Shown here: in pieces, positions 1 through 64,000 of the stretch
Layout of the letters: each line of letters begins with the position of its first letter
Numbering within the stretch: position 1 is the first letter of the stretch
NCBI GenBank assembly: GCA_026770575.1
Contig: MU657278.1
Coordinates: 56,521-120,520 of the forward strand
Length of the DNA stretch: 64,000 nt
Source: Pelagophyceae sp. CCMP2097
Taxonomy: Eukaryota; Sar; Pelagophyceae
Reading direction: 5' to 3'
Position numbers and translations under genes: made by a program
Notes under the pieces: generated by a model
What the model saw: only the letters and a program-made list of their open reading frames with translations
What the model was told of the DNA's origin: nothing
Databases searched by the model: none

Positions 1-99
1 ATTTTGGCGAGTCTCTGCGAAAGCTGCTTAATTTAGTAGTTAATCAAGTCTAAACCCTCAGTACCCAAATTAAAAGTCGATAAAGGCGCCAAGGACAGT

Positions 100-162
100 G
101 CGTACAACTTGGACAGTCGTGATGGGGCACCGTGCCCGATCGCGACTGTCCAAGTTTTACGC
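100..162. repeat. Inverted repeat (hairpin)
   Basis: Arms 100-123 and 139-162 are near-perfect reverse complements (core CAACTTGGACAGTCG) around a 15-bp GC-rich loop that is itself palindromic. It could be a terminal fragment of a fold-back element; no target-site duplication is evident. Confidence 0.7.
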
Positions 163-408
163 CCTTTCCTTGCTTCCTTTAGTGTTTTTTGGTTTTTCGC
201 GGTTTGGGAAGTTTCTTCTTCGCGCGCTGGTCTCCGAGGCGGCAACTAGTACGACTGGAGGGAGCGGCAAGAACGCACGCGCTAAAAATAGTTAAATTTG
301 GCGATTTCTGTTAGGCGAATTCGACAGTGATGCCCTCGACGGGCGGCCGTGTGCACCCCTCCAATTGGCCAAGCGCCCCTCGCGTAAACGCATTACGCGT
401 TAAAAACG

Positions 409-496
409 CTCTGTCTCAAATACAACATTGTAGCCACGCCGTGGCTATTTAAATAGCCACGCCGTGGCTATTTTGTCGTGGCTATTTGAGACAGAG
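409..496. repeat. Nested palindrome, cruciform-prone
   Basis: The outer arms 409-422 and 483-496 are reverse complements (CTCTGTCTCAAATA). Inside, 431-470 is a perfect 40-bp palindrome made of two self-complementary 17-bp halves (TAGCCACGCCGTGGCTA) joined by TTTAAA. The half unit starts a third time near 476. No coding capacity. Confidence 0.85.
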
Positions 497-849
497 AGTT
501 TTTTTCGTTTTGGGCCGAAAAAAATACTTAACTCTTGATTTTGTCCACATTTATTTCTTTAACGCCCGTAATTTCATGTAATTAGCCGAATAAAAATAAT
601 TAACTTTCGGCCTTATTTACGGTAGGAATTCCTAGTAATTACAGAAAGGACATAGGGGTCGCCGGGCTTCGGGGCTGGTGGATACTGGAAAGTCGGCACG
701 GGACGGGCGTTGCTGGCGCGTGTACTGGAACGAGTGGGCAGTGGCAAAGGGTAGCTCCGGCGGGTCGTGCCCACTGTGATAGTCGAAACCCCCCTCTTCG
801 ATCATGTGGTTTTCTTACCCCATCCCGTCGAATTGATCTTTGTGGCTCC

Positions 850-3800
850 TTGCCTGACTGTGCTCGTCCACGCCCTGCTCGTCCACGACACGCGTCGTGT
901 AAGCCACCCTCCCGTCGAGTTAAAGTCACCAACGGCGACTTTGCAGCGAATAAGGCGAGCGCGCTCCGCAGCCGCCCGAGAAGTCCCACTGCAGCCGAGG
1001 AGCGGTTACTGCAGCGTTACGATGCGGGCGCGGCGCGGCGGCCACGACGCCGACAGCGCGAGGGCGCTCCGCCAGGCCCCGAGCCGGCGGCGCGCCGGCA
1101 GCGGCGCGAGACGCCGGGGGCGGCCGCGGGCCGTGGGCGCGGCGGGGGCGGCGGGGGCGGCGGACGTGGCGCGGCCGGCGGCGACGGCTCGCGGCCACCG
1201 CCGCGTGGCGCGGCCGGCGGCGACGGCGGGCGGCCGCCTTCGCGCGGCGGCGAGCCGTCGCGCGGGCCGCAGTCGCGCTCGCGCTCGCCGACGGAGCCAC
1301 CGGCTCGGAACAGACGGACGAGAGGTGCGGATAACGCCCGAGCGGCAGCGGCGGCGGAGCGAGAGCGCGAACGTCGACGGGACGAAGACGCTACCGAACA
1401 AGGACGCGAGAGGCAGCGGCGCCGGGCCCAGCGCGACGACGACCCGGACGCGGACCGGCGACGCGAAGAGGAGCGCGAGGCGCAGCAGGCGCGACAGCGG
1501 CGCGAGGCCGAGATGTCTGCTGCCGAGCGGGCGGCGGCGCAGGCAGAGGCGACGCGACAGCGCGAGGCCAACGAGGCGGCGGCGGCGCGAGCGGCAGCGG
1601 CGCAGGCGGCGGAGGCGGCGCGAGACGCATACGATGCTGCGGCGGCGGCGGCGGGGGCGCAGCGCGCGAGGCCGACGCTTCCAGTCTCCCAGGCGAACGT
1701 CGTCGACGGGGCGTGGGGCCTGATCGACGAGGTCGACGTTTTGAAGATCATAGTCTCGCCGTTTGAGCACATAGTCGACATCCCGCTGACGCTGGTGGAG
1801 GCCTGGGTTGAAGCGAACGTCGACATCTTTGAGGCTTTCCAAGACGCGACTAAAAAAGGCGACGATGCTGCCGCAGATCGCGCGCTGAAGTGGTACCTCA
1901 TCGCCCACGACATCCTGCTTCGACGGCCTCTGCGGGGCGGGCAGCGCGTGCGCGGCGTCTTTAGCGCGCGGTTTAAGCTGTGGCAGCAAGGCAAGTTTGA
2001 TGTGCTGCTGCGGATGTGGGCCAGCGACGGAGCAAAGGTCAGGGCATGGGCGGAAAACCGAGTCAACTTTTCGGAACAAGCAGAGACTGAGCGTGCGGTG
2101 CACCTCGCCGTGGACGGCGAACTGGGGCTCGGGGCGAACTGTCAAATACGGCCGGACTCTGGGTGAGCAAGGACCTCTCTGACCCTCGCGTCGTTGCGCA
2201 GCTCGAGACAAAGCACCCCCTCCGAAAGGAGGCGGTCCCTGCCGAGTACATGAATTTGAAGGCGACGCTGCGGTCGCTACGGCGCCGGCGCGGGACGGGG
2301 ACATACGGAAAGAGGAACGAGCACCTCATCGTCTTTGCAAAAGCACTTCGAGGCTGGCACCAAGGCGTCGCGCGGCATGCAGCTTGACAACGAGTTTCAG
2401 AGCGTCGACATCAACGGGCGCATGCCGTGGTGGTTCTACTTTGTGGAGACGGCGATCCTTATGGTGGCGCCGGTCAAAAAAGTGTCGCGCTGGGAACGCG
2501 GCGTGCCGCAGGTCCGCCCGATTGGCATGGGCAACGTCGGTCGCCGCGCAAACGGCAAGGCCGTCGCGGCACTGCACCGCAACGCTGTGTGTGAGATTTG
2601 CCTGCCGCAGCAGGTGGCGGTCGGAGCTGGGAGCGGGGTTCAGAAGCTCGCTTTTGGCATGCGGACGATGATGGAGCAGCACCCGATGAACGTCACGATT
2701 GACATCGACAAACCGAACGCGTACAACGAGTTGAAGCGCACTTCGATGATCAACGCGGCCGCGAGCCACCCGGAGATGGCCGCGCTCGGCCGCTACGCGC
2801 ACGCCACCATGGCGCCCGAGTCGGTCATCGCAAACGGCACCAGGTCGCGGAACTTGTGCGCGCGCGCGTCGAGCGAGGACGGCCAGCAGGGAGACGCCAT
2901 CGTCTGCTCCGTCTACAGCCTCGCCACTTTGCCGGCGCTCCAAGCACTGGACCAAGACGTGGCGCAGAGCGGCGGCATCGCGCGCGGCTTCGTCGACGAC
3001 ATCTTCGTCAACGCGCCGATCGAGGCGATTTTTGTGGCCGTGGCCACCTACGAGCGGCTGCTTCCACCCGACGAAGAGGGACTCAACCGCGACAAGATGG
3101 TCTGCTACTGCCCGGCGCTCGGCGCGCAGCCGGCAGAGCACCCGGGGCTTCGCCAGCACGCCACCGTCGAGGACGAGGATGGCGTGCCGACGACGCGGAT
3201 CCACGGCATTCGCCTCGCGGGCGACGGCATCGAGATTGTTGGGGTCTTTATCGGCCGCGAGGAGTACATCATAGACAAGGTCACGCGCGAGTCAGTCGAG
3301 AAAGCTAGCTCCATGAACACAATTTCTACTCAGCTGCGCCCGAGCCGCGCGCGCGTGCTCTACACTCTCGTGGAGTACTGCGTCCAGTCAAAGTTGGAGA
3401 GTTGGACTGGGACCACATCTCGCAGACGCACTTCCCGCGCGACGCCATGGCCTGCCTCGAGGCGTTCGACGCCGACCTTCTCGACGTCACGCTGGGCGCG
3501 CTGGGCGAGGCGGGGCCGCTCGTGCGTGCCGACGAGTTTGCGATGCGCCGACTGCGCAGCCGGCGCGGTTGAAGGGCGGCGCGATTCGGTCGCGCGCGGA
3601 CGTCGCACTGGCCGCATTCGTCGGAGCGTGCTGCGCGGTGCTGCCGAAGATGCTCAACCGGCGCGTGGAGGAGGTCGTTTTGCCGGGCTTATAGCCGGGT
3701 CTCACGGCCACGCTCGGCCGCGGGTCTTTTGACGATGGCAACGAGTCGCAGCGGTTTGACGCTCTGGCTGCGTCGGGGTCGCCCTAAGGGTACGCGTTCG

Positions 3801-4732
3801 TCGTGGCATGGGGCGCACTGTGCGCCGAGGGGGCGGGGGCGACGCGCAGCCTCGGCATCTCGCTCGACACTGGCCCGCTGTCAGTCGGCGTCGGGGCGGC
3901 GGGCACGCTCGACGGCGTCGCTTTCGACAAGGTGCAAAATGCGATTATTATCCAGCGCGAGGACCTGCGGCACACGCTTCTCGACCGCGACATTCGTCAG
4001 CTCGACGCTGTGGACCCGCGCCACGTCGCGTTCTTTTGTGCCGACCCTTTCTCGACGCAGCTCATCTCGGCGCCGCCGCTCCGGGGCCTCGCCTTGGGCA
4101 ACGCGGACTGGACCGAGGGCAACGCGCAATACTACGGCCTTTGGAGCCCGATTTGTTGCCGGCACTTTGGAGAGCGCATCCTAGGCGGAAACGACCGGAT
4201 CGACCGCTACGGCAGCGTCCTCGCGCACCCGCGAGTCCTCAACTTGGACAACATCAGGACGATTCGGCACAACTCCATCCTCGACACGGTCGTCGACAGC
4301 CTGAAAGAGGGCGGCATCGACGCGGACGCAGAGCCGCACGGCCTTTTCGCCGACTGCGCCGGCGCGAACCGCGACGCCTTTCTGGCGAGCCTCAGGGCTA
4401 GGAACCAACGCCTCATGCCCGACGCGCGCTTATGCCGGTCGTGCGGGATCACCACTGTCCGCGCTCGCGCCGCTGCTCTCCGCGCGCCCATCGCGCTCGC
4501 CGTCGGGTTGGGATGCCGATCAACCGCCGCCTTCGAGGCCGTCCGCCAGCGCGCTCGCCGCGCGCGCCAAGCCCACTACACCACGGCCGCCATTGACGTG
4601 CGCAAGATTTATTTGAAATCTACGTGTCGTTGCCATGCGCAACGAACGACATCGAGCAGCCCGCAAAGAAAGCTAGGCCCTCTCTTGCAGAGATGCCGCC
4701 ACGACGCCGAAGATGCCTCCACGACGCCATGA
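850..4732 (+). pseudogene. Retroelement polyprotein with reverse transcriptase, frameshifted
   Basis: This is a degraded pol of a protist-type retroelement. An Arg/Ala-rich low-complexity N-terminus (850-1670) leads into a folded-looking domain (about 1700-2120). The RT core is in frame 1 at 2335-3390: motif RPIGMGNVGRR, then GQQGDAI (like the QGD/QGCP RT motif) near 2882-2905, then the catalytic GFVDDIFV near 2986-3010. The family-typical segment after the core (LKGGAIRSRADVALAAF) is at about 3570-3620 in frame 2. A last segment (3803-4730) resembles the C-terminal region of such elements, ending in an Arg/Ala helix. Frame changes are needed near 2120-2160 (1 to 3), 2340 (3 to 1), 3390 (1 to 3) and 3560 (3 to 2), and in-frame stops lie at 3692 and 3785. 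The exact clade is uncertain. The long frame on the opposite strand at 1006-2304 is a shadow. Confidence 0.85.
861..907 (-). repeat. Dispersed repeat, copy 1 (reverse)
   Basis: The reverse complement reads TTACACGACGCGTGTCGTGG followed by two GACGAGCAG-type blocks. The same 45-bp sequence recurs on the plus strand at 42911-42955 and 55898-55940. In this copy it overlaps the 5' edge of the retroelement. Confidence 0.75.
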
Positions 4733-5744
4733 CGCACAACCTCCCTCCCCGTACGCTCCTCACGGACCTCCTCTTGTGCCTCCGACTGGCGTCGCTCATT
4801 TAAGCATCCTTCACGAGCGTGGCCTTGCCAATGACGCAGAGGGGCGTCCATTGCGGCCGACGTGGGAACCCCAAGGTCGTTTCAATTGCGAGGTTGAATC
4901 TCAAGAGAGCGAGGTCAAACTATTGCGATGCTCTCAACGCGCCCGGGCCGGTGGCATGAGACTTTCAGAGACGTCCCAGGGCCCACCCTCTCCACGGCGC
5001 GGGCGAGGGGCAGCCTCGTTTGGGCTCGCGTCCAAAAGACCGTGCTTGATTCTAAGCAGGATTCGACCGTGTCACAAACAATGGGGAAAACAATGGAACC
5101 AACAATGATGAAGTGGTGCGCCTGGGGAATTCCGCCGCCCGCGCCCTCCTCCGGGGCCCGTCGGACGTGATTTGACCCGGGCCCAGGGGACGTTTGCAAA
5201 TGGCGCGAAGAGGCTGCCTGGGTTTGATGCAGCCGTTCGAAAGCGTGCCCGCCGAGTCGCGACTGCCGGCACAGGGCCCTCGGCGTCTCAAGAGCCGGCA
5301 AAGCGTGTTTCGGCCAAGTCGTTCTCGGGCCCAGCCCCGCGCCGCTCGAGAACCCAGGGGCCTCTGGGAATGCGGCCATTGAGAGCGCCGCGTCTCGGAA
5401 GAATTACTGTCTCGGACGGATAGTATACTATTCGGCAATAGTAGTCGGCCCCTCGCCGGTCGCATTTTGTCCTGCAGACGCGCCCGAATGTGCCTTGAGA
5501 TGCGGGTCTCGCCGTTGGGCTCGAGCCGCACTCGCGCCGGCCGCCGCCGCCGCGAGAAGGCGTTTTCTGCCGGGGCGTCGGCCTCTGGTCATTTCCGGCT
5601 CATGTGCCAATGTCTCAGAGGAGGTCGCCGTCGCCGTAGTCGGGCCGCGCGGCGGGCGGGGGTGGGAGGAGGTCGTCGGCCGCTACGGAATCGAAAGAAA
5701 TATCGGCCCCTTATGCGGCCCGAGTGCTCGACGGCGGGTGTGTA
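4733..5744. other. Intergenic, no feature recognised
   Basis: GC-rich sequence with several short overlapping frames, none with a recognisable domain. It separates the decayed retroelement from the 3' end of the minus-strand VHS-GAT gene. The 3' UTR of that gene would lie just left of 5745. Confidence 0.4.
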
Positions 5745-8700
5745 CTAGAGTCCAAATGGAATGCACTCACAAAAGTCGAGGTCGAGGAGCGTCGAGTTGG
5801 CCGTGGCCGCGGCCGCCGCGGGCGGCTTGTCCGCGGCGGCGGCGAGGGCGGCGGTCAAGTCCTCGTGGACCTGCAAGCACTCGCCGAGGACGTCGTCCGA
5901 TAGGGTGCCCGTCTCGGCTTGTTGGACTAGAGCGACGAGGCGCGGGGCGCAGGCCTCGAGGAAGCCGACGACGTCCTAGAAAAGGCGCGTAAGGCGAAGT
6001 GATCATCCATCCCCAAGTGGTGGATTTCGGACGTGGGACTGCCAACGGACGTGCGACTGCCGGACGTGGGACTGCCAAAGGGGCCAATCGAATGCATTCC
6101 TCGAGCGGCAGTCTCGGGGCCTGCTTTGGAGAGGGCGAGCGGCAGTCTCGGGGCCTGCATCCCGAAGTGGTGGACGACGCGGCCGCAGCCTTGGACGGGG
6201 CCAGTCTGCCGAGCCGTATACGGCCGCAGCGGGGGCAGGGTCGGCGAGGGGCCGTCTTCGGGTGGTCGAAGGACTCTCTGGACCGTCTCGAGGCCGTCGG
6301 GGCTGTCGAACGTCGTCGAGGAACCATGGAACTTCGTCAAAGGACTGCACGAGGGCCGTCTCGGGACTGCACGAGGGCCGTCTGAGGGGCCATCGACGAC
6401 GTCAGAGGCCCTTTGCAGGACTGTCTCGGGGGCAGCCCCAGACGGTCGGGAGGCTCTCTCGGAACATGGAGCTTCGTCCAATGACTGTCGAGGGGCCGCC
6501 GGGGGCCCTCGAGGGGCCCTCAGAGAAGCCGTCTCGGGGCCGTCTCGGGGCCGTTTCGGATCGTAGAGGCTGTATAAAAGCCGCCGAGAGCCGCCTTCGG
6601 AGCCGTCTCGGACTGCACTTCGAAGGACCGCCTTCGTGGCCGTCCCGGGACCATCGAGGGGCCGTCGAGGGCTCGTCGAGGCAACGCAAAAGGTTTCGAA
6701 GGACCGCCTCGGGACTGATTTCGAGGGCCCGTAGAGGGGCCGTCGAGGGCTTGTCTCGGGATTGCCTCGGTGATTGCCGTAGGGGATGGTCTCGGGGCGG
6801 GGGCGAGTCTCGGGGCAAGGTCGGGTCGTCCAAGGGCTCTCTTGATAGCCGCGTAGGGACCCTCTCGGAATATAGAGGATTGTATCAGGTCCGTATAGGA
6901 ACCATATCAGGACAGAGGGTCCTCGAGGGACCGCAGAGGGCTTCTCGGAGGACTGCATCGGTGCCATCGAGAGGCTGCACGTGGCCCGTCGAGGGATCGC
7001 ACAGAGACCGCCTCGGGACCGTCGAGCGATCGTCTCGGGCCTGCCTCTGAGCTGTACGGGGGCCCTCTGCAGGACTTTTTCAGTCGTTCAGAACTTTTTC
7101 AGTCGTTCAGAAGGGCAAGTCGTTCAAAAGGTGCTATTCCAGGATGAAGGAGTCACGGGCCTCGGACCGCTGCTCATCCCGGACCCGCCGCGGGACTCTA
7201 GGAAGAGGGTCGTCGAAGGGCCCGCTTGAAGGCGTCGCCCGCGGCCCCACGCTCACGGCCAGGAGCAGGGACGGGTCCGGGTTTCCCAGAAACCCGCGGG
7301 TCGGGTTTGCCGGGTTTGGTATGCCCGTATACCCGCGGGTCTGGCCGTGGCAACCCGAACCCGACCGAGAAGATTGGGTTGTCCGCTCAACAAACCCGCG
7401 ACCCGTGGGTGCGGCACGAATTGAGGACCCGTTTCGGACCGCAAAGGGCTCGTCTCTGACCCGCCGCGGGGCTGTGTAGGAAGGGGCCCGTCTCGAGATT
7501 GTACAGGGGATGTACAGGGGAGGGCCTTATTGGTGGATTGTACAAGGACTCTCGGGGACCGTTAGAGGAACCATCGAAGAACCGAGGGTCGTCGAGGGAC
7601 CGCCGAGGGCCCGCCGAGGGACGATACAGAGACCGTCTCGGGACTGCCAAGAAACCGCCGAGAGAGACCGTATCGGGCCTGCCTCGGCACTGTACCTCTG
7701 AGGATCGTCGAGGGAAATCGAGTTCCTTGAGAAGGTGCCGATCCAGGATCCAGGATTTTAGAGAGGCGTCGTAGGACCTTGAAGTTGCCAATCCAGAATC
7801 CAGACTCGAGGATGGTCGAGGGACTGTCTCGGTGCCGTCTCGGGGCGCTGTCGAGGGATCGTCTTTGGGCCCGTCGAGAGACCGCCTTCGAGACGGTCTC
7901 GGGCGTGTCTCGGGACTGTACCAGGGCCCTCTGAAGACCGTCTAGGGATTTCCAAAGGACCGTATAGGGATTTCCAAGGACCGTATAGGGATTTCCAAGT
8001 ACCGTATAGGGATTTCCAAGTACCTTGCAGTTGTCAATCCAGGACTTTCCAGGGCCGCCTCGGAACCGTCTCGAGGCGGCCTCTGACCTTTCGGGGCTCG
8101 TCTCGGGCCCGTCGAGGGACCGTAAAGGGACTGTATAAGCCGTCAAAGGAGGGACCCGTCGAACGAGGGACTTTTTCAGAGCACCGTCTCGGGAACGTAC
8201 CGCCGAGGGTCTGCCGTCTCGGGCCCCGTCGGCGACCCGTCGAGGAATCGCCGAGGTCTTGTGAAGTGGAGGAACCGCCGAGGTAGTGGAGGAACCGCCG
8301 AGGTAGTGGAGGAACCGTCGAGAGACAATCGGGACTGTCGAGGGACTGCCGTCGAGGGCCCGTTCGAGGGCCCGTCCAAGGGCCCGTTCCAGGCCCGTCT
8401 CGAGACTGTAGAGAAGAGGGCACTTTCGAGGGATTGGAGTAGAGGGCCGCCAAAGGGCATTCGAGCCCGTCGAGGGCCCCTCGAGGGACTGTACAGGGGA
8501 GGGCCCTGTCGAGGGCTCTGTCGAGGGACTCTCGAGGGGCTCTCTACGGGCCCGTATAGCAACAGTCGAAAGACCATCGAGGGACTGCATAGAGGGACTG
8601 CATAGAGGGAAGAACCCCGCCTCGCCCCCGCCCGCTTGACGCACCGCGAGGAGGTGGTGCCTCGAGACGGCCCCTTTCGATAGGCATTTGAAATGACACT

Positions 8701-11700
8701 TCGAGACGGCCCATCGACAAGGTGCCTCGAAACGGCCACTCGAAACGGCGCCTCGAGACGACGCCTTTCGATGGCCATTCGAAACGACGCCTTGAGACGG
8801 CCCTTCGAGAGTCTTGGGCGGTCTCTCGGGATTTCGCTTGGCAAGTCCCTTAGACAGTCACTTTGGACAGCCACTTTGGACAGTCACTTCGGACAGTTCC
8901 TTTGGACAGTTCCTTGGACGGGCCCTCTGTGACGTTCGCTTCGACGGCAGTTTCTCGACAGTCCCTTGAACGACCACTCGGCTGTCGGCCCCTCGACTGC
9001 GGCCCCTCTGCGACGTCCCCTGGACGGTCGCAAAGGACAGTCGCAAAGGACGGTCCTTCGGACGGTCGCTCGGAGTTGCCGCGGCGGCCCGGTCTCTTGC
9101 AATGAACCCTGCGCGAGGGCTTGGGAGGGGCCTTGAAAAAGGCCTCGCGAGCGACCGCGCATTCGGCCGGGCAAGTGGCCGCGTTCAAGGCCTTGCAGGA
9201 GCTGGTCGAAGACCCGGTGGCAGGGATTGTGTTTCCGGGTTTTCCATGTTGTGCCGAAGGCAGGAACCCATCTTTGGGGGGGTCGGGTGCGGGTTTGTGT
9301 CAGGGCCAGCAAGATTTCATAGACCCGCCCCCGCACGCTCGACGCACCGAGAGGATTTCGTCGTCGGCGCCGTTGGAAATGAGATCGGTGCATAACTTAA
9401 TCTTCTCCACCGTCGCCGAAAGATCCAAACGCAGCTTGGCCACGTCCGAGACCGCCGCCGGCGGCGAGAAAGATGCCGCCGGCGTCTGCATGGGCACCTG
9501 AAGACGGGAGAGGCGGGGGTGAAGAGCGTATTTTCAACGTCTTTCCATCGCGTTTTTTCAACGTCTTTGGATGGCCTCGTTGATGGCCTCTGGGAAAGTC
9601 TCTGGGAAAGCCTCTTGAACGTCTCTCGAGGCGGCCTCGGTCAAACCTCTCCTTCAACGTCCTTCGCGCGCCCCCCGCCCACGACGCGGGTACAGACGTC
9701 GGGCTCGGCGCCTTGGAACTCGAGGCCCTTTGATTTTAATGCCTCAAAAGTCGCTTGGAAGAGCGGCACGTCTGTATTCGCCGAAAACGCGACGCCCCAC
9801 TGCTCCACCAGCTTCATCGCCGCCACGTTGGCGCCTTTTTCGCCTTTTTCGCATAAAAGGGAGAGGTCCTTCATCAGCCCCGGCACTGCCACAGCTCTGC
9901 GCACTGATGAGTCGCCGTTCTTGACGCAGACGTCCAGGAGCGTGAGCGCCAAAATCTGCACCCGCGAATCCGGCTGAGCCAGGCGCAGGCGCGTTGCGGC
10001 GACCTATGGGTCAAGGCCTCAATTCTCTGATGCAAAGCACCTTTGGGGAAAGTGCCCCTCTGTGACCTCTGGCCCCCGCACGAGACGGCCCCTAAACTGC
10101 CGGGCCGTCGCCAGTGCCCCGCCGTCCCGGATTCCCCGCCGGCGCGCTCTGGCAAGGGTCCCCGTGGTCCCGTGCGCGGCGCTTTGGCAGGGTCTCTGCG
10201 ACGACGTTTTCCTTGCGACGGCGTTTTCAACATGCTAAAAGGCGCTCTCGTCCACAACGTCTCCGATTTGCCTCCCCGCAAGGCGGCCGACCCCTTTGAC
10301 CCCGTCCCTGTGGTGCATGCGAAGGGCCCTTGGGTCCTTGGAAAGGAATTTATAAAGTCCTTGGAAAGGAATTTATAAAGTCCTTGGAAAGGCCCTCAAA
10401 AGTCGCGTTTTAGACGGCATCTCTCTGGTCCGTCTGGCAGGCCCGGCAGCGAGGTCCCCGTCGTAAGGTCCATTGAGGCCCCGTCGCAAGAACGCTTTGG
10501 CTTGGGTCCCTGCGACAGGGGCGCCCTTGAACTCTTGGGATCCGTCGCCGTGACCATGATGCGCCCCTTTGGCAAACGTCGACTTGGGTCCCTGCGACAG
10601 CGCCGCCCTGCAAAGGTCCCCATTTCAACGTTCCTCTTGAATTCTTGGAAAAGTCGCAGAGTCAGACGCGCACGGGCGCAACGTCCATTTCTTGTGGCCC
10701 CGTCGCCGTGACTTTGGTCCCTATTTAAACGTCTTCCCCGTGACAAATAACCAACGGCGTTTCTCGCAACTCGTGACCCCGTGTGACTTTGGTCCCCGCG
10801 ACCTTAGGCCCCGTGACGCGGTCCTTGGCCCTTTGAGGTCTGGCAAGTCTCCCCCGACGTTTCCGCGACGAGGGTCGCCATGTCCCTTTTTCGGCGGCCC
10901 TTGAGCAAGATCTTTTGGACGGCCCCGAGGTCCCTCTGGCAGGATCTTTCGGACTGCAAAATCGGATCTTTTGGACTGCAAAACGTTGCAAATGAGGTTC
11001 GTTGAATCAAGTGCATCTGGCATATATGATGATCAAGGCCCCGACGCGCTTCGGGGCCAGTCTCGGGTGTGGGTTGGGGTTGCTTCAGCGCAGTCAGCCC
11101 CCCAAAACACAATAAAACACCCGGAGCGCCATCGGGGAGACGCGCCAGAATTTATCGCACAACTGTGCTCAAGGCGTCGAGAGGGCCATCCGTTAGAGCT
11201 CGGTGCGGGGTTCTCTCGAGCGCAGCGAGCCAGCACGACACGAACAAATCCCCTTAAGGGGGGCCTTTGGAAACTGAACTTCATTCACAAATCCTTGGGA
11301 AGGCCCTTTGAAAAGAGGCGCCCTTTTGGACGAGGGTTCCCTTGACAGAGGTCCCTGTGGTGCGGTCGCCGTGACAAGGTCCCTTTGAGAAGGTCGCTCT
11401 GAATAGGGCCCTTTGATACGGTCGCAGTACCGAGGTGACAAGGGCCCCAGAGTCTCAAGAGGCCCCCGTGAACCCTGCCACGGGTTCCATTTGCAAAAGG
11501 TGGGCACCGGCTTTGGGGGTGCCGATGCCTTGGGGGTGTCGATTGGTGCCGGCTTTGGGGGTGCCGACTTTGGGGGTGCATTTGTTGGCTTGGGAGGGGC
11601 GGGTCCATCCTGGCCTTTGGCGGGCCCTTTTCGAGGCGCAGGATCATGGGTCGGTGGGCCGTCCAGAGTCCATTTTCGAGGGGCCTTTGAAAATGGGCCT

Positions 11701-12559
11701 TGATCAGGACCCTGCTTCAAGCCTCGCCCAAAGAACAAGACGAGGAGCCGCCGAAAAGGCGGGAGGGCCGTATAAGGGCCATCGAGTCGTATGAGGGCCA
11801 TTCTGACCTTGAAAAGGTTGCGCCAGGGACCGTTGCAAGGCCCCTCTGGGTTTTCGACGACCCGAATTGTGGCCCATCCCGTACGCCACGAGCCCGTCCG
11901 ACGTCCCACGCGGCGCCGGGGACGGCCCCTTGCCCCCCCTCGCTTGTTTTGAAGCCCTCTGCAGAGCACGCCGCCAAACCATGGTGCAGACGCGCCCTCA
12001 CAAACAGTAACTCGGACCCCACACAAACGCAGACGCGGCCCCGCGCCATGCGCGCCGACATGAGCGCGCTCGAAAACCTAGAAAGGGCGGAGGGATCGTG
12101 CGCCGAGAAGGGTTGGACGAGGTTCGACGCTCGGTAGACGACATCTGTAGACGACACCCAAGAGTCCGACCGGCGTCCGACGTTTAGGCCTTTGAGCATC
12201 GGGGCGTTCCGGAGCGTGGCTCGCCCCCGTCTCGCGCCCGGCCACGGCCGCGGGAGCCCTCGAGAGGGCGTCGAGAGGCGCTTCAGAGGCGCGTCGAGGG
12301 TCGTCAAGGCCGCCCGCTCCCCGCGGGTCCCTGGCGCCCCCTCCGCGCGCGCCCCGTGCCGGCCGCTGAAACGCAGCGTGGCCGAGACGGTGTGGGGAAA
12401 AAGAACGATTGGAAAGACTGACGAACCAAAAGAACGATGGAAAGACTCATGGAATGACACTTACACTTGATCGCTGATCTCCATAGTCAGACTCCAGTCC
12501 ACGCTCCCCTCGCGCATCGCCGCCGTCGCGGAAAGCACAGAGTCCTCGATGGTAGACAT
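5745..12559 (-). CDS. VHS-GAT domain trafficking adaptor (TOM1/GGA-like)
   Basis: Proposed exons, 5' to 3': 12465-12559, about 9698-10003, 9348-9497, 5745-5975. Exon 1 starts at ATG 12559 and encodes MSTIEDSVLSATAAM...DWSLTMEISDQ, matching VHS helices 1-2 (the D-W...E-I-x-D signature). Exon 2, after a CCCATAG acceptor, holds the VHS core (VQILALTLLDVCVKN, then LVEQWGVAF). Exon 3 (SDVAKLRLDLSATVEKI) and the last exon (DVVGFLEACAPRLVALV) together match a GAT three-helix bundle. The C-terminus carries LLDLDF, a clathrin-box-like motif. In the family, VHS binds endosomal lipids or cargo, GAT binds ubiquitin or ARF, and the tail recruits clathrin, so a role in endosomal or TGN sorting is inferred. 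The last two junctions keep phase 0. Exon 1 uses a GTAAGT donor (phase 2) and about 8 VHS residues are missing before exon 2, so a micro-exon between 10004 and 12464 is likely. The other introns are repeat-filled. Confidence 0.82.
7262..7425 (+). repeat. Dispersed CCCGAACCCG repeat, copy 1
   Basis: About 160 bp rich in ACCCGCGGGTCGGGTTT and CCCGAACCCG, ending in GGCACGAATTGAG. Related copies lie at about 17585-17735 (reverse), 25250-25445 (reverse) and 49975-50140 (forward), each embedded in a short-repeat block. It looks like a non-coding dispersed (SINE- or MITE-like) family; no termini were identified. Confidence 0.65.
7937..8022 (+). repeat. 21-bp tandem repeat
   Basis: About four copies of a 21-bp unit (GACCGTATAGGGATTTCCAA plus one base), more uniform than the surrounding degenerate array, which suggests recent local expansion. 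Confidence 0.85.
8265..8325 (+). repeat. 20-bp tandem repeat
   Basis: Three near-identical copies of a 20-bp unit containing GGAGGAACCGCCGAGGTAGT, within the intron repeat block. Confidence 0.85.
10004..12464. repeat. VHS-GAT intron 1/2 with CCTTTGG-type repeats
   Basis: The intronic sequence contains dispersed units of type GGTCCCTGCGACAGGG and GCCCTTTGGCA, with a 26-bp tandem duplication at about 10335-10392 (CCTTGGAAAGGAATTTATAA). A short exon of the VHS domain may be hidden here. No independent gene was recognised. Confidence 0.55.
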
Positions 12560-12667
12560 CCCGACCTTGCCACGCGCTCGTCCAAGCCACCTAGAGCCAC
12601 GAGAGCGCTTCGGCGACTAAAAACTTCGCCGAAAAGACGCTGCCACTGCGCGGCGCCGCACACGGCG
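12560..12667. promoter_or_regulatory. Putative bidirectional promoter
   Basis: Only 108 bp separate the proposed start codon of the minus-strand VHS-GAT gene (12559) from that of the plus-strand GT64 gene (12668). Both transcripts must start in or near this interval, or inside the neighbouring first exons. No TATA box or other motif is obvious. The call rests on the two start codons and not on a recognised element. Confidence 0.5.
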
Positions 12668-15600
12668 ATGCGGCGCCGCGCGCTGCTGTGCTGCGCGGCG
12701 CTGTGCTGCGCGGCCGTCGGCGCGGCGGTGGATGGTGCGGCGGTGGATGGCGCGTTTGTGGCGGATGGCGCGTATGCGGCGGAAGGAGCGTCGGTGGATG
12801 GAGCGTCGGTGGAGCGCGCCTCCGTCGTCTACGCCATGGAGACGTACTGCCAGTGCCGCACCAACGAGACGGAGTCCGGCCTGATGATCGACGGTCTTCG
12901 GCATCGACGGAAGAATGGGTTGGGTCTCAGTGTGGATGTCTTCGGAGAGAGCGGCTGCCGAGTGTCCAACACGTTCTTGCAGCGCCTCAAACGCCCCGAC
13001 CCGCCGCAGCTCACCGTGCGTCCCGTCCGTTGCATCGCAAACGCAGGTGCCGGCGTAGGTCCTCGTGTTGGCGTATTTGCCGGCGCTGAACCACCGCGTC
13101 GAGCGGTGCGGACCGCTTTCGCGCAACCCGCCTCTTGCGAGCCGCCTTTGGGGTACAGCTCGCCAGAGGTCGGTGCACCCCGAATAGGCTCGCGTGCGCT
13201 TACGCAACCGTCCGTGCGGTGCGGAAGGTAAGAAGAAGAAGAAACTCCAGGGCAGGCAGACCGGGGGGTCCGCCATCCAGTCCAGAATGACCTTGCCCTG
13301 GCCGTCGTTGGATCCACCAACTTAGGTTTTGGTATTGTGGAACGGTCCGGCCGGGCGGCAGCCAAACGCCAGCTGTGCCTACGGTGCGACGGCGTCCTTC
13401 TCCGTGACGGAGACTTTGAACGAGGGCCTCGAACGAGGGCCTCGAGGGAAGGCCTCGAATGAAGACCTCGAGTGAGGATCTCGAATGAGAACCTCGAATG
13501 AGGGCCTCGAACGAGGGCCTCGAACGAGGGCCTCGAACGAGGACCTCGAATGAGGTCGTGGACGCCGCCTATGGGCCTCTACGCTCGACGGTCCATCGCA
13601 TACGCCCCCCCTACGGTTTCTATACGGACCCCCTACGGTCCCTAGAGAGGGTTCCTATACGGACCCCCTATGCTTCCTAGAGAAGGTTCCTATACGGACC
13701 CCCTACGGTCCCTAGAGACGGGTTCTTTTGATGGTTTCTCTTGATGTCCCCTCGAGATGGCCCCTCTGGACGGTCCCTATCGATGGTCCCTCTCGAGCTT
13801 CCCTTGAAACGGTCCCTCGAGACGGTCCCTCTGCGCGCAGCTGTAGGATGAGCAAAGGGCGCACTCGCTCGCTCGTGGTGTCGAGGGCTGCAGGCAGCGT
13901 GGCGGGTGTTTGACAGTCGGGTCCCTGCAAGACCTCTTTGGCGGCCTTCCACGGCCGAATGCGCGGTCGCTTGCAAGGCTTCTTCGGAGGGCACTTGAAA
14001 AAAGCCCTTCGGACGGGGGCCCCTGCAAGGCCTCTTTCAAGTGAATCGCACAGCTCCGGAACCACACGCCTTTCGAGCGGCGGCCCTCCAAAAGGCGCCC
14101 GCGCAGCGGATCGGGCCAAAGGGAGCCACGGTCCACGCGACGTTGAGAAGGGGCCGAGTGGTTGTCTACAAGGGCCGTTTGAAGGGACCGTTTCGAGGGG
14201 ACGGCGAGAGGGGCCTTGTTGAAGGGCTGACTCGAGGGGCCGTCCAAAGGCGCCGTTGCGTGGCATCGTCTCAATGGGCCGGCATGAGGCGCCCTCTCGA
14301 GAGGCCGTCCAGAGGCGCCGTTTCGAGGGGCCTTTTCAAGGGGCTGTCTCGAGGGGCCCTCTCGAAGGACCGTTTCGAGGGGCCCTCTCGAAGGGCCGGC
14401 GAAAGGCGGCCCCTCTGGACAGTCTTCTCGATGTGCCCTCTGGACGCCCCCCCGAGACAATGGGTCCTCTGAACAGTCACTCGAGACGGCACCTCTGGAC
14501 GGTCCTTCGAGACAGTTTCTCTGAACGGTCCCTCTGAACGGTCCCTAAGGTCGCTCTGGACGGTCCTTCTCGATGGGTCCTCTCGATGAGTCCTCTGGAC
14601 GGTCCCTCTCGATAGTCCCTCTGGACGATCCCTTCAGACTGGCCCTCGAGACGAGCCCTCGAGACGAGCCCTCGAGACGGGCCCTCGAGACGGGCCCTCT
14701 CGAATGTTCCTATATATGGTGATCCCTCGAGGTGATATACGGTCCCTCTGGACGGTCCCTCTCGAAGGTTCGCTGTTCTTTAAAAAAATGTCCCTGGAAT
14801 TCCTATACAGGCCGACCGGCGCCTCGACGGTCCTTAGACGGTCCGGGCCAGTTGATGACAGTCCGGATGGACCCTGTACGACACTGGGACGGTGCCTCGA
14901 CACTCCACCCGGCCGGCACGGAATCGACACTCTACGATGCCGCACTCTCGAGGCTCTTCAACGGGCCTCGGCGACCCTCTAGGGACACCATACGAGCACG
15001 AACGGGCCTCTATAGACCTCTGACGGTCATGTCGGCGGCCCTTGGATGGTCCCTCGACGCCGCTGCCGAGACGGACTCGAGATGACGTTGGACGAGGCGG
15101 AAGGGCCTCTACGGCCCGTTAACGGGCCTTGGCGACCTGTGAATGGACCTCTCAACGTCTCGGCGGACGCTCGACGGGCCCGTGCGGCCCCGTACGACCC
15201 CGAGGCAGGCCCTCGACATTCCGCCGAGGCGCATATACGGACCCTTGAACGGACCCTTGAACGGGTCTCTACAGACCCTCGGCCAAGTCCTACGGGCCCA
15301 TACACGGACCCTCGCTCGACGGTCGCGCACGGCCTCTCGGCGTTCCGACTCGGGCCTCGACGCACCTCGACGGACACCTCGACGGACACCTCGACGGACA
15401 CCTCGAAAGGTGGCACCTCGAAAGGTGGCACCTCGAAAGGTGGCACCTCGAAAGGTGGCACCTCGAAAGGTGGCACCTCGAAAGTCCCGCCGGGGCCGAC
15501 TCGGACCCTCGACGATGTTCTACGGCCCGACTTGGTCCCTCGACGGCCCGACTCGGGTTTGCCGGCACTTGTACGTTCCCTTGACGGTCCGCAACGGCCT

Positions 15601-18600
15601 ACACGGACCCTACGCGGACCCTACACGGTCCACCGGGGCCGGCACGACCCCATTGGCTTCTTGACGATCCGACGCGGTCCCTTTACGGTCCGACCGGCGC
15701 CAAGAACGGCCCTAATACGTCGACAGTCCAAGGGGTGGACTCTAGACAATCCCGCGCGGCCCCGCACGAATCCTCGACGGGCCGGCCGGCGCCAATACAG
15801 ACCCTCTTCCGGTCCACCGGCGCCGGCACGGATCCTAGACGATGCTCTACGCCGGGCCCGGCCGGTACCTTGACTTGGACGGCTCGGTGACGGCTCGGCG
15901 CCAAGGCGGACTTGTACGATGCGCCATACGGGCCTTTACGACCCGTATGCGGGCCTCGACGCTCGAGGGACACCGGACAGCCTCGTTGGACTGTCGAAGG
16001 ACCCTGCGAGGGTTCATCTCCCCGTCGGGACCTCTTCGGGACCCTCGATGACCCACGCGGTCCCGCGCGAGACCGGCGTTTCAAAGGCCCGTGGACGGGC
16101 CCTCGACATGGGCCGCCTCGGATCTGAGACGAATCTCCTCGACGGCCCTCTTCCGACGGGGGGGGCGACGGCCCTTAGTTCTTTGGGTCTCGCCACAGAC
16201 GCCGGACGGCCTCGCGCACGTCTCGTCGGTCAGACGGGCTTCGACGGACCCGACGGCCCTCGATCCGACCGGGGACGTCGGGTAGGCGGAGACGGCCCTC
16301 GGACACTTGGTCGGGGTTGGCATGGAACTTTTGGCGACAGTCTACGGATCCTACATGGCCCTCGAGGGTGCCGTAGGGGCGTATTTTTGAACCTCTGCAT
16401 ACCATTCAACGGCCCTCTCCAGACCCCGCAACGTTTCGAGGCCCCCTCGAAAGTTACACCGGTGCCGACGCGGACGACGGCCCAAGACGGGCCCGATGAC
16501 GGTCCCTCGAGAGTCCGTCCGGCGCCGGAGGCGGAGCCGAGGCGGTCGACGGTCCGTCTGTGAGACAGACGGCCCCTCGGCCCGGCCGGCGCCAAGAACG
16601 TGCACTCCGCCCCGCCGCGGCCGGCGGGCCCTCGACGACGGCCGACGCCCGGAGACGCGCCCAAACGACCTTGTTCAGGGCCAAAGGGCGGTCGGATCTT
16701 TATAAAGTGGGATTTCTTAGTGTCAGAGGTAACCAAAAAATATTGAAGTTCATAGTAATTCATTCATATTCGCCTTAAAACTTGTAATTATGATCATTGT
16801 GTATCAACATGTGCTCTTAATTCTGGTGGATAATGTTATGTAACACTAGCTCTCCCATCTATAATAATGAATTCTTATGATTCACAAGTGATCAAAATAT
16901 CATACACTAGGCTGGCGCCAAAACACCGAGCAGTCGTACATCGCCGAAATGCCGCGCGCCGCGGCGCCGGCGACGAGCTCGCTGCGGCCCGCCGAGATTG
17001 AGGCAAACGCCTGCGCCCCGAGCAACGCGAGAAAGACGATAGAAACTTGCGATGGAAACTTGGGTAGGTAAATATGCAATTTATAGACTCTTTTCATAGG
17101 TGATCATCGAATCCCGAAATACGCTCTTAAACCGCTACCGCCACGCCGACCGCGTCCCAACGCCGGTAGCGCTCCTGCAGGACGACGACGTGCTTCATGC
17201 GGGCCAAGCTATCGAGGTGCGTCGCGCGCGCAGAGACAGTGCGGTTTGGGATGCAAGCTGTCACTCGACGAGCCGGCCCCTCTACACGGCGATCCCTGGA
17301 AGCAGCGGAATCGACGGTCCCTCGATGACGGTTCCGCTCGACTGCCCTCGAGGCGGCCCCGAAGGAGCCAGTCCCTCGCTCTCGAAAAGACTCCCTCCAG
17401 ACGGTCCGTCGAGACGGTCAAACTCCACGGTCCCTCACCACGGTCCCTCGACCATGTACACGGTGCCTCGTGACGACCCTTGAAGAACGGGCCCTCGACG
17501 ACATTCCCTCGGGACGGCAGGAAAAGGGGCGGTGTGAGGCGCGATGTTTTGATTTAATATCCCGGTGTATTCTCTTTTTGCCAAAAAATAAATTTGTCGA
17601 GCGACCAAAAACGTTTGGCGGGTCGGGTTTGGGCCACGGCCAAACCCGCGGGGGTCGACGGGTCGGCCAAAACGCGGCAAACCCGGCAAACCCGACCCGC
17701 GGGTTGAAAGGCAAACCCGAACCCGTCGATGCTCTTATTTCCGGCTTCTCGAGACGGCCCTTCGAGACGGCCCCTGGAGACGGCCATTCGAGACGGTGCC
17801 TTTAGACGGCCCCTCGAGACGGCCCCTCGAGACGGCCATTTCTAGACGGCCATTCGAAACGGCGCCTTGGGACGACCTCTTTCGACGGCCATTCGAAACG
17901 CCGCCTTGAGACGGCTCCTGAAAACGGCCCCTGGAGACGACCATTCGAGTTGGTGCCTTTATACGGCTCTTCGGGACGGTGCCTCGAAATGACCCCTTTC
18001 GATGGCCATTCGAAAGGGCTCCTTGAGATGGCCCAGTCTCGAGGCTCGGACGGTCCCTCTGACGGCCCCTTACCATGGGGTCCTAGTCGACCTTGGTCAC
18101 GGGGAATTTGTCACAGGGACGTTTTGACCTTGTCGCAGCGACCTTGTCCCAGCGACCTTGTCGCAACGACCTTGTTACGGAAAGCTTGTCAAGAGGACCT
18201 TGGCACGGTTTCCTGGCCACAGGGACCTAGTCCTGGCAACCTTTATCGTGGGTTGGATCTTGGTCGCAGGGGAACTTGTCACGGTGTCACGGTGTCACGG
18301 TGTCATCACAAAGACCTCGTTACGGTGATCCTGTCACGTGGTTCTTGTCGTAGGAACCGTCTCACGGGGACCCTGTCACGGCGACCTGGCCGTATCAGTG
18401 ACCTTGTATTCGGCACCCTTCACGGGGACCTTGTCACAAGGTTCTTGTCATAGAGACCTTGTCGCGGGACGTTGCCACGGGGTTCTTATTTCAGAGACCT
18501 TGTCACGGGGACCGTTGTCACGGGACCTTGCCGTCTCGGTGACCATGTCGTGGGGACCCCGCTACTGGGGCCTTGTCAGAGGGACCTTGTCGCAGGGTTC

Positions 18601-21600
18601 TTGTCATAGGGACCTTGTCACGGAGTTCCTGTCACGGCGACCTTGTCACGATGACCCCGTTACTGGGGCACCTTTTACGAGAACCCTGTCGCGGGGTTTT
18701 TGACCTCGTTTGCTTTGCAATTTTTGACCTCTTTTGCTTGGCATACTTGTCATGGGGACCTCGTGACGGGGACCTTGTCATTGTGACCTCGTGACAGGTA
18801 CCTTGTGAACACCAGTCGTGACAGGGACCTTGCCACGCTGGGGCCCTCTGCACAGCGACCTCGCCACAGGGACCATGTCGAATGGACCCCGTCAAAATGT
18901 CACGGGTGATGTTGTCAAAGGGACCTCGTCAGAACGGCGTCGTCGCGGCGACGTTGTCTGATAAGGCCCTTTTCAAAGGATCGCACAAGCACCTTGCCAT
19001 CCTCGTCACGGGTTTGCCACTGGGACCGCGTATGGCATCCCGCTTTGGCTCGTGGGTGCGAGGCTCGACCAAGACCTTGCTCCTTGCTCATTGCTCGGGT
19101 GTCCTCGAGAGCGGGCCCTACGGGTCGGCAATCGCAGTGCACTTGATTTTGGGGTCTGGAATTACACCAACGACATCGCAATTCCATCGTATTACCATAA
19201 AAATACCAGGAAAATACCCATTACAGTGGAATTCCCATTTCAGGAATTCCAAAACAAATGACAGTGCCACCCAGAGCGGGCCCGAAAAGCCGGGCCACGG
19301 CGAACAAGCGAGAACGGGCCCTCTGCAAAGGCCCTAAGAAAAGACGGTCCTTGGAGACGGTCCTTGGAGACGGCCCCTCTTCACGGCCTCTCTTTACGGT
19401 CCCTCTCGATGGTCACTCGAGGCGGCCACTCTCGATGGTCCCTCTTCACGCTTCCTCGAGAAGAGCCCTCTACACGGTCTCTCGTGAGGAGACTCTTGTA
19501 GACGGCCCCTCGAGACATTCCCTCGAGAAAGCTGCCTCTACAGCCCCTCGAGACGGGCACTCTTGTCGGTCTCGATCGATGGTCTCTTTCAAAGTCTGAA
19601 GCGGTTAAGGCCCTTGCGAGCTGCCACGCACGGTTCCTTTTTGCGTCCCTCGCAAGGCCTCTTTTGAGGCCACTTACAAGGCCTCTCTGCAGGGTCTCTT
19701 GCAAGGCCTCTTAAACGGGCTCTTGCAAGCTGCCACGCACGGTTCCTTGCAAGAGACGAGCGCTCCGAGGCCCCTCGTAAGGGGCCCCACGCACGGCCTT
19801 TTGGCGGCCACTCGCAAGGCCTCTCTGCAGGGTCACTTGCAAAGCCTCTTTCGCGGGCCCTGTCAAGCTGCCACGCACGGTTCCTTGCGACGGGAAAACC
19901 CGGACCGTCACAGCGGGGTTCCCAGCGGCCCCTCTGGACAGCCCCTCTGGGGACTGGATGGTCCTCTGGACGGCCCCTCTGGACGGTCCATCCAGACGGC
20001 CTCTTTGGATGGCCTTTCTGGATGGCCTTTCTGGAAGGCCCCTCTGAACTGTCCCTCTGAACAGTCGCTCTGGATGGTCCCACTGGACGCCCCCCTCTAC
20101 GCGGCCCCTCTGGACGGCCCCTCGGTGCGGTGGCCGACGCGGACCTTTGCGACGGCAGAAGGATCAGGGCCGAGGCGGTCCTTCGAGACGATCCCTCGAT
20201 AGACAGTCTCTCGATAAACGATCCCTCGATAGACGGTCCATCGATAGACGGTTCATCGATAGACGGCCCCTCGATAGACGGTCCCTCGATAGACGGTCCA
20301 TTGAAAGACGGTCCATCGAGAGAGGCACTCGAGGGCTCCTCGAATCGGTCCGTCGAGAACGGCTCTTCTCCGCGGCCCCTTCTCCACGGTCCCTCGAGGC
20401 GGCCTCTCTGCAAGGTCCTTTGAGATGATTCCTCTGGGAGGTCCCGTCTCGACGACGCTCTCGAAATGGCTTCGCAGGACGGTTCCTCAAGAAATTCGCT
20501 CGAGACGGTCCCTCGACTCCTTGAGGCGCCCCCTCGACAATCCACGGTCCCTCTCCAAGGCGTCCCTCTCCAAGACCCCTCGAGGCGACCCCTCTCAACG
20601 GTGACCGACGCGGACCTCCGCAACGGTCTACGGCCCTTTATCGACGGTTCCTCGAACCGGTCTCTTTCCAAGGCTCCTCTCGAACCGGTCTCTCTCCAAG
20701 GCTCCTCTCGACGGCCCCTCTAGAAGGTCCCTCTGGATCAGCCGCCGCCGCGTCGGACCTTGCCGAGGGAGCCGCGCCGCCCAAACGGGACATAAGATGA
20801 TGAGAATCGCTCCATACGATGGGAATCGCCCCATACGATGGGAATCGCCCCATACGGGTTCGTGCCGTATGGGATGCCTTGTCTCAGGGACCTTGTCTCA
20901 GGGACCTTGTCTCACAGGATCTCAGTGACTTTGTCTCACAGGAACATCGTATGTTGTCAGAGACCACAGGAAGTCATCACAGAATTCTTGTCACAAGGGT
21001 ACGTGAGGGCCGTCACGTGGACCTCGTCACAGGGACCCTGTCACGGGACCTTGCCACAGCGTGCTTGTCGCGGGACCGTGTCGCGGTCTCTGTCCAGGGA
21101 CCTTGTCACGGGGTCGTGCCAGAGGGACCTTGCTAGAGGGACCTTGCCAGAGGGACCTCGTCATGGGAGCGTGTCACGGGGGGCCTCGTGTTGGGACCTT
21201 GCCAGGGGACTTCGTCACGGGGATCTTGTCACCACAAGGGACCTTGTGACAGGGACTTAGTTACAGGAACCTTGTCACAGAGACGTATCACCAGGGCTTT
21301 TGTCACGGGAATCTGTAACTTGGACCGTGTCGCACAGGGCCCTTGTCACGGAGACCGCGTCTCAGGGACCGTGTGAAGGGGTCCGTGTCACGGGGTTGTC
21401 GTCACGGGACCCTATCATGGGCCTTTGCCGCGGGGCCTTGTTCTTGGGGGCCGTGTCACGGGTGCCTTGTTCTTGGGGACCTTGTTCTTGGGGACCTTGT
21501 TCTTGGGGACCTTGTCGCGGGGACTTTGTCGCGGGGACCTTGCCGCAAAGACCGTGTCTCAGGGACCGTGTCTCGCACGGACCTTGCCACGAGGATCTCA

Positions 21601-24600
21601 TTACTTGTCAGGACCGCAGGGACCGTGTCACGGGGTCCGTGTCACGGCGCCTTGTTCGTGTCATGTGGACCTCGTCACAAAAGCCGTGTATTAAGGACCT
21701 CGTCCGGCGGGTCCTCGTCGCGGGACTTGTCACAGGAGACGTTGCCGCGGGGCCAAAGTCAGACCCGCCGTGATTTTACCTAGCATTTACCAGGCATTTA
21801 CCCGGTCTTATCAGTATTGACGTAGGCTTTTGCCTGGCTGAATCTGGCCCTGCCGTCGCAGGTGGGCGCGCGCTTTGGTTTTTCCAAAAGGCACGGCAGA
21901 ACGTGGCCTCGCAGGTCCTGGGCGTGCCGCCGGAGCGGGATTGGAACGTTTCGAAGACGAACGTAAGCTCCGACGCGTTTCCCCCAAAAGCGTGTTTTCC
22001 GCGACGTATGTGGCGCGTTGCACACTTCGACGGCTCATGCGCGGTCCGACTTCAGGCGCGGTCTGATTACCGCTACGTGTACCACCCGCGCAAAGGACCG
22101 TAAGTCTCGGCCAACCCGGCGGCGACCCCTTTGAAACCCGCCAAAGGGGCCGCCCTCCGCTTGGGTCGGCGGGCCCGCCGCGGCCGCGGCAGGTCGACGG
22201 CCCGCGGCCTCGGGGCGGCCCTTTCGAGGGGGCTTTGAGCCGGTGTGGGATCCGGTGTGGGATCGGGCTTGGAAAGTCTTCCGGAGGAAAGCCGTCTTTG
22301 GGGCCTGCGTTGCACGGGCCCGCCGCGAGCGGGCAAAGGCCTGTTTGAGAGGATTTACGTTGCGAAATATTTTTATTTTGGAGAGATTCCCAGGAGCAGG
22401 CCTCGTGCAAAACAAACTCCTCCAAGAGGTCATTTTTGGGTCCCTTTCCCCGATCCTCCTCGACTCGAGGGGCCTCGTAGGAGAGGGCCCAAAGGGAGAG
22501 GCCAAATGCCACAGCCCTCCCGAGAGGTTGCCCCCCCGCCCGAACCGACCGGGGTTCTCCGACGGTTCAATCAAAGGATGATTTCAACGTCAAACCCAAA
22601 AGACACTTTTCTCGGAGAGTTATTCCAAGGGACCCTCGAAAGAGCGGCCTCCGTCGGCGCCCGAGAGAGCGCCCCGTGGCTCGAAGGCTTGCGGCTCGAG
22701 GGGCCTCCTATTGGGGGGGCTTTGTACTCGAGGGCCTCCTACTCGGGTTCTTCTTCTCGAGGGGCCTCCTTTTCGAGCGTCTACGAGAGGGGCTCCTACA
22801 GGGCGTCTACGAGAGGGCTATTCGAGAGGACGTCTATCAGAAGGGCCTCCTCCCAGAGGGTCCTCGACGGCAATGTCCCAGAGGGCCATCTCATCCTCCA
22901 TCGGAGCGGCCCTCTACGAGAGCGCCCGATGGCGAGAGGGGCCTCTTGCGCGAGCGCCCGATGGCCAGAGGGCCTCGAAACAGAGATTCGCGTTGGAGGG
23001 TCGACGAGAAGAGCATTTCAAGTGGCTTCTTTTCGAAATGCGGCGGTCCCAGAGGGGCCGATGAGGAGAGGGCCCTCCAAGAGGTCTCCCTGGCCCCCGC
23101 AAATGCCCAGCTCGAGCGCCCCCACCCGAGATACTATACGACCGCGCATTTGTGGACCGGGGCCGCATGCGATCGAGGCCCTTGAACCGAGATGCTCCTT
23201 TTGAGATAGGGGAGCGTCCAAGGAGGAGTGGCTTCCGACTCGAGGGCGGCCCTTCAAATGGGCCTCCAAGAGCGCCCTCTCCGAGGCGCGTCCTCTCCGA
23301 GCGTCGTCTCCGAGACCCTCTCCGAAAGCGTCGTCGAGAGCCTCGGAGGGTCCGACGGGCAATGTCCGAGGACGAGCCTCTCGACGAGAGCCAAACTCTT
23401 CAAGTTTGCGACGAGAAACTCGACGAAAGAGTCCTTCGAAAAAGTCGTTTGAAAAAAGTCCGACGCAAGGCGACCACCGCTCCGAGCCTCGGCGCCTTTT
23501 CGCTCCGGGCCCCATTCTTGGACCTCCGGCAATGGCTTTGATTCCATCCGGGAAAAAAACATCCTTGCTGAGGATTTGATAGGTACTCTTTTTTACTCGG
23601 GCAGACGTCCGTTTTGGCGACGCACTACCTCCGCGACTACGTCAAACACGTGCCGCCCCAAGCGCTGAAGTACATCGTCACGCACAAGCCGACGTGAGTT
23701 GCGCGTATTTCCTTTTTGGAAAAATGAAAGATATTGACAAATTGAAAACAATGACGGTCTCTCTCGGGGGTCTCTCTGGACGGGCCCTCTGGATTGTCCC
23801 TCTGGACTCCTCTAGACTGCCTTTCTGCGCGGTCTCTCTGGACGGTCTCACTGCACGGGCCCTCTGACTAAACGCTCGAGACTGCCACTCTGCAAGGTTG
23901 GTCTCGACCCTCGCTCTGCAAGGCCCCTCTGGATGGGTCTATTGCACGGTCCCTTTGAAGGAACCCTTTTGAAGGTCCCTCTGAACGGTCTCTCTGGACG
24001 GGCCCTCTTGACGGGCCCTTTGGACGGTCCCTATTGGCGGGTCCCTATTGACGGGTCCCTATTGACGGGTCCCTATTGGCGGTCTCTTTGAACGGTCCCT
24101 CTGCAAGTTCCCTCTGGAGGGTCCCTATGGACAGTCCATTTGAAGGGTCCCTCTGGACAGCCCCTCGACGACCCCTCTCAAACGTCTCTCTGGACAGCCC
24201 CTCGACGATCCCTCTCAAACGTCTCTCTGGACATGCCCTCTAGACGGTCTCTCTATACGGCTCCTCCGGACGGCTCCTCTGAAAGGTCTCCCTAGACGGT
24301 CCTCTTGACGGTCTCTCTGGACGGTCCCTCTGGACGGGCTGGGGCCCTCCGGACGGCTCCTCTGGACTCCTCTCGATAGTCCCTCTGAACGTCTCTCTGG
24401 ACGGCCCCTCTGGACTCCTCTATCCTTCTGAACAGCTCCTCTGGACGGGCTCTTTGGACGGCCCTCTGGACTCCTCTAGGCAGTCCTTCTGAACGGTCTC
24501 TCTGGACTGTCCTCTGGACGGGCCCTTGCACGGCTCCTCTGGATGGGCCCTTTCGAAGGCCTCTCTCTACACGGCTCCTCTGGACGATCCCTCTGGAGAG

Positions 24601-27066
24601 TCCATTTGAAGACCCCTCTTGGACGGCCCCTCTACAACGCCCCTAGGTGCGGTGGCTGACGCGGACCTTTGCGACGGCAGAGAGATCAGGGCCGATGTGG
24701 TCCTTTGGACGGTCCCTTTTCAACGGTCCCTCGATAGACAGTCCCTTTTCGACGGTTCCTCTTGAGGGTCCATCATGACCGACACTCGACGGCTCCTCGA
24801 AACGGTCCTCTTGACGGCCCTTGTACACCGTCCCTTCTCCACGGTGACTCTTATGCAGGTCCCTCTGAACGGTCTCTCTGGACGGTCCTCTGGACGGCCC
24901 CTCTGGACCCCTCTAGACAGTTCTTCTGAACGGTCTCTCTGGACGGTCTCTCTGGACGGGCCCTCTGGATGGCCCCTCTGGACGGTCCCTCTGGACAGCC
25001 TCTCTAGACGGCCCCTCTACATGGTCTCTCTGGACGGTTCCTCTGGACGGGCCCTCTGGATGGCCCCTCTGGACGGCCCCTCTGGACAGCCTCTCTAGAC
25101 GGCCCCTCAACATGGTTTCTCTGGACGGTCTCTCTGGACGGGTCTTCTGGATGGCCCCTCTGGATGGCCCCTCTAGACTCCTCTAGACTGTCCTTCTGCA
25201 CGGTCTCTCTGGACAGCACGGGCCCTCTGGAACATCTCTCTGGACCAGGAGCAGTGACAGTGTATTCGGGTCAGGTCGGGTTGCTCAATTCGTGCCTAAC
25301 CCAAAGAGTCACGGGTTTGTCGAGCAGCCCGTCTTCGAAGGGTTCGGGTTCGGGCTACGGCCAACCCACTCAAAAATGGGTCGCAAAACGCGCAAATTTG
25401 GGAAACCCGACGCGCGGGTTGAAGGGCAAACCCGAACCCGTCCCCTGTTTCTATCTTCGGCTCCTCGAGACGGCCCCTTGAAACAGCCCCTCGAGACGGT
25501 CCCTCGAGACGACCCCTTCTAGACGGCCCTTTGAGACGGCCACTCGAAACGGCGCCTTGGGACGGCCCCCCTGGAGAGGCTCGGACGGTCCCTCGGCCGG
25601 TCGCTTGGGCGGTCCCTTGGACAATTTCTTTGGACAGTTCCTTGGGGGGTTCACTCGACGCGCCCTCTGTGAATGTCGCTTTGACGGCGGTTTCTCGACG
25701 GTCCCTTGAACGGTCCTTTCGACAGTCTCTTCGACTGCGCCCCCTCTGCGATGTCCCCTGGACAGTCGCTCGGGCGGTCGCTCGGGCGGTCGCTCGGGCG
25801 GCCCTTAAAAGAGGCCTTGCGAGCGACCGTGAAAAGGCCGTGTAAGTGGCCACAAAAGAGACCTTACAGGGGCCCGCCCGGAGAGCTTTTCAAGGAGCCG
25901 TCCAAGAGGCCTCACAAGTGACCGCGCAGAGGCCGGGCGAGTGGCCGCCAAAGAGGCCTCTGCAGGGGCCCGCCAGGAGAGCTTTTCAAGGGCCCTTGAA
26001 AGAGGCCTCACAAGTGATCGCGCAGAGGCCGTGCAAGTGGCCGCCAAAGAGGCCTTGCAGGAGTCCGTCCGGAGAGCGACTTTGGCGGTCACTGGCCCGG
26101 CCTCTGCGCGGTTGCTCGCAAGGCCTCTTTCAAGGGCCCTTGAATGCCCCTCGAGACGGCCACTCGAGAGGGCCCCTCGAAACGGTCCCTTTATACGGTC
26201 TCTCGAGACGGCGCCTTGAAATGGCCTCCCTTGTTGGCCCCTCACGAAGGCCCCTCTCGCCGGCCCCTTGAAGAGGGCACTTCAAACAGCCCTTCGAGAC
26301 GACCGCTCGAGACGGCCCCTCGAAACGTCGCGTCGACCGTGGCTCCCGAGGCCCGATCCGCGCCGCGGGCGCCTTTCGGAAGGCCGCCGCTCGAGAGAAG
26401 CGTGGTTCCGGAGCTGTGCGATCCGATTGAAAGAGGCCTTGCAGCGGCCTGTCCTTGCGGGCTCTTCAAGGGACCTTCAAAGAGGCCTTGCAAGCGACCG
26501 CGCATTCGGCCGTGGATGGCCGCCAAAGAGGTCTTGCAGGGGGGCGACTGTCAAACACCCGGTGGCGGCGCCGTGCAGGCTCGGTTTTTGAGGGGCCGTC
26601 CTCGACAGGCCCGTGCCCCGGGCCCGTTCTCGACGGGGCCTTCCCTTTGGGTCCGTGCGAGGGGTTTGGGCCTCTGGGCCACCCGAAGACCTTTTCGAAA
26701 GGGAAACGTCTCGTCAACCCTCCCCTAGGTGCGAGGACTTGACGCTGCACTTCTTCACCTCGAACCGCACGCGCATGCCGCCGGCTCTCTTCCAGCACCT
26801 CAAACCAAAAGAAGAAATGGGCGGCAAATCCGCGCAAATGCACTCCTCCGTCTCGAAAAAGGTCCGTTGAAGGAGGGTCCGTCGGACCGACGACCAAGGG
26901 AATGGGGGTATTTCGATGCGTGGTCCAAGCGCCGGGAACCTAGGCCTGGTCCAAGCGCCGGGAACGGTGCCTGCAGCGGCTCGTCAACGACTTTAAGCGA
27001 ATGCCCCTCGTCAAGTCCAGGTGCCGCATCCAGGGCGACTTTCGCGACCTGCCTTTTCGAGCCTAA
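12668..27066 (+). CDS. Exostosin-family GT64 glycosyltransferase with signal anchor
   Basis: Proposed exons: 12668-13015, 13059-13105, 13167-13227, 13326-13383, 17100-17216, 21862-22099, 23605-23693, 26729-26861, 26977-27066. The N-terminus (MRRRALLCCAALCCAAVGAA) looks like a signal peptide or type II anchor, as expected for an ER/Golgi enzyme. The GT64 landmarks are in order: LTVLVLAYLPAL, then VRKVLVLWNGP, then NTLLNRYRHADR with the catalytic LLQDDDV at about 17180-17200, RALWFFQKARQNVA, LATHYLRDYVKHVPP, the C-E-D-L-T-L-H-F motif (family NCEDIAMNF), and KRMPLVKSRCRIQ before the stop (family YGYMPLL). The reaction would be transfer of a sugar from a nucleotide sugar, as in heparan-type or GPI-glycan synthesis. 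Phases agree at 13015/13059, 13105/13167, 13227/13326, 23693/26729 and 26861/26977. They disagree by one or two bases at 13383/17100, 17216/21862 and 22099/23605, so small exons, unusual splice sites or indels remain possible. Acceptor substrate unknown. Confidence 0.78.
13900..14180 (+). repeat. Higher-order repeat, copy 1
   Basis: A segment of about 280 bp containing GGCCTCTTTCAAGTGAATCG, CAGCTCCGGAACCACACG and GGGCCAAAGGGAGCCACG. Related segments occur reversed at about 26340-26570 and forward at about 47740-48030, always inside gene introns. Confidence 0.6.
15363..15484 (+). repeat. 12-bp and 15-bp tandem repeats
   Basis: Three to four copies of a 12-bp unit (ACCTCGACGGAC) run into six copies of a 15-bp unit (CCTCGAAAGGTGGCA). 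The copies are almost identical, unlike the flanking degenerate array. Confidence 0.9.
16690..16910. other. AT-rich island in GT64 intron
   Basis: Composition changes abruptly to AT-rich for about 220 bp between GC-rich repeat and exon-bearing sequence. It holds no repeat of the surrounding type and no gene that I recognise. It may be original intron sequence or an insertion. Confidence 0.5.
16905..17097 (-). CDS. Possible small secreted-protein exon (weak)
   Basis: A minus-strand frame contains a hydrophobic run followed by a plausible cleavage region (SIVFLALLGAQAFASISAG) and GC3-rich codons. It lies inside a GT64 intron on the opposite strand and directly abuts the 17100 acceptor, so chance is a serious alternative. 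No family recognised, no downstream exon found. Confidence 0.2.
17585..17735 (-). repeat. Dispersed CCCGAACCCG repeat, copy 2
   Basis: Reverse-orientation relative of the 7262-7425 repeat. On the minus strand it reads GGTTCGGGTTTGCC, AACCCGCGGGTCGGGTTTGC and GGCCGTGGCC in the same order. Confidence 0.6.
17740..18060. repeat. 13-bp-type repeat block
   Basis: Array of CGAGACGGCCCCT-like units at the start of the GT64 intron 17217-21861. It switches near 18060 to the TTGTCAC-type unit. Confidence 0.8.
18060..18900. repeat. 14-15-bp GGGACCTTGTCAC repeat array
   Basis: Second class of short tandem repeat, unit about 14 bp (GGGGACCTTGTCAC). The same class recurs at 20870-21770 in the same intron and in opposite orientation at 52080-53640 in the WD40 gene intron. 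Confidence 0.85.
19330..20750. repeat. 13-bp-type repeat block with ATAGACGGTCC sub-array
   Basis: Degenerate GACGGTCCCTC units. Positions 20200-20320 form a more regular sub-array of CCTCGATAGACGGT copies. GGCCTCTTGCAAG-type units occupy 19620-19900. Confidence 0.85.
20870..21770. repeat. 14-15-bp GGGACCTTGTCAC repeat array, second block
   Basis: Same unit class as 18060-18900. At about 21460-21520 the 15-bp unit CTTGTTCTTGGGGAC is repeated almost exactly three to four times. Confidence 0.85.
22600..23330. repeat. GAGAGGGCCTCC-type repeat block
   Basis: Degenerate repeats of CGAGAGGGCCTCC character inside the GT64 intron 22100-23604. Open frames in this block lack conserved motifs. Confidence 0.65.
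23760..25230. repeat. 13-bp CTCTGGACGGTCC repeat block
   Basis: The clearest array of the 13-bp unit. Translation in any frame gives a 13-residue period (for example SLDGPSGWPLWTV), because 13 bp cycles through all frames every 39 bp. It lies in the GT64 intron 23694-26728. Confidence 0.9.
25250..25445 (-). repeat. Dispersed CCCGAACCCG repeat, copy 3
   Basis: Reverse orientation. On the minus strand it carries AACCCGCGCGTCGGGTTT, GTTGGCCGTAGCCCGAACCC and ends with GGCACGAATTGAG like copy 1, which supports a defined element of about 200 bp. Confidence 0.65.
25450..26310. repeat. Short-repeat block with GGCCTTGCAAG units
   Basis: CGAGACGGCC units followed (25800-26130) by GCAAGTGGCCGCCAAAGAGG-type units. 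The latter class also occurs at 9130-9200, 19620-19900, 35670-35860, 47750-47900 and 48690-48920. Confidence 0.8.
26340..26570 (-). repeat. Higher-order repeat, copy 2
   Basis: Reverse-orientation relative of 13900-14180. It shares CACAGCTCCGGAACCACG and the GGGCGCC...GATCGGGCC blocks in the same order on the minus strand. Confidence 0.6.
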
Positions 27067-28346
27067 TTTTTTAAGGAAAGCGAATACATCGGACCCTGAT
27101 ATTCGGCAACGGCAAGGCTGCAGCGGCCCAGGCACACCAATCCGGGTTCCTGCCTTCAGCTGCGGCGAGGCCGGTCTTATACGGCGCGGCTCGGAGGTGC
27201 GGCGGGGTGCTGGGTCGACACACGCAGAATCCGGGTCGGGTTGGGTTCGGATCGTACCCATACTTAAAAGCCTCTTTCCGGAGAGCGTACCCGTGACGTC
27301 GACGCCGCTCGCGACCGCGCGGCCCGAAGCCCAATAAATGATACACACGATCAGAGAAACCCGAGTGGATAAACCCGGTGCGACGCCGTGTTCTTTCGGC
27401 GTCTGTCGCTTTCGACGGCCTCCGGGTGACACCGGCGCCTGCCAGAGGGAAGGTTGGATGCGCCATATTGTGCTGGGTCGCTGCGCTGCGGTAGAGTGCC
27501 GTGGGTGGACGTTCCGGCGGGTCTTTGGACGATGCTTCCGTAGCCTGCGGACGCGGCGTACGTATGCGTGTGCATTGAGCCGTCGTGCATAGCATGCCCG
27601 TCCGTGGTAAGCCGGAAGGGACCAAAAAGTCAGATGGTCCGTGCCTCTGAGTGACCCGTCGTCGATTTTATCCTCACAGGCACCCTCGCTATGCATCAGC
27701 CTCCACGGGAATCGAGGCCGCCGCGTGCGCCGCGGCCAGCCGTCGTGCGCGGCATGCTCGTCTGTGGAAATCGCGCGCGCCGTCGGCGGCGTCGACGAGG
27801 GGACTCGCGGCCGCGCGCACGAACACCGTCGAAGGACGACGACGACGTCGCGCCGAGCACGCGGAGCTCCGCCGACGCGCGCCTCGGCGGAATAAGCAGT
27901 CGTGCCGTGGCTCCGCAAGTGGATCTGCGACCGCACGCGCGCCGACGCGGCGCTGCGTGCGTTTGCGGCAGCGGCGTGAAAGGGCGGCGTCACCGACTTT
28001 ATCTCGACCGGCATGCCGGCTCGAGCCAGTCACGGTGTGCCTGGCTTTTTGAAATCCTTCGGATTCTTCCAACGGATGATGCCCCGAGAAACCGTTTCCC
28101 AAACGGCATTAAAAAGGTACCAATGGGCGTCGTCCGAAATGGACTCGAAGTTCGAGAATCTGATTGGACTCGAATCTCATCTGACGAACTCTGGGATTCT
28201 GCACTGGTGGGAAGACTTGAAATCTTCGGATTCTTCCAGCGGATCGCGCAACGGAATATTATCGTTTCGAAACGCCACATACAAAAAAAAGGATTTGAAA
28301 TGGCGATTTTAAAGCGTCTCAATTTTTGAATTGACTCTCTGAGACA
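27067..28346. other. No confident gene; GC-rich open frames
   Basis: Downstream of the GT64 stop. Overlapping frames on both strands, including a 404-codon minus frame (26800-28014) that runs through the last two GT64 exons, reflect GC bias. At 28035-28135 there is a segment (GGCTTTTTGAAATCCTTCGG and following) repeated at 31679-31775, so part of this stretch belongs to a dispersed element. Confidence 0.4.
28035..28135 (+). repeat. Dispersed repeat (CTTCGGATTCTTCC), copy 1
   Basis: About 95 bp shared with 31679-31775: GGCTTTTTGAAATCCTTCGG, TTCTTCCAACGGAT, then AACGGCATTAAAAAGG and CCAATGGGCGTCGTCC. In both places an Ala/Arg-rich GC-rich segment lies upstream, so the repeated unit may extend further. 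Confidence 0.75.
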
Positions 28347-28834
28347 AGGAAATTTCTCACCCTATTTGATTCTGCCCCCTATTTGATTCGGAATTGACCA
28401 ATCATAGAGGCCCAACGTGAAAATATGTTCAGAAAAAGAGTTTATCAGCCAGTCCCAAAGGCTCTAAAAATGTAAATAAGTTTAGGAAAAGGTCGAATAT
28501 CACAAGAGCGCGCCGGAGGCACACGGAGGACCCGAAGGATACAGCCAAATCCCATTGCAATGCCCACGTAAATAATTGAAATTATTTAACTAATCGCTGA
28601 ACTTTCAAATCCTCCTTATCTTTATTTTATTTATTTTAAAGGTGGAACCTCACGGATGGACCCGGCGACAGACAAACAGACAGACGGACAGACAGACATA
28701 ATTGCCCCTGGTAATCCTTCAATCAAAGGACCCGAAGGGCCCTTGCCGTAAACTGACGTTGAATAAACGGCAAGGACCCTTCGGGTCCTCAACAAAAATA
28801 GGGGAACCTGAATCAAATAGGGAAAGGCACTTCC
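28347..28834. mobile_element. MITE with TA-type ends, disrupted copy
   Basis: Left end GGAAATTTCTCACCCTATTT and right end (reverse complement) GGAAGTGCCTTTCCCTATTT are imperfect inverted repeats that also match the ends of the intact copy at 59649-59836. The internal part also matches (GATTCGGAATTGACCAAT, GTTCAGAAAA). The copy is longer than the other because about 300 bp (28500-28795), including a hairpin and a GAGCGCGCCGGAGGCACACG motif, sit inside it. No transposase is encoded. Confidence 0.75.
28727..28789. repeat. Perfect-stem hairpin, terminator-like
   Basis: 23-bp arms 28727-28749 and 28767-28789 (AGGACCCGAAGGGCCCTTGC...) pair with a single mismatch around a 17-nt loop. It lies inside the MITE and is probably part of an insertion in it. 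Confidence 0.85.
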
Positions 28835-28897
28835 TATTGTTTATAATACAAGAGCGCGCCGGAGGCACACGGAGGACCCGACTTCGTATGTGGGCCA

Positions 28898-29451
28898 CGC
28901 AATGACCCGCTGGGGGCAAAAGGGGATTCACCGGATCATTATCCTTGGAGGTGATTATGGGGCCCGGTATATATACCGCAACGCCCCCCCACACGCATAC
29001 CGTAGGAACGGGAGGTTTAGCGTGGAGAAAGACAAAATACGATAATGCACCGGGCCTTGGTCCGGCTCCGGTGGCGGCCTTACTGCAGGTCTTGAACCTG
29101 TTGCCGCGGGGCGGGCTTACTGCGTGTCTTGGACACGTGACCGCTGGGGAGTGGAGGCTTACCAGGGTAACACTCGCCAAAAATCGAGTGCCCCCTGCGG
29201 GAATCGAACCCGAGACCATTCGCAAGTGATTGTGTACGTGGGCCCATTAACCCACCACTGGGGAGTGGAGGCTTACCAGGGTAACACTCGCCAAAAATCG
29301 AGTGCCCCCTGCGGGAATCGAACCCGAGACCATTCGCAAGTGATTGTGTACGTGGGCCCATTAACCCGCAATGACCCGCTGGGGGCAAAAGGGGATTCAC
29401 CGGATCATTATCCTTGGAGGTGATTGTGGGGCCCGGTATATATACCGCAAC
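28898..29451. repeat. Compound repeat bounded by 84-bp direct repeats
   Basis: The segment 28898-28981 (GCAATGACCCGCTGGGGGCA ... GGTATATATACCGCAAC) recurs almost identically at 29369-29451. Between the copies lie two tandem tRNA-like units. The arrangement suggests either an insertion that duplicated its flank or a tandem SINE cluster. Confidence 0.75.
29136..29364 (-). repeat. Two tandem tRNA-like units (SINE-type)
   Basis: Two near-identical units of about 114 bp. On the minus strand each contains GGGTTCGATTCCCGC, a good pol III B box / T-arm, followed by AGGGGGC. A plausible D-arm/A box (GGGTTAATGGG) lies about 50 nt before it. The anticodon arm pairs poorly, so this is more likely a tRNA-derived SINE than a working tRNA. 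Confidence 0.6.
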
Positions 29452-29459
29452 GGGCCAAG

Positions 29460-31240
29460 ACGCTTCCAGCGCCGGTGGATGATCTTTGGTACGTCTTGTA
29501 TGGGCCGAGAAAATTGATTTGGCGACTTTGGCGACGGTTGTTACCACACAAGGAAACCGCCGTTTTTTTGTTCATTCGCCGCCGATGGGCGCGTACGGCC
29601 GTTGGTAAGACGGCTACGTCGAGCAACCTCTGGAATACCTAGCCGAAATTCTGCCGGGAGGTTCTTAAAAAGCTCCAGTTGACCCGCATTTTCTCAAAAA
29701 TAGGGCGCTTCTTCTCTCTTTTTGAGAAAAATGTGGTGTGTGATTATCTATTTTCTCGTGAATCGGCTTTCTTCTGAACATACACCACTCCAGTGTGACG
29801 AAGGCGCCTCCCACTGGGTTGTACGCCGGCGTTGGAGTTGGGTTGCGCGTGTGTGCCCAGTGTCGACGACCCCATGAAGTAATCTTGACTATAGAGCCCC
29901 TCAGGGCCCATTCCATCGATATCATGGGACTGAGGTCAATTGTAAAAGGTCAGTGGCGACTCCACGTAGAACCACGTACACAGCCTTCAAAGTGCATGGG
30001 GGTCCTCTGGGACCCCCATGCGAGTCTGGGTTCAAGCTATCTTGTACCAAAAGGCCTTAGTGTCGATGAACGAGGCAAAATATTTTGGAAATGGCGCGTG
30101 GGAGGGCCGACAGGCGGCCCTGGCTCGATGGCGATGGCGTCATCGGCGGACCCCTGTTCACAGTAGTTCGGAAGGAGCCTGAACCGCAACTTGAGCCGAA
30201 ATTGGGGAGTCAGGCACGCTGTTTGCGAACGCTCAGTCGACACCAATTTGTGACGGAAACGTGCGCCTGCCAGATGGGGTCGGGTGTCGTCAATTCACGG
30301 TCCTGCCCACCAGTACTTCGCAGACCGCTCGTCGATGACCCTAACTGGCTCCCTGCACTCTAAAACCCGCAAATTTCTCGACGCGGGTTTCATGAAGTGC
30401 CTGGGATAAGAGCATGCATAAAGACGCCAAAAGGTGTTTACTGAGTGCATTATTTCGATCTCGAAGAAAGTTAGGAGCGTGGATGACTCGGGCATCACCT
30501 TGCGCGTACGCTGATGCAAAATTGGGGAGTCAGGCATGCGTGCTCGGACCCTCGGACTCGATGCCAGCAAGGTGCAAAATGTACCCATTTAAAAACGCAC
30601 ACGCAGCGATGCTTGTGCCCCCCAAATCATCATGCATGGGCATCGAGCCTATAAGGCAGCGTGGCCAGACTCTGAAGGTGAACCCATGTGATCCTCGCGC
30701 GCTCACCGCGCCAGAAATTCGTGTGTTTACGTATTTTTTGGAACTTAATCGGTGTTTTCGCCGACGTGTGTTTACCAAAAAGAGTCTAATGGCCGGCATA
30801 AGGCTGCGCCCTTTTGGGTCACTTTTTGACAAATCACGTCCGTTGAGCCCGCGCGCCCAGCCGTGCGACCCGCGCCGGCCGCGGGGCCCATTTTTTCGCT
30901 GCCGGGCCCTCGGCTCCGCTCCGCACGACTCTCCTAAAGCGCTCGCCCCCCCCGCCGGCGCCCTCCTCTGGTCTTTCTAACCTAGCTGTGGCGCTCAGCG
31001 CCACAACCTATACGTTACGTTCAATTCTCTTCTCCGAGTTAGAGCCTGAATATACGGATTTTTTTGCGTTATAAGGATTGCGGTCTGCGGTCTTGCGGGC
31101 TTCCAACGGACTTAAATTGCACCGCAAAACTTCCCCCCCGCAACAACCTCTTTCCTTATCAAAAGATGTTGACGAGAAAAAAGAAGGAAATGAGGTTAAA
31201 GTCTTCATTAGTTATGGGCCCTAAATGTTGGTTTTGGGCA
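29460..31240. other. No gene recognised
   Basis: Mixed-composition sequence. The short motif ATTGGGGAGTCAGGCA appears at about 30200 and 30521. Frames of up to 188 codons (30414-30980) show no motif I recognise and are not called. Confidence 0.4.
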
Positions 31241-31241
31241 C

Positions 31242-31643
31242 TTGTTGACCGTGGCGGCGGCCATGAAGCCTCTTGGCGCTGCCGGCGGCTACGCACGGTC
31301 GTGCGGAGCGTCGCGCGTCCGCGCGGACCTGGCGAGCAAGGCGGCGTCGATGCGGCAGGTGTCGGCGGCGGCGCGTGCCGTCGCTCGCGTTGCCACCGTC
31401 CGCGTTGCCGCCGTCCGCGCCGGCGCGCGCGTCGTTCGCGACGAGGCGCGCGACGCCGCTCGAGTCGCCGCTCATTTCGTCGCCGATCGCGTTGCCGCCG
31501 GCCAAGCGACGCGCTTCGGCTTCAGATTCGCGCGCGGCTTGATAGGGCCGCAAATACCGCAGTTTGTCGGAGCGGGCATCCCGGCACGTCATCGACACGA
31601 TTATGCGAATACCGCAAATGAGGTAGTGCGGTATGTCCGTTAA
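31242..31643 (+). CDS. Hypothetical Ala/Arg-rich ORF (weak)
   Basis: A 133-codon frame with Ala, Val, Arg and Asp in a helical pattern (MRQVSAAARAVARVATVRVA). The opposite strand is equally open, and the 3' flank is the dispersed repeat seen at 28035. It could be an element-encoded fragment. No family recognised. Confidence 0.2.
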   Translation: MLTVAAAMKPLGAAGGYARSCGASRVRADLASKAASMRQVSAAARAVARVATVRVAAVRAGARVVRDEARDAARVAAHFVADRVAAGQATRFGFRFARGLIGPQIPQFVGAGIPARHRHDYANTANEVVRYVR

Positions 31644-31678
31644 GAGGACGCAAGGCCGCAAAACCAGCCCCCGGGGCG

Positions 31679-31775
31679 TGTGGCTGGCTTTTTGAAATCC
31701 TTCGGATTCTTCCAACGGATCGTGCCTGGGAACCGCCACCCGAACGGCATTAAAAAGGGACCAATGGGCGTCGTC
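31679..31775 (+). repeat. Dispersed repeat (CTTCGGATTCTTCC), copy 2
   Basis: Second copy of the 28035-28135 segment, same orientation. Confidence 0.75.
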
Positions 31776-31779
31776 CTTT

Positions 31780-33138
31780 TGCTCTAATTTCGACGAGAAT
31801 CTTCTTGGGCTCTAATTATAAAAGCCGTCCTTATCATTAGGATTTCCTACTCTATACCAAAACCAAAGATCTAAATCGGCCTGAATCCTTGAAACGGGAA
31901 TTTCGCGTCGATGGGCGGTGCTTAGGGGTGTTGGAAACGGGGCGGGTCGACGCGCGGTGGCGTCTACTTGGGCCTGGTCTCAAAAGTTTGGCGCCATCGG
32001 CCGTCATCGCGGTGCTGTAGGCGCTCCAGCTGGGGCGCGCGTAGGGGACCTCCGTGTCTCTCGGAGCGCTTCCCGCGAGGGCGGTCGCGGCTGTTTCGAC
32101 GGCGCGGCCGACATCGCCCGGCGCCCGCACCGTCCCCGGCGCGCAGCCCCAGCGCGCATCCCCGCAGTCGCGCGGGCGGGCGCGAAATCGCCGTGGCAAG
32201 GAATAGCCCTAGGGCCGATTTAGGAAGTCGAAAAGCTTAAAAAGCCTGACGTTATGGCGCAATCTGACGTATTCGACGATAGATCTACTGACCACTGTGA
32301 AACACTATCGGGCAGAATAAGCCGAAAATACATTGACCTCGCACATAAATATATGCAACTTGGGACGCCTTGCTTGCGCTGACAGTGGAAGCTATGGAGC
32401 TGATTTCGGTGCCATCGTACGGCCTCGTGTCTGATCTCTGCGCAGCCCCAAAACATTTGCTCTAGGGGCACTGCACGCCCCTACAAGACCACCAAGGCGT
32501 CTATGGTCGTAACTCGGTCAAATCGTCGAACGGTATATACTCAATTGCGGCAGGAGGTAGCCATGGGCCACCTCTAGCCGGAATCAACCTTGAGTATACA
32601 CCGTTCTGATATTTTATCAAGAGACTTGTCATTCCCGTGTGGGTGCTTCGTATTTAAAGCCAATACGTGCCTCTAGAGAGTCAAGAAGATGGGCCTGTGC
32701 GTTGCCAACGCCATGCCACCGACTTCCAGAGCGGATGCGAGCGCAATCATCTTTAAAAACGTCCTATAGAATGCCCCATCGTTCGTCATCAAATCGTCAC
32801 AATATCTCAATAAGTACCCGAGAGGAGTTTATAAATTACCTTCAGGCTCAATAAGCATTGTATTTTCGCTTATTCTGTCCATCGACTCTGTCTCCTTTTT
32901 TCACAGTGTCAGGGTGACAATATTGATCAATCGCCAAAAACCTCTGGATCCAACCAATTGCTCGACGAGTTCTGCGCGCCCTCTCCGCTCTCTGCGCCGC
33001 GAAGCGAGCCGTGCATCGCTCCACGAGGCGCCCCATCACGCCCCGGAACCGCCGCCGAGCCCCGCGCCGACCGCGAGCGCCTTCTCGAGGTCTCTCTAGA
33101 AAACCTATAGAAAGGTCTCTAGAAACCCTATAGAATCA
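31780..33138. other. No gene recognised; one hairpin
   Basis: Alternating GC-rich (31900-32230) and AT-rich (32230-32900) sequence. Frames in the GC-rich part are open on both strands and have no motif. The hairpin at 32528-32606 is listed separately. Confidence 0.4.
32528..32606. repeat. Inverted repeat
   Basis: Arms 32528-32544 (GAACGGTATATACTCAA) and 32590-32606 are reverse complements with one mismatch. The interior has a second palindrome around CCATGG (AGGAGGTAGCCATGGGCCAC). Confidence 0.8.
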
Positions 33139-33357
33139 TGCCCCGCAACCCCACCGACGCGGCCATCGAGCCGCCGAAGCCGCGCGTCGTCGTCGTCGTC
33201 GAGGCCGTGGCCCGCGGCAACGACGCGGCCCTGCAGCAACCTCCTCCGCCGCCACCGCGCAGGTGCTTCGCCTCTTTTGCCAAGCGACGATGAAGCATGA
33301 TGCGCCTTGAAACCCGTTCCTCGCGCAGGAAGCACGACTGCGCCGACGCCGCCGACT
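33139..33357 (+). CDS. Two possible exons, Cys-rich (weak)
   Basis: A first exon (MPRNPTDAAIEPPKP...) could run from ATG 33139 to a CGCAG|GTGCTT donor near 33262 and join, with matching phase, a short exon after GCGCAG near 33330 that reads R-R-K-H-D-C-A-D-A-A-D-C-R-K-C-V before GTGAGT. The C-x5-C-x2-C spacing resembles part of a CXXC zinc finger, but the remaining half was not found downstream. The opposite strand is also open. Confidence 0.25.
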
Positions 33358-33709
33358 GCCGCAAGTGCGTCGTGAGTTGAATCTGCATGCGAGGCGCTGG
33401 CCTCTCGGAACGACGACCTCTCGGAACGACCTCTCGGAACGACGAGCCGACGTCGCCGGCGCCCCTTCGACGACACCAAGTCCCACCCAACTCCGCGCTG
33501 CCGCTTTTCCAGCCGCAGAAGAGCGACCCCTCTGCCCTTTCCGCCGCCGCCGCGCCGCGCGCAAAACTGAACCCGACCCCGATAAGCCAAGTGTACATGG
33601 AAGCCATTTGTACAACTCTCCCGTCCGCCTCGGGCGCAGTCGCGCCAGAGGCCCGGGTTTCAGGAATGTCCTTTCAATGGACGGTGGAATGCCTTTGGAA
33701 TACGTACTC

Positions 33710-33945
33710 AGCGCCGGCCGCGCACACTGCGGCGCACGCGGCGCTGGCCGCGCCGACGGCCACGGCCGCGCCGGCAGGCGCGCGTCCCTGGGCCGCACGG
33801 AGTGTGCGCTTCGAGCCTAGGAGCGCTCTCTTGGGACGGACCTTGACGTCTGCGTAGACGCAGTTCGAAAAGACCCGGGTCTGCCTAAACGCCACGGGCG
33901 ACACACCGGCAAAGCGCAGCTGCACCGCCGCCTGCTGATCGAGTA
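33710..33945 (-). CDS. Possible exon, unknown protein (weak)
   Basis: A minus-strand frame after a CTTCACCAG acceptor reads AVQLRFAGVSPVAFRQTRVF, then a basic stretch, then an Ala/Val-rich hydrophobic run, ending at a strong GTACGTA donor near 33710. Composition looks coding. No domain recognised and no partner exons assigned. Confidence 0.3.
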
Positions 33946-34460
33946 AATCTGGTGAAGACGTTTGCAATTAGACGCGCGCATGTCTCGGCGGAAAGGGTTG
34001 ATTTTGGCAGCCTCATTGGAGTACATAATCGAAGAAGAAGCAAAGGACCTGCCTCCCGACACGAAGAAAACCCGGGCGTTTGGGCAAACGTATAGTGCAT
34101 CCTATCGAATTTCTTCCTGCGATCCAGTGCATCGGACGGACGCACCCGGGTGGCCGAGACGCAGTGTCGTTTGCACCTGCCGATTGTGCGGCGTCTTCCG
34201 GGACCATCCAGTCTCCGTCGAGGCGTGGCACCGAAACGGATCACAGGGCTGCTACCGAGACCTCGCAGAGACCACGCGTCGGCCACCCCCCGAAAAGGTA
34301 CAGGGTCGACTCGACGGCCAATGGCCCGACGACAATGTGCGGGCTCGGCAGCGAGGCTTGGTTGCAAAAAGACATTGATCTTAAGAGTCTTATCTTAGAG
34401 TCCAATCTTTAGAGTCCAAACTTCAGAACCTCGCAGAAACGTCTCCGGCCGGCGGCGCCA

Positions 34461-37400
34461 TCATCGCCGCGCACCGTCAGCGCCGTCGCCCGCGCCGTAG
34501 TCGTCGTAGTCGTCGTCGTCGTCTGCGTCGTCATCGCCGTACGGGTCGTTCTCGCCAAAGTCGTTCTCGCCAAAGTCGTCGTCGTCGTCGTCGTCGCCCG
34601 CGCCGTCGTCGTTTTCCGAGCCTTTGACATCGTCGGCTGCATCCGCGTCGGCCGCGTCGGCCGGCGGGACGCCGCCGTCGGCCGCCGCCGACACGTCGTC
34701 AACGGCACCGTCGTCGTCGCCCGCTTCGTCAGCGCCGTCGTCGTCGCCCACGGAGGGCGTCTGCGAGATGCGCACGGCGCCGTCTCGAAGGGTGATGGTG
34801 GCGATTTGACATCCTTTTAACTCTTCCATGTCTCGAAGGAAGTCAGCAGCCGTTTTTACGTCCAAATTCGCCACCTTTGACGCCTTCTTCGTCGGCGCTA
34901 GCCTCGAAGCGACTTTTATCTTCACCGCGTCGCCGTGCATGCCCACGGCCGTCGCGCGCCAGGGGGAGACCCAGCCGGACGGGTCGATGCCTATACAATC
35001 GATGAGAAATCTATAGAAAATTCGATGGGAATACCCCTCTGGATATCTACGACGCTTTGAGACAATTCCAGAAGAAGAAAAACTGCAATGCCGCCGTGTC
35101 GGGCCGTTAGAAGGCACCGTTTCAACCTGCCGATGAGAGGCCGGCGAGAGGGGCCGGGATTCTGGGGCCGACGACTATGGAGGCCCTCCAAAGGCGCCGT
35201 CGACGAGGGGCCGGCATGAGGGGCCTTCTCGAGGGGCCGTCTTAAGGCGCCGTTTCGGGGGTCCTTCTCAAGGGGCGATTTCGAAACACCATGCGCCGTC
35301 TCGAGCGGCCGTCTTGAGGCGCCGTTTCGAAGGGCCGCCTCAAGGAGCCCCCTCGAGGGGCCGTCCGAAGACGCCGTTTCGAGGCGCCTATTCGAGGGGC
35401 CTTTTCGAGGGGCCTTTTCGAGTGGCCGTCTCGAAGGACCATCTAAAGGCGCCGTTTCGAGGGGCCCTCTCGAAGGGCCGGCGAGAGGGGCAGTCTCGTA
35501 GGGTCGTCTCGTATGGCCGTCTGATAGAGAGGCCGTTTCGAGGGGCCCTTCGAGAGGCCGGTGAGCAAAGCCTTCTCGGGGGGCCTTCTCGAGGGGCCGT
35601 CTAAAGGCGCCGTTTCGGGGGGCCAACAAGAGGGGCCGTCTCGAGGGGTCGTCTCGAGGAGCGATCAATGGCCCTTGAAAGAGGCCGCGCAAGTGACCCC
35701 CAAACTACGGTCACTTGCCCGGCCTCTTTGGCGGTCACTTGCCCGACCTCGGCGCGGTCACTTGCAAGGCCTCTTTCAAGGGCCCTCGCAAAGCCCCCAC
35801 GCACGGTTCCTTGAAAGAGGCCCGTTTCGGGTCCTTACAGGGCCTCTTCAAGGCTCCTCGCGTCGGGCCTTGACAGCCTCTCGAGAAGGCACCGTCTCGA
35901 CGGCTCCATCTCGACGGCGCCTCGAAAGAACCCCTCGAAAAGAACTGTTGAGACGGCCCTTTGAGACGGCCCCTCATGGAGGCCCGTCGAGAAGATGCGT
36001 CGAGGCGGCGCCTCGGGACGGCGCCTTTAGACGGCCCCTCGAGACGACTCTTCGAGCCGGCCCCTCGAGCCGGCCACTCGAAACGGCGCCGCCTCGACGG
36101 CCTTTTGAAAATGTGGGTCGATAGAGGCCCCGGTTGCCGGACCCTCGAAACGGCACCTCGGGACGGTCCCTGTCGAAAGCCCTTGGAAACGGCGCCTCGG
36201 AGCTTCTCTCCCCCGCGCCGAACCGGCCGACGAAAGGGCGGTCGGCGAACGTTTGCGCATCGGTCGTTCCCCGAAGCTCGGTCCTTTGCAAAGATGTTTG
36301 ACTTTCCGCGATCCTGACGGATCCGACGGCAAGGGCGCCGGTAAGGTTGCAGAAGAGTTCAAACCTAGACGCCCGCTCAATCGAGGCCGGATTCCGCTCG
36401 GGAGCGCGAAAGGTTGATACTCTTGACCCTTTGTAAACTCTCCGAGCCCCGGTCGTATTTTGATTGACCAGATGGTATTTTGATTGACCAGATGGTATTT
36501 TGATGGAGATTCTCATGAAAGAAGAGGTCCGACTCTCACCTCTGCCGGCTCCTGTCCCGCTTCTTTGCAAAAGGGAGACGCACGCTTCCGCCGGGTCGCA
36601 GTCGTCTCGGCAGCCGGCGAGTAGGAGGGTTGTTCCAAAAACCCTAAGGCGCGTCGTCAGGGGCGGGGCGTCATGGCACAGCCCCGTTTGGCGCAGCGCC
36701 GTCGCGCCCGTGGGGCAGATACGGCACAGAGTCTTCCGGGAAATCCGAATTGCGCCTCTGAGGCGTCAATCGCTCAAAACGTTGTTCCAAAACGTTGTTC
36801 CCGAAACGCGCCAAAAAACGAAAGACGCGCGTCGTCGGCAAGGCAGCGCCGTGGCACAGTCCCGTCGGGCGCAGCGCCGCGACCCCGTCGAGCGGATGCG
36901 GCTCGGCAGGGCGTCGCTTCCGGGGTCTCTGGATCCATGTCTTTCAAATGTGCTCAAAAAAAACGGCTCTCAAAACGTCTCTCGAAACATCGTCGCGCAC
37001 CGGGCGCCTCCGGACTGCGTATGTTCTTGCATCAGCCCACCGATCCTACGCCCTGCATCAACCCGCCGATGCTGCGCGTGCGCCTGGCGAGAAGCTGCGG
37101 GACCGCGGGAGCCGCAGTCGTCTTTTGAGAGCCGTTTTTGTTTTAAAAAACAGCGGCGGCTCAAAATGCGGTGTCTGGGACGTACCGCTCCGCGAGGCCG
37201 GCGCAGGAAATCTCCACGCCAAACTCGCGCTCGTGCCTAGAACCGGCGCTGGATTGGGGTGGAATCGGACGAGCCCGGAGACGGGCCCTTTTAACGGTTT
37301 CGGAGACGGTTTGCGGTCCGGAAACGGCCCGTCGACGGTCCCTTGAGACGCCCTATGCCGTTTCAATGTTCCAGGCGGTCACTCTACACGCTTCCAGAGG

Positions 37401-38633
37401 CGGCCCCTTTGAGCGGTCAAGAGATGGCCCGTCGACGGTCCCTAGAGACGCCCTCTCGAGGGCCCTTTTGCCGCTGCACCGGTCCTGCGGCGGCCCCGGA
37501 GGCAGTCTCGGAGACGGCCTCTTGAGGCGGCCTGGGGTTTCCCAAGGTCCCAGGGGCGGCCGCGTAAACAGGCCCTTGAGACGGTCTGTCGAGGGTTCCG
37601 GAGGCGGCCCTCCTGCGGCCGTCGACAGCCCAGAGACGGGCCCGGAAACGGGCCCGGAAAAGGCCTTTTACGGTCCGTCGACGGTCCGGCGAGGGCCCCT
37701 TTCGAGGGCCCCTTTCGAGGGCCCCTTTCGAGGGCCCCTTTCGAGGGCCCCTTTCGAGGGCCGGGGGGAATGCTTCGGAGGCGGTCCCCGAAGCGGGCTT
37801 GGAGACGGCTCGTCGATGGGCCCTTCTGGCCATTTCCAGCTGCAGGTTCCGCCGATGGTCAGTCGACAAAACCCGTCGACAAAACCCGTCGACAAACCCA
37901 GAGACGGTCCAGTTCGACGGTCCCAGCCGCAAAGGTCCCTTTCGACGTCCCTTGAGGCGGCCCGGAGAAGGTCCCTCGGCAGTCGAAAGGGCCCTTTCGA
38001 CGGCCTCTTTCAACGGCCCCTTTCGACGGGCCCGAGGCGGCCCAAATCGAGGGACCCTTTCGAGGGTCCTTTCGACGGCCCCGTTCGACGGCCCATTTCG
38101 AAAGGCCTCTGTTCGATTGCCCTTTCGAGTGTCCCTTTAAAAAGTCGCACTTTTGCCAAAAGAAATTTGCACGGAGAAACGCACTCGATGGCCATCGTTT
38201 GGAGGTGTAGAGACAGAGCTTGAAAGTCCGCGCGCATGCCCGCAAACGCGACGACCACGCGGTCCGTCACCAAACAGACGTGGTTCGTGCGCCTGCCGCT
38301 TCGATTCCGGAAACGCACGGGGCGCTCGAAAAACGGGATAGAAAATGCGCACCCGCGTCGGCCGCGCAGCCCCGCCTCCGCGCCGTCGGCCTGCGCCGAC
38401 GCGACGACGATGCCTGCAAAGGCGGCGTGTTCGCACAAGGCTTTCGGGCGCGGCGGCGCAGGCCGGTGCCTTTGTGTGCTTTTCGGTGTGTTTTGCGACC
38501 CACCGTCTTGCGCGACAATCGCTGCCGCGGTCACTTTGCTCCGTTCGACTGCCTTGAAGGCGAACTCGACTTGCTGGAGGCGGCCCGTCGGGTCAAAAGT
38601 TGTGGGGCTGAACGAGTAGGGACTGCTGCCCAT
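34461..38633 (-). CDS. 20S proteasome alpha subunit (alpha2-like) with acidic tail
   Basis: Proposed exons: 38504-38633, 38353-38413, 38151-38292, 37001-37094, 36540-36643, 34461-34990. Exon 1 encodes MGSSPYSFSPTTFDPTGRLQ and QVEFAFKAVERS, the alpha-subunit N-terminal signature (closest to alpha2). Next come GIVVASAQ, then VTDRVVVAFAGMRADF, then GGLMQEHTQSGGAR, then VFGTTLLLAG, then IDPSGWVSPWRATAVG, all in family order. All junctions use GT-AG with matching phase. Exon 3 holds a 26-bp imperfect tandem duplication (37025-37050 / 37051-37076) that breaks the frame: the summed length is 1061 nt, and 1035 (345 codons) without it. A cryptic 17-nt GT-AG removal would also restore frame. The last 95 or so residues are Asp/Gly-rich, far longer than usual alpha tails. 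Alpha subunits form the outer proteasome ring and have no catalytic Thr. Introns 34991-36539 and 37095-38150 are full of short repeats. Confidence 0.85.
35110..36190. repeat. Short-repeat block in proteasome intron 5
   Basis: CGAGGGGCCGTCTCGAG-type units (35110-35660), then GGCCTCTTGCAAG-type units (35670-35860), then the opposite orientation GAGACGGCCCCTCGAG (35880-36190). Orientation flips within one intron. Confidence 0.85.
37025..37076 (-). repeat. 26-bp tandem duplication inside proteasome exon 3
   Basis: 37025-37050 and 37051-37076 match at 20 of 26 positions. On the coding strand both carry ATCGGYGGGYTGATGCA. One copy supplies GGLMQEHTQ in the correct frame. The extra copy shifts the frame and puts a TGA in the upstream frame. 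Confidence 0.85.
37260..38140. repeat. Short-repeat block in proteasome intron 3
   Basis: GACGGTCCCTTGAGACGGCC-type units, with an almost exact sub-array of GAGGGCCCCTTTC at about 37690-37762 and a short ACAAAACCCGTCG repeat near 37865-37895. Confidence 0.85.
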
Positions 38634-39507
38634 AACGTCGCAACCACAAACGACAACAACAGCCCAAATCGACCGCATCCTCTGCGGAGCCCGGGGCCGG
38701 CCAAGCAGGGCCGGGGGGACGAGAAGAGGGACCGACCCTGAGCGGTGAAAGCTGCCTCGATCACTCGCTGAAATATTAGGCGACTGGCAGTCCACGCTTT
38801 CCTTATATGGAGAATTTCTCCATGGAGAGTTTTCAGTTGAGTCGTCCGTTGGGTCTTCATTATATGGCGCTGTTTGATGCCCGGAGGTCGGCGGGGCGTT
38901 CGGGGCGGCAAGGGGGTGCCAGCGCGCTCTCTTGCGCCGAGATTTGAGACGTTTTTTTATTTTTTCCCCTTGCGCATATTCGAGGACCCCTTGACCTGAG
39001 TAGAAACCTGAGTACGCAAGTCGTCCTCACATCCTGAGTAAACCTGAGTGTGGTTTGACGGGTGGTCAACCCGAGTAATTTCCTGAGTAAGATTACTAGG
39101 GACCGGGCGGTCAACCCGAGTAGATTCCTGAGTAAGATTACTAGGGACCGGGCGGTCAACCCGAGTAGATTCCTGAGTAAGATTACTAGGGACCGGGCGG
39201 GCAACCCGAGTAGATTCCTGAGTAGGTGGTTGGCGGCTCGACTTATGCCTCACGTAGAGGATACCGAAGCGACGAGACTGCATACCGAGCGACTTTTTCC
39301 CATGGGACCAGCCGCGCCAAGTAAAGCGTGAGATGTTGTTTGTTTTCTACTCCATTGCACCGTGAGAGCCCATAATGCCCGCGTCGCGCACAGGGCGCGA
39401 CATGGTTCCTTTTGGCGGCGAGACGACGTCTCAAAAGCGAAGGTCCACGTGCGACATTCAACCAGCGTCTTCCCACGCGCTCTCGCAGGTCTTATCTCTT
39501 TCATGGA

Positions 39508-39682
39508 ATGTCCCCCCGTAGGCGGATGACCAAAGCCTTCGACAAGTTGGTGTCAAGGGCCGAGTTCCGGCACGTGATGGAGGTGGGCGCGCAGGAAGCT
39601 CTGAGGTGCGTAGCTCCATCAATGCTCCGAATGGCTGCTCGTGATGAGGCCGGTGCTACAGGATGGGCTTTGAGCACGACGC

Positions 39683-39713
<31 letters not shown>

Positions 39714-40245
39714 GCTGCCCCGTCGCCGCGGGATGACCGCGACGACGTCGACGCGGATTTAGATGACGAGGAGGCGCGGATCGTCCAGATCGCGGAGACG
39801 ATCATGCGACGAGGAGGGTCGACCGCGATAGATCCAAAGGACTCGGCGCAACTCGTCGAAATGATGTTGAGCCCCACGTCCTATACTGCGTCGGCGATTA
39901 CGATCGGGCAATGCAGATCGTCCAGAAACAGCCCATGTTCACTTAGCCGCCCATGGCCGCAAGGGGGCGCTGTGGGAAACACTGAATGTGATGCAGAGGC
40001 GGTGCGATGCAGATGGAGAGGAGTTGCTGAACGTCACTGCCCGCCCTCATAGGTTCGGCACCCACACATACGCGGCGTCTTTAGTCCGGAAGAACCCGAC
40101 AATTGAAGTCTTCGCGGCGGCGCTCGAGCAAGCGCACGACGAAGGGACGATCACCCCGGGGCTTCTCGCGCGAGGCCAGGGCGTGCTGAAGCACATGGCG
40201 GAGGGCACGCTCGTCGACGCACTGCGGCAACGCCTCTTCGACTGA
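39508..40245 (+). CDS. Hypothetical protein inside inverted-repeat element
   Basis: Exon 1 (39508-39605) encodes MSPRRRMTKAFDKLVSRAEF and ends at CTGAG|GTGCGT. A 56-nt intron ends at GCTACAG, and exon 2 starts at 39662 with matching phase (EALR/MGFEHD), followed by an Ala run and an acidic stretch. A C-terminal part in another frame (from about 39900 to TGA 40245) reads HVHLAAHGRKGALWETLNVM and, further on, NPTIEVFAAALEQAHDEGT, a compact helical region. A second intron or a frameshift between 39855 and 39920 is required. No family recognised. It could be an element-borne gene or a host gene caught between inverted repeats. Confidence 0.45.
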
Positions 40246-40566
40246 GCGCGCGGAGTAGGCTGCCGCCAGCCACACAGGCCGCACCGATAAATCCACTCTC
40301 GCTCCATTGCCGGCCGTGCTGAAACTCTTGCTTCGACTAAGAAAGACCATTCAACCCACTCGGTTGCCTCTGGGAAGTCGCTCGGTATGCAGTCTCGTCG
40401 CTTCGGTATCCTCTACGTGAGGCATAAGTCGAGCCGCCAACCACCTACTCAGGAATCTACTCGGGTTGCCCGCCCGGTCCCTAGTAATCTTACTCAGGAA
40501 TCTACTCGGGTTGACCGCCCGGTCCCTAGTAATCTTACTCAGGAAATTACTCGGGTTGACCACCCG

Positions 40567-40606
40567 NNNNNNNNNNNNNNNNNNNNNNNNNNNNNNNNNN
40601 NNNNNN
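40567..40606. other. Assembly gap (40 N)
   Basis: Run of N inside the tandem-repeat part of the right inverted arm. Repeat-copy number there is therefore unknown. Confidence 1.
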
Positions 40607-40737
40607 AACGCCCCGCCGACCTCCGGGCATCAAACAGCGCCATATAATGAAGACCCAACGGACGACTCAACTGAAAACTCTCCATGGAGAAATTCTCCAT
40701 ACAATTGTATAAGGAAAGCGGGCAGTCCACCAGTCTC

Positions 40738-40779
40738 ATCGCGGCATCATGCCGTTCCCATTTCCGCAAGGGAACCTTA
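40738..40779 (+). repeat. Direct repeat flanking copia ORF, left
   Basis: CATCGCGGCATCATGCCGTT followed by CCATTTCCGCAAGGGAACC. It matches 42310-42352 and, reversed and diverged, 44586-44640. It is probably an LTR or LTR-adjacent fragment. Confidence 0.7.
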
Positions 40780-40792
40780 GGCCGGCCCGCAC

Positions 40793-42181
40793 GTGGCGAC
40801 GCACTCCAGTCCGTCCCCAGGCTACACGGCCGTCAAGTTCATGGCGGCGCACGCGGCGCACTACGGCAACGTTCTCCTCGCCGACGACACCATCGACGCC
40901 TACCTCAAAGGTGCGCCGCGCGACGAACCTTTCTACGCGTTCTTTCCGGCCAACTGGCGGCTCTACATGCTCGCCGAGTTTGGCAACGACCAAGCGCAGT
41001 GGCCGTACGACCCCGCGACGCACGTCTGCTGCATCACGGGCAACATCCCCGGCGCCCTCGACGCCGGCGCCATCTGGCGCGACGCGATCCACCCCGTCAT
41101 CACGTCCCTCGGCTTCGTCGTCACACCGCTGAGCGAAGCCCTCTACGTCCGCCGCGAGCCCGATGGCACCACGTCTGGACTCATGCTTTGGACGGACGAC
41201 GCCATCGTCTCGGCCACCGCGGCGCGCGCGGCCGAGATCACGGGCGCCATCAGCGCGCGTTTCGCCTCCAAGGGATGCCGCATCCTCGGCTCCGAGGACG
41301 CCGACATGCTCGCGCTCGACATCGTCGCAAATCCCGACGGCGGGTATTCCATCCACATGACGACCTACGAGACCGCCCTCGTGGCCAAGCTTGGCTACAA
41401 AGACGCGACGGCCGCGAAGACGCCTCTGCCCGCTTTATGGCACGCCGACTCAACCGAGGACCCCGAGGCCTCGCACGGCGCTCCGGCGCACAAGTTCCAC
41501 GACCCCCGCGTCGCCATCGGCCTGCTCACCTTCAACGCCTACATCCTGCGCGCCGACTACTCCTTCGCCCTCTCTTCGCTCTCGGGCGCCATTGGAGTAT
41601 GGGCGGAGAAGCACGACCGCGCGTTAGGTCGCACCATCCGCTACCTCAAAGGGCGCATCGGCGCGAAGATCACCTGGCCCGGCAAGTTCCCGATCACGAC
41701 CAAGGCCTACGTCGACGCCAGCTTCGGCAACGAGCTCTTCGACGGCAACTCTACGGCTCGGGCGCGCTCGCGCATCGCCGGCGTGCTCTACCTGGGACCG
41801 ACCCCGATCTGGTACTTTACGGCGCGCACCAAGACGACGCCTTTGTCCACGGCAGAGGCGGAGCTCCTCGCGTTGGTCCGCCTCCTGCGCGGCCTCGTCA
41901 TCCTACGTGTAACCATCATGATGCTCTTCGGCATAAAGGACTTGCCGCCGACATACGTCTACGAGGACAACATGGCCGTGGTGCAGATGCTCCGCAAGCG
42001 AGTCATTTCAGGCCGCTCACGCCACGTCCGCGTCGCCATCGGCTACGTCCTAGACGTCCTCGACGCGGGCCACGCCATCGTCTCCTTCGTCGGCACCAAG
42101 GACCAACTCGCCAACGGCCTCACCAAGGCGGAAACAAAGGACGAACACGCGCGCACGTTCGCCGCGTTCTTCTCGGAGTAG
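40793..42181 (+). CDS. Ty1/copia retrotransposon RT and RNase H, 5'-truncated
   Basis: A 462-codon uninterrupted frame. It opens at the start of the copia RT domain (AVKFMAAHAAHYGN, then DDTIDAYLKG, the family V/T-AYLHG motif), with the catalytic block LMLWTDDAIV near 41180-41210 where copia elements normally have Y/F-V-D-D. RNase H motifs follow: AYVDASFG, then TKTTPLSTAEAELLAL, then YVYEDNMAVVQM, and the end matches the family DQLANGLTK. Gag, protease and integrase are absent. The left boundary falls 18 bp after the inverted-repeat element. A 42-bp sequence (40738-40779) recurs at 42310-42352, flanking the ORF. The frame may be read as a truncated gene but is not autonomous. Confidence 0.9.
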   Translation: MATHSSPSPGYTAVKFMAAHAAHYGNVLLADDTIDAYLKGAPRDEPFYAFFPANWRLYMLAEFGNDQAQWPYDPATHVCCITGNIPGALDAGAIWRDAIHPVITSLGFVVTPLSEALYVRREPDGTTSGLMLWTDDAIVSATAARAAEITGAISARFASKGCRILGSEDADMLALDIVANPDGGYSIHMTTYETALVAKLGYKDATAAKTPLPALWHADSTEDPEASHGAPAHKFHDPRVAIGLLTFNAYILRADYSFALSSLSGAIGVWAEKHDRALGRTIRYLKGRIGAKITWPGKFPITTKAYVDASFGNELFDGNSTARARSRIAGVLYLGPTPIWYFTARTKTTPLSTAEAELLALVRLLRGLVILRVTIMMLFGIKDLPPTYVYEDNMAVVQMLRKRVISGRSRHVRVAIGYVLDVLDAGHAIVSFVGTKDQLANGLTKAETKDEHARTFAAFFSE

Positions 42182-42309
42182 GTCTGCGGCGATGTCTCGC
42201 CGCCCTTCAAGCTCTAGTTCTCTCTTTTTCTTAACGTCAAAGAAGGGACTCTACTTCCTCTCGTGCCTCCCGTTCATCTTCATTTCGCTCCGGCACGCGA
42301 GTGGGGGAG

Positions 42310-42500
42310 CATCGCGGCATCATGCCGTTCACATTCCCGCCGAGGGAACCTTAACCCTTGCGGAAAATTCCATCCGGAAGATTCCATCCCCGAAGGAATC
42401 CTAACCCTCACAAATCCGTGAACCTAACCCCCAAATACATCACACAGTTCTAACTCTGACTGTGGGCACTACGAGTCTGACGAGCAGTCGAAATGAGATC
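42310..42500 (+). repeat. Direct repeat / probable LTR remnant, right
   Basis: Begins with the same 42-bp sequence as 40738-40779. It continues through CTAACCCTCACAAATCC and CACAGTTCTAACTCTGACTG to GTGGGCACTA. A reversed relative of the whole stretch lies at 44515-44650, which supports a long-terminal-repeat family. Confidence 0.6.
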
Positions 42501-42592
42501 ACGTCGTCAACTAAAATTCACTTCGAAAATATTTGGACGAATGGCATATCAACCGGAAGGTGTTCCCCTTGAGCACCTGCGAGTTCCCTTGG

Positions 42593-42790
42593 CGTTGACC
42601 TGGGGGTGAAAAACCACTTAATCCAAGGTAGCAGTCGAGACTGCGCATCGAGGAGCGGCTGTTGACATGAAAATATGACACCATCTGCCACTGACGTATG
42701 CCCTGGCAAAAGGGATTTCCGGTCCCAGTGCCAGGAGCCAGTTGAGAAAAGTGTATATAAACATATCCCATTCTTATTGAGTTTTTTTGG
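42593..42790 (+). repeat. Dispersed repeat (GGAGCGGCTGTTGACATG), copy A
   Basis: About 195 bp: AAAACCACTT, AGCAGTCGAGACTG, GGAGCGGCTGTTGACATGAA, GGTCCCAGTGCCAGGAGCCA, GTGTATATAAACA. Homologous to 55180-55375 (+) and, truncated, to 63845-63985 (-). TATATAAA near the right end would suit a promoter of an element. Confidence 0.85.
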
Positions 42791-42955
42791 TACCCAGACC
42801 CGGATTTGAATCGGCGTACATTAATTTCACTTGCTAACATTTTCCCAAATTTTATTTTATACGCAAAGCCGAGCTCGAACCTTTTTTTTGGCGTTGACCT
42901 GGGGGGGAGCTTACGCGACGCGTGTCGTGGACGAGCAGGGCGCGGACGAGCAGAG
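42790..42955. repeat. tRNA-like box plus dispersed GACGAGCAG repeat
   Basis: 42788-42840 (ACCCAGACCCGGATTTGAAT...) matches 55848-55890; the reverse strand carries a B-box-like TTCAAATCCGGGTCTGGGTA. It is followed by the 45-bp repeat at 42911-42955, also present at 55898-55940 and 861-907. Confidence 0.7.
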
Positions 42956-42973
42956 TCATTTTTCTTTTCTTTC

Positions 42974-43017
42974 GTTGACCTGGGGGGGGGGGGGGGGGCG
43001 GCCCCCTCAGGTCAACC
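42974..43017. repeat. Poly-G hairpin
   Basis: GTTGACCTG plus a run of 17 G, then CGGCCCCC and the reverse complement CAGGTCAAC. The sequence can form a hairpin on one strand or a G-quadruplex on the other. The same GTTGACCTGGGGG start occurs at 42594 and 42891. Confidence 0.8.
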
Positions 43018-43019
43018 TT

Positions 43020-43390
43020 TCAGGATCTCGCAGGTGCTTGAGGGGAAGGCACCTCGGACGCCGCCTCGTTTGTGGCCACGTCGGTGCTCGCGTCGACGTG
43101 GTCGGCAAGCTCCGTTTGCTGCACAAGCACGGCAGCGCGTGGCGCGCCTTCTTTGGCTTGTTCCACGACGAACACCTTCCGGTCGATATATAACGTTCGC
43201 TAAAAAGTATCGTCCTTTTGGTCGATAACTTGGATTTGATTGAAAAAGTAATAAAAACTCAATTAAAGCACCAGACTCTGGTCCAGAGGCGCCTTCAAGG
43301 GCTTTTAAAAAAACCTTAACGTTTTTGTGGGCTGATCTAATTTCGACTGTGAGGTTGAAAGCGCAGCCGAAGAACTCCACTCGCGCGCCA
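43020..43390. other. No gene recognised
   Basis: A GC-rich half (43020-43190) and an AT-rich half with poly-A/T runs. Frames show no recognised motif. Confidence 0.4.
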
Positions 43391-43392
43391 CG

Positions 43393-43471
43393 ATGGACGA
43401 CCCGCCGGCCGCCGCGCGCAAGCCCTGCTGCGTCTGCGACGCGCCGGGCGGCAAGCACTACACCAAGTGCA
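43393..43471 (+). CDS. Possible first exon, Cys-rich (zinc-finger HIT-like?)
   Basis: ATG 43393 begins MDDPPAAARKPCCVCDAPGG, followed by K-H-Y-T-K-C. A donor at CACCAA|GTGCAAAT would end the exon just before the fold-back element. C-x2-C-x8-K-Y-like spacing resembles the start of a HIT zinc finger, and KPCCVC also recalls COX17, so the family is open. No following exon was identified. Confidence 0.3.
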
Positions 43472-43495
43472 AATCGTCGAAACAGGAATCTTTCG

Positions 43496-43705
43496 CGAAT
43501 TACACTAAGAGAAGCGTTTTCGGACTCGCCGCTTCAGCACGCGTCGAATGCGCTAAATGGCGTCTCAAATTTCAAAACGGTCAATTTTGCTCCTGCCAGA
43601 GGTAAACAACAACAAAATGATCGTTTTGACTTTTAAGACGCCGCTTAGCACATTCGACGCGAGTTGAAGCGGCGAGTCCGAAAACGCTTCTCTTAGTGTA
43701 ATTCG
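43496..43705. mobile_element. Fold-back element, about 94-bp arms
   Basis: Arms 43496-43589 and 43613-43705 are near-perfect reverse complements (CGAATTACACTAAGAGAAGC, GTTTTCGGACTCGCCGCTTC ...) around a 23-nt spacer. Both strands therefore encode the same peptide fragment, which is not a gene. It may be a MITE-like insertion. Confidence 0.85.
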
Positions 43706-43925
43706 TAAATGTTGCATTTTCAGCGATTCTATTCGGCGACATGGCCTGCCCGGGGAGCCATACAGTGCTTAGATAGTGGTAGGCTCCCGGCCCCTGCGTG
43801 GCCCTATACGCCAATTGTTTGGTTGCCAACGCAGGAATCAGTTCACGTAAGTCACGCTTAAGCGATGCGGTCCTGACTTTGATGATGGGGTTGCGCGAAA
43901 AAATATGACTTTGGAGCATGATATC

Positions 43926-44036
43926 TTTTGACTGCAAGTGTGCCCGTTGTCAAGGATATCGGGGATCGCGAGAGGAGGCTGGGCCCTACCTCGATCCGTC
44001 GCCCGTGACAACGGGCACCCTAGGGTGCAGTCAAAA
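43926..44036. mobile_element. Short inverted-repeat element
   Basis: Left TTTTGACTGCAAGTGTGCCC with GTTGTCA and right (reverse complement) TTTTGACTGCACCCTAGGGT with GCCCGTTGTCA pair over about 28 bp. The right-end sequence ATCCGTCGCCCGTGACAACG occurs again at 44155-44175, which suggests a second end nearby. Confidence 0.75.
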
Positions 44037-44185
44037 GTTGTGTGGTCTCAAAGTTGACCTTTTCTCGAACTTTAGCAACCTGCAGCTCAGCTCTGCAAGC
44101 AGTTTTATAGTCACAGACAGGAGCGTTCGAAAGAGGAGGTTAAGGGCTCTCCATATCCGTCGCCCGTGACAACGCGCAGTGCCCA

Positions 44186-44513
44186 CAGTCAGAGACGCGG
44201 CACGCGCTGCGACCGCGGCGTCAAACTCCTCCCGGTGGCGGAGGAGGGAGGCCGCGATCTCGTCGCGCTGGGCCGCGAGGTTACGGTTGCCGTCGCGGAG
44301 CTCGGTGGCGCGCTGCTGCAGGCGGATCTTGTCGCGAGGGGCGGCGTTGTCCTGCATCTGCTCCAAGATGTCGGCGCCGAGCTGGGCCTCCATCTCCTCT
44401 TGTGCCGCCGCAGGTAGAGGCGGATCGGGAGGGGTCGCGCGAGGCGCGGCGCGGGGCGGCACGGAAGCCGAGAGTCGAAGCGCTTGTCGTGGATGAGCGC
44501 GTAGCTAAGGGCC
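44186..44513 (-). CDS. Coiled-coil ORF next to LTR remnant (possible gag fragment)
   Basis: The minus-strand frame carries a Pro/Ala-rich start and then a heptad-like region (EEMEAQLGADILEQMQDNAA; RNLAAQRDEIAASLLRHREE). Read on the minus strand it follows directly after the reversed LTR-like stretch 44515-44650, the position expected for a retrotransposon gag. The frame then runs into the short inverted-repeat sequence. The gag identity is inference from position. Confidence 0.35.
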
Positions 44514-44514
44514 C

Positions 44515-44650
44515 ATTAACCCGTAGTGCCCAGTGCCCACAGTCAGAGTAAGAACTGTGTTAGGAATGAGAGGGTTAGAGTTCCCTCGGCGGAAATGGAA
44601 TCTCCGCAAGGAACGGCGGGATGCCGCGATGCACCAGGCACCCCCGGAGA
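44515..44650 (-). repeat. Reversed LTR-like fragment
   Basis: The minus strand reads GCATCGCGGCATCCCGCCGTT ... CCGAGGGAACTCTAACCCTC ... CACAGTTCTTACTCTGACTG ... GTGGGCACT, the same order as 42310-42480. It is probably a solo or truncated LTR of the same family as the copia remnant. Confidence 0.6.
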
Positions 44651-44659
44651 GCTGAGGTA

Positions 44660-46089
44660 CTCGCCACCAAAGTTCGACTTATCTCAAACTTCCGGAAACT
44701 TCTCTCTTTTGGACTTGGAATTGTCAATTGGCCATCTTTTTGGAATTGATCAAGTCTAAAATGGGGCATTAAGTCCACCACAGAGGGAGAACGGACCCAA
44801 GCCTTTTTTCGGAACGGCTCTCAAAAACATTGGGCGCGCATCCCCTCCTACTTTGATGGCCCCGGACGAGGTGTGGGAGGACGATGGCGACTTGCCCGCT
44901 GCGCCGCGCCGCAGCCACGGCGCCACTTTGCATCCCGGTGCGATCGAGCCGCTCGGGGGAATTGAGGTGACGGCGGTGCGACGCCGCAAATCTGACCCGC
45001 AAAATGCAGTGTCTTGCTTGGAGTCCGGGCTGTAGGAGTGGCGTGCCTCTCTGGGATCTGCATGCGCCACTAGGAGACGGACCCGAATCCCGAACGGGAC
45101 AGGCAGACCCGCTAGAATGACCGCGTCGGCTCGACTGGAAGCCACTCTTCGAGAACAAAACAGAAGAAACTTGACCCTTTTTAGAAATGTACACCATAAT
45201 GAAGCCAATGGGCTCAGGCCAATCAGCGATTTTCTCCAAACCTCATTCTAAGGCGATCGTATACTCGGTTCGTGGTCTCCGCCCCAAGATACCCCGGCGC
45301 ACGAAGCAGCGCCCCCAAACTCGGACTTGGTATACTCTCGATAAGGGTGGATTTTAATTTCGCGTTGGCAACCAAAATTTCCCCCATCGACGCTGCCGTA
45401 GGCTGAGACTCCATCGCCGCCGCCACAGCCCGAGGCTGAAGACGTGAGCAGCTATGGCACGAATCGCTGTCGATATTTGCGCGGTATCCTCCCTGGGACG
45501 CCGCCGCCGCGCCAAACCGCGCGGCAGAAAAGAATTCTAACGCGAGATTGGCAGTGTATTTGCGAGAAAAGTGATGAACTCTGGGAGGCTCGTATGCGCG
45601 CCCCAGGGGGGCTACGGGAAAAAGGTTTTGCGCCAGCCCCATCGTTTAAGACCGGTCTCGCCGCAGTTGGAGAAACTCGCCCGAGGCCCAAATCGGTGCT
45701 AGACTCGGCGGACGGCCCCTGTGTCGTTTCTAGAGAAGCAACGCCCGGACCGCGAGAGACACCGAGACCATGACGAACACACTGTGAGGACCATCCGGAC
45801 CGGATCGTTCGGGTCGTCGTCCTCGGCCGAGGGCGACGCGAGTTTATCATGGGCCCCACTGCCGATGCCCCATAGTGGATGCCAGCAGTCTCTCGTTGGA
45901 AGATGGGGGGAGCAAAGGCTTCTTGCGAGGGTCATGTTCCATCGAGCGGGCGATCTTGCCAGTAATCGGAGCAGTCAAGGCGCGGAGCCTCTCCGCCCAG
46001 TGTGAACCCAGGACCTCTTTGATCTGCCGGGCTTCCGCCCTGAGGCGGCACCTGGCCCAGAGGAGCTGAACTGGAAGAAACAGGACTAT
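44660..46089. other. No confident gene
   Basis: A minus-strand frame at 45223-45642 has a plausible stretch (ESQPTAASMGEILVANAKLK) but no family match, and overlapping frames exist on both strands. The 3' UTR of the WD40 gene should lie near 46000-46089. Confidence 0.35.
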
Positions 46090-49000
46090 TTACGTTCCCT
46101 TTTCATCGACTATGCCTGCAGACAGGGCGTCCTCCGCGTTCATACCCTTGATCTCGACGTCCCACAGCTTGGCCGATTTGTCCGAGCTCGTCGTCAGGAC
46201 GCGCCTGCCGTCGGTCGAGAAGGCGACGGAGAGGACGTAACAAGAGTGCCCTTTTAAAATCTGTTGAAGCTTGCCTGATGAAGAATCCCACACCCTTGCG
46301 AGCCGGTCGCTGCACGCCGTCGCCAGCCTGGATCCGTTTCCGGAGAATGCAACGGACCAGACGCAACCGGCGTGACCTACATGGTGGTACAGCGGGGACT
46401 TGCTCTCGGGATTCGGAGACTTTTTCGAGAAAGTTCCCATAGCAAGTTCCCATAGCAAGTTCCCATAGCAAGTTCCCTAGAGGCGCACCTTTGTCGCGAT
46501 GGTCCAGCGCCGCGCTCGGGACGAGCTTCACCGCGTCCCAGACGAGCGCGGTGCCGTCGTGCGATCCGGTCGCGAAACGCGACCCGTCGCCAGAGTAGTC
46601 GACGGACCAAACCTATCGAAGATGGGTTCTTGGATTTCTTAGACGGATTTCTAAAAAAGTGCGTTGCTGCACAGACGTCCCGAAAAGGACCCAAATTCTT
46701 CGAGACGGTCTCTTGAAGCCCCTCTTGACCCCTCTTTGACGGCATCGAGGCGGTTATGAAGACGGTCCTCTTGACGGCCCTCGAGACGGTCCTCTAATCC
46801 GTCTTCGAGACGGCCTCAAGACGGCATCGAGACGGTTCTGAAGACGGTCCTCGAGACGGCCCTCGAGAGACGGCCTTCAAGAAGGTCCTCGAGACGGCCC
46901 TTTTGACAGTCTCTTGACAGCCCTTTTGACGGCCCTTTTGACGGCCTCAAGACGACCTTGGGACGGTCCTGAAGACGGTCCTTTAGAGGCCCTTGAAACG
47001 GTCCTCGAGGCGGCTTGCGAGACGACTGCGAGACGGCCCTCTAGACGGTCTTCGAGACGGTCTCTTGGCGGCCCTCTTGACGGCCTCAAAACGACCTTCA
47101 GACGGTCTTGAGACAGTCGTCGAGACGGCCCTCGAGACGGCATTTTAGACAGCCCGCGAAACGGGTCTTCGAGACGGCCTCAAAACGGCCCTCGAGACGG
47201 TTTCGAGACGGCATCGAGACAGTCCTCGTCGACATTCTTCGAGACGGTCTCTTGACACCCTTCTTGACGGCCCGTATGACGGCATCGAGGCGGTTCTGAA
47301 GATGGTCCTCATGGCGGTCCTCGAGAGACGGCTTCGAGACGGCCTTGAGACGGTGCTGAAGACGGTCCTCGAGACGGCCCTCGAGACGGTCTCAAACCGA
47401 CCGCAAGGCCAACCTCGAGACGACCCTTCAAACGGTCTTGAGACGGTCCTCGAGATGGCCCTTCAGACGACCCTTCAGACGGCTTTGAAGACGGTCTTCA
47501 GGACGGCTCTCGAGACGATCCCCGAGACAGCCCTCTTGGCGGCCCTCGAGACGGTCTCTCGACGGCCCTCTTGATGGCCGCAAAACGACCTTCAGACGGT
47601 CTTAACATCGCCTTGAGATCGCCCCCGAGACGGCATTTAAGACAGCCCGCGAGACGACCCTCGAGACGGCTTCAAAACAGCTCTGGGGGCGGTTTTGAGC
47701 CATTTTTGAGACAGCGCGGGGCACTTTGAAGAATTCTTGCAAGCTGCCACGCACGGTGCCTTGCAAGCAGCCCTTACAGGGCCCGCCACCGGGTGTTCGA
47801 CACTCGGGCCCCCGCAAGGCCCCTTTGGTGGCCACTTGCCCGGCCTCTGCGGGGTCGCTCGCCCGGCCTCTTTCAAGGGCACTTGAAGAGCCCTCCGGAC
47901 AGGTCCCTGCGTCGGCCTTTTCTAATTGGATCGTACAGCTCCGAAAAACACATCTTTCGAGCGACGGGATCGGGCCCTTCGAAAGGCGCCCGCGAGCTAC
48001 GGTCCACACGACGTTTCGAGGGGCCGAGTGGTCGTCTCGGAGGGCCGTTTGAAGGGACCGTTTCGAGGGGCCAGCGAGAGTGGCTTTCTTGAGAGGCCGA
48101 CTCGAGGCGCCCTCCAAAGGCACCGTTTCGAGGCGCCGTCTCAAGGAGCCAGCATGAGAGGCCTTGTCGAGGGGCCGTCCAAATGCACTGCTTCAAGGGG
48201 CCTTTTTGAGGGGATCTTTCGAGGAACTGTCTCATGCGCCGTCTCGAGCGGCCAAAGGCGCCGTTCCAAAGGGCCGCCCCAAGGGCCCTTCTCAAGGGGC
48301 CGTCCAAAGGCGCTGTTTCGAGGGCCATCTCGAGGGGCCGTCTCGATTCGTCGTCTCGATTGGTCTTCTCGAAGGACCGTCTAAAGGGGCCGTTTCGAGG
48401 GACCCTGACGACGGGCCAGCGAGAGGGGGCCGTCTTCTTGGGACCGTCTCGGACGGGCCGGCTGACAGAGGAGGGCGTTTCGCGGGGGCCCTTGAGAGGC
48501 CGGCGAGAAAGGCCTTCTTGAGGGGCCTTCTCGAGGGGCCGTCCAAAGGCGCCGTTTCAAGGGACCCTCACGAGGGACCAACAAGAGGGGCCTTCTCGAT
48601 TTACCGTCGACAAGGGGCCGTCTAAAGATGCCGTTTCGATGGGCTCTATCTAGTGGCCGTCTCGAGTGGCCGCCACGAGGGGCGTTCAAGTGCCTTTCGA
48701 AGAGGCCTTGCAAGCGACCTCGCAGAGGCCGGGCAAGTGACCGCCAATGAAGCTCCCCGGACGGACTTTTGCGTCGGCTTCTTTTGTGGCTACTATCCCG
48801 GCCTCATCGCGGTCGCTCGCCCGGCCTCTTTCAATGCTTGACCCCACACAGGGTCCCTTGCAAGAGGCCCTTTTTCGGGTCCACACAGGGTCCCTTGGAA
48901 GCTCCTCGCGTCGGGCCTTGCCTGCCACTCGAAAAGGCACCGTCGAGACAGGCGCCGTTTCGAAAGGCGCCTCGAAAGCGCCCCTTTCGAAAAGTTTCCG

Positions 49001-52000
49001 AAAAGCCCCTTTCGAAAAGTTTTAAAAAGTTTTAAAAAAGTTTTAAAAAGTCCCTTTGGAAAAGTCCCTTTCGAAAAGTTTTCGAAAAGTTTTCGAAAAG
49101 TCGTCGAAAGGGTTTTCGGCAACTCCCCCTTTCGACGGCCTTTGGAGACGGCCCCTCAGTCCGGCCCGTTTCCGAAGATGCATCGGGGCGGCGCCAAAGG
49201 GGTGGCCTCTTGAGACGGCCCCTCGAGAATACTCTTCAAGGCGGCCCCTCGAGAAGGCCCCTCGAGAAGGTCACAAAGAAACCTTTTTCGAGGGCCACTC
49301 GAGACGGTCCTGTCGAGATCGTTTCCGTCTCGACGGCCTCTTTCGAAAGGCCCTTCTTCGACGGCTTTCTCCGACAGGCAAATTGAACGGGTTTTCTTCA
49401 ACGGGCCCCTCTGGACTTTTCGACGGCCCATCTCCGACGTTTGAGACGGCCTCTGGAGACGGCCCCTCGACAAGGTACCGTCGAGACTTGGCCTCGAGAC
49501 AATGCTTCGTTCCTCGACAAGGCCCCTCGAAAAGGCACTGAAGACGGCGCCTCGAGGAGGCCCCTCGAGACGGCACTTGCAGACGGCCCCTCTCCGACGT
49601 TTGAGACGGGCCCTTGAGGCGGCATCTCGAGAAGGAGGCGCCTCGACGGCGCCTCAGAAGAAGAAACTTTAAAAGGCCGTCGATGGTTCCTCGGTCCTCG
49701 ACGCTTCCTTTTCGGTCCTTGAAATGCTCTCCTTAAGAGGCCTCTTTCACTTGCCCCGCCTCAGCAATGTCGCTTGCAAGTGGCCGTCCAAGCGACCCTT
49801 CGAGGGCTCGCAAAGGGGACGTCGCAGAGAGGCCGCAGTCGAGGGGCAGAGTCAAAGGGACCTTCGAGAAGCCACCGTCAAAGCGACCCTCGCAGAAGGC
49901 TCGTCTCCGAAACCGTCCAAGGAACTGTACAAAGGAATTGTCCGAAGGGATTGTCCGACCGTCCGAGGCGGAACAGGGGCGGGTTCGGGTTCGCCCTGAA
50001 GTCCCGCGGGTCGGGTTTGCAGGGTTCTCCTCGCTTTGGCCTTGCCCGTCTTTGAGCGGGTCCAGGGGTGACCCAAACCCTTTCTCAGGCGGGTCGTTTG
50101 ACAAAGCCGCGACCCTTTGGCGCAGATTTTCAAACCCCAAGCCCCTTTCGCGCTCCTCGCAAAGGGCCTTGTCAATTGGGCCTCTTCAATTGCCCTCGGT
50201 TTGTCAAGGGCCCTCTGTTTTGGACGGCCGCTCTCGGAGGCCTCTCACGGCCCCTCGTGTGGTCCTTTGGGTGCGGTCCTTTGGGTGGGCCGTTCCTGCA
50301 CGAGGCCCTCCCCTCGTGCGGCAACGGCCTCGAGGTGCCCCGCAAGGCCTCTGCCCCTCGCACCGACCCTCGGAGAGGCCTCTTTCTCGGTCCGTTGTAA
50401 GGTGGACGGCCCCTCTAGCGGACCACCGGGAACTTCTCCTGCCTGGTCACCTGCAAGGCCGGGGGATCCTGCAAGGCCCTTCTTACGCGGCCTCTTGCAA
50501 AGGCCCCGATCAAAAACTCTATCTTGAGACCCCCATGACCTGGAAATGAACTTTGGGTCGATATTGGATACCGTGCTGCCTGAATGGCGTCTGCTTTGGA
50601 CTTTGGCCGTTTTTGCGTCCATCCTTACGGCCGTACTTTGGCGCCAGGAATGCATTTCAAGCGCCTTGCAAGGGGGGGCGCACTTGCGCATCCAACTTCG
50701 AGTGCACGGGCCCGTGATTCGAGCCTTTGCGGGTCAATTGAACCTGCTCAAAGGCCCGCCCTCGGGGACCCCACTTTGGCATCGACCGCCTTTGAAACCT
50801 TTGGAAAGAACGTTTCCGATTGGAATCGGCCACCTTTGGAAAGAACGGTTCCGACCCGAAACCTTTTGAGGATCAAGTTGATTCCCCAGAGGCCCATCAC
50901 CGGCCGCGCCTTGCTGAGGGAACCTTATCGAGGAGCCGTAGGAGGGGTCCGTTTCAAAGGCGCCCATCTTCGGGCCCGCGTTGCCGAGGGAGCCTTCGGA
51001 ATACCTTTGCAAAGAGGTTCTGGGACTTTTTATCAAGACAAGGCAAGGCGGGTTCTGGACTTTTTATCAAGACAAGACGGGCCCGCCGAAAGGGGCCTTG
51101 TCCAGCCCTTTTCGCGCGATTCCGATGATAGGACTCTGGGCCAACACAAAAGAAGAGACCCTGAAAATCGGCTTTGCAAGGGGCTTGAAGAGGGGCTTGA
51201 AGAGGGGCCCTGAGCTACAAGTCGGGGCTGGCCGACGGAGCTGCGCGAGGGGCCGACGGAGCATCGCGAGGGCCCCGACGGCACTCCTCCCGTTTTGGCC
51301 GTCTCAAAAAATGCACAAGGCAAAAAATGCACATGAGACAAGTTCACTTTTTCAACCCGTTCAGGACTCGTACGCAAATACGAGCCTGGGCGATAGTTCA
51401 GAAGAGCTCACAAGCCGAATTCGCACTTTGACTTCTGTCCCCAGAGGCGGCGGCATTTTATCAGCTTTATTTTGGCGATTGCAGTCGCGTCCCACCGAAA
51501 TCGAGGAATTCCTAGGCGAGCGGTTCGAACCCCACCGGCGGCATTTCGAACCTGATCTGGATTTGAACTCAGCCTCACTCGATTTATTTTTATTTTTTTG
51601 AACAATTGAGACGGCCACATTTGCGCGTTTTCTCAGTTCTGAGCAGTTGTGAACAAGTTTGGAGTTGAGCAACTTTGAGTTCAGTTTTCGGCCCTTTTCA
51701 CAGGTTCAGAGCAGTGCGCTTGCTGTTTTCTGAACGAGTTGTGGACAAGTGGGAAAAGTGCCCTTTCCGAATTCGACCTGGATTTCCGACTGGCGCTGCG
51801 GATTGCGGCGCTTTTGTGGCCCGCCGCACTTTTCACTCGCCGGCCCGTCACCGCGTCCCAGATTGTGTGCGTTTTGTTCCAACATCCCGTGATGACTCTG
51901 GAATCGCATGGACTGAAGCGCGCGGCGAGGATGGCTTCCTCGTCGTCCTAGTGGAATCGGGTGAGTCGGAGTGATGGGTTCGGATGCATCTCGAGTCGGG

Positions 52001-54559
52001 TGGCGAAGCGCTTTTTGGCATGCGCGGCACCACATATTCTGAGACGACGCCGCGCGGTCCAAAGAGGCCTCTTTCGAATGGCCCCGCGAGAAAAGGCCCA
52101 AGGACCCCGTGGCAAGGTCCCCTAGACAAGGTTCCTACGACCCCGCGAAAAGGTCCCTGCGACAAGGTCCCCTAGACAAGGTCNNNNNNNNNNNNNNNNN
52201 NNNNNNNNNNNNNNNNNNNNNNNNNNNNNNNNNNNNNNNNNNNNNNNNNNNNNNNNNNNNNNNNNNNNNNNNNNNNNNNNNNNNNNNNNNNNNNNNNNNN
52301 NNNNNNNNNNNNNNNNNNNNNNNNNNNNNNNNNNNNNNNNNNNNNNNNNNNNNNNNNNNNNNNNNNNNNNNNNNNNNNNNNNNNNNNNNNNNNNNNNNNN
52401 NNNNNNNNNNNNNNNNNNNNNNNNNNNNNNNNNNNNNNNNNNNNNNNNNNNNNNNNNNNNNNNNNNNNNNNNNNNNNNNNNNNNNNNNNNNNNNNNNNNN
52501 NNNNNNNNNNNNNNNNNNNNNNNNNNNNNNNNNNNNNNNNNNNNNNNNNNNNNNNNNNNNNNNNNNNNNNNNNNNNNNNNNNNNNNNNNNNNNNNNNNNN
52601 NNNNNNNNNNNNNNNNNNNNNNNNNNNNNCTGCGACAAGGTCCCCTAGACAAGGTTCCATTGGCATGGTCCCTGTGGCAAGCACCCCATGACAAGGTCCC
52701 TGCGACAAGGTCCCTGCGACAAGGCCCCCGTGGCATGGTCCCCTTTGGAAAGGTCCCCGTGACAAAAAGCCGATGTGAAGAACCCTGTGACAAGGCCCCC
52801 GTGGCAAGGACGCTGTGATAAGACCCCCGTGATAAGGTCCCCTTTGGCAAGGTCCCTTTGGCAAGGTCTCTGTTACGCAAACCCTGCGACAAGCTCCGTG
52901 GCAAGGTCCCCGTGGCAAGGGCCCGTGACGAGAACCCCGTGACAAGGACCCCGTGGCGAGGTCCCTGTGACAAGGTCCCCGCGATCCTACAGCAAGGTTC
53001 CCGTGACAAGAGGCACGCGACAAGGACCCTACGACAAGGATCTTGATACAAGAAGCCAGCGGCAAGGTCCCCGTGTCAAGGTCCCCGTGACATGAGCCCC
53101 GCGAAAAGGCCCCTGTGACAAGCATCAGGTCCCCTGTGACAACGACCACGTGGCGAGGTCCCCGTGACAAGGTCCCCTTTGGCAAGGTCCCCTTTGGCAA
53201 GGTCCCAATGACACTGTCCATGTGACGAGAACCCAAGGACAAAAGCCCCGTGACAAGGTTCCGTTAGACAAGGTCTCCGTGTCAAAGACGCTGTGGCAAG
53301 GTCCCCAAGACAAGATCCCCGTGTTAAGGTCCCCATGACAATCCGTGAGACAAGAACCCCGTCACAAGGTCCCTGTGACGAGGACCCTGTGACAAGGATC
53401 CTGTGGCGAGGTCCCCTAGGCGAGGTCCCTGCGGCAAGAGCCCCGTGAGAAGAACCCCGTAGCAAGGTCCCGGCTTCAAGGCCCCCGCTCCCCTGACAAG
53501 TCCCGTGAGACAAGAGCCCCGTAACAAGGTCCCTGTGACCAGCATCCTGTGGCGAGGTCCCCTTTTCGAGTTTCGAGTTTCCGTGCGACCAGGGCCGTGC
53601 GACCAGGGCCCCGATGCAAGGTTCCTGCGACGAGGTCTCTGAGGTACACACTATCTCGGGGATCGTCTTCCGCGACGAGCGTATGTCTTGAGACGGTCGA
53701 TGGAGACGGGCATCGTCGTCTCCGGCCCTGGTCAAACCGCCATAGGCCCCGTCTCCGGAAATGTCTCCGGAAATGAGGAAATAAGGAGTAAGATGATCTC
53801 GATAGAGGACCGACCTTTCCCCCGTCGAGGGCATGTGGTTTCCCGACAATCCCGACGTCTCCGGAGAGGAGAGGGTCCACGTGACCCCGAACGTCCGCTG
53901 GAGGTGCGTTTTCCAGCAGACGCCGCTTCGACCAAAGACAGCACCTTTTTCCCCGTCCCCGCGTCCCAGAGAATCGCGGATCGGTCCATGCCCGCGGTGA
54001 AGAGTCGGCGGCCGTTTGATGAAAATGCGACAGAGGTCACAGCTTGTGTGTGGCCTTGGAACCTTTTCAAAACCTTGCCGTGCTCCAAGTCCCACAACAA
54101 AACAGTCGTATCCGCCGACACGCTCGCCAGCCTCTTCCCACACGGCGAGAAGGAAACGCCGCGGACGCATTGAGAATGACCGCTGAGCTCAATTTGCAAA
54201 CAACCGGTCATTGCATCCACCACCCGCACAGTCGTATCCTCGCTCCCCGTCGCCAACCTCAGACCATCCTGCGAAAACGCGCAGCACGACACCTGCGCGG
54301 TTTCCTCAAATGAGAGTGCAGAAGCGGTTCGTTCCACGGTCTAACGACGACGTACCTCGTCCGTGTGGCCCTCCAGTGTAAAAACCAGCGCTTTCGAGAT
54401 TCGCGACTTTTCCAGACTCTTGCGGTTGATGACGACGGCGCGCGAGACGCCCGCGGAAACGAAACGCGGCTGCGCGGCGACGCCCGCGGACTGCGCGAAG
54501 ATCGCTTTTGAGACCGGCACCGCTTTCAGCGAGAGTCGGCGCGCCGACGCCAGCAGCAT
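46090..54559 (-). CDS. WD40-repeat protein, about 320 residues
   Basis: Exons: 54356-54559, 53945-54292, 46489-46612, 46376-46090. ATG 54559 begins MLLASARRLSLKAVPVSKAI, basic and Ser/Ala-rich, perhaps an organelle-targeting peptide. WD blades follow: TLEGHTDE|VSCCAFSQDG, LSGHSQCVRGVSFSPCG, FQGHTQAVTSVAFSSNG, VWSVDYSGDGSRFATGS, GHAGCVWSVAFSGNG and LKGHSCYVLSVAFSTDG, about six in all, with W-D ends. Every junction is GT-AG with matching phase (E1/E2 phase 0, E2/E3 phase 0, E3/E4 phase 1), and the summed length is divisible by three. The linker between the third and fourth blades is about 8 residues short, so a small exon may be hidden in the 7.3-kb intron 46613-53944, which also contains the gap. 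A scaffold role is expected, but the partner is unknown. The intron 46377-46488 holds three copies of a 13-14-bp CATAGCAAGTTCC unit. Confidence 0.85.
46437..46480 (+). repeat. Tandem CATAGCAAGTTCC repeat
   Basis: Three contiguous copies of a 14-bp unit inside the last WD40 intron. It lengthens the intron without touching the splice sites. Confidence 0.9.
46680..47720. repeat. Short-repeat block (CTCGAGACGGTCC)
   Basis: Array of GACGGTCCTCGAGACGGCC units in the long WD40 intron. The ORFs inside it are artefacts. Confidence 0.85.
47740..48030 (+). repeat. Higher-order repeat, copy 3
   Basis: Forward relative of 13900-14180: GGCCTCTTTCAAGGGCACTT, ATTGGATCGTACAGCTCCG, TTTCGAGCGACGGGATCGGG and GGTCCACACGACGTTTCGAG in the same order. 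Confidence 0.6.
48030..49660. repeat. Short-repeat block (CGAGGGGCCGTC, then GAAAAGTTTT)
   Basis: CGAGGGGCCGTCC units to about 48660, GGCCTTGCAAG units to 48920, a GAAAAGTTTT/AAAAAGTTTT run at 48980-49100, then GAGACGGCCCCTCGAG units in the opposite orientation. Confidence 0.8.
49975..50140 (+). repeat. Dispersed CCCGAACCCG repeat, copy 4
   Basis: Forward relative of 7262-7425 (GGGTTCGGGTTCGCCC, CCCGCGGGTCGGGTTTGC, GGGTGACCCAAACCC, GCGGGTCGTTTGACAAA). It is the most diverged copy. Confidence 0.5.
50150..52080. other. WD40 intron, no feature recognised
   Basis: Intron sequence with GGCCCTTTGG-type motifs and a 28-bp near-duplicate GACTTTTTATCAAGACAAG at about 51025 and 51058. Positions 51300-51730 are less GC-rich and show no gene that I recognise. 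Confidence 0.4.
52080..53640. repeat. 14-bp AAGGTCCCCGTGAC repeat array
   Basis: Same class as 18060-18900 and 20870-21770 but in the reverse orientation. It contains the 446-bp assembly gap, so its true length is unknown. Confidence 0.85.
52184..52629. other. Assembly gap (446 N)
   Basis: Run of N flanked on both sides by the same 14-bp repeat, as expected for an unresolved tandem array. Confidence 1.
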
Positions 54560-55179
54560 GGTCCTTTGGGCGCCGCGGGGGCGCGCTCCTTGGAAGCCGA
54601 CAAGTACAGAGTGTCCTTTGATGCGAAGTACAGAGTGTCCCTTGATGTGTCCAGACAAGCGAGCGCGTATGCTTCGAGTGTCCTTTGAGGTGTATGCTTC
54701 AGAGGCCCCAACGAAGACGCTCGACGCGCGCGCCACCGGCTCTGCGGTTGGAGGCTCCGCGGCGAAGACGGCCGGCGAGGACTCGTTGGACCCTTCGCTG
54801 AGTCACAGTCACTTTCAGCGAAGAAATTCGCGAAAAACACCCGGCTGCGTATAACGCAGGTGGTGTTGTGTATTGGGACACTAAAAGCAGACCGAGAGTG
54901 CGAATCTGCACAGACAACAAGTCGAATCCGCGAGAGTATGGACCGGTATACTCTGCTTTTCCGGGATATGAATAATCAACCCTCACCACAGTAGTCTGCG
55001 GGTACGTTCTTGAGGAGGGGACGTATACGGCCAGGCGCGGCGTGGGCACTTTGGGGTACGTCGCGGGGCGCGAGTTGCCCAGTGCTATGGGAAAACCCGA
55101 AGCGACCACTCGTTTCACAAGGATTTCAAGAACCCTTTAAGAAAATCCGGTGGAGTTCGCGAGGACGTCGACTAGGGGG
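54560..55179. other. Upstream region of the WD40 gene
   Basis: The WD40 frame stays open upstream of ATG 54559 to about 54736, but that part is low-complexity and contains repeated AAGGACACTC(TGTACTT) units at 54600-54690. I therefore chose the downstream start. The rest shows no gene. A TATA-like element is not evident. Confidence 0.4.
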
Positions 55180-55375
55180 TGAGAAAACCACTTGATCCAA
55201 GAGGCAGCCGAGACTGAACATCAAGGAGCGGCTGTTGACATGAAAATAAGACACCATCTGTCACTGACGTGTGCCCTGACAAAAGGGAATTCCGGTCCCA
55301 GTGCCAGGAGCCAGTTACGAAAAGTGTATATAAACACAACCCATTTTTGGCGAGGTTGTACCCAAGGTGGATAAA
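55180..55375 (+). repeat. Dispersed repeat (GGAGCGGCTGTTGACATG), copy B
   Basis: Aligns with 42593-42790 over its whole length, including GGTCCCAGTGCCAGGAGCCA and GTGTATATAAACA. Confidence 0.85.
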
Positions 55376-55847
55376 CTCTTAAAAAGTGTTTTAATCAAAT
55401 CCCTCAAAACGTTGTTTAAAACATGTTCCCAAAACAGGGCTTAAACAGATGTTCTGTGTTTCCCGCCGTGGCGCCGCAGCCCCGCGGCCGCCGGCCGGGC
55501 CCCTGTCTACCCGCGCAGACCCCCTGGAGAGTTGAATAGCTCAAATTGGGGTACTATACTAGGATTAAATCCGCGGCATCGGCCTCGGTGCGTGGTGGCC
55601 CCGTCGCTCTCGCAATTATCTTTGGCGATTCAAAATTATTGGGGAATGATCATCCAGACCGCTTTGTACGACTCCCTGGTCTTCCGCGAGGGTGGCGGAC
55701 GCGCCCTGACACGCGCGATATTTTTAGCGTGTTTAGCACGTGTTTTTGGATGTTTTTGGATGTTATATATAAAATCCCCTCAAAACGTAGATTCAAACAT
55801 GTCCCCTGGAGCCCGTCGCCATGTTTTAATCCACCTTGTTGTACCCA

Positions 55848-55940
55848 GACCCGGATTCGAACCGGCGTACCTTCATTTCACTTGCTAGGGGAATGGCTTA
55901 CGCGACGCGTGTCGTGGAAGAGCAGGGCGTGGACGAGCAG
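55848..55940. repeat. tRNA-like box plus dispersed GACGAGCAG repeat, copy B
   Basis: ACCCAGACCCGGATTCGAAC (reverse strand GTTCGAATCCGGGTCTGGGT, a good B box) followed within 50 bp by TTACGCGACGCGTGTCGTGG. The order is the same as at 42790-42955, so the two parts belong to one element. Confidence 0.75.
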
Positions 55941-55944
55941 TGAC

Positions 55945-56130
55945 AAGGAGTCCACCAGAGCTGAAGTAGATTTCCGTCAGAAAAGGGGACGCCGAGTATA
56001 CCTGGCGGAAGGAGGAAGTCGGACGAGGTCGTTGTTTTTCGACACAAAGGATTTCACGCCACTCTCGAGGCTCCTTGTCACTGCGCATCGGCCTAGACTC
56101 TCGAAGAACACCGAAAATGAATTCAAAGAA
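55945..56130. other. No feature recognised
   Basis: Short interval between the dispersed repeat and the RT remnant. Overlapping short frames, nothing recognisable. Confidence 0.4.
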
Positions 56131-56706
56131 TTATGGGGATATTCGAATACACCAAACCCCTAACCCCATCGACCAGCGGCGACGCCGAGAGCGGAGCATC
56201 GGCGGGGACCCGATGCGACGCGGAGAGGCAGCAATGGGCCGACGAAGAAAAGGAAACAGAACAAGGACGTTTCCGGACGGTCCCGTGCTTTGTAGCTCTC
56301 CGCGACCAAAGAACAAAGTGCTCTCAAACCCGGGCACCGGGGGTGTCCCAGGTGGGTTGGGATACACAACTGCAAGGAGACGACGCTCCCAAGGACGCCG
56401 CATGATAGAATCATCAAAGAGTGAGAGGGCCTCCCTCAACTCCCCGCTACAGCGTTTCGAAGGAAGTCCAAGAACGAAGAAGAACGGGCGGAGCATATAA
56501 GTAACGTAGACGACAAAGAACAGCATCCCGACGTGCGCGGCGCGGCGGCAGCCGTGGACAGCGCACGTGATGGTGATGACGCCGCCCATCATCAAAGAGG
56601 CCACGTCGCCAGCGTAGCGTGGCCGAGATCGTGCGCAAAGTACCGTGGCCCGCAGCACTCCGAGGCCGTCGAAGGCCCCGAGGACAAGGCCAAACGACCT
56701 GGCCAT
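56131..56706 (-). other. Open frame downstream of RT remnant, unassigned
   Basis: A 191-codon minus-strand frame follows the RT fragment directly. It has no motif I can place and the plus strand is also open. It may be the decayed 3' part of the same element. Confidence 0.2.
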
Positions 56707-56707
56707 T

Positions 56708-57250
56708 TCAACGCCGGTCGAAGAAAGCCGTCTGCATGAGCCGCTCCCGCACCCTGCGCCGGAGAACGTGTTCGACGATGGACTCGCAATTCTCGATGAT
56801 CAAGTCTCGTGGAAGTAAAGTATACATGGACTTGACATCGCGTGTCATCAAGCGAAGCGAAGTGAAGTCAATGACACCTTGCGCCAGCAGCCGGCTGAGC
56901 AGGTCCAAATGCTGCCCGAACTCCTCGCAGCCGAGCAAGATCGGAGACCGGTCGACGACGACCCCGCCAGACGACAGCAGGGCGTCGTGCCACATGCGGT
57001 CCGTCACCGACATCACCGTGTTCAGAGCAGCGCCGAGGCATCTCGACAGCGGCGTGATGGCGAGCTTGGCACCTCAGCAGATCGGTCGGAACGCTAAGGG
57101 CTGCTTGAGGAACTTAACCTTAAAGTACAACGTCGCAATCCCGTCGTTTGGTAGGTCCCCAGCCGCCGTAGGCCCCACAGAAACGCATGCCGCATCAACA
57201 AACGTAGCAATATCCTCAGCGACCGCGAGAGCAGAAGAGCCCGCCACCCG
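56708..57250 (-). pseudogene. Reverse transcriptase remnant, Penelope-like
   Basis: One minus-strand frame, broken by a single TGA near 57065, contains IATLYFKVKFLKQPLAFRPI (the RT finger motif ending in F-R-P-I), then LSRCLGAALNTV, then LRLMTRDVKSMYTLLPRDLI, matching the D-V-x-S-x-Y-T-x-I-P motif of Penelope-like RTs. The downstream catalytic YxDD region was not found in the same frame. The 5' extension to 57538 is strongly hydrophobic and probably not part of the protein. Family placement rests on these two motifs only. Confidence 0.5.
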
Positions 57251-57259
57251 AACAAAGGT

Positions 57260-57840
57260 CGCGCGCGAGTGTTCCAAAAACGCCCAAGCCAAACGACAGT
57301 GAGCGTACTTGCAAACGAAGCAGAGGACGAGCAGGGCGTGGACGTGTAGAGGGGGAACGAGAAGGAGCCAAAGAAACATCTTTGGGGTGTTCTGCGAACC
57401 AGTTAACTCAAACAGAAAACAGAAAACAGAAAACAGAAACCCTGGAGCAAATAATCCAAACAGGGTGGATTGTAAGCAAGCAAACAGCAACATGCTAAAA
57501 CAAAGGAATTGAATCAAATCCAAAACAAAACCCGACAACCAGCACTTGGCCAGATTTTGGACCCTGGGTCATTAAGCCCAATCGAAACGTTTGATGCACC
57601 ACGCCCTAGGACAGACCGAGCCGTAGCCAACGCGCGTTCAAAAATCCCGTAGCCGGTCTGCGGACCCGTGGCCGCTCCGCGGAGCGTCAATTATTTTGGT
57701 ATCGGAAACTAATTTGGGTAAATATTGAGCTCCTGTAACCCGTAAATCCCAGGTAAATGCGAAAATGCAGGGACTTTATTTCAACCTTTTTGGTCCCGGG
57801 AAGGCCTTTGTCCAGCAGCGAGTACAAAGTGGCGTCTCCC
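57260..57840. other. No feature recognised
   Basis: AT-richer sequence with a short CAGAAAACAGAAAACAGAAA run near 57412-57440. No gene recognised. Confidence 0.4.
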
Positions 57841-57843
57841 AGC

Positions 57844-58280
57844 GCCGGTATCGCGCTGCCTAGGAATATTATGGCATCAAATGGCGAGCTCGGCGAGACC
57901 AACATGTGGGCCCAAGAAATTCCCAGAGAGCCGCCTGCGCGGAGAGAACGACCCTCGAGCTGAGGAACGCGGGGCTTACCGTTTCAAGCCAAAGCGGCGC
58001 CGGTGTTGCGCTTCCTAGGAATATGATGGTACAGAATGACGGGCCCGGCGAGCCCAACATGTGGGCCCAAGAAGTCTCGATGGGACCCCCTGCGCGGAGA
58101 GAACGACCCTCAAACGTGACGAACGGGGGCTTACCGTTTCAAAGCCGCAACGGCGCCGGTATTGCGCTGCCTAGGAATATGATGGTACAAATTGACGGGC
58201 TCGGCGAGACCAACAAGCGGGCCCAAGAAGTTCCAAGAGAGCTGCCTGGGCGAAGAGAACGACCCTCAAACGTGACCTGT
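57844..58280 (+). repeat. 155/156-bp tandem repeat, 2.8 copies
   Basis: Units start at 57844, 57999 and 58155 with GCCGGTATYGCGCTGCCTAG-type sequence. Unit 1 is 155 bp and unit 2 is 156 bp. Two copies on the plus strand read as a 52-residue peptide repeat (ALPRNMMVQ ... WAQEV ... RRERPSNVTNGG), but the first unit is one base short and both strands are open, so coding is doubtful. Confidence 0.85.
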
Positions 58281-59647
58281 GGTTCAACCTCCGGGTGCCG
58301 TTCCAAAACAGCGACGCCGGCGTTTGGTCGACTTTCGCCGGACAGGATCAGACACCAAGAGCGCGCGCTTGCGGCTGGTGCCCCTTTTAGCGCCAGGCGC
58401 GTCCTGTGCCAGCGCGGCACGGCTTTGCAATGAGCCCAGTTGTTACTGTCTTTTTGGAAATTCTCGAATCGATTGCTTAGGAAAAATAAGGTTATGGGCC
58501 TCCCAAAACCTGGCCTTATACAATTGATGAGAGTAAATGGCAATTTAAGAACCGGCTAAGCGAAAAAAACTCAGAGGCCCGGCGGCGCCGTTGTTTGCGG
58601 TTTTGACGCTGCCAGCGGACGCGCCTGGGTCCCCTCCACCCACCCCCAAATCGTGGCGTCCGCGGGGGACCTTTGTGAGAAATTCAGCATAGGCAGAGTC
58701 CGGACCGACCATCGGTTCTTTAAAAACACTTGGTCAGATAAAGAAAGCGGTTTTTAAAGAATGTTGGCAAGTGCAACGACCCAGGGCCTTTCGCCATTGC
58801 GCACCACTGCCCCCCCCTCCGAGCGTGTTTGGGGGCCTTATAGGGCGGGTCTGGGGCAGGGCTTGGCCCTGCCAAAGCAGCTGCGTCTCCGGCGCCCGAC
58901 TTGGGGCTGCAGAGGACGCGGAATCTCATAGGCTTGCGAAAACAAGCTAAAACGGGAACTAAATAAATCTTATCCTTAGAGTGATATTGAAACTTTGTTT
59001 CCTGACGTCGGAGAAGGGGCAAACCGACGGATTCGAGGCGAGAGGGACCCCCCCGTCTCGAATCCGCCGATTTGCCCCTTTTCAGAAGAGGAAAACAAAA
59101 AGCTAAAATGTACGTCGTTTTCAATATAGCACCTTTCGACGTCACCGCAGGCGGCGGGGAGGGGGCACCGGCTGGGGATTCTTATGCATTATTCACACAG
59201 TTTTCGGCTGCGGATCCGCCTGGCTAGTCAGTTTCTTCGTGGGCGCCACCTCTGAAGTGATGCCTACCTCAAAATGGCCTAGACGCGGCCGAATGAAAAA
59301 AATAAGCTCGCCACGCGATTCTACGCCCAAAACTACCCAAGAGGTGCATCAACCTCCCAGCGAATTCAGGAGCGCAACACCGCGGCCCGGGCAGCCAACA
59401 TTCTAAAAAACGCTCTCTTAAGAACCGGGCCCCTGGAGCCGGATAATATCCCAACAAGGGATTTAATGGATTTTAATTGGGTCTTATAAATGCCTTATTG
59501 AGATATCGAGCGTCGTTTGTCGATTTTTTCGTCGGTTCTAACATTGACTAGGTTCTTAAATTGACCTCAACACTATTAGTCCTAAGGATTTCAAAGTTCA
59601 AAAACGCCGAATTTTAGAATTTTTCTTCTTCTGATCTTTTCGGCTCT
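58281..59647. other. No gene recognised; one hairpin
   Basis: Mixed composition. Frames up to 141 codons on the minus strand (58720-59145) have no known motif and include the hairpin at 59013-59083. Confidence 0.4.
59013..59083. repeat. Hairpin with about 29-bp arms
   Basis: Arms 59013-59043 (GAAGGGGCAAACCGACGGAT...) and 59055-59083 pair with few mismatches around an 11-nt C-rich loop. Confidence 0.8.
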
Positions 59648-59648
59648 A

Positions 59649-59836
59649 GGAAGCTCCTCCCTCAATTGGATTCTGCTCCATATTGGATTCGGAATGGCCA
59701 ATGAGCGGGCTTGAAAATGCAATTTGTTCAGAAAAGCATTTTTACACCAATCCAAGAGCTTCAAAAGTGTGAAAAAATTCAGAAGAAGGTTGGAATCCAA
59801 TAGGGGATCCTGAATCCAATAGGGGGAATGACTTCC
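59649..59836. mobile_element. MITE, intact, TA target site
   Basis: 188 bp with imperfect terminal inverted repeats (GGAAGCTCCTCCCTCAATTG... / GGAAGTCATTCCCCCTATTG... on the reverse strand), each containing two copies of an ATTGGATTC-type motif. It is flanked on both sides by TA, the target of Tc1/mariner-type transposases. Internal sequence matches the 28347-28834 copy. Confidence 0.85.
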
Positions 59837-60151
59837 TAAGTGAGCGTCTCGAGATCTAAAACGGTGACAACAACGTCGATTGAGGCCGAGATTGGAGCGG
59901 TGACAAGGCCTCGAGGTGATCTACAATGGCCAACTCAACGACATGCCAGCGCGAGCCGGCAGAGCGGCGAGCGAAAAAGCGGCGAGCGAAAAAGCGAATA
60001 TTTTTATAGACCATCAATCTAGACCATCTATCTACAAAATAAGGTCTTTCTATAAATTGGAAAACTTACGACAGCAACACTTGACATCCAACCACTTATT
60101 GATACACCATAGGCTCCCTGCGGGAGCCTGAATGGAGTGCATCCTTTAAAA
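59837..60151. other. 3' flank of TPR gene
   Basis: About 300 bp with a direct repeat of GCGGCGAGCGAAAAA near 59970-59995. The 3' UTR of the minus-strand TPR gene is expected here. No other feature. Confidence 0.4.
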
Positions 60152-62275
60152 TTAGTAGGGATACTTCGCGCCTTGCCGCATTTGGTCGAGCTGGCTGCGG
60201 TACATCCATACCTTGTTGTCTCCCAGCCGCACCTTGATCGCCAGCAACCGTTCTTGCAAGGGCAGCGCCGCGTCGAGGCGGCCAAGGCGCCACAGCAGCA
60301 GCGCGAGGTTGTTCAGCGACACCGCGACGTCCGGGTGGTCCCGCCCGAGCTGCTTCTCCTTGATTACAAGGCCGCGGCGGTAGAGCGGCTCGGCGGAGTC
60401 GAGCTTGCCCTGCGCCTTCAGCAGCAACGCGAGGTTGTGCAGCAACGGCGCGACGTCCGGGTGCTCCGGCCCGAGCTGCTTCTCGCGGATCTCGAGGGCA
60501 CGGAGGTAGAGCAGCTCGGCGGCGTCGAGCTTGCCCTGCGTCTTCAACAGCAATGCGAGGTTGCCCAGCGAAATCGCGACTTCCGGATGGTCCGGCCCGA
60601 GCTGCTTCTCCTCGAATGCGAGGGCGCGGCGGTACAGCGGCTCGGCGGCGTCGAGCTTGCCCTGCGCCTCCAGCAGCACCGCGAGGTTGAACAGCGACGT
60701 CGCGACGTCCGGGTGATCCGGCCCGAGCTGCTTCTCATCGATCTCGAGGGCGCGGCGAAAGAGCGGTTCGGCGGCGTCGAGCTTGCCTTGCGCCTTCAGC
60801 AGCAACGCAAGGTTGCCCAGCGACCCCGCGACGTCCGGGTGGTCCAGCCCGAGCTGTTTCTCCTGGATCTTGAGGGCGCGGCGGTGGAGCGGCTCGGCGG
60901 CGTCGAGCTTGCCCTGCGCCTGGAGCAGCCCCGCGAGGTTATTCAGCGCCGCGGCCACGAGCGGGTGGTCTGGCTCGAACTGCTTCTCGTAGATCTCGAG
61001 GGCGCAGAGGTAGAGCGGCTCCGCGACGTCGAGCTTGCCCTGCGCATCCAGCAGCAGCGCGAGGTTGTTCAGCGAAGTCGCGAAGAACAGGTGGTCCGAC
61101 CCGAGCTCTTTCTCGCGGATCTCGAGGGCGCGGCGAAACAGCGGCTCGGCGGCGTCGAGCTTGCCCTGCGCCTGCAGCAGCTCCGCGAGGTTGTTCAGGG
61201 CATGAGAGTACTCCACCGAGTCCTCGCCGTGCGCGGCCAGCGCCATGTCGCGTCGGCACTTTCGGACGAGGGTTAGGAGGTCGTACGAGGCGAGCTTCCA
61301 CAGAATGTCGTCCCAAGCTTCGAGCTCGGACTCGACCGGCGACAGTAAGGCGATCTCGACTGCGTCGGCGAGGCCCGCCGTCCCGTCGGTGTCGGCGAGG
61401 CCCGCCGTCCCGTCGCCGGCGATGGACTCGAGGACCTTCATGCGCTCGGCGACGACGATGAGGTTACCGGAGAAGTAAGTCCTAAAGTACTCGTAATAGA
61501 CGTGCGACTTCGCCTTGAACTCGAGGATCTGGACGAGGTGGATCTGGAGCTCGACGACCATGAACGTGCCGTCCGGCAGCCGGAGCCGCAAGTTGATGAG
61601 GACATCGCGGTACCCGTTGAAGGTTGGGTGCCGGAAGCGGTTCTTGATGCGGACGACAAAGACCTCGCCGGCCTCGACTGAGTAGCCCTCGAGGACGCGC
61701 TTGAGCACGGCGACGAGGGAGGCCTCGTCGCCGCAGACGATGGAGCCGCGCACGACGTCAACGAGGCGGGCTGCATCGCCACCGTACTCGTGCTTCGCCT
61801 TCTCCGTCGCGCGCTCCCGGCCCTTCAGGGGGGGCGCCGAGTAGGCGTGGTGGACCTTGTCTTCGCGGCCGTCGTCGCGCGCCTCGCGGAGCATCTCCTT
61901 GTCCGGGTCGAGGCCAGCGGCGATGACGACGCGCTTGCAGAAGTCGTCGAGCATCTCCTTGGCGGCGGGCGAGCGGAGGTAGAGCGCGGCGAGCTGCGCG
62001 TCGACGCCGGCAGCGGTGCCGCCGAGGTCTTGGAGGAGGATCGCGCCGTCGCCCACGTCGACAAAGGCCGCCGCGCCATTCGTCGGCATGAAGCCGGGCG
62101 CTGCCTTGTTGAGCTTGTCGCGCGTGTAGAGGAATCCCTTGAGGTTGCTGTAGAACGCCTCCGCCTCGGGGCTCGCCGCGGCGACGCGCAGGCCCCGCGC
62201 CGCCGCCGACCCGCTCATGTCGGCGCCCTCCCCGAAACTGTCGGAACACGCAAACGATTTTCGTGGTGACATCAC
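60152..62275 (-). CDS. RelA/SpoT-like domain plus eight kinesin-light-chain TPRs
   Basis: An intact 707-codon single-exon frame. Residues 1-150 are unassigned. Residues about 155-270 resemble a RelA/SpoT-type nucleotidyltransferase domain as seen in eukaryotic multi-domain proteins: LVDVVRGSIVCGD, then VRIKNRFRHPTFNGYRDVLI, then VELQIHL and KSHVYYEYFR (compare the family P-x-x-x-G-Y-R-S/D and V-E-x-Q). Residues 359-690 are eight 42-residue TPRs of kinesin-light-chain type (LNNLALLL-x-AQGKLDAAEPL, EKQLGPDHPDVA), a protein-binding solenoid. ATG 62275 is the first Met, but Met20 (62218, MSGSAAARGL) is more likely because codons upstream of it are AT-rich and unlike the rest. Residues 290-304 contain a short tandem (GTAGLADTD). 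Whether the nucleotidyltransferase fold is active is unknown. Confidence 0.93.
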   Translation of the reverse strand: MMSPRKSFACSDSFGEGADMSGSAAARGLRVAAASPEAEAFYSNLKGFLYTRDKLNKAAPGFMPTNGAAAFVDVGDGAILLQDLGGTAAGVDAQLAALYLRSPAAKEMLDDFCKRVVIAAGLDPDKEMLREARDDGREDKVHHAYSAPPLKGRERATEKAKHEYGGDAARLVDVVRGSIVCGDEASLVAVLKRVLEGYSVEAGEVFVVRIKNRFRHPTFNGYRDVLINLRLRLPDGTFMVVELQIHLVQILEFKAKSHVYYEYFRTYFSGNLIVVAERMKVLESIAGDGTAGLADTDGTAGLADAVEIALLSPVESELEAWDDILWKLASYDLLTLVRKCRRDMALAAHGEDSVEYSHALNNLAELLQAQGKLDAAEPLFRRALEIREKELGSDHLFFATSLNNLALLLDAQGKLDVAEPLYLCALEIYEKQFEPDHPLVAAALNNLAGLLQAQGKLDAAEPLHRRALKIQEKQLGLDHPDVAGSLGNLALLLKAQGKLDAAEPLFRRALEIDEKQLGPDHPDVATSLFNLAVLLEAQGKLDAAEPLYRRALAFEEKQLGPDHPEVAISLGNLALLLKTQGKLDAAELLYLRALEIREKQLGPEHPDVAPLLHNLALLLKAQGKLDSAEPLYRRGLVIKEKQLGRDHPDVAVSLNNLALLLWRLGRLDAALPLQERLLAIKVRLGDNKVWMYRSQLDQMRQGAKYPY

Positions 62276-63080
62276 TACAATTGTAGTCTGACGTCACTTG
62301 TTTGCAAGTTTTTGGGGCAATTGCGTGGGACTTAATAATATGGATTGCTTGCTTAAGATCCACCCTGGGTGGGGCTGTCCCATTAGGGTATAACCGGCTA
62401 ATCGGTTCCAAAGTCAGGATTCGATTAATTTGGCATACACGGACCCCGAGTGGAGTGGGCCCCCCTCTATGAGTGGGCAATTACAGTGTTATGGATTATG
62501 GGGCACAGTAATTACTGGGTAATTGCATTTCACCGCGAATTTCAGAGTGATTGGAAGCTCATATTTTCAAAAGCGCTGATTCGGGTTGCGATGGGTCTTG
62601 GTACGTAGGGGGGCTCTGCCGGGGCTGAGAACCTGGCTTGCAAGCTCGAAGACGAGGCGTTTTAGCGGCTTCCAAGATACGAATTTTGGCGACATCCTGT
62701 GAGCCTGATATTGTAGCGGGAAATATGTTTTTCACTCTTGAGGGGTAGGATTAAAAGGTTTAATGGGTTTGTATGAAGAAACATAGGAGCTAGCAGGGTG
62801 CCTACGGCCTCCTAGCTCCATCCCCCTGTAACCTGCAGCGGCTATGACGTGTGAATCTACCATTTAAAACTCGCCTAAATCGTTTAGCGACGAACTGCTG
62901 TGGCCTTTTTAGGTGTCTTCCTCACGCAGACGCCCGGGAGCTGCGGCAACGACGGGCTGCTCGAAGCCGGCGGACGCCCACACGACGAGCCAGAGGAAGA
63001 CGTCGCCGACCTTGCCTTGTAGTGGAGACTCTCTGACACACGTCGCCTAAAAACGCATTTCCTTGCTTTGGTCAAGGTTC
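62276..63080. other. 5' flank of TPR gene, mostly empty
   Basis: AT-richer flank with the presumed promoter of the TPR gene. A short inverted repeat (CTACAATTGTAG) sits at 62275-62286. A weak exon candidate at 62930-63022 is listed separately. Otherwise I see nothing. Confidence 0.4.
62930..63022 (+). CDS. Possible terminal exon (weak)
   Basis: After a CTTCCTCACGCAG acceptor, 30 codons of GC3-rich sequence (TPGSCGNDGLLEAGGRPHDE...) end at TAG 63022. The codon style matches the local genes, but no upstream exon was identified. Confidence 0.25.
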   Translation, partial: TPGSCGNDGLLEAGGRPHDEPEEDVADLAL

Positions 63081-63189
63081 AACGACACAGGTGGATGACT
63101 TTCTCGGCAAATATCGGTCGATACTATCGACGGAAGTCCCGGCAAATGCCGACTGAGAATCGGCGATATTCGACTTTTTTGCAACGTAA

Positions 63190-63300
63190 ATATCTCAATA
63201 AAGGCAAATTAAGGATTTTATCAAATCATTATTGAGAAAATTGTAAAATAAACATAAATAAGATTTGATTAAATCTTAAAGTTGCCTTTATTGGGATATT
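63190..63300. repeat. AT-rich inverted repeat
   Basis: Arms 63190-63227 (ATATCTCAATAAAGGCAA, TTTTATCAAATC) and 63261-63300 are imperfect reverse complements. The flanks on both sides carry repeated GGCAAATATCG motifs (63107, 63333, 63394), suggesting a small transposable element. Confidence 0.75.
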
Positions 63301-63599
63301 AAAGTTGAGAAGCATGGTATTTTTAATAATTCATCGGCAAATATCGACGAAAATCACGGCAAATACCGACGATTATCATTTCGGCAAAAAACCCGGCAAA
63401 TATCGATCGACTCTATGCATGGGTGTCGTTGAACCTTGGCTTTGGTACGCTCTTTGCGCGCTTCTTCTCCCCGACGACGGCGCCGTCACACAGGATACGT
63501 ACAACACGACGCAAACAAAATTCCCAGCATGTTTTTAAGGTCCTTATTCATTATTTGGCTGGGTTTTAAATGGTATTATACGGTAAAAACGGTATAATA

Positions 63600-63821
63600 C
63601 TATTTGGGTTTTAAACATCCTGCTGCGATATAGCCTGATGCCCGACCAAGCGCACCGTTTACCGCCCAGCCGACGAACACCTGGCCGCGATACGGCGCCT
63701 GGAGCAGGTGCGCCACGTAGGCCGGCACCTCGTGCTCACGGTACTTCGCGTTCATCCACTTTACCAGGTGGCCCCTCGGCAAGGCCGTGTCTGCCAATCG
63801 CGCTTCCCTTGGGCCCGCCAA
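63600..63821 (-). CDS. Possible exon or partial gene, unknown
   Basis: A 73-codon minus-strand frame with a protein-like stretch (HLVKWMNAKYREHEVPAYVA, HLLQAPYRGQVFVGWAV) and a potential donor GCG|GTAAAC near 63652. No family recognised. The start Met is uncertain because the frame could begin as an internal exon. Confidence 0.3.
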   Translation of the reverse strand: MAGPREARLADTALPRGHLVKWMNAKYREHEVPAYVAHLLQAPYRGQVFVGWAVNGALGRASGYIAAGCLKPK

Positions 63822-63844
63822 GAAGCGAGGTTAATTCCGGGGTA

Positions 63845-63985
63845 ATTTACAGGCCCTCGGTAAAGCGGATCTGCTCCCCTGGGCATAAGTCAGTGACAGA
63901 CGGTGTCTTATTTTCATGTCAACAGCCGCTCCTTGATTGCAGTCTCGGCTGCCTCTTGGATCAAGTGGTTATCTCACCCCCTGTA
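63845..63985 (-). repeat. Dispersed repeat (GGAGCGGCTGTTGACATG), copy C, truncated
   Basis: On the minus strand: GGGGTGAGATAACCACTTGA, GCAGCCGAGACTG, GGAGCGGCTGTTGACATGAA, GACACCGTCTGTCACTGAC. It lacks the right part that contains TATATAAA in copies A and B. Confidence 0.8.
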
Positions 63986-64000
63986 ATTACCGTAATTTAC

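What the first reader, a model, noticed from the sequence alone, without database searches (positions are those of the whole stretch)
38795..40720. Long inverted-repeat unit carrying an unknown spliced gene, inserted beside a proteasome promoter
Seen: arms of about 500 and 340 bp in inverted orientation, each with internal 45-bp tandem repeats, enclosing a 1.1-kb core with a phase-consistent exon pair and no transposase motif. Inference: either a non-autonomous DNA transposon that carries cargo, or a palindromic gene unit. Its arm starts 160 bp from the proteasome start codon, so it could supply or disturb that promoter. This is the best candidate in the window for something not yet described.
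Basis: partly seen in the sequence, partly recalled or inferred. Interest (0 to 1): 0.75.

Follow-up and report, generated by a model that had tools for sequence, protein, structure and literature searches.

The report
Foldback Mutator transposon carrying gene fragment
A jumping DNA element of the Mutator/foldback kind, with long mirror-image ends, landed just upstream of a proteasome gene in a microbial eukaryote and carries a decayed piece of a gene that is still transcribed elsewhere; it is a nice new example of a known kind of transposon.

Summary
Window 38795-40720 is a complete terminal-inverted-repeat (TIR) transposon with CGCTTTCCTTATA tips and a perfect 9-bp target-site duplication, GGCAGTCCA. 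It belongs to a family found at about 35 places in the assembly (hand count). A second copy (C626) has the same arm-core-arm order and its own 9-bp duplication, which argues against misassembly. The arms look unequal mainly because 40 N stand in the right one. They carry 45-bp tandem units rich in a YGAGTA motif that recurs in diverged subfamilies.

A relative on contig C145 holds the only Mutator-type (MULE) transposase that my searches found; its best database relative (E=4.9e-27) carries Pfam MULE. That copy has a broken reading frame and no left arm was found. The window unit is thus a non-autonomous MULE/foldback element, like Tm1 and Muta1.

Its "unknown spliced gene" is a decayed fragment of a gene whose paralogue lies on C373, with no inverted arms in the 4.4 kb read. 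A transcript-derived protein (P0003) matches C373 and has its intron exactly where the window has one (39606-39661). I read this as capture (Pack-MULE-like); an element gene domesticated at C373 is not excluded. Effects on the proteasome promoter are untested.

The parts
38786..38794 (.). left 9-bp target-site duplication GGCAGTCCA
   Evidence: 9/9 match to the right copy; 72 cross-pairings of flanks average 2.4 (maximum 8)
38795..39295 (+). left terminal inverted repeat (arm)
39059..39224 (+). 45-bp tandem repeats in the left arm, with YGAGTA motifs
   Evidence: 11 motifs in the left arm against a mean of 0.45 in mononucleotide shuffles
39526..39605 (+). exon 1 of the gene remnant (MTKAFDKLVSRAEFRHVMEVGAQEALR)
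   Evidence: pN/pS 0.25 to C373 over 21 codons, no wrong-frame control for this block
39606..39661 (+). intron, GTGCGT...TACAG, same place in C84, C145, C331 and (by transcript-derived protein) C373
39662..39890 (+). start of exon 2 (MGFEHDAAAA...); further on the frame departs from that of the paralogue
40054..40242 (+). remnant of the 3' end of the same gene in another frame; 40054-40230 is 41% identical to P0003 residues 240-298
   Evidence: E 1.4e-7 in the local set of loci
40375..40720 (-). right terminal inverted repeat (arm), with gap
40446..40566 (-). 45-bp tandem repeats in the right arm
40567..40606 (.). assembly gap of 40 N, shorter than the left-arm stretch it stands for (158-203 bp)
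40721..40729 (.). right 9-bp target-site duplication GGCAGTCCA

Best explanation
The unit is a non-autonomous Mutator-superfamily (MULE) transposon with foldback-type arms. It moved as one piece, by a MULE transposase supplied in trans that recognises the tips and probably the arrayed YGAGTA motifs in the arms, and made a 9-bp staggered cut about 160 bp upstream of a proteasome alpha-subunit gene. Its core holds decayed 3' exons, with an intron retained, of a gene related to the transcribed C373 gene; most likely this is a Pack-MULE-like capture at the DNA level that was carried along as the family split into subfamilies. Shown: the element ends, the target-site duplication, the family, a MULE-like transposase in a related member, the shared intron. 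Inferred: trans-mobilisation, motif function, direction of capture.
For: Duplication: 9/9 at the window, L009, L010, L016, L018 and L025; 8/9 in L026; 7/9 in L030; 1/9 in L020 (7/9 if shifted one base). Those nine were picked partly on duplication match; a pick blind to it over 43 loci gave 11 candidate pairs, 6 with at least 8/9. Family: about 35 places by hand count, window included, C422 and C18 (GCG run only) dropped. Match to L009: 99.1% over 1103 bp, unit positions 670-1772, that is most of the core and the inner right arm. YGAGTA: 11 and 6 in the two arms, 0 in the core; above every mononucleotide shuffle in 7 of 8 other elements or arms tested, 0 in the 207-bp L018. Transposase: C145 is collinear with the C84 element on both sides of a 6.3-kb stretch that only C145 has, the two matches overlapping by 3 bp, with no family tip at 2 mismatches or fewer within 150 bp of either junction. 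That stretch holds a 470-aa frame with MULE (E 0.033) and SWIM (E 0.0065) matches in the expected order, a database relative P0001 at E=4.9e-27 with PF10551 and PF00872, and FDTKRS / TDSD / RIEAVHS and CSC..CRH motifs (motif reading recalled). No other was found by two protein searches. Gene remnant: P0003 matches C373 exon by exon and the window at two stretches.
Against: The window element has no transposase. PF10551 finds nothing in the assembly at E<=0.001; the C145 frame is below both Pfam cut-offs and also has a chance-like AmpE match of similar E (0.031). The C145 transposase changes frame between the first and second acidic residues, and no left arm of C145 was found in C145:37700-78900, so no whole autonomous element is seen. 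L020 lacks an in-place duplication. Direction of capture is not shown.
Confidence: 0.9

Rival explanations
1. The core gene belongs to the MULE itself, as an accessory gene or transposase tail (as mudrB accompanies mudrA), and the C373 gene is a domesticated descendant of it.
For: The core occurs in two clear MULE subfamilies (window/L009 and C84/C145), and part of it in C331, which looks like a third: weak arm similarity (66%), nine YGAGTA sites at 3974-4246 of L060, a poor tip and then N. In C145 it follows the transposase on the same strand with more upstream exons. pN/pS between window and C84 or C145 is 0.52-0.72 in the read frames against 0.89-1.69 in wrong frames.
Against: C373 has no inverted arms and 4 scattered motifs in the 4.4 kb read and an open, transcript-supported gene. 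Element copies have frame breaks. No homologue beyond P0003 among 7997 scored candidates to root the split.
Confidence: 0.3
2. A palindromic gene unit kept for host function beside the proteasome, for example an alternative promoter.
For: It lies about 160 bp from the start codon; TIRs of MULEs can contain promoters (PMC6446971, passage).
Against: Arm sequence at 33 other places (hand count); copies without this core (L010, L018); near-identical copy at another site; core frame broken.
Confidence: 0.05
3. A misassembly of one inverted arm.
For: A gap of 40 N in the right arm.
Against: Two target-site copies, and a second locus with the same arm-core-arm order and its own duplication.
Confidence: 0.02
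4. A foldback element of another superfamily such as P/Galileo.
For: Galileo also has long internally repetitive TIRs (PMC3573991, search listing only).
Against: 9-bp duplication; MULE-like transposase in a family member.
Confidence: 0.03

Closest known systems
Tm1, Mutator/Foldback family of Meloidogyne (PMC3169594; abstract and passages)
   Same: composite TIRs of variable length with tandem repeats, mostly 9-bp duplications, members carrying a gene (Cg-1), Mutator-type transposase in some members
   Different: nematode; about 14-bp repeat units, not 45-bp; transposase resembles the Phantom subclass; no sequence relation tested
Muta1 and other MULEs of Aedes aegypti (PMC5225508; passages)
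   Same: TIRs over 100 bp with subterminal tandem repeats, 8-9-bp duplications, many non-autonomous derivatives with varied cores; its authors class Muta1 as a type-2 foldback element
   Different: 145-bp TIR with 12-bp repeats, active transposase; insect
Pack-MULEs of plants (recalled; described in passages of PMC5225508 and PMC6446971)
   Same: non-autonomous MULE carrying a piece of a cellular gene
   Different: same fragment in diverged subfamilies; donor direction not proven; microbial eukaryote. A listing hit on Ectocarpus (PMC12477816, passage) uses the term only by analogy, for giant families without transposase
MULE-Cc of red algae, groups 36 and 38 (PMC6446971, table passage)
   Same: TIRs of 192 and 500 bp with 'various inserts, potentially host derived' (group 36); TIRs of 244 and 640 bp and a 9-bp duplication (group 38); SWIM in both
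   Different: no tandem-motif arms mentioned in the passage; relationship of transposases not tested

Membership tests
MULE (Mutator superfamily) | 8-11-bp, mostly 9-bp, target-site duplication | tested here: met
   window 9/9; blind pick 6 of 11 pairs at least 8/9
MULE (Mutator superfamily) | long TIRs, often over 100 bp | tested here: met
MULE (Mutator superfamily) | MULE-type DDE transposase in the family | tested here: met
   in the related C145 member, not in the window; frame broken there
MULE (Mutator superfamily) | Pfam MULE domain above cut-off in this genome | tested here: not met
   0 of 1 genomes; 15 bits against 27.6. The homologue P0001 carries PF10551
Foldback elements | long composite TIRs with internal tandem repeats | tested here: met
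Pack-MULE | non-autonomous, contains a cellular gene fragment | tested here: inconclusive
   homology and intron shared with C373; direction of transfer not shown
P/Galileo foldback | 7-8-bp duplication (recalled) | tested here: not met
   in the nine copies the match stands out at length 9 and not at 7 or 8
MULE (Mutator superfamily) | transposase binds the arms and moves the element | not testable with these tools
   needs an excision or binding assay

The most novel reading that the evidence does not exclude
A MULE/foldback lineage of a marine microbial eukaryote acquired a gene early, next to or fused with its transposase, kept it through its split into two or three subfamilies under some protein-level constraint, and uses its product in transposition or silencing evasion, so that element and host now carry divergent versions of the same protein.
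Probability: 0.2. Interest if true: 0.5.

Novelty: new member of a known kind. Interest (0 to 1): 0.3.

Why it matters
It adds a foldback-type MULE with arrayed arm motifs and a fragment of a cellular gene in a genome for which my six literature searches listed no description. The retained intron, the transcribed paralogue and the near-identical second copy make gene capture by a MULE outside land plants testable here. The insertion near a proteasome promoter gives a concrete place to ask whether MULE arms alter expression.

Tried and rejected
Rfam scan of 36000-44000: 0 matches at gathering scores. Pfam on three frames of the core: only a CbiD match in one (E 0.16), judged chance. Search of 5.8 billion proteins with window:39871-40242: 54 candidates, 0 at E<=0.01. 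Pfam on the C373 join: only Utp14 (E 0.0043, below cut-off) and TFIIF_alpha (0.18), both in the acidic low-complexity part, rejected. PF10551 in the own genome: no match. A longer member of the window's own subfamily was sought with the extra part of L009: 6 matches, C515 (91%) nearest after itself; no transposase match in L011, which holds 1101 N, and the further C515 stretch (L073) reads N throughout, so nothing was tested there. C422 and C18 matched only the GCG run and were dropped. Two further tip pairs with 6/9 duplication (L048, L050) were left out of the nine. C133 and C305 hold weak relatives of the last exon and could not be read. The organism was not identified; P0003 is listed from JGI and MMETSP sources, the latter recalled to be a transcriptome project.

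Literature: search listings. Of Tm1 I saw the abstract, outline and passages; of Muta1, Tetris, the MULE review and the Ectocarpus paper, passages only; PMC3573991 in the listing only. Drosophila FB and Arabidopsis FARE are recalled or seen as references. I did not see this family described in those listings; no wider claim is made.

Full report
What is there. The window lies in contig C115 of an unnamed 66-Mb assembly in 638 contigs; the proteasome gene and spliced genes make it eukaryotic (inference). Between 38795 and 40720 there is a unit whose two ends read CGCTTTCCTTATA inwards. The ends belong to inverted arms, 38795-39295 and 40375-40720, whose aligned letters are identical; they differ by an 8-bp insertion near the right tip, the N gap and one tandem unit. 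Both arms contain 45-bp tandem repeats. The right arm is shorter mainly because a run of 40 N stands where the left arm has 158-203 bp.

It is a transposon. Immediately outside the tips stands the same 9-mer, GGCAGTCCA, on both sides. In nine copies with both tips recognised, the 9-mer matches 9,9,9,9,9,1,9,8,7; at other lengths from 5 to 12 the matches are lower, the highest being 7 of 10 in L020 and 6 of 8 in two copies with GC-rich flanks. The 72 cross-pairings of flanks average 2.4 with a maximum of 8. Because those nine were chosen partly on duplication match, and two pairs with 6/9 were left out, I repeated the choice without it over 43 loci: 11 candidate pairs, 6 with at least 8/9 and 5 with 9/9. 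Four of the five failures have tips that depart in two or three places from the consensus, but so do two of the successes (L025, L044); the fifth failure, L020, has perfect tips. That filter also missed L016, L030 and the true ends of L018.

It has a family. A search of the assembly with the unit gave 125 matches in about 35 separate places by my hand count, window included, with two GCG-only places dropped and C331 matched by its core only; only 40 of 55 candidates were scored, so counts are lower bounds. The closest, on C626 (L009, 2681 bp), shares 1103 bp (most of the core and the inner right arm) at 99.1% and both arms, which argues for recent movement and against misassembly. The other copies delimited run from 207 bp (L018) to 3467 bp (L016). 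YGAGTA motifs are packed into the arms (11 left, 6 right, 0 in the core; mononucleotide-shuffle means 0.45, 0.14, 0.75) and also into arms of a subfamily only about 77% identical; the 207-bp L018 has none. Arrayed motifs of this sort are a plausible transposase-binding array; that is inference.

Which superfamily. C84 (L016) and C145 are collinear relatives, except that C145 has an extra 6.3 kb where the two C84 matches overlap by 3 bp. No tip of this family with two mismatches or fewer lies within 150 bp of either junction. So C84 looks like a deletion derivative, though an insertion of another kind in C145 is not excluded. The extra stretch encodes a 470-aa frame (L047:7079-8488). Pfam gives SWIM (E 0.0065) and the second half of MULE (E 0.033), both below cut-off but in the expected order, and an AmpE match of similar weakness. 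The protein search gives two relatives at E<=0.01 among 7997 scored candidates, the best at E 4.9e-27 carrying PF10551 and PF00872. By eye the frame has TDSD, RIEAVHS and CSC...CRH, and an upstream FDTKRS in another frame, so this copy's transposase is interrupted. It is the only one found by two protein searches of the assembly; the PF10551 profile itself finds none. No left arm of the C145 element was found in C145:37700-78900.

What the core is. A paralogue on C373 (L054) has no inverted arms and only four scattered motifs in the 4.4 kb read; the rest of its 32-kb contig was not read. A transcript-derived protein, P0003 (303 aa, JGI and MMETSP), matches C373 exon by exon and joins ...GAQEALR to LAFEHDAA, exactly where the window has its intron. 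The window keeps exon 1 (39526-39605), part of exon 2 (from 39662) and the 3' end (to 40242), but not in one frame. Replacement-to-silent ratios in the read frames are 0.52-0.72 between the window and C84 or C145, against 0.89-1.69 in wrong frames of the same blocks. To C373 the window has 0.25 in exon 1 (no wrong-frame control) and 0.71 in the last block, where the wrong frames give 0.79 and 1.36; C373 against C145 in the last block gives 0.93, no better than its wrong frames (0.80, 0.85). Against C331, exon 1 gives 0.76 (wrong frames 1.21, 2.14) and exon 2 gives no signal (0.87-0.93 in all frames). So constraint is weak and partly old.

How it most likely works. A MULE transposase made by another copy would bind the arms, cut the element out and insert it with a 9-bp stagger; the window unit can only ride along. 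The core is cargo: a fragment of a cellular gene taken up as DNA with an intron. The alternative, an element gene domesticated at C373, is kept at 0.3 because the same core sits in two clear subfamilies and probably a third (C331) and, in C145, downstream of the transposase on the same strand.

Comparison with print. Tm1 (PMC3169594: abstract and passages) combines foldback arms, 9-bp duplications, a carried gene and a Mutator-type transposase. Muta1 (PMC5225508: passages) has long TIRs with subterminal tandem repeats, and its authors class it as a type-2 foldback element. [quoted passage not shown] The window unit fits this kind; what it adds is the host and the retained gene fragment. I rate it a new member of a known kind.

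Changes after re-checking: C331 is now called a probable, not a sure, third subfamily; the stretch fetched turned out to read N only; the wrong-frame range and the C373-C145 result against constraint are now given.

Noticed in passing
window 40781-42181 (+): A 466-aa open frame like a Ty1/copia polymerase (RVT_2 E 9.2e-5, below cut-off) directly right of the element, between two 94%-identical 31-bp repeats at 40737-40767 and 42310-42340.
   Followed up: partly
window 37690-37762, 37862-37896 and 37990-38128: 13-bp tandem repeats (CGAGGGCCCCTTT and others) downstream of the proteasome start codon on its coding side.
   Followed up: no
L019 1831-2413 (C145), and L014 near 406: A second small TIR element with ends CAAGGGGGGGTCAACATGA, flanked by TA on both sides, nested in the C145 core; the same end abuts a tip of this family in L014.
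   Followed up: partly
L016 1092-2277 and 3381-4558: In the C84 element the arms (about 1186 bp) include part of the gene core in both orientations, so arms in this family may lengthen by copying the core.
   Followed up: partly
G000 C133:21423-21629 and C305:26757-26963: Two further places encode weak relatives (34-35%) of the last exon of the C373 gene.
   Followed up: no
L009 2821-3294: Lys/Ala-rich open frame in the second copy, absent from the window element; C515 holds a 91% DNA relative of this region.
   Followed up: partly
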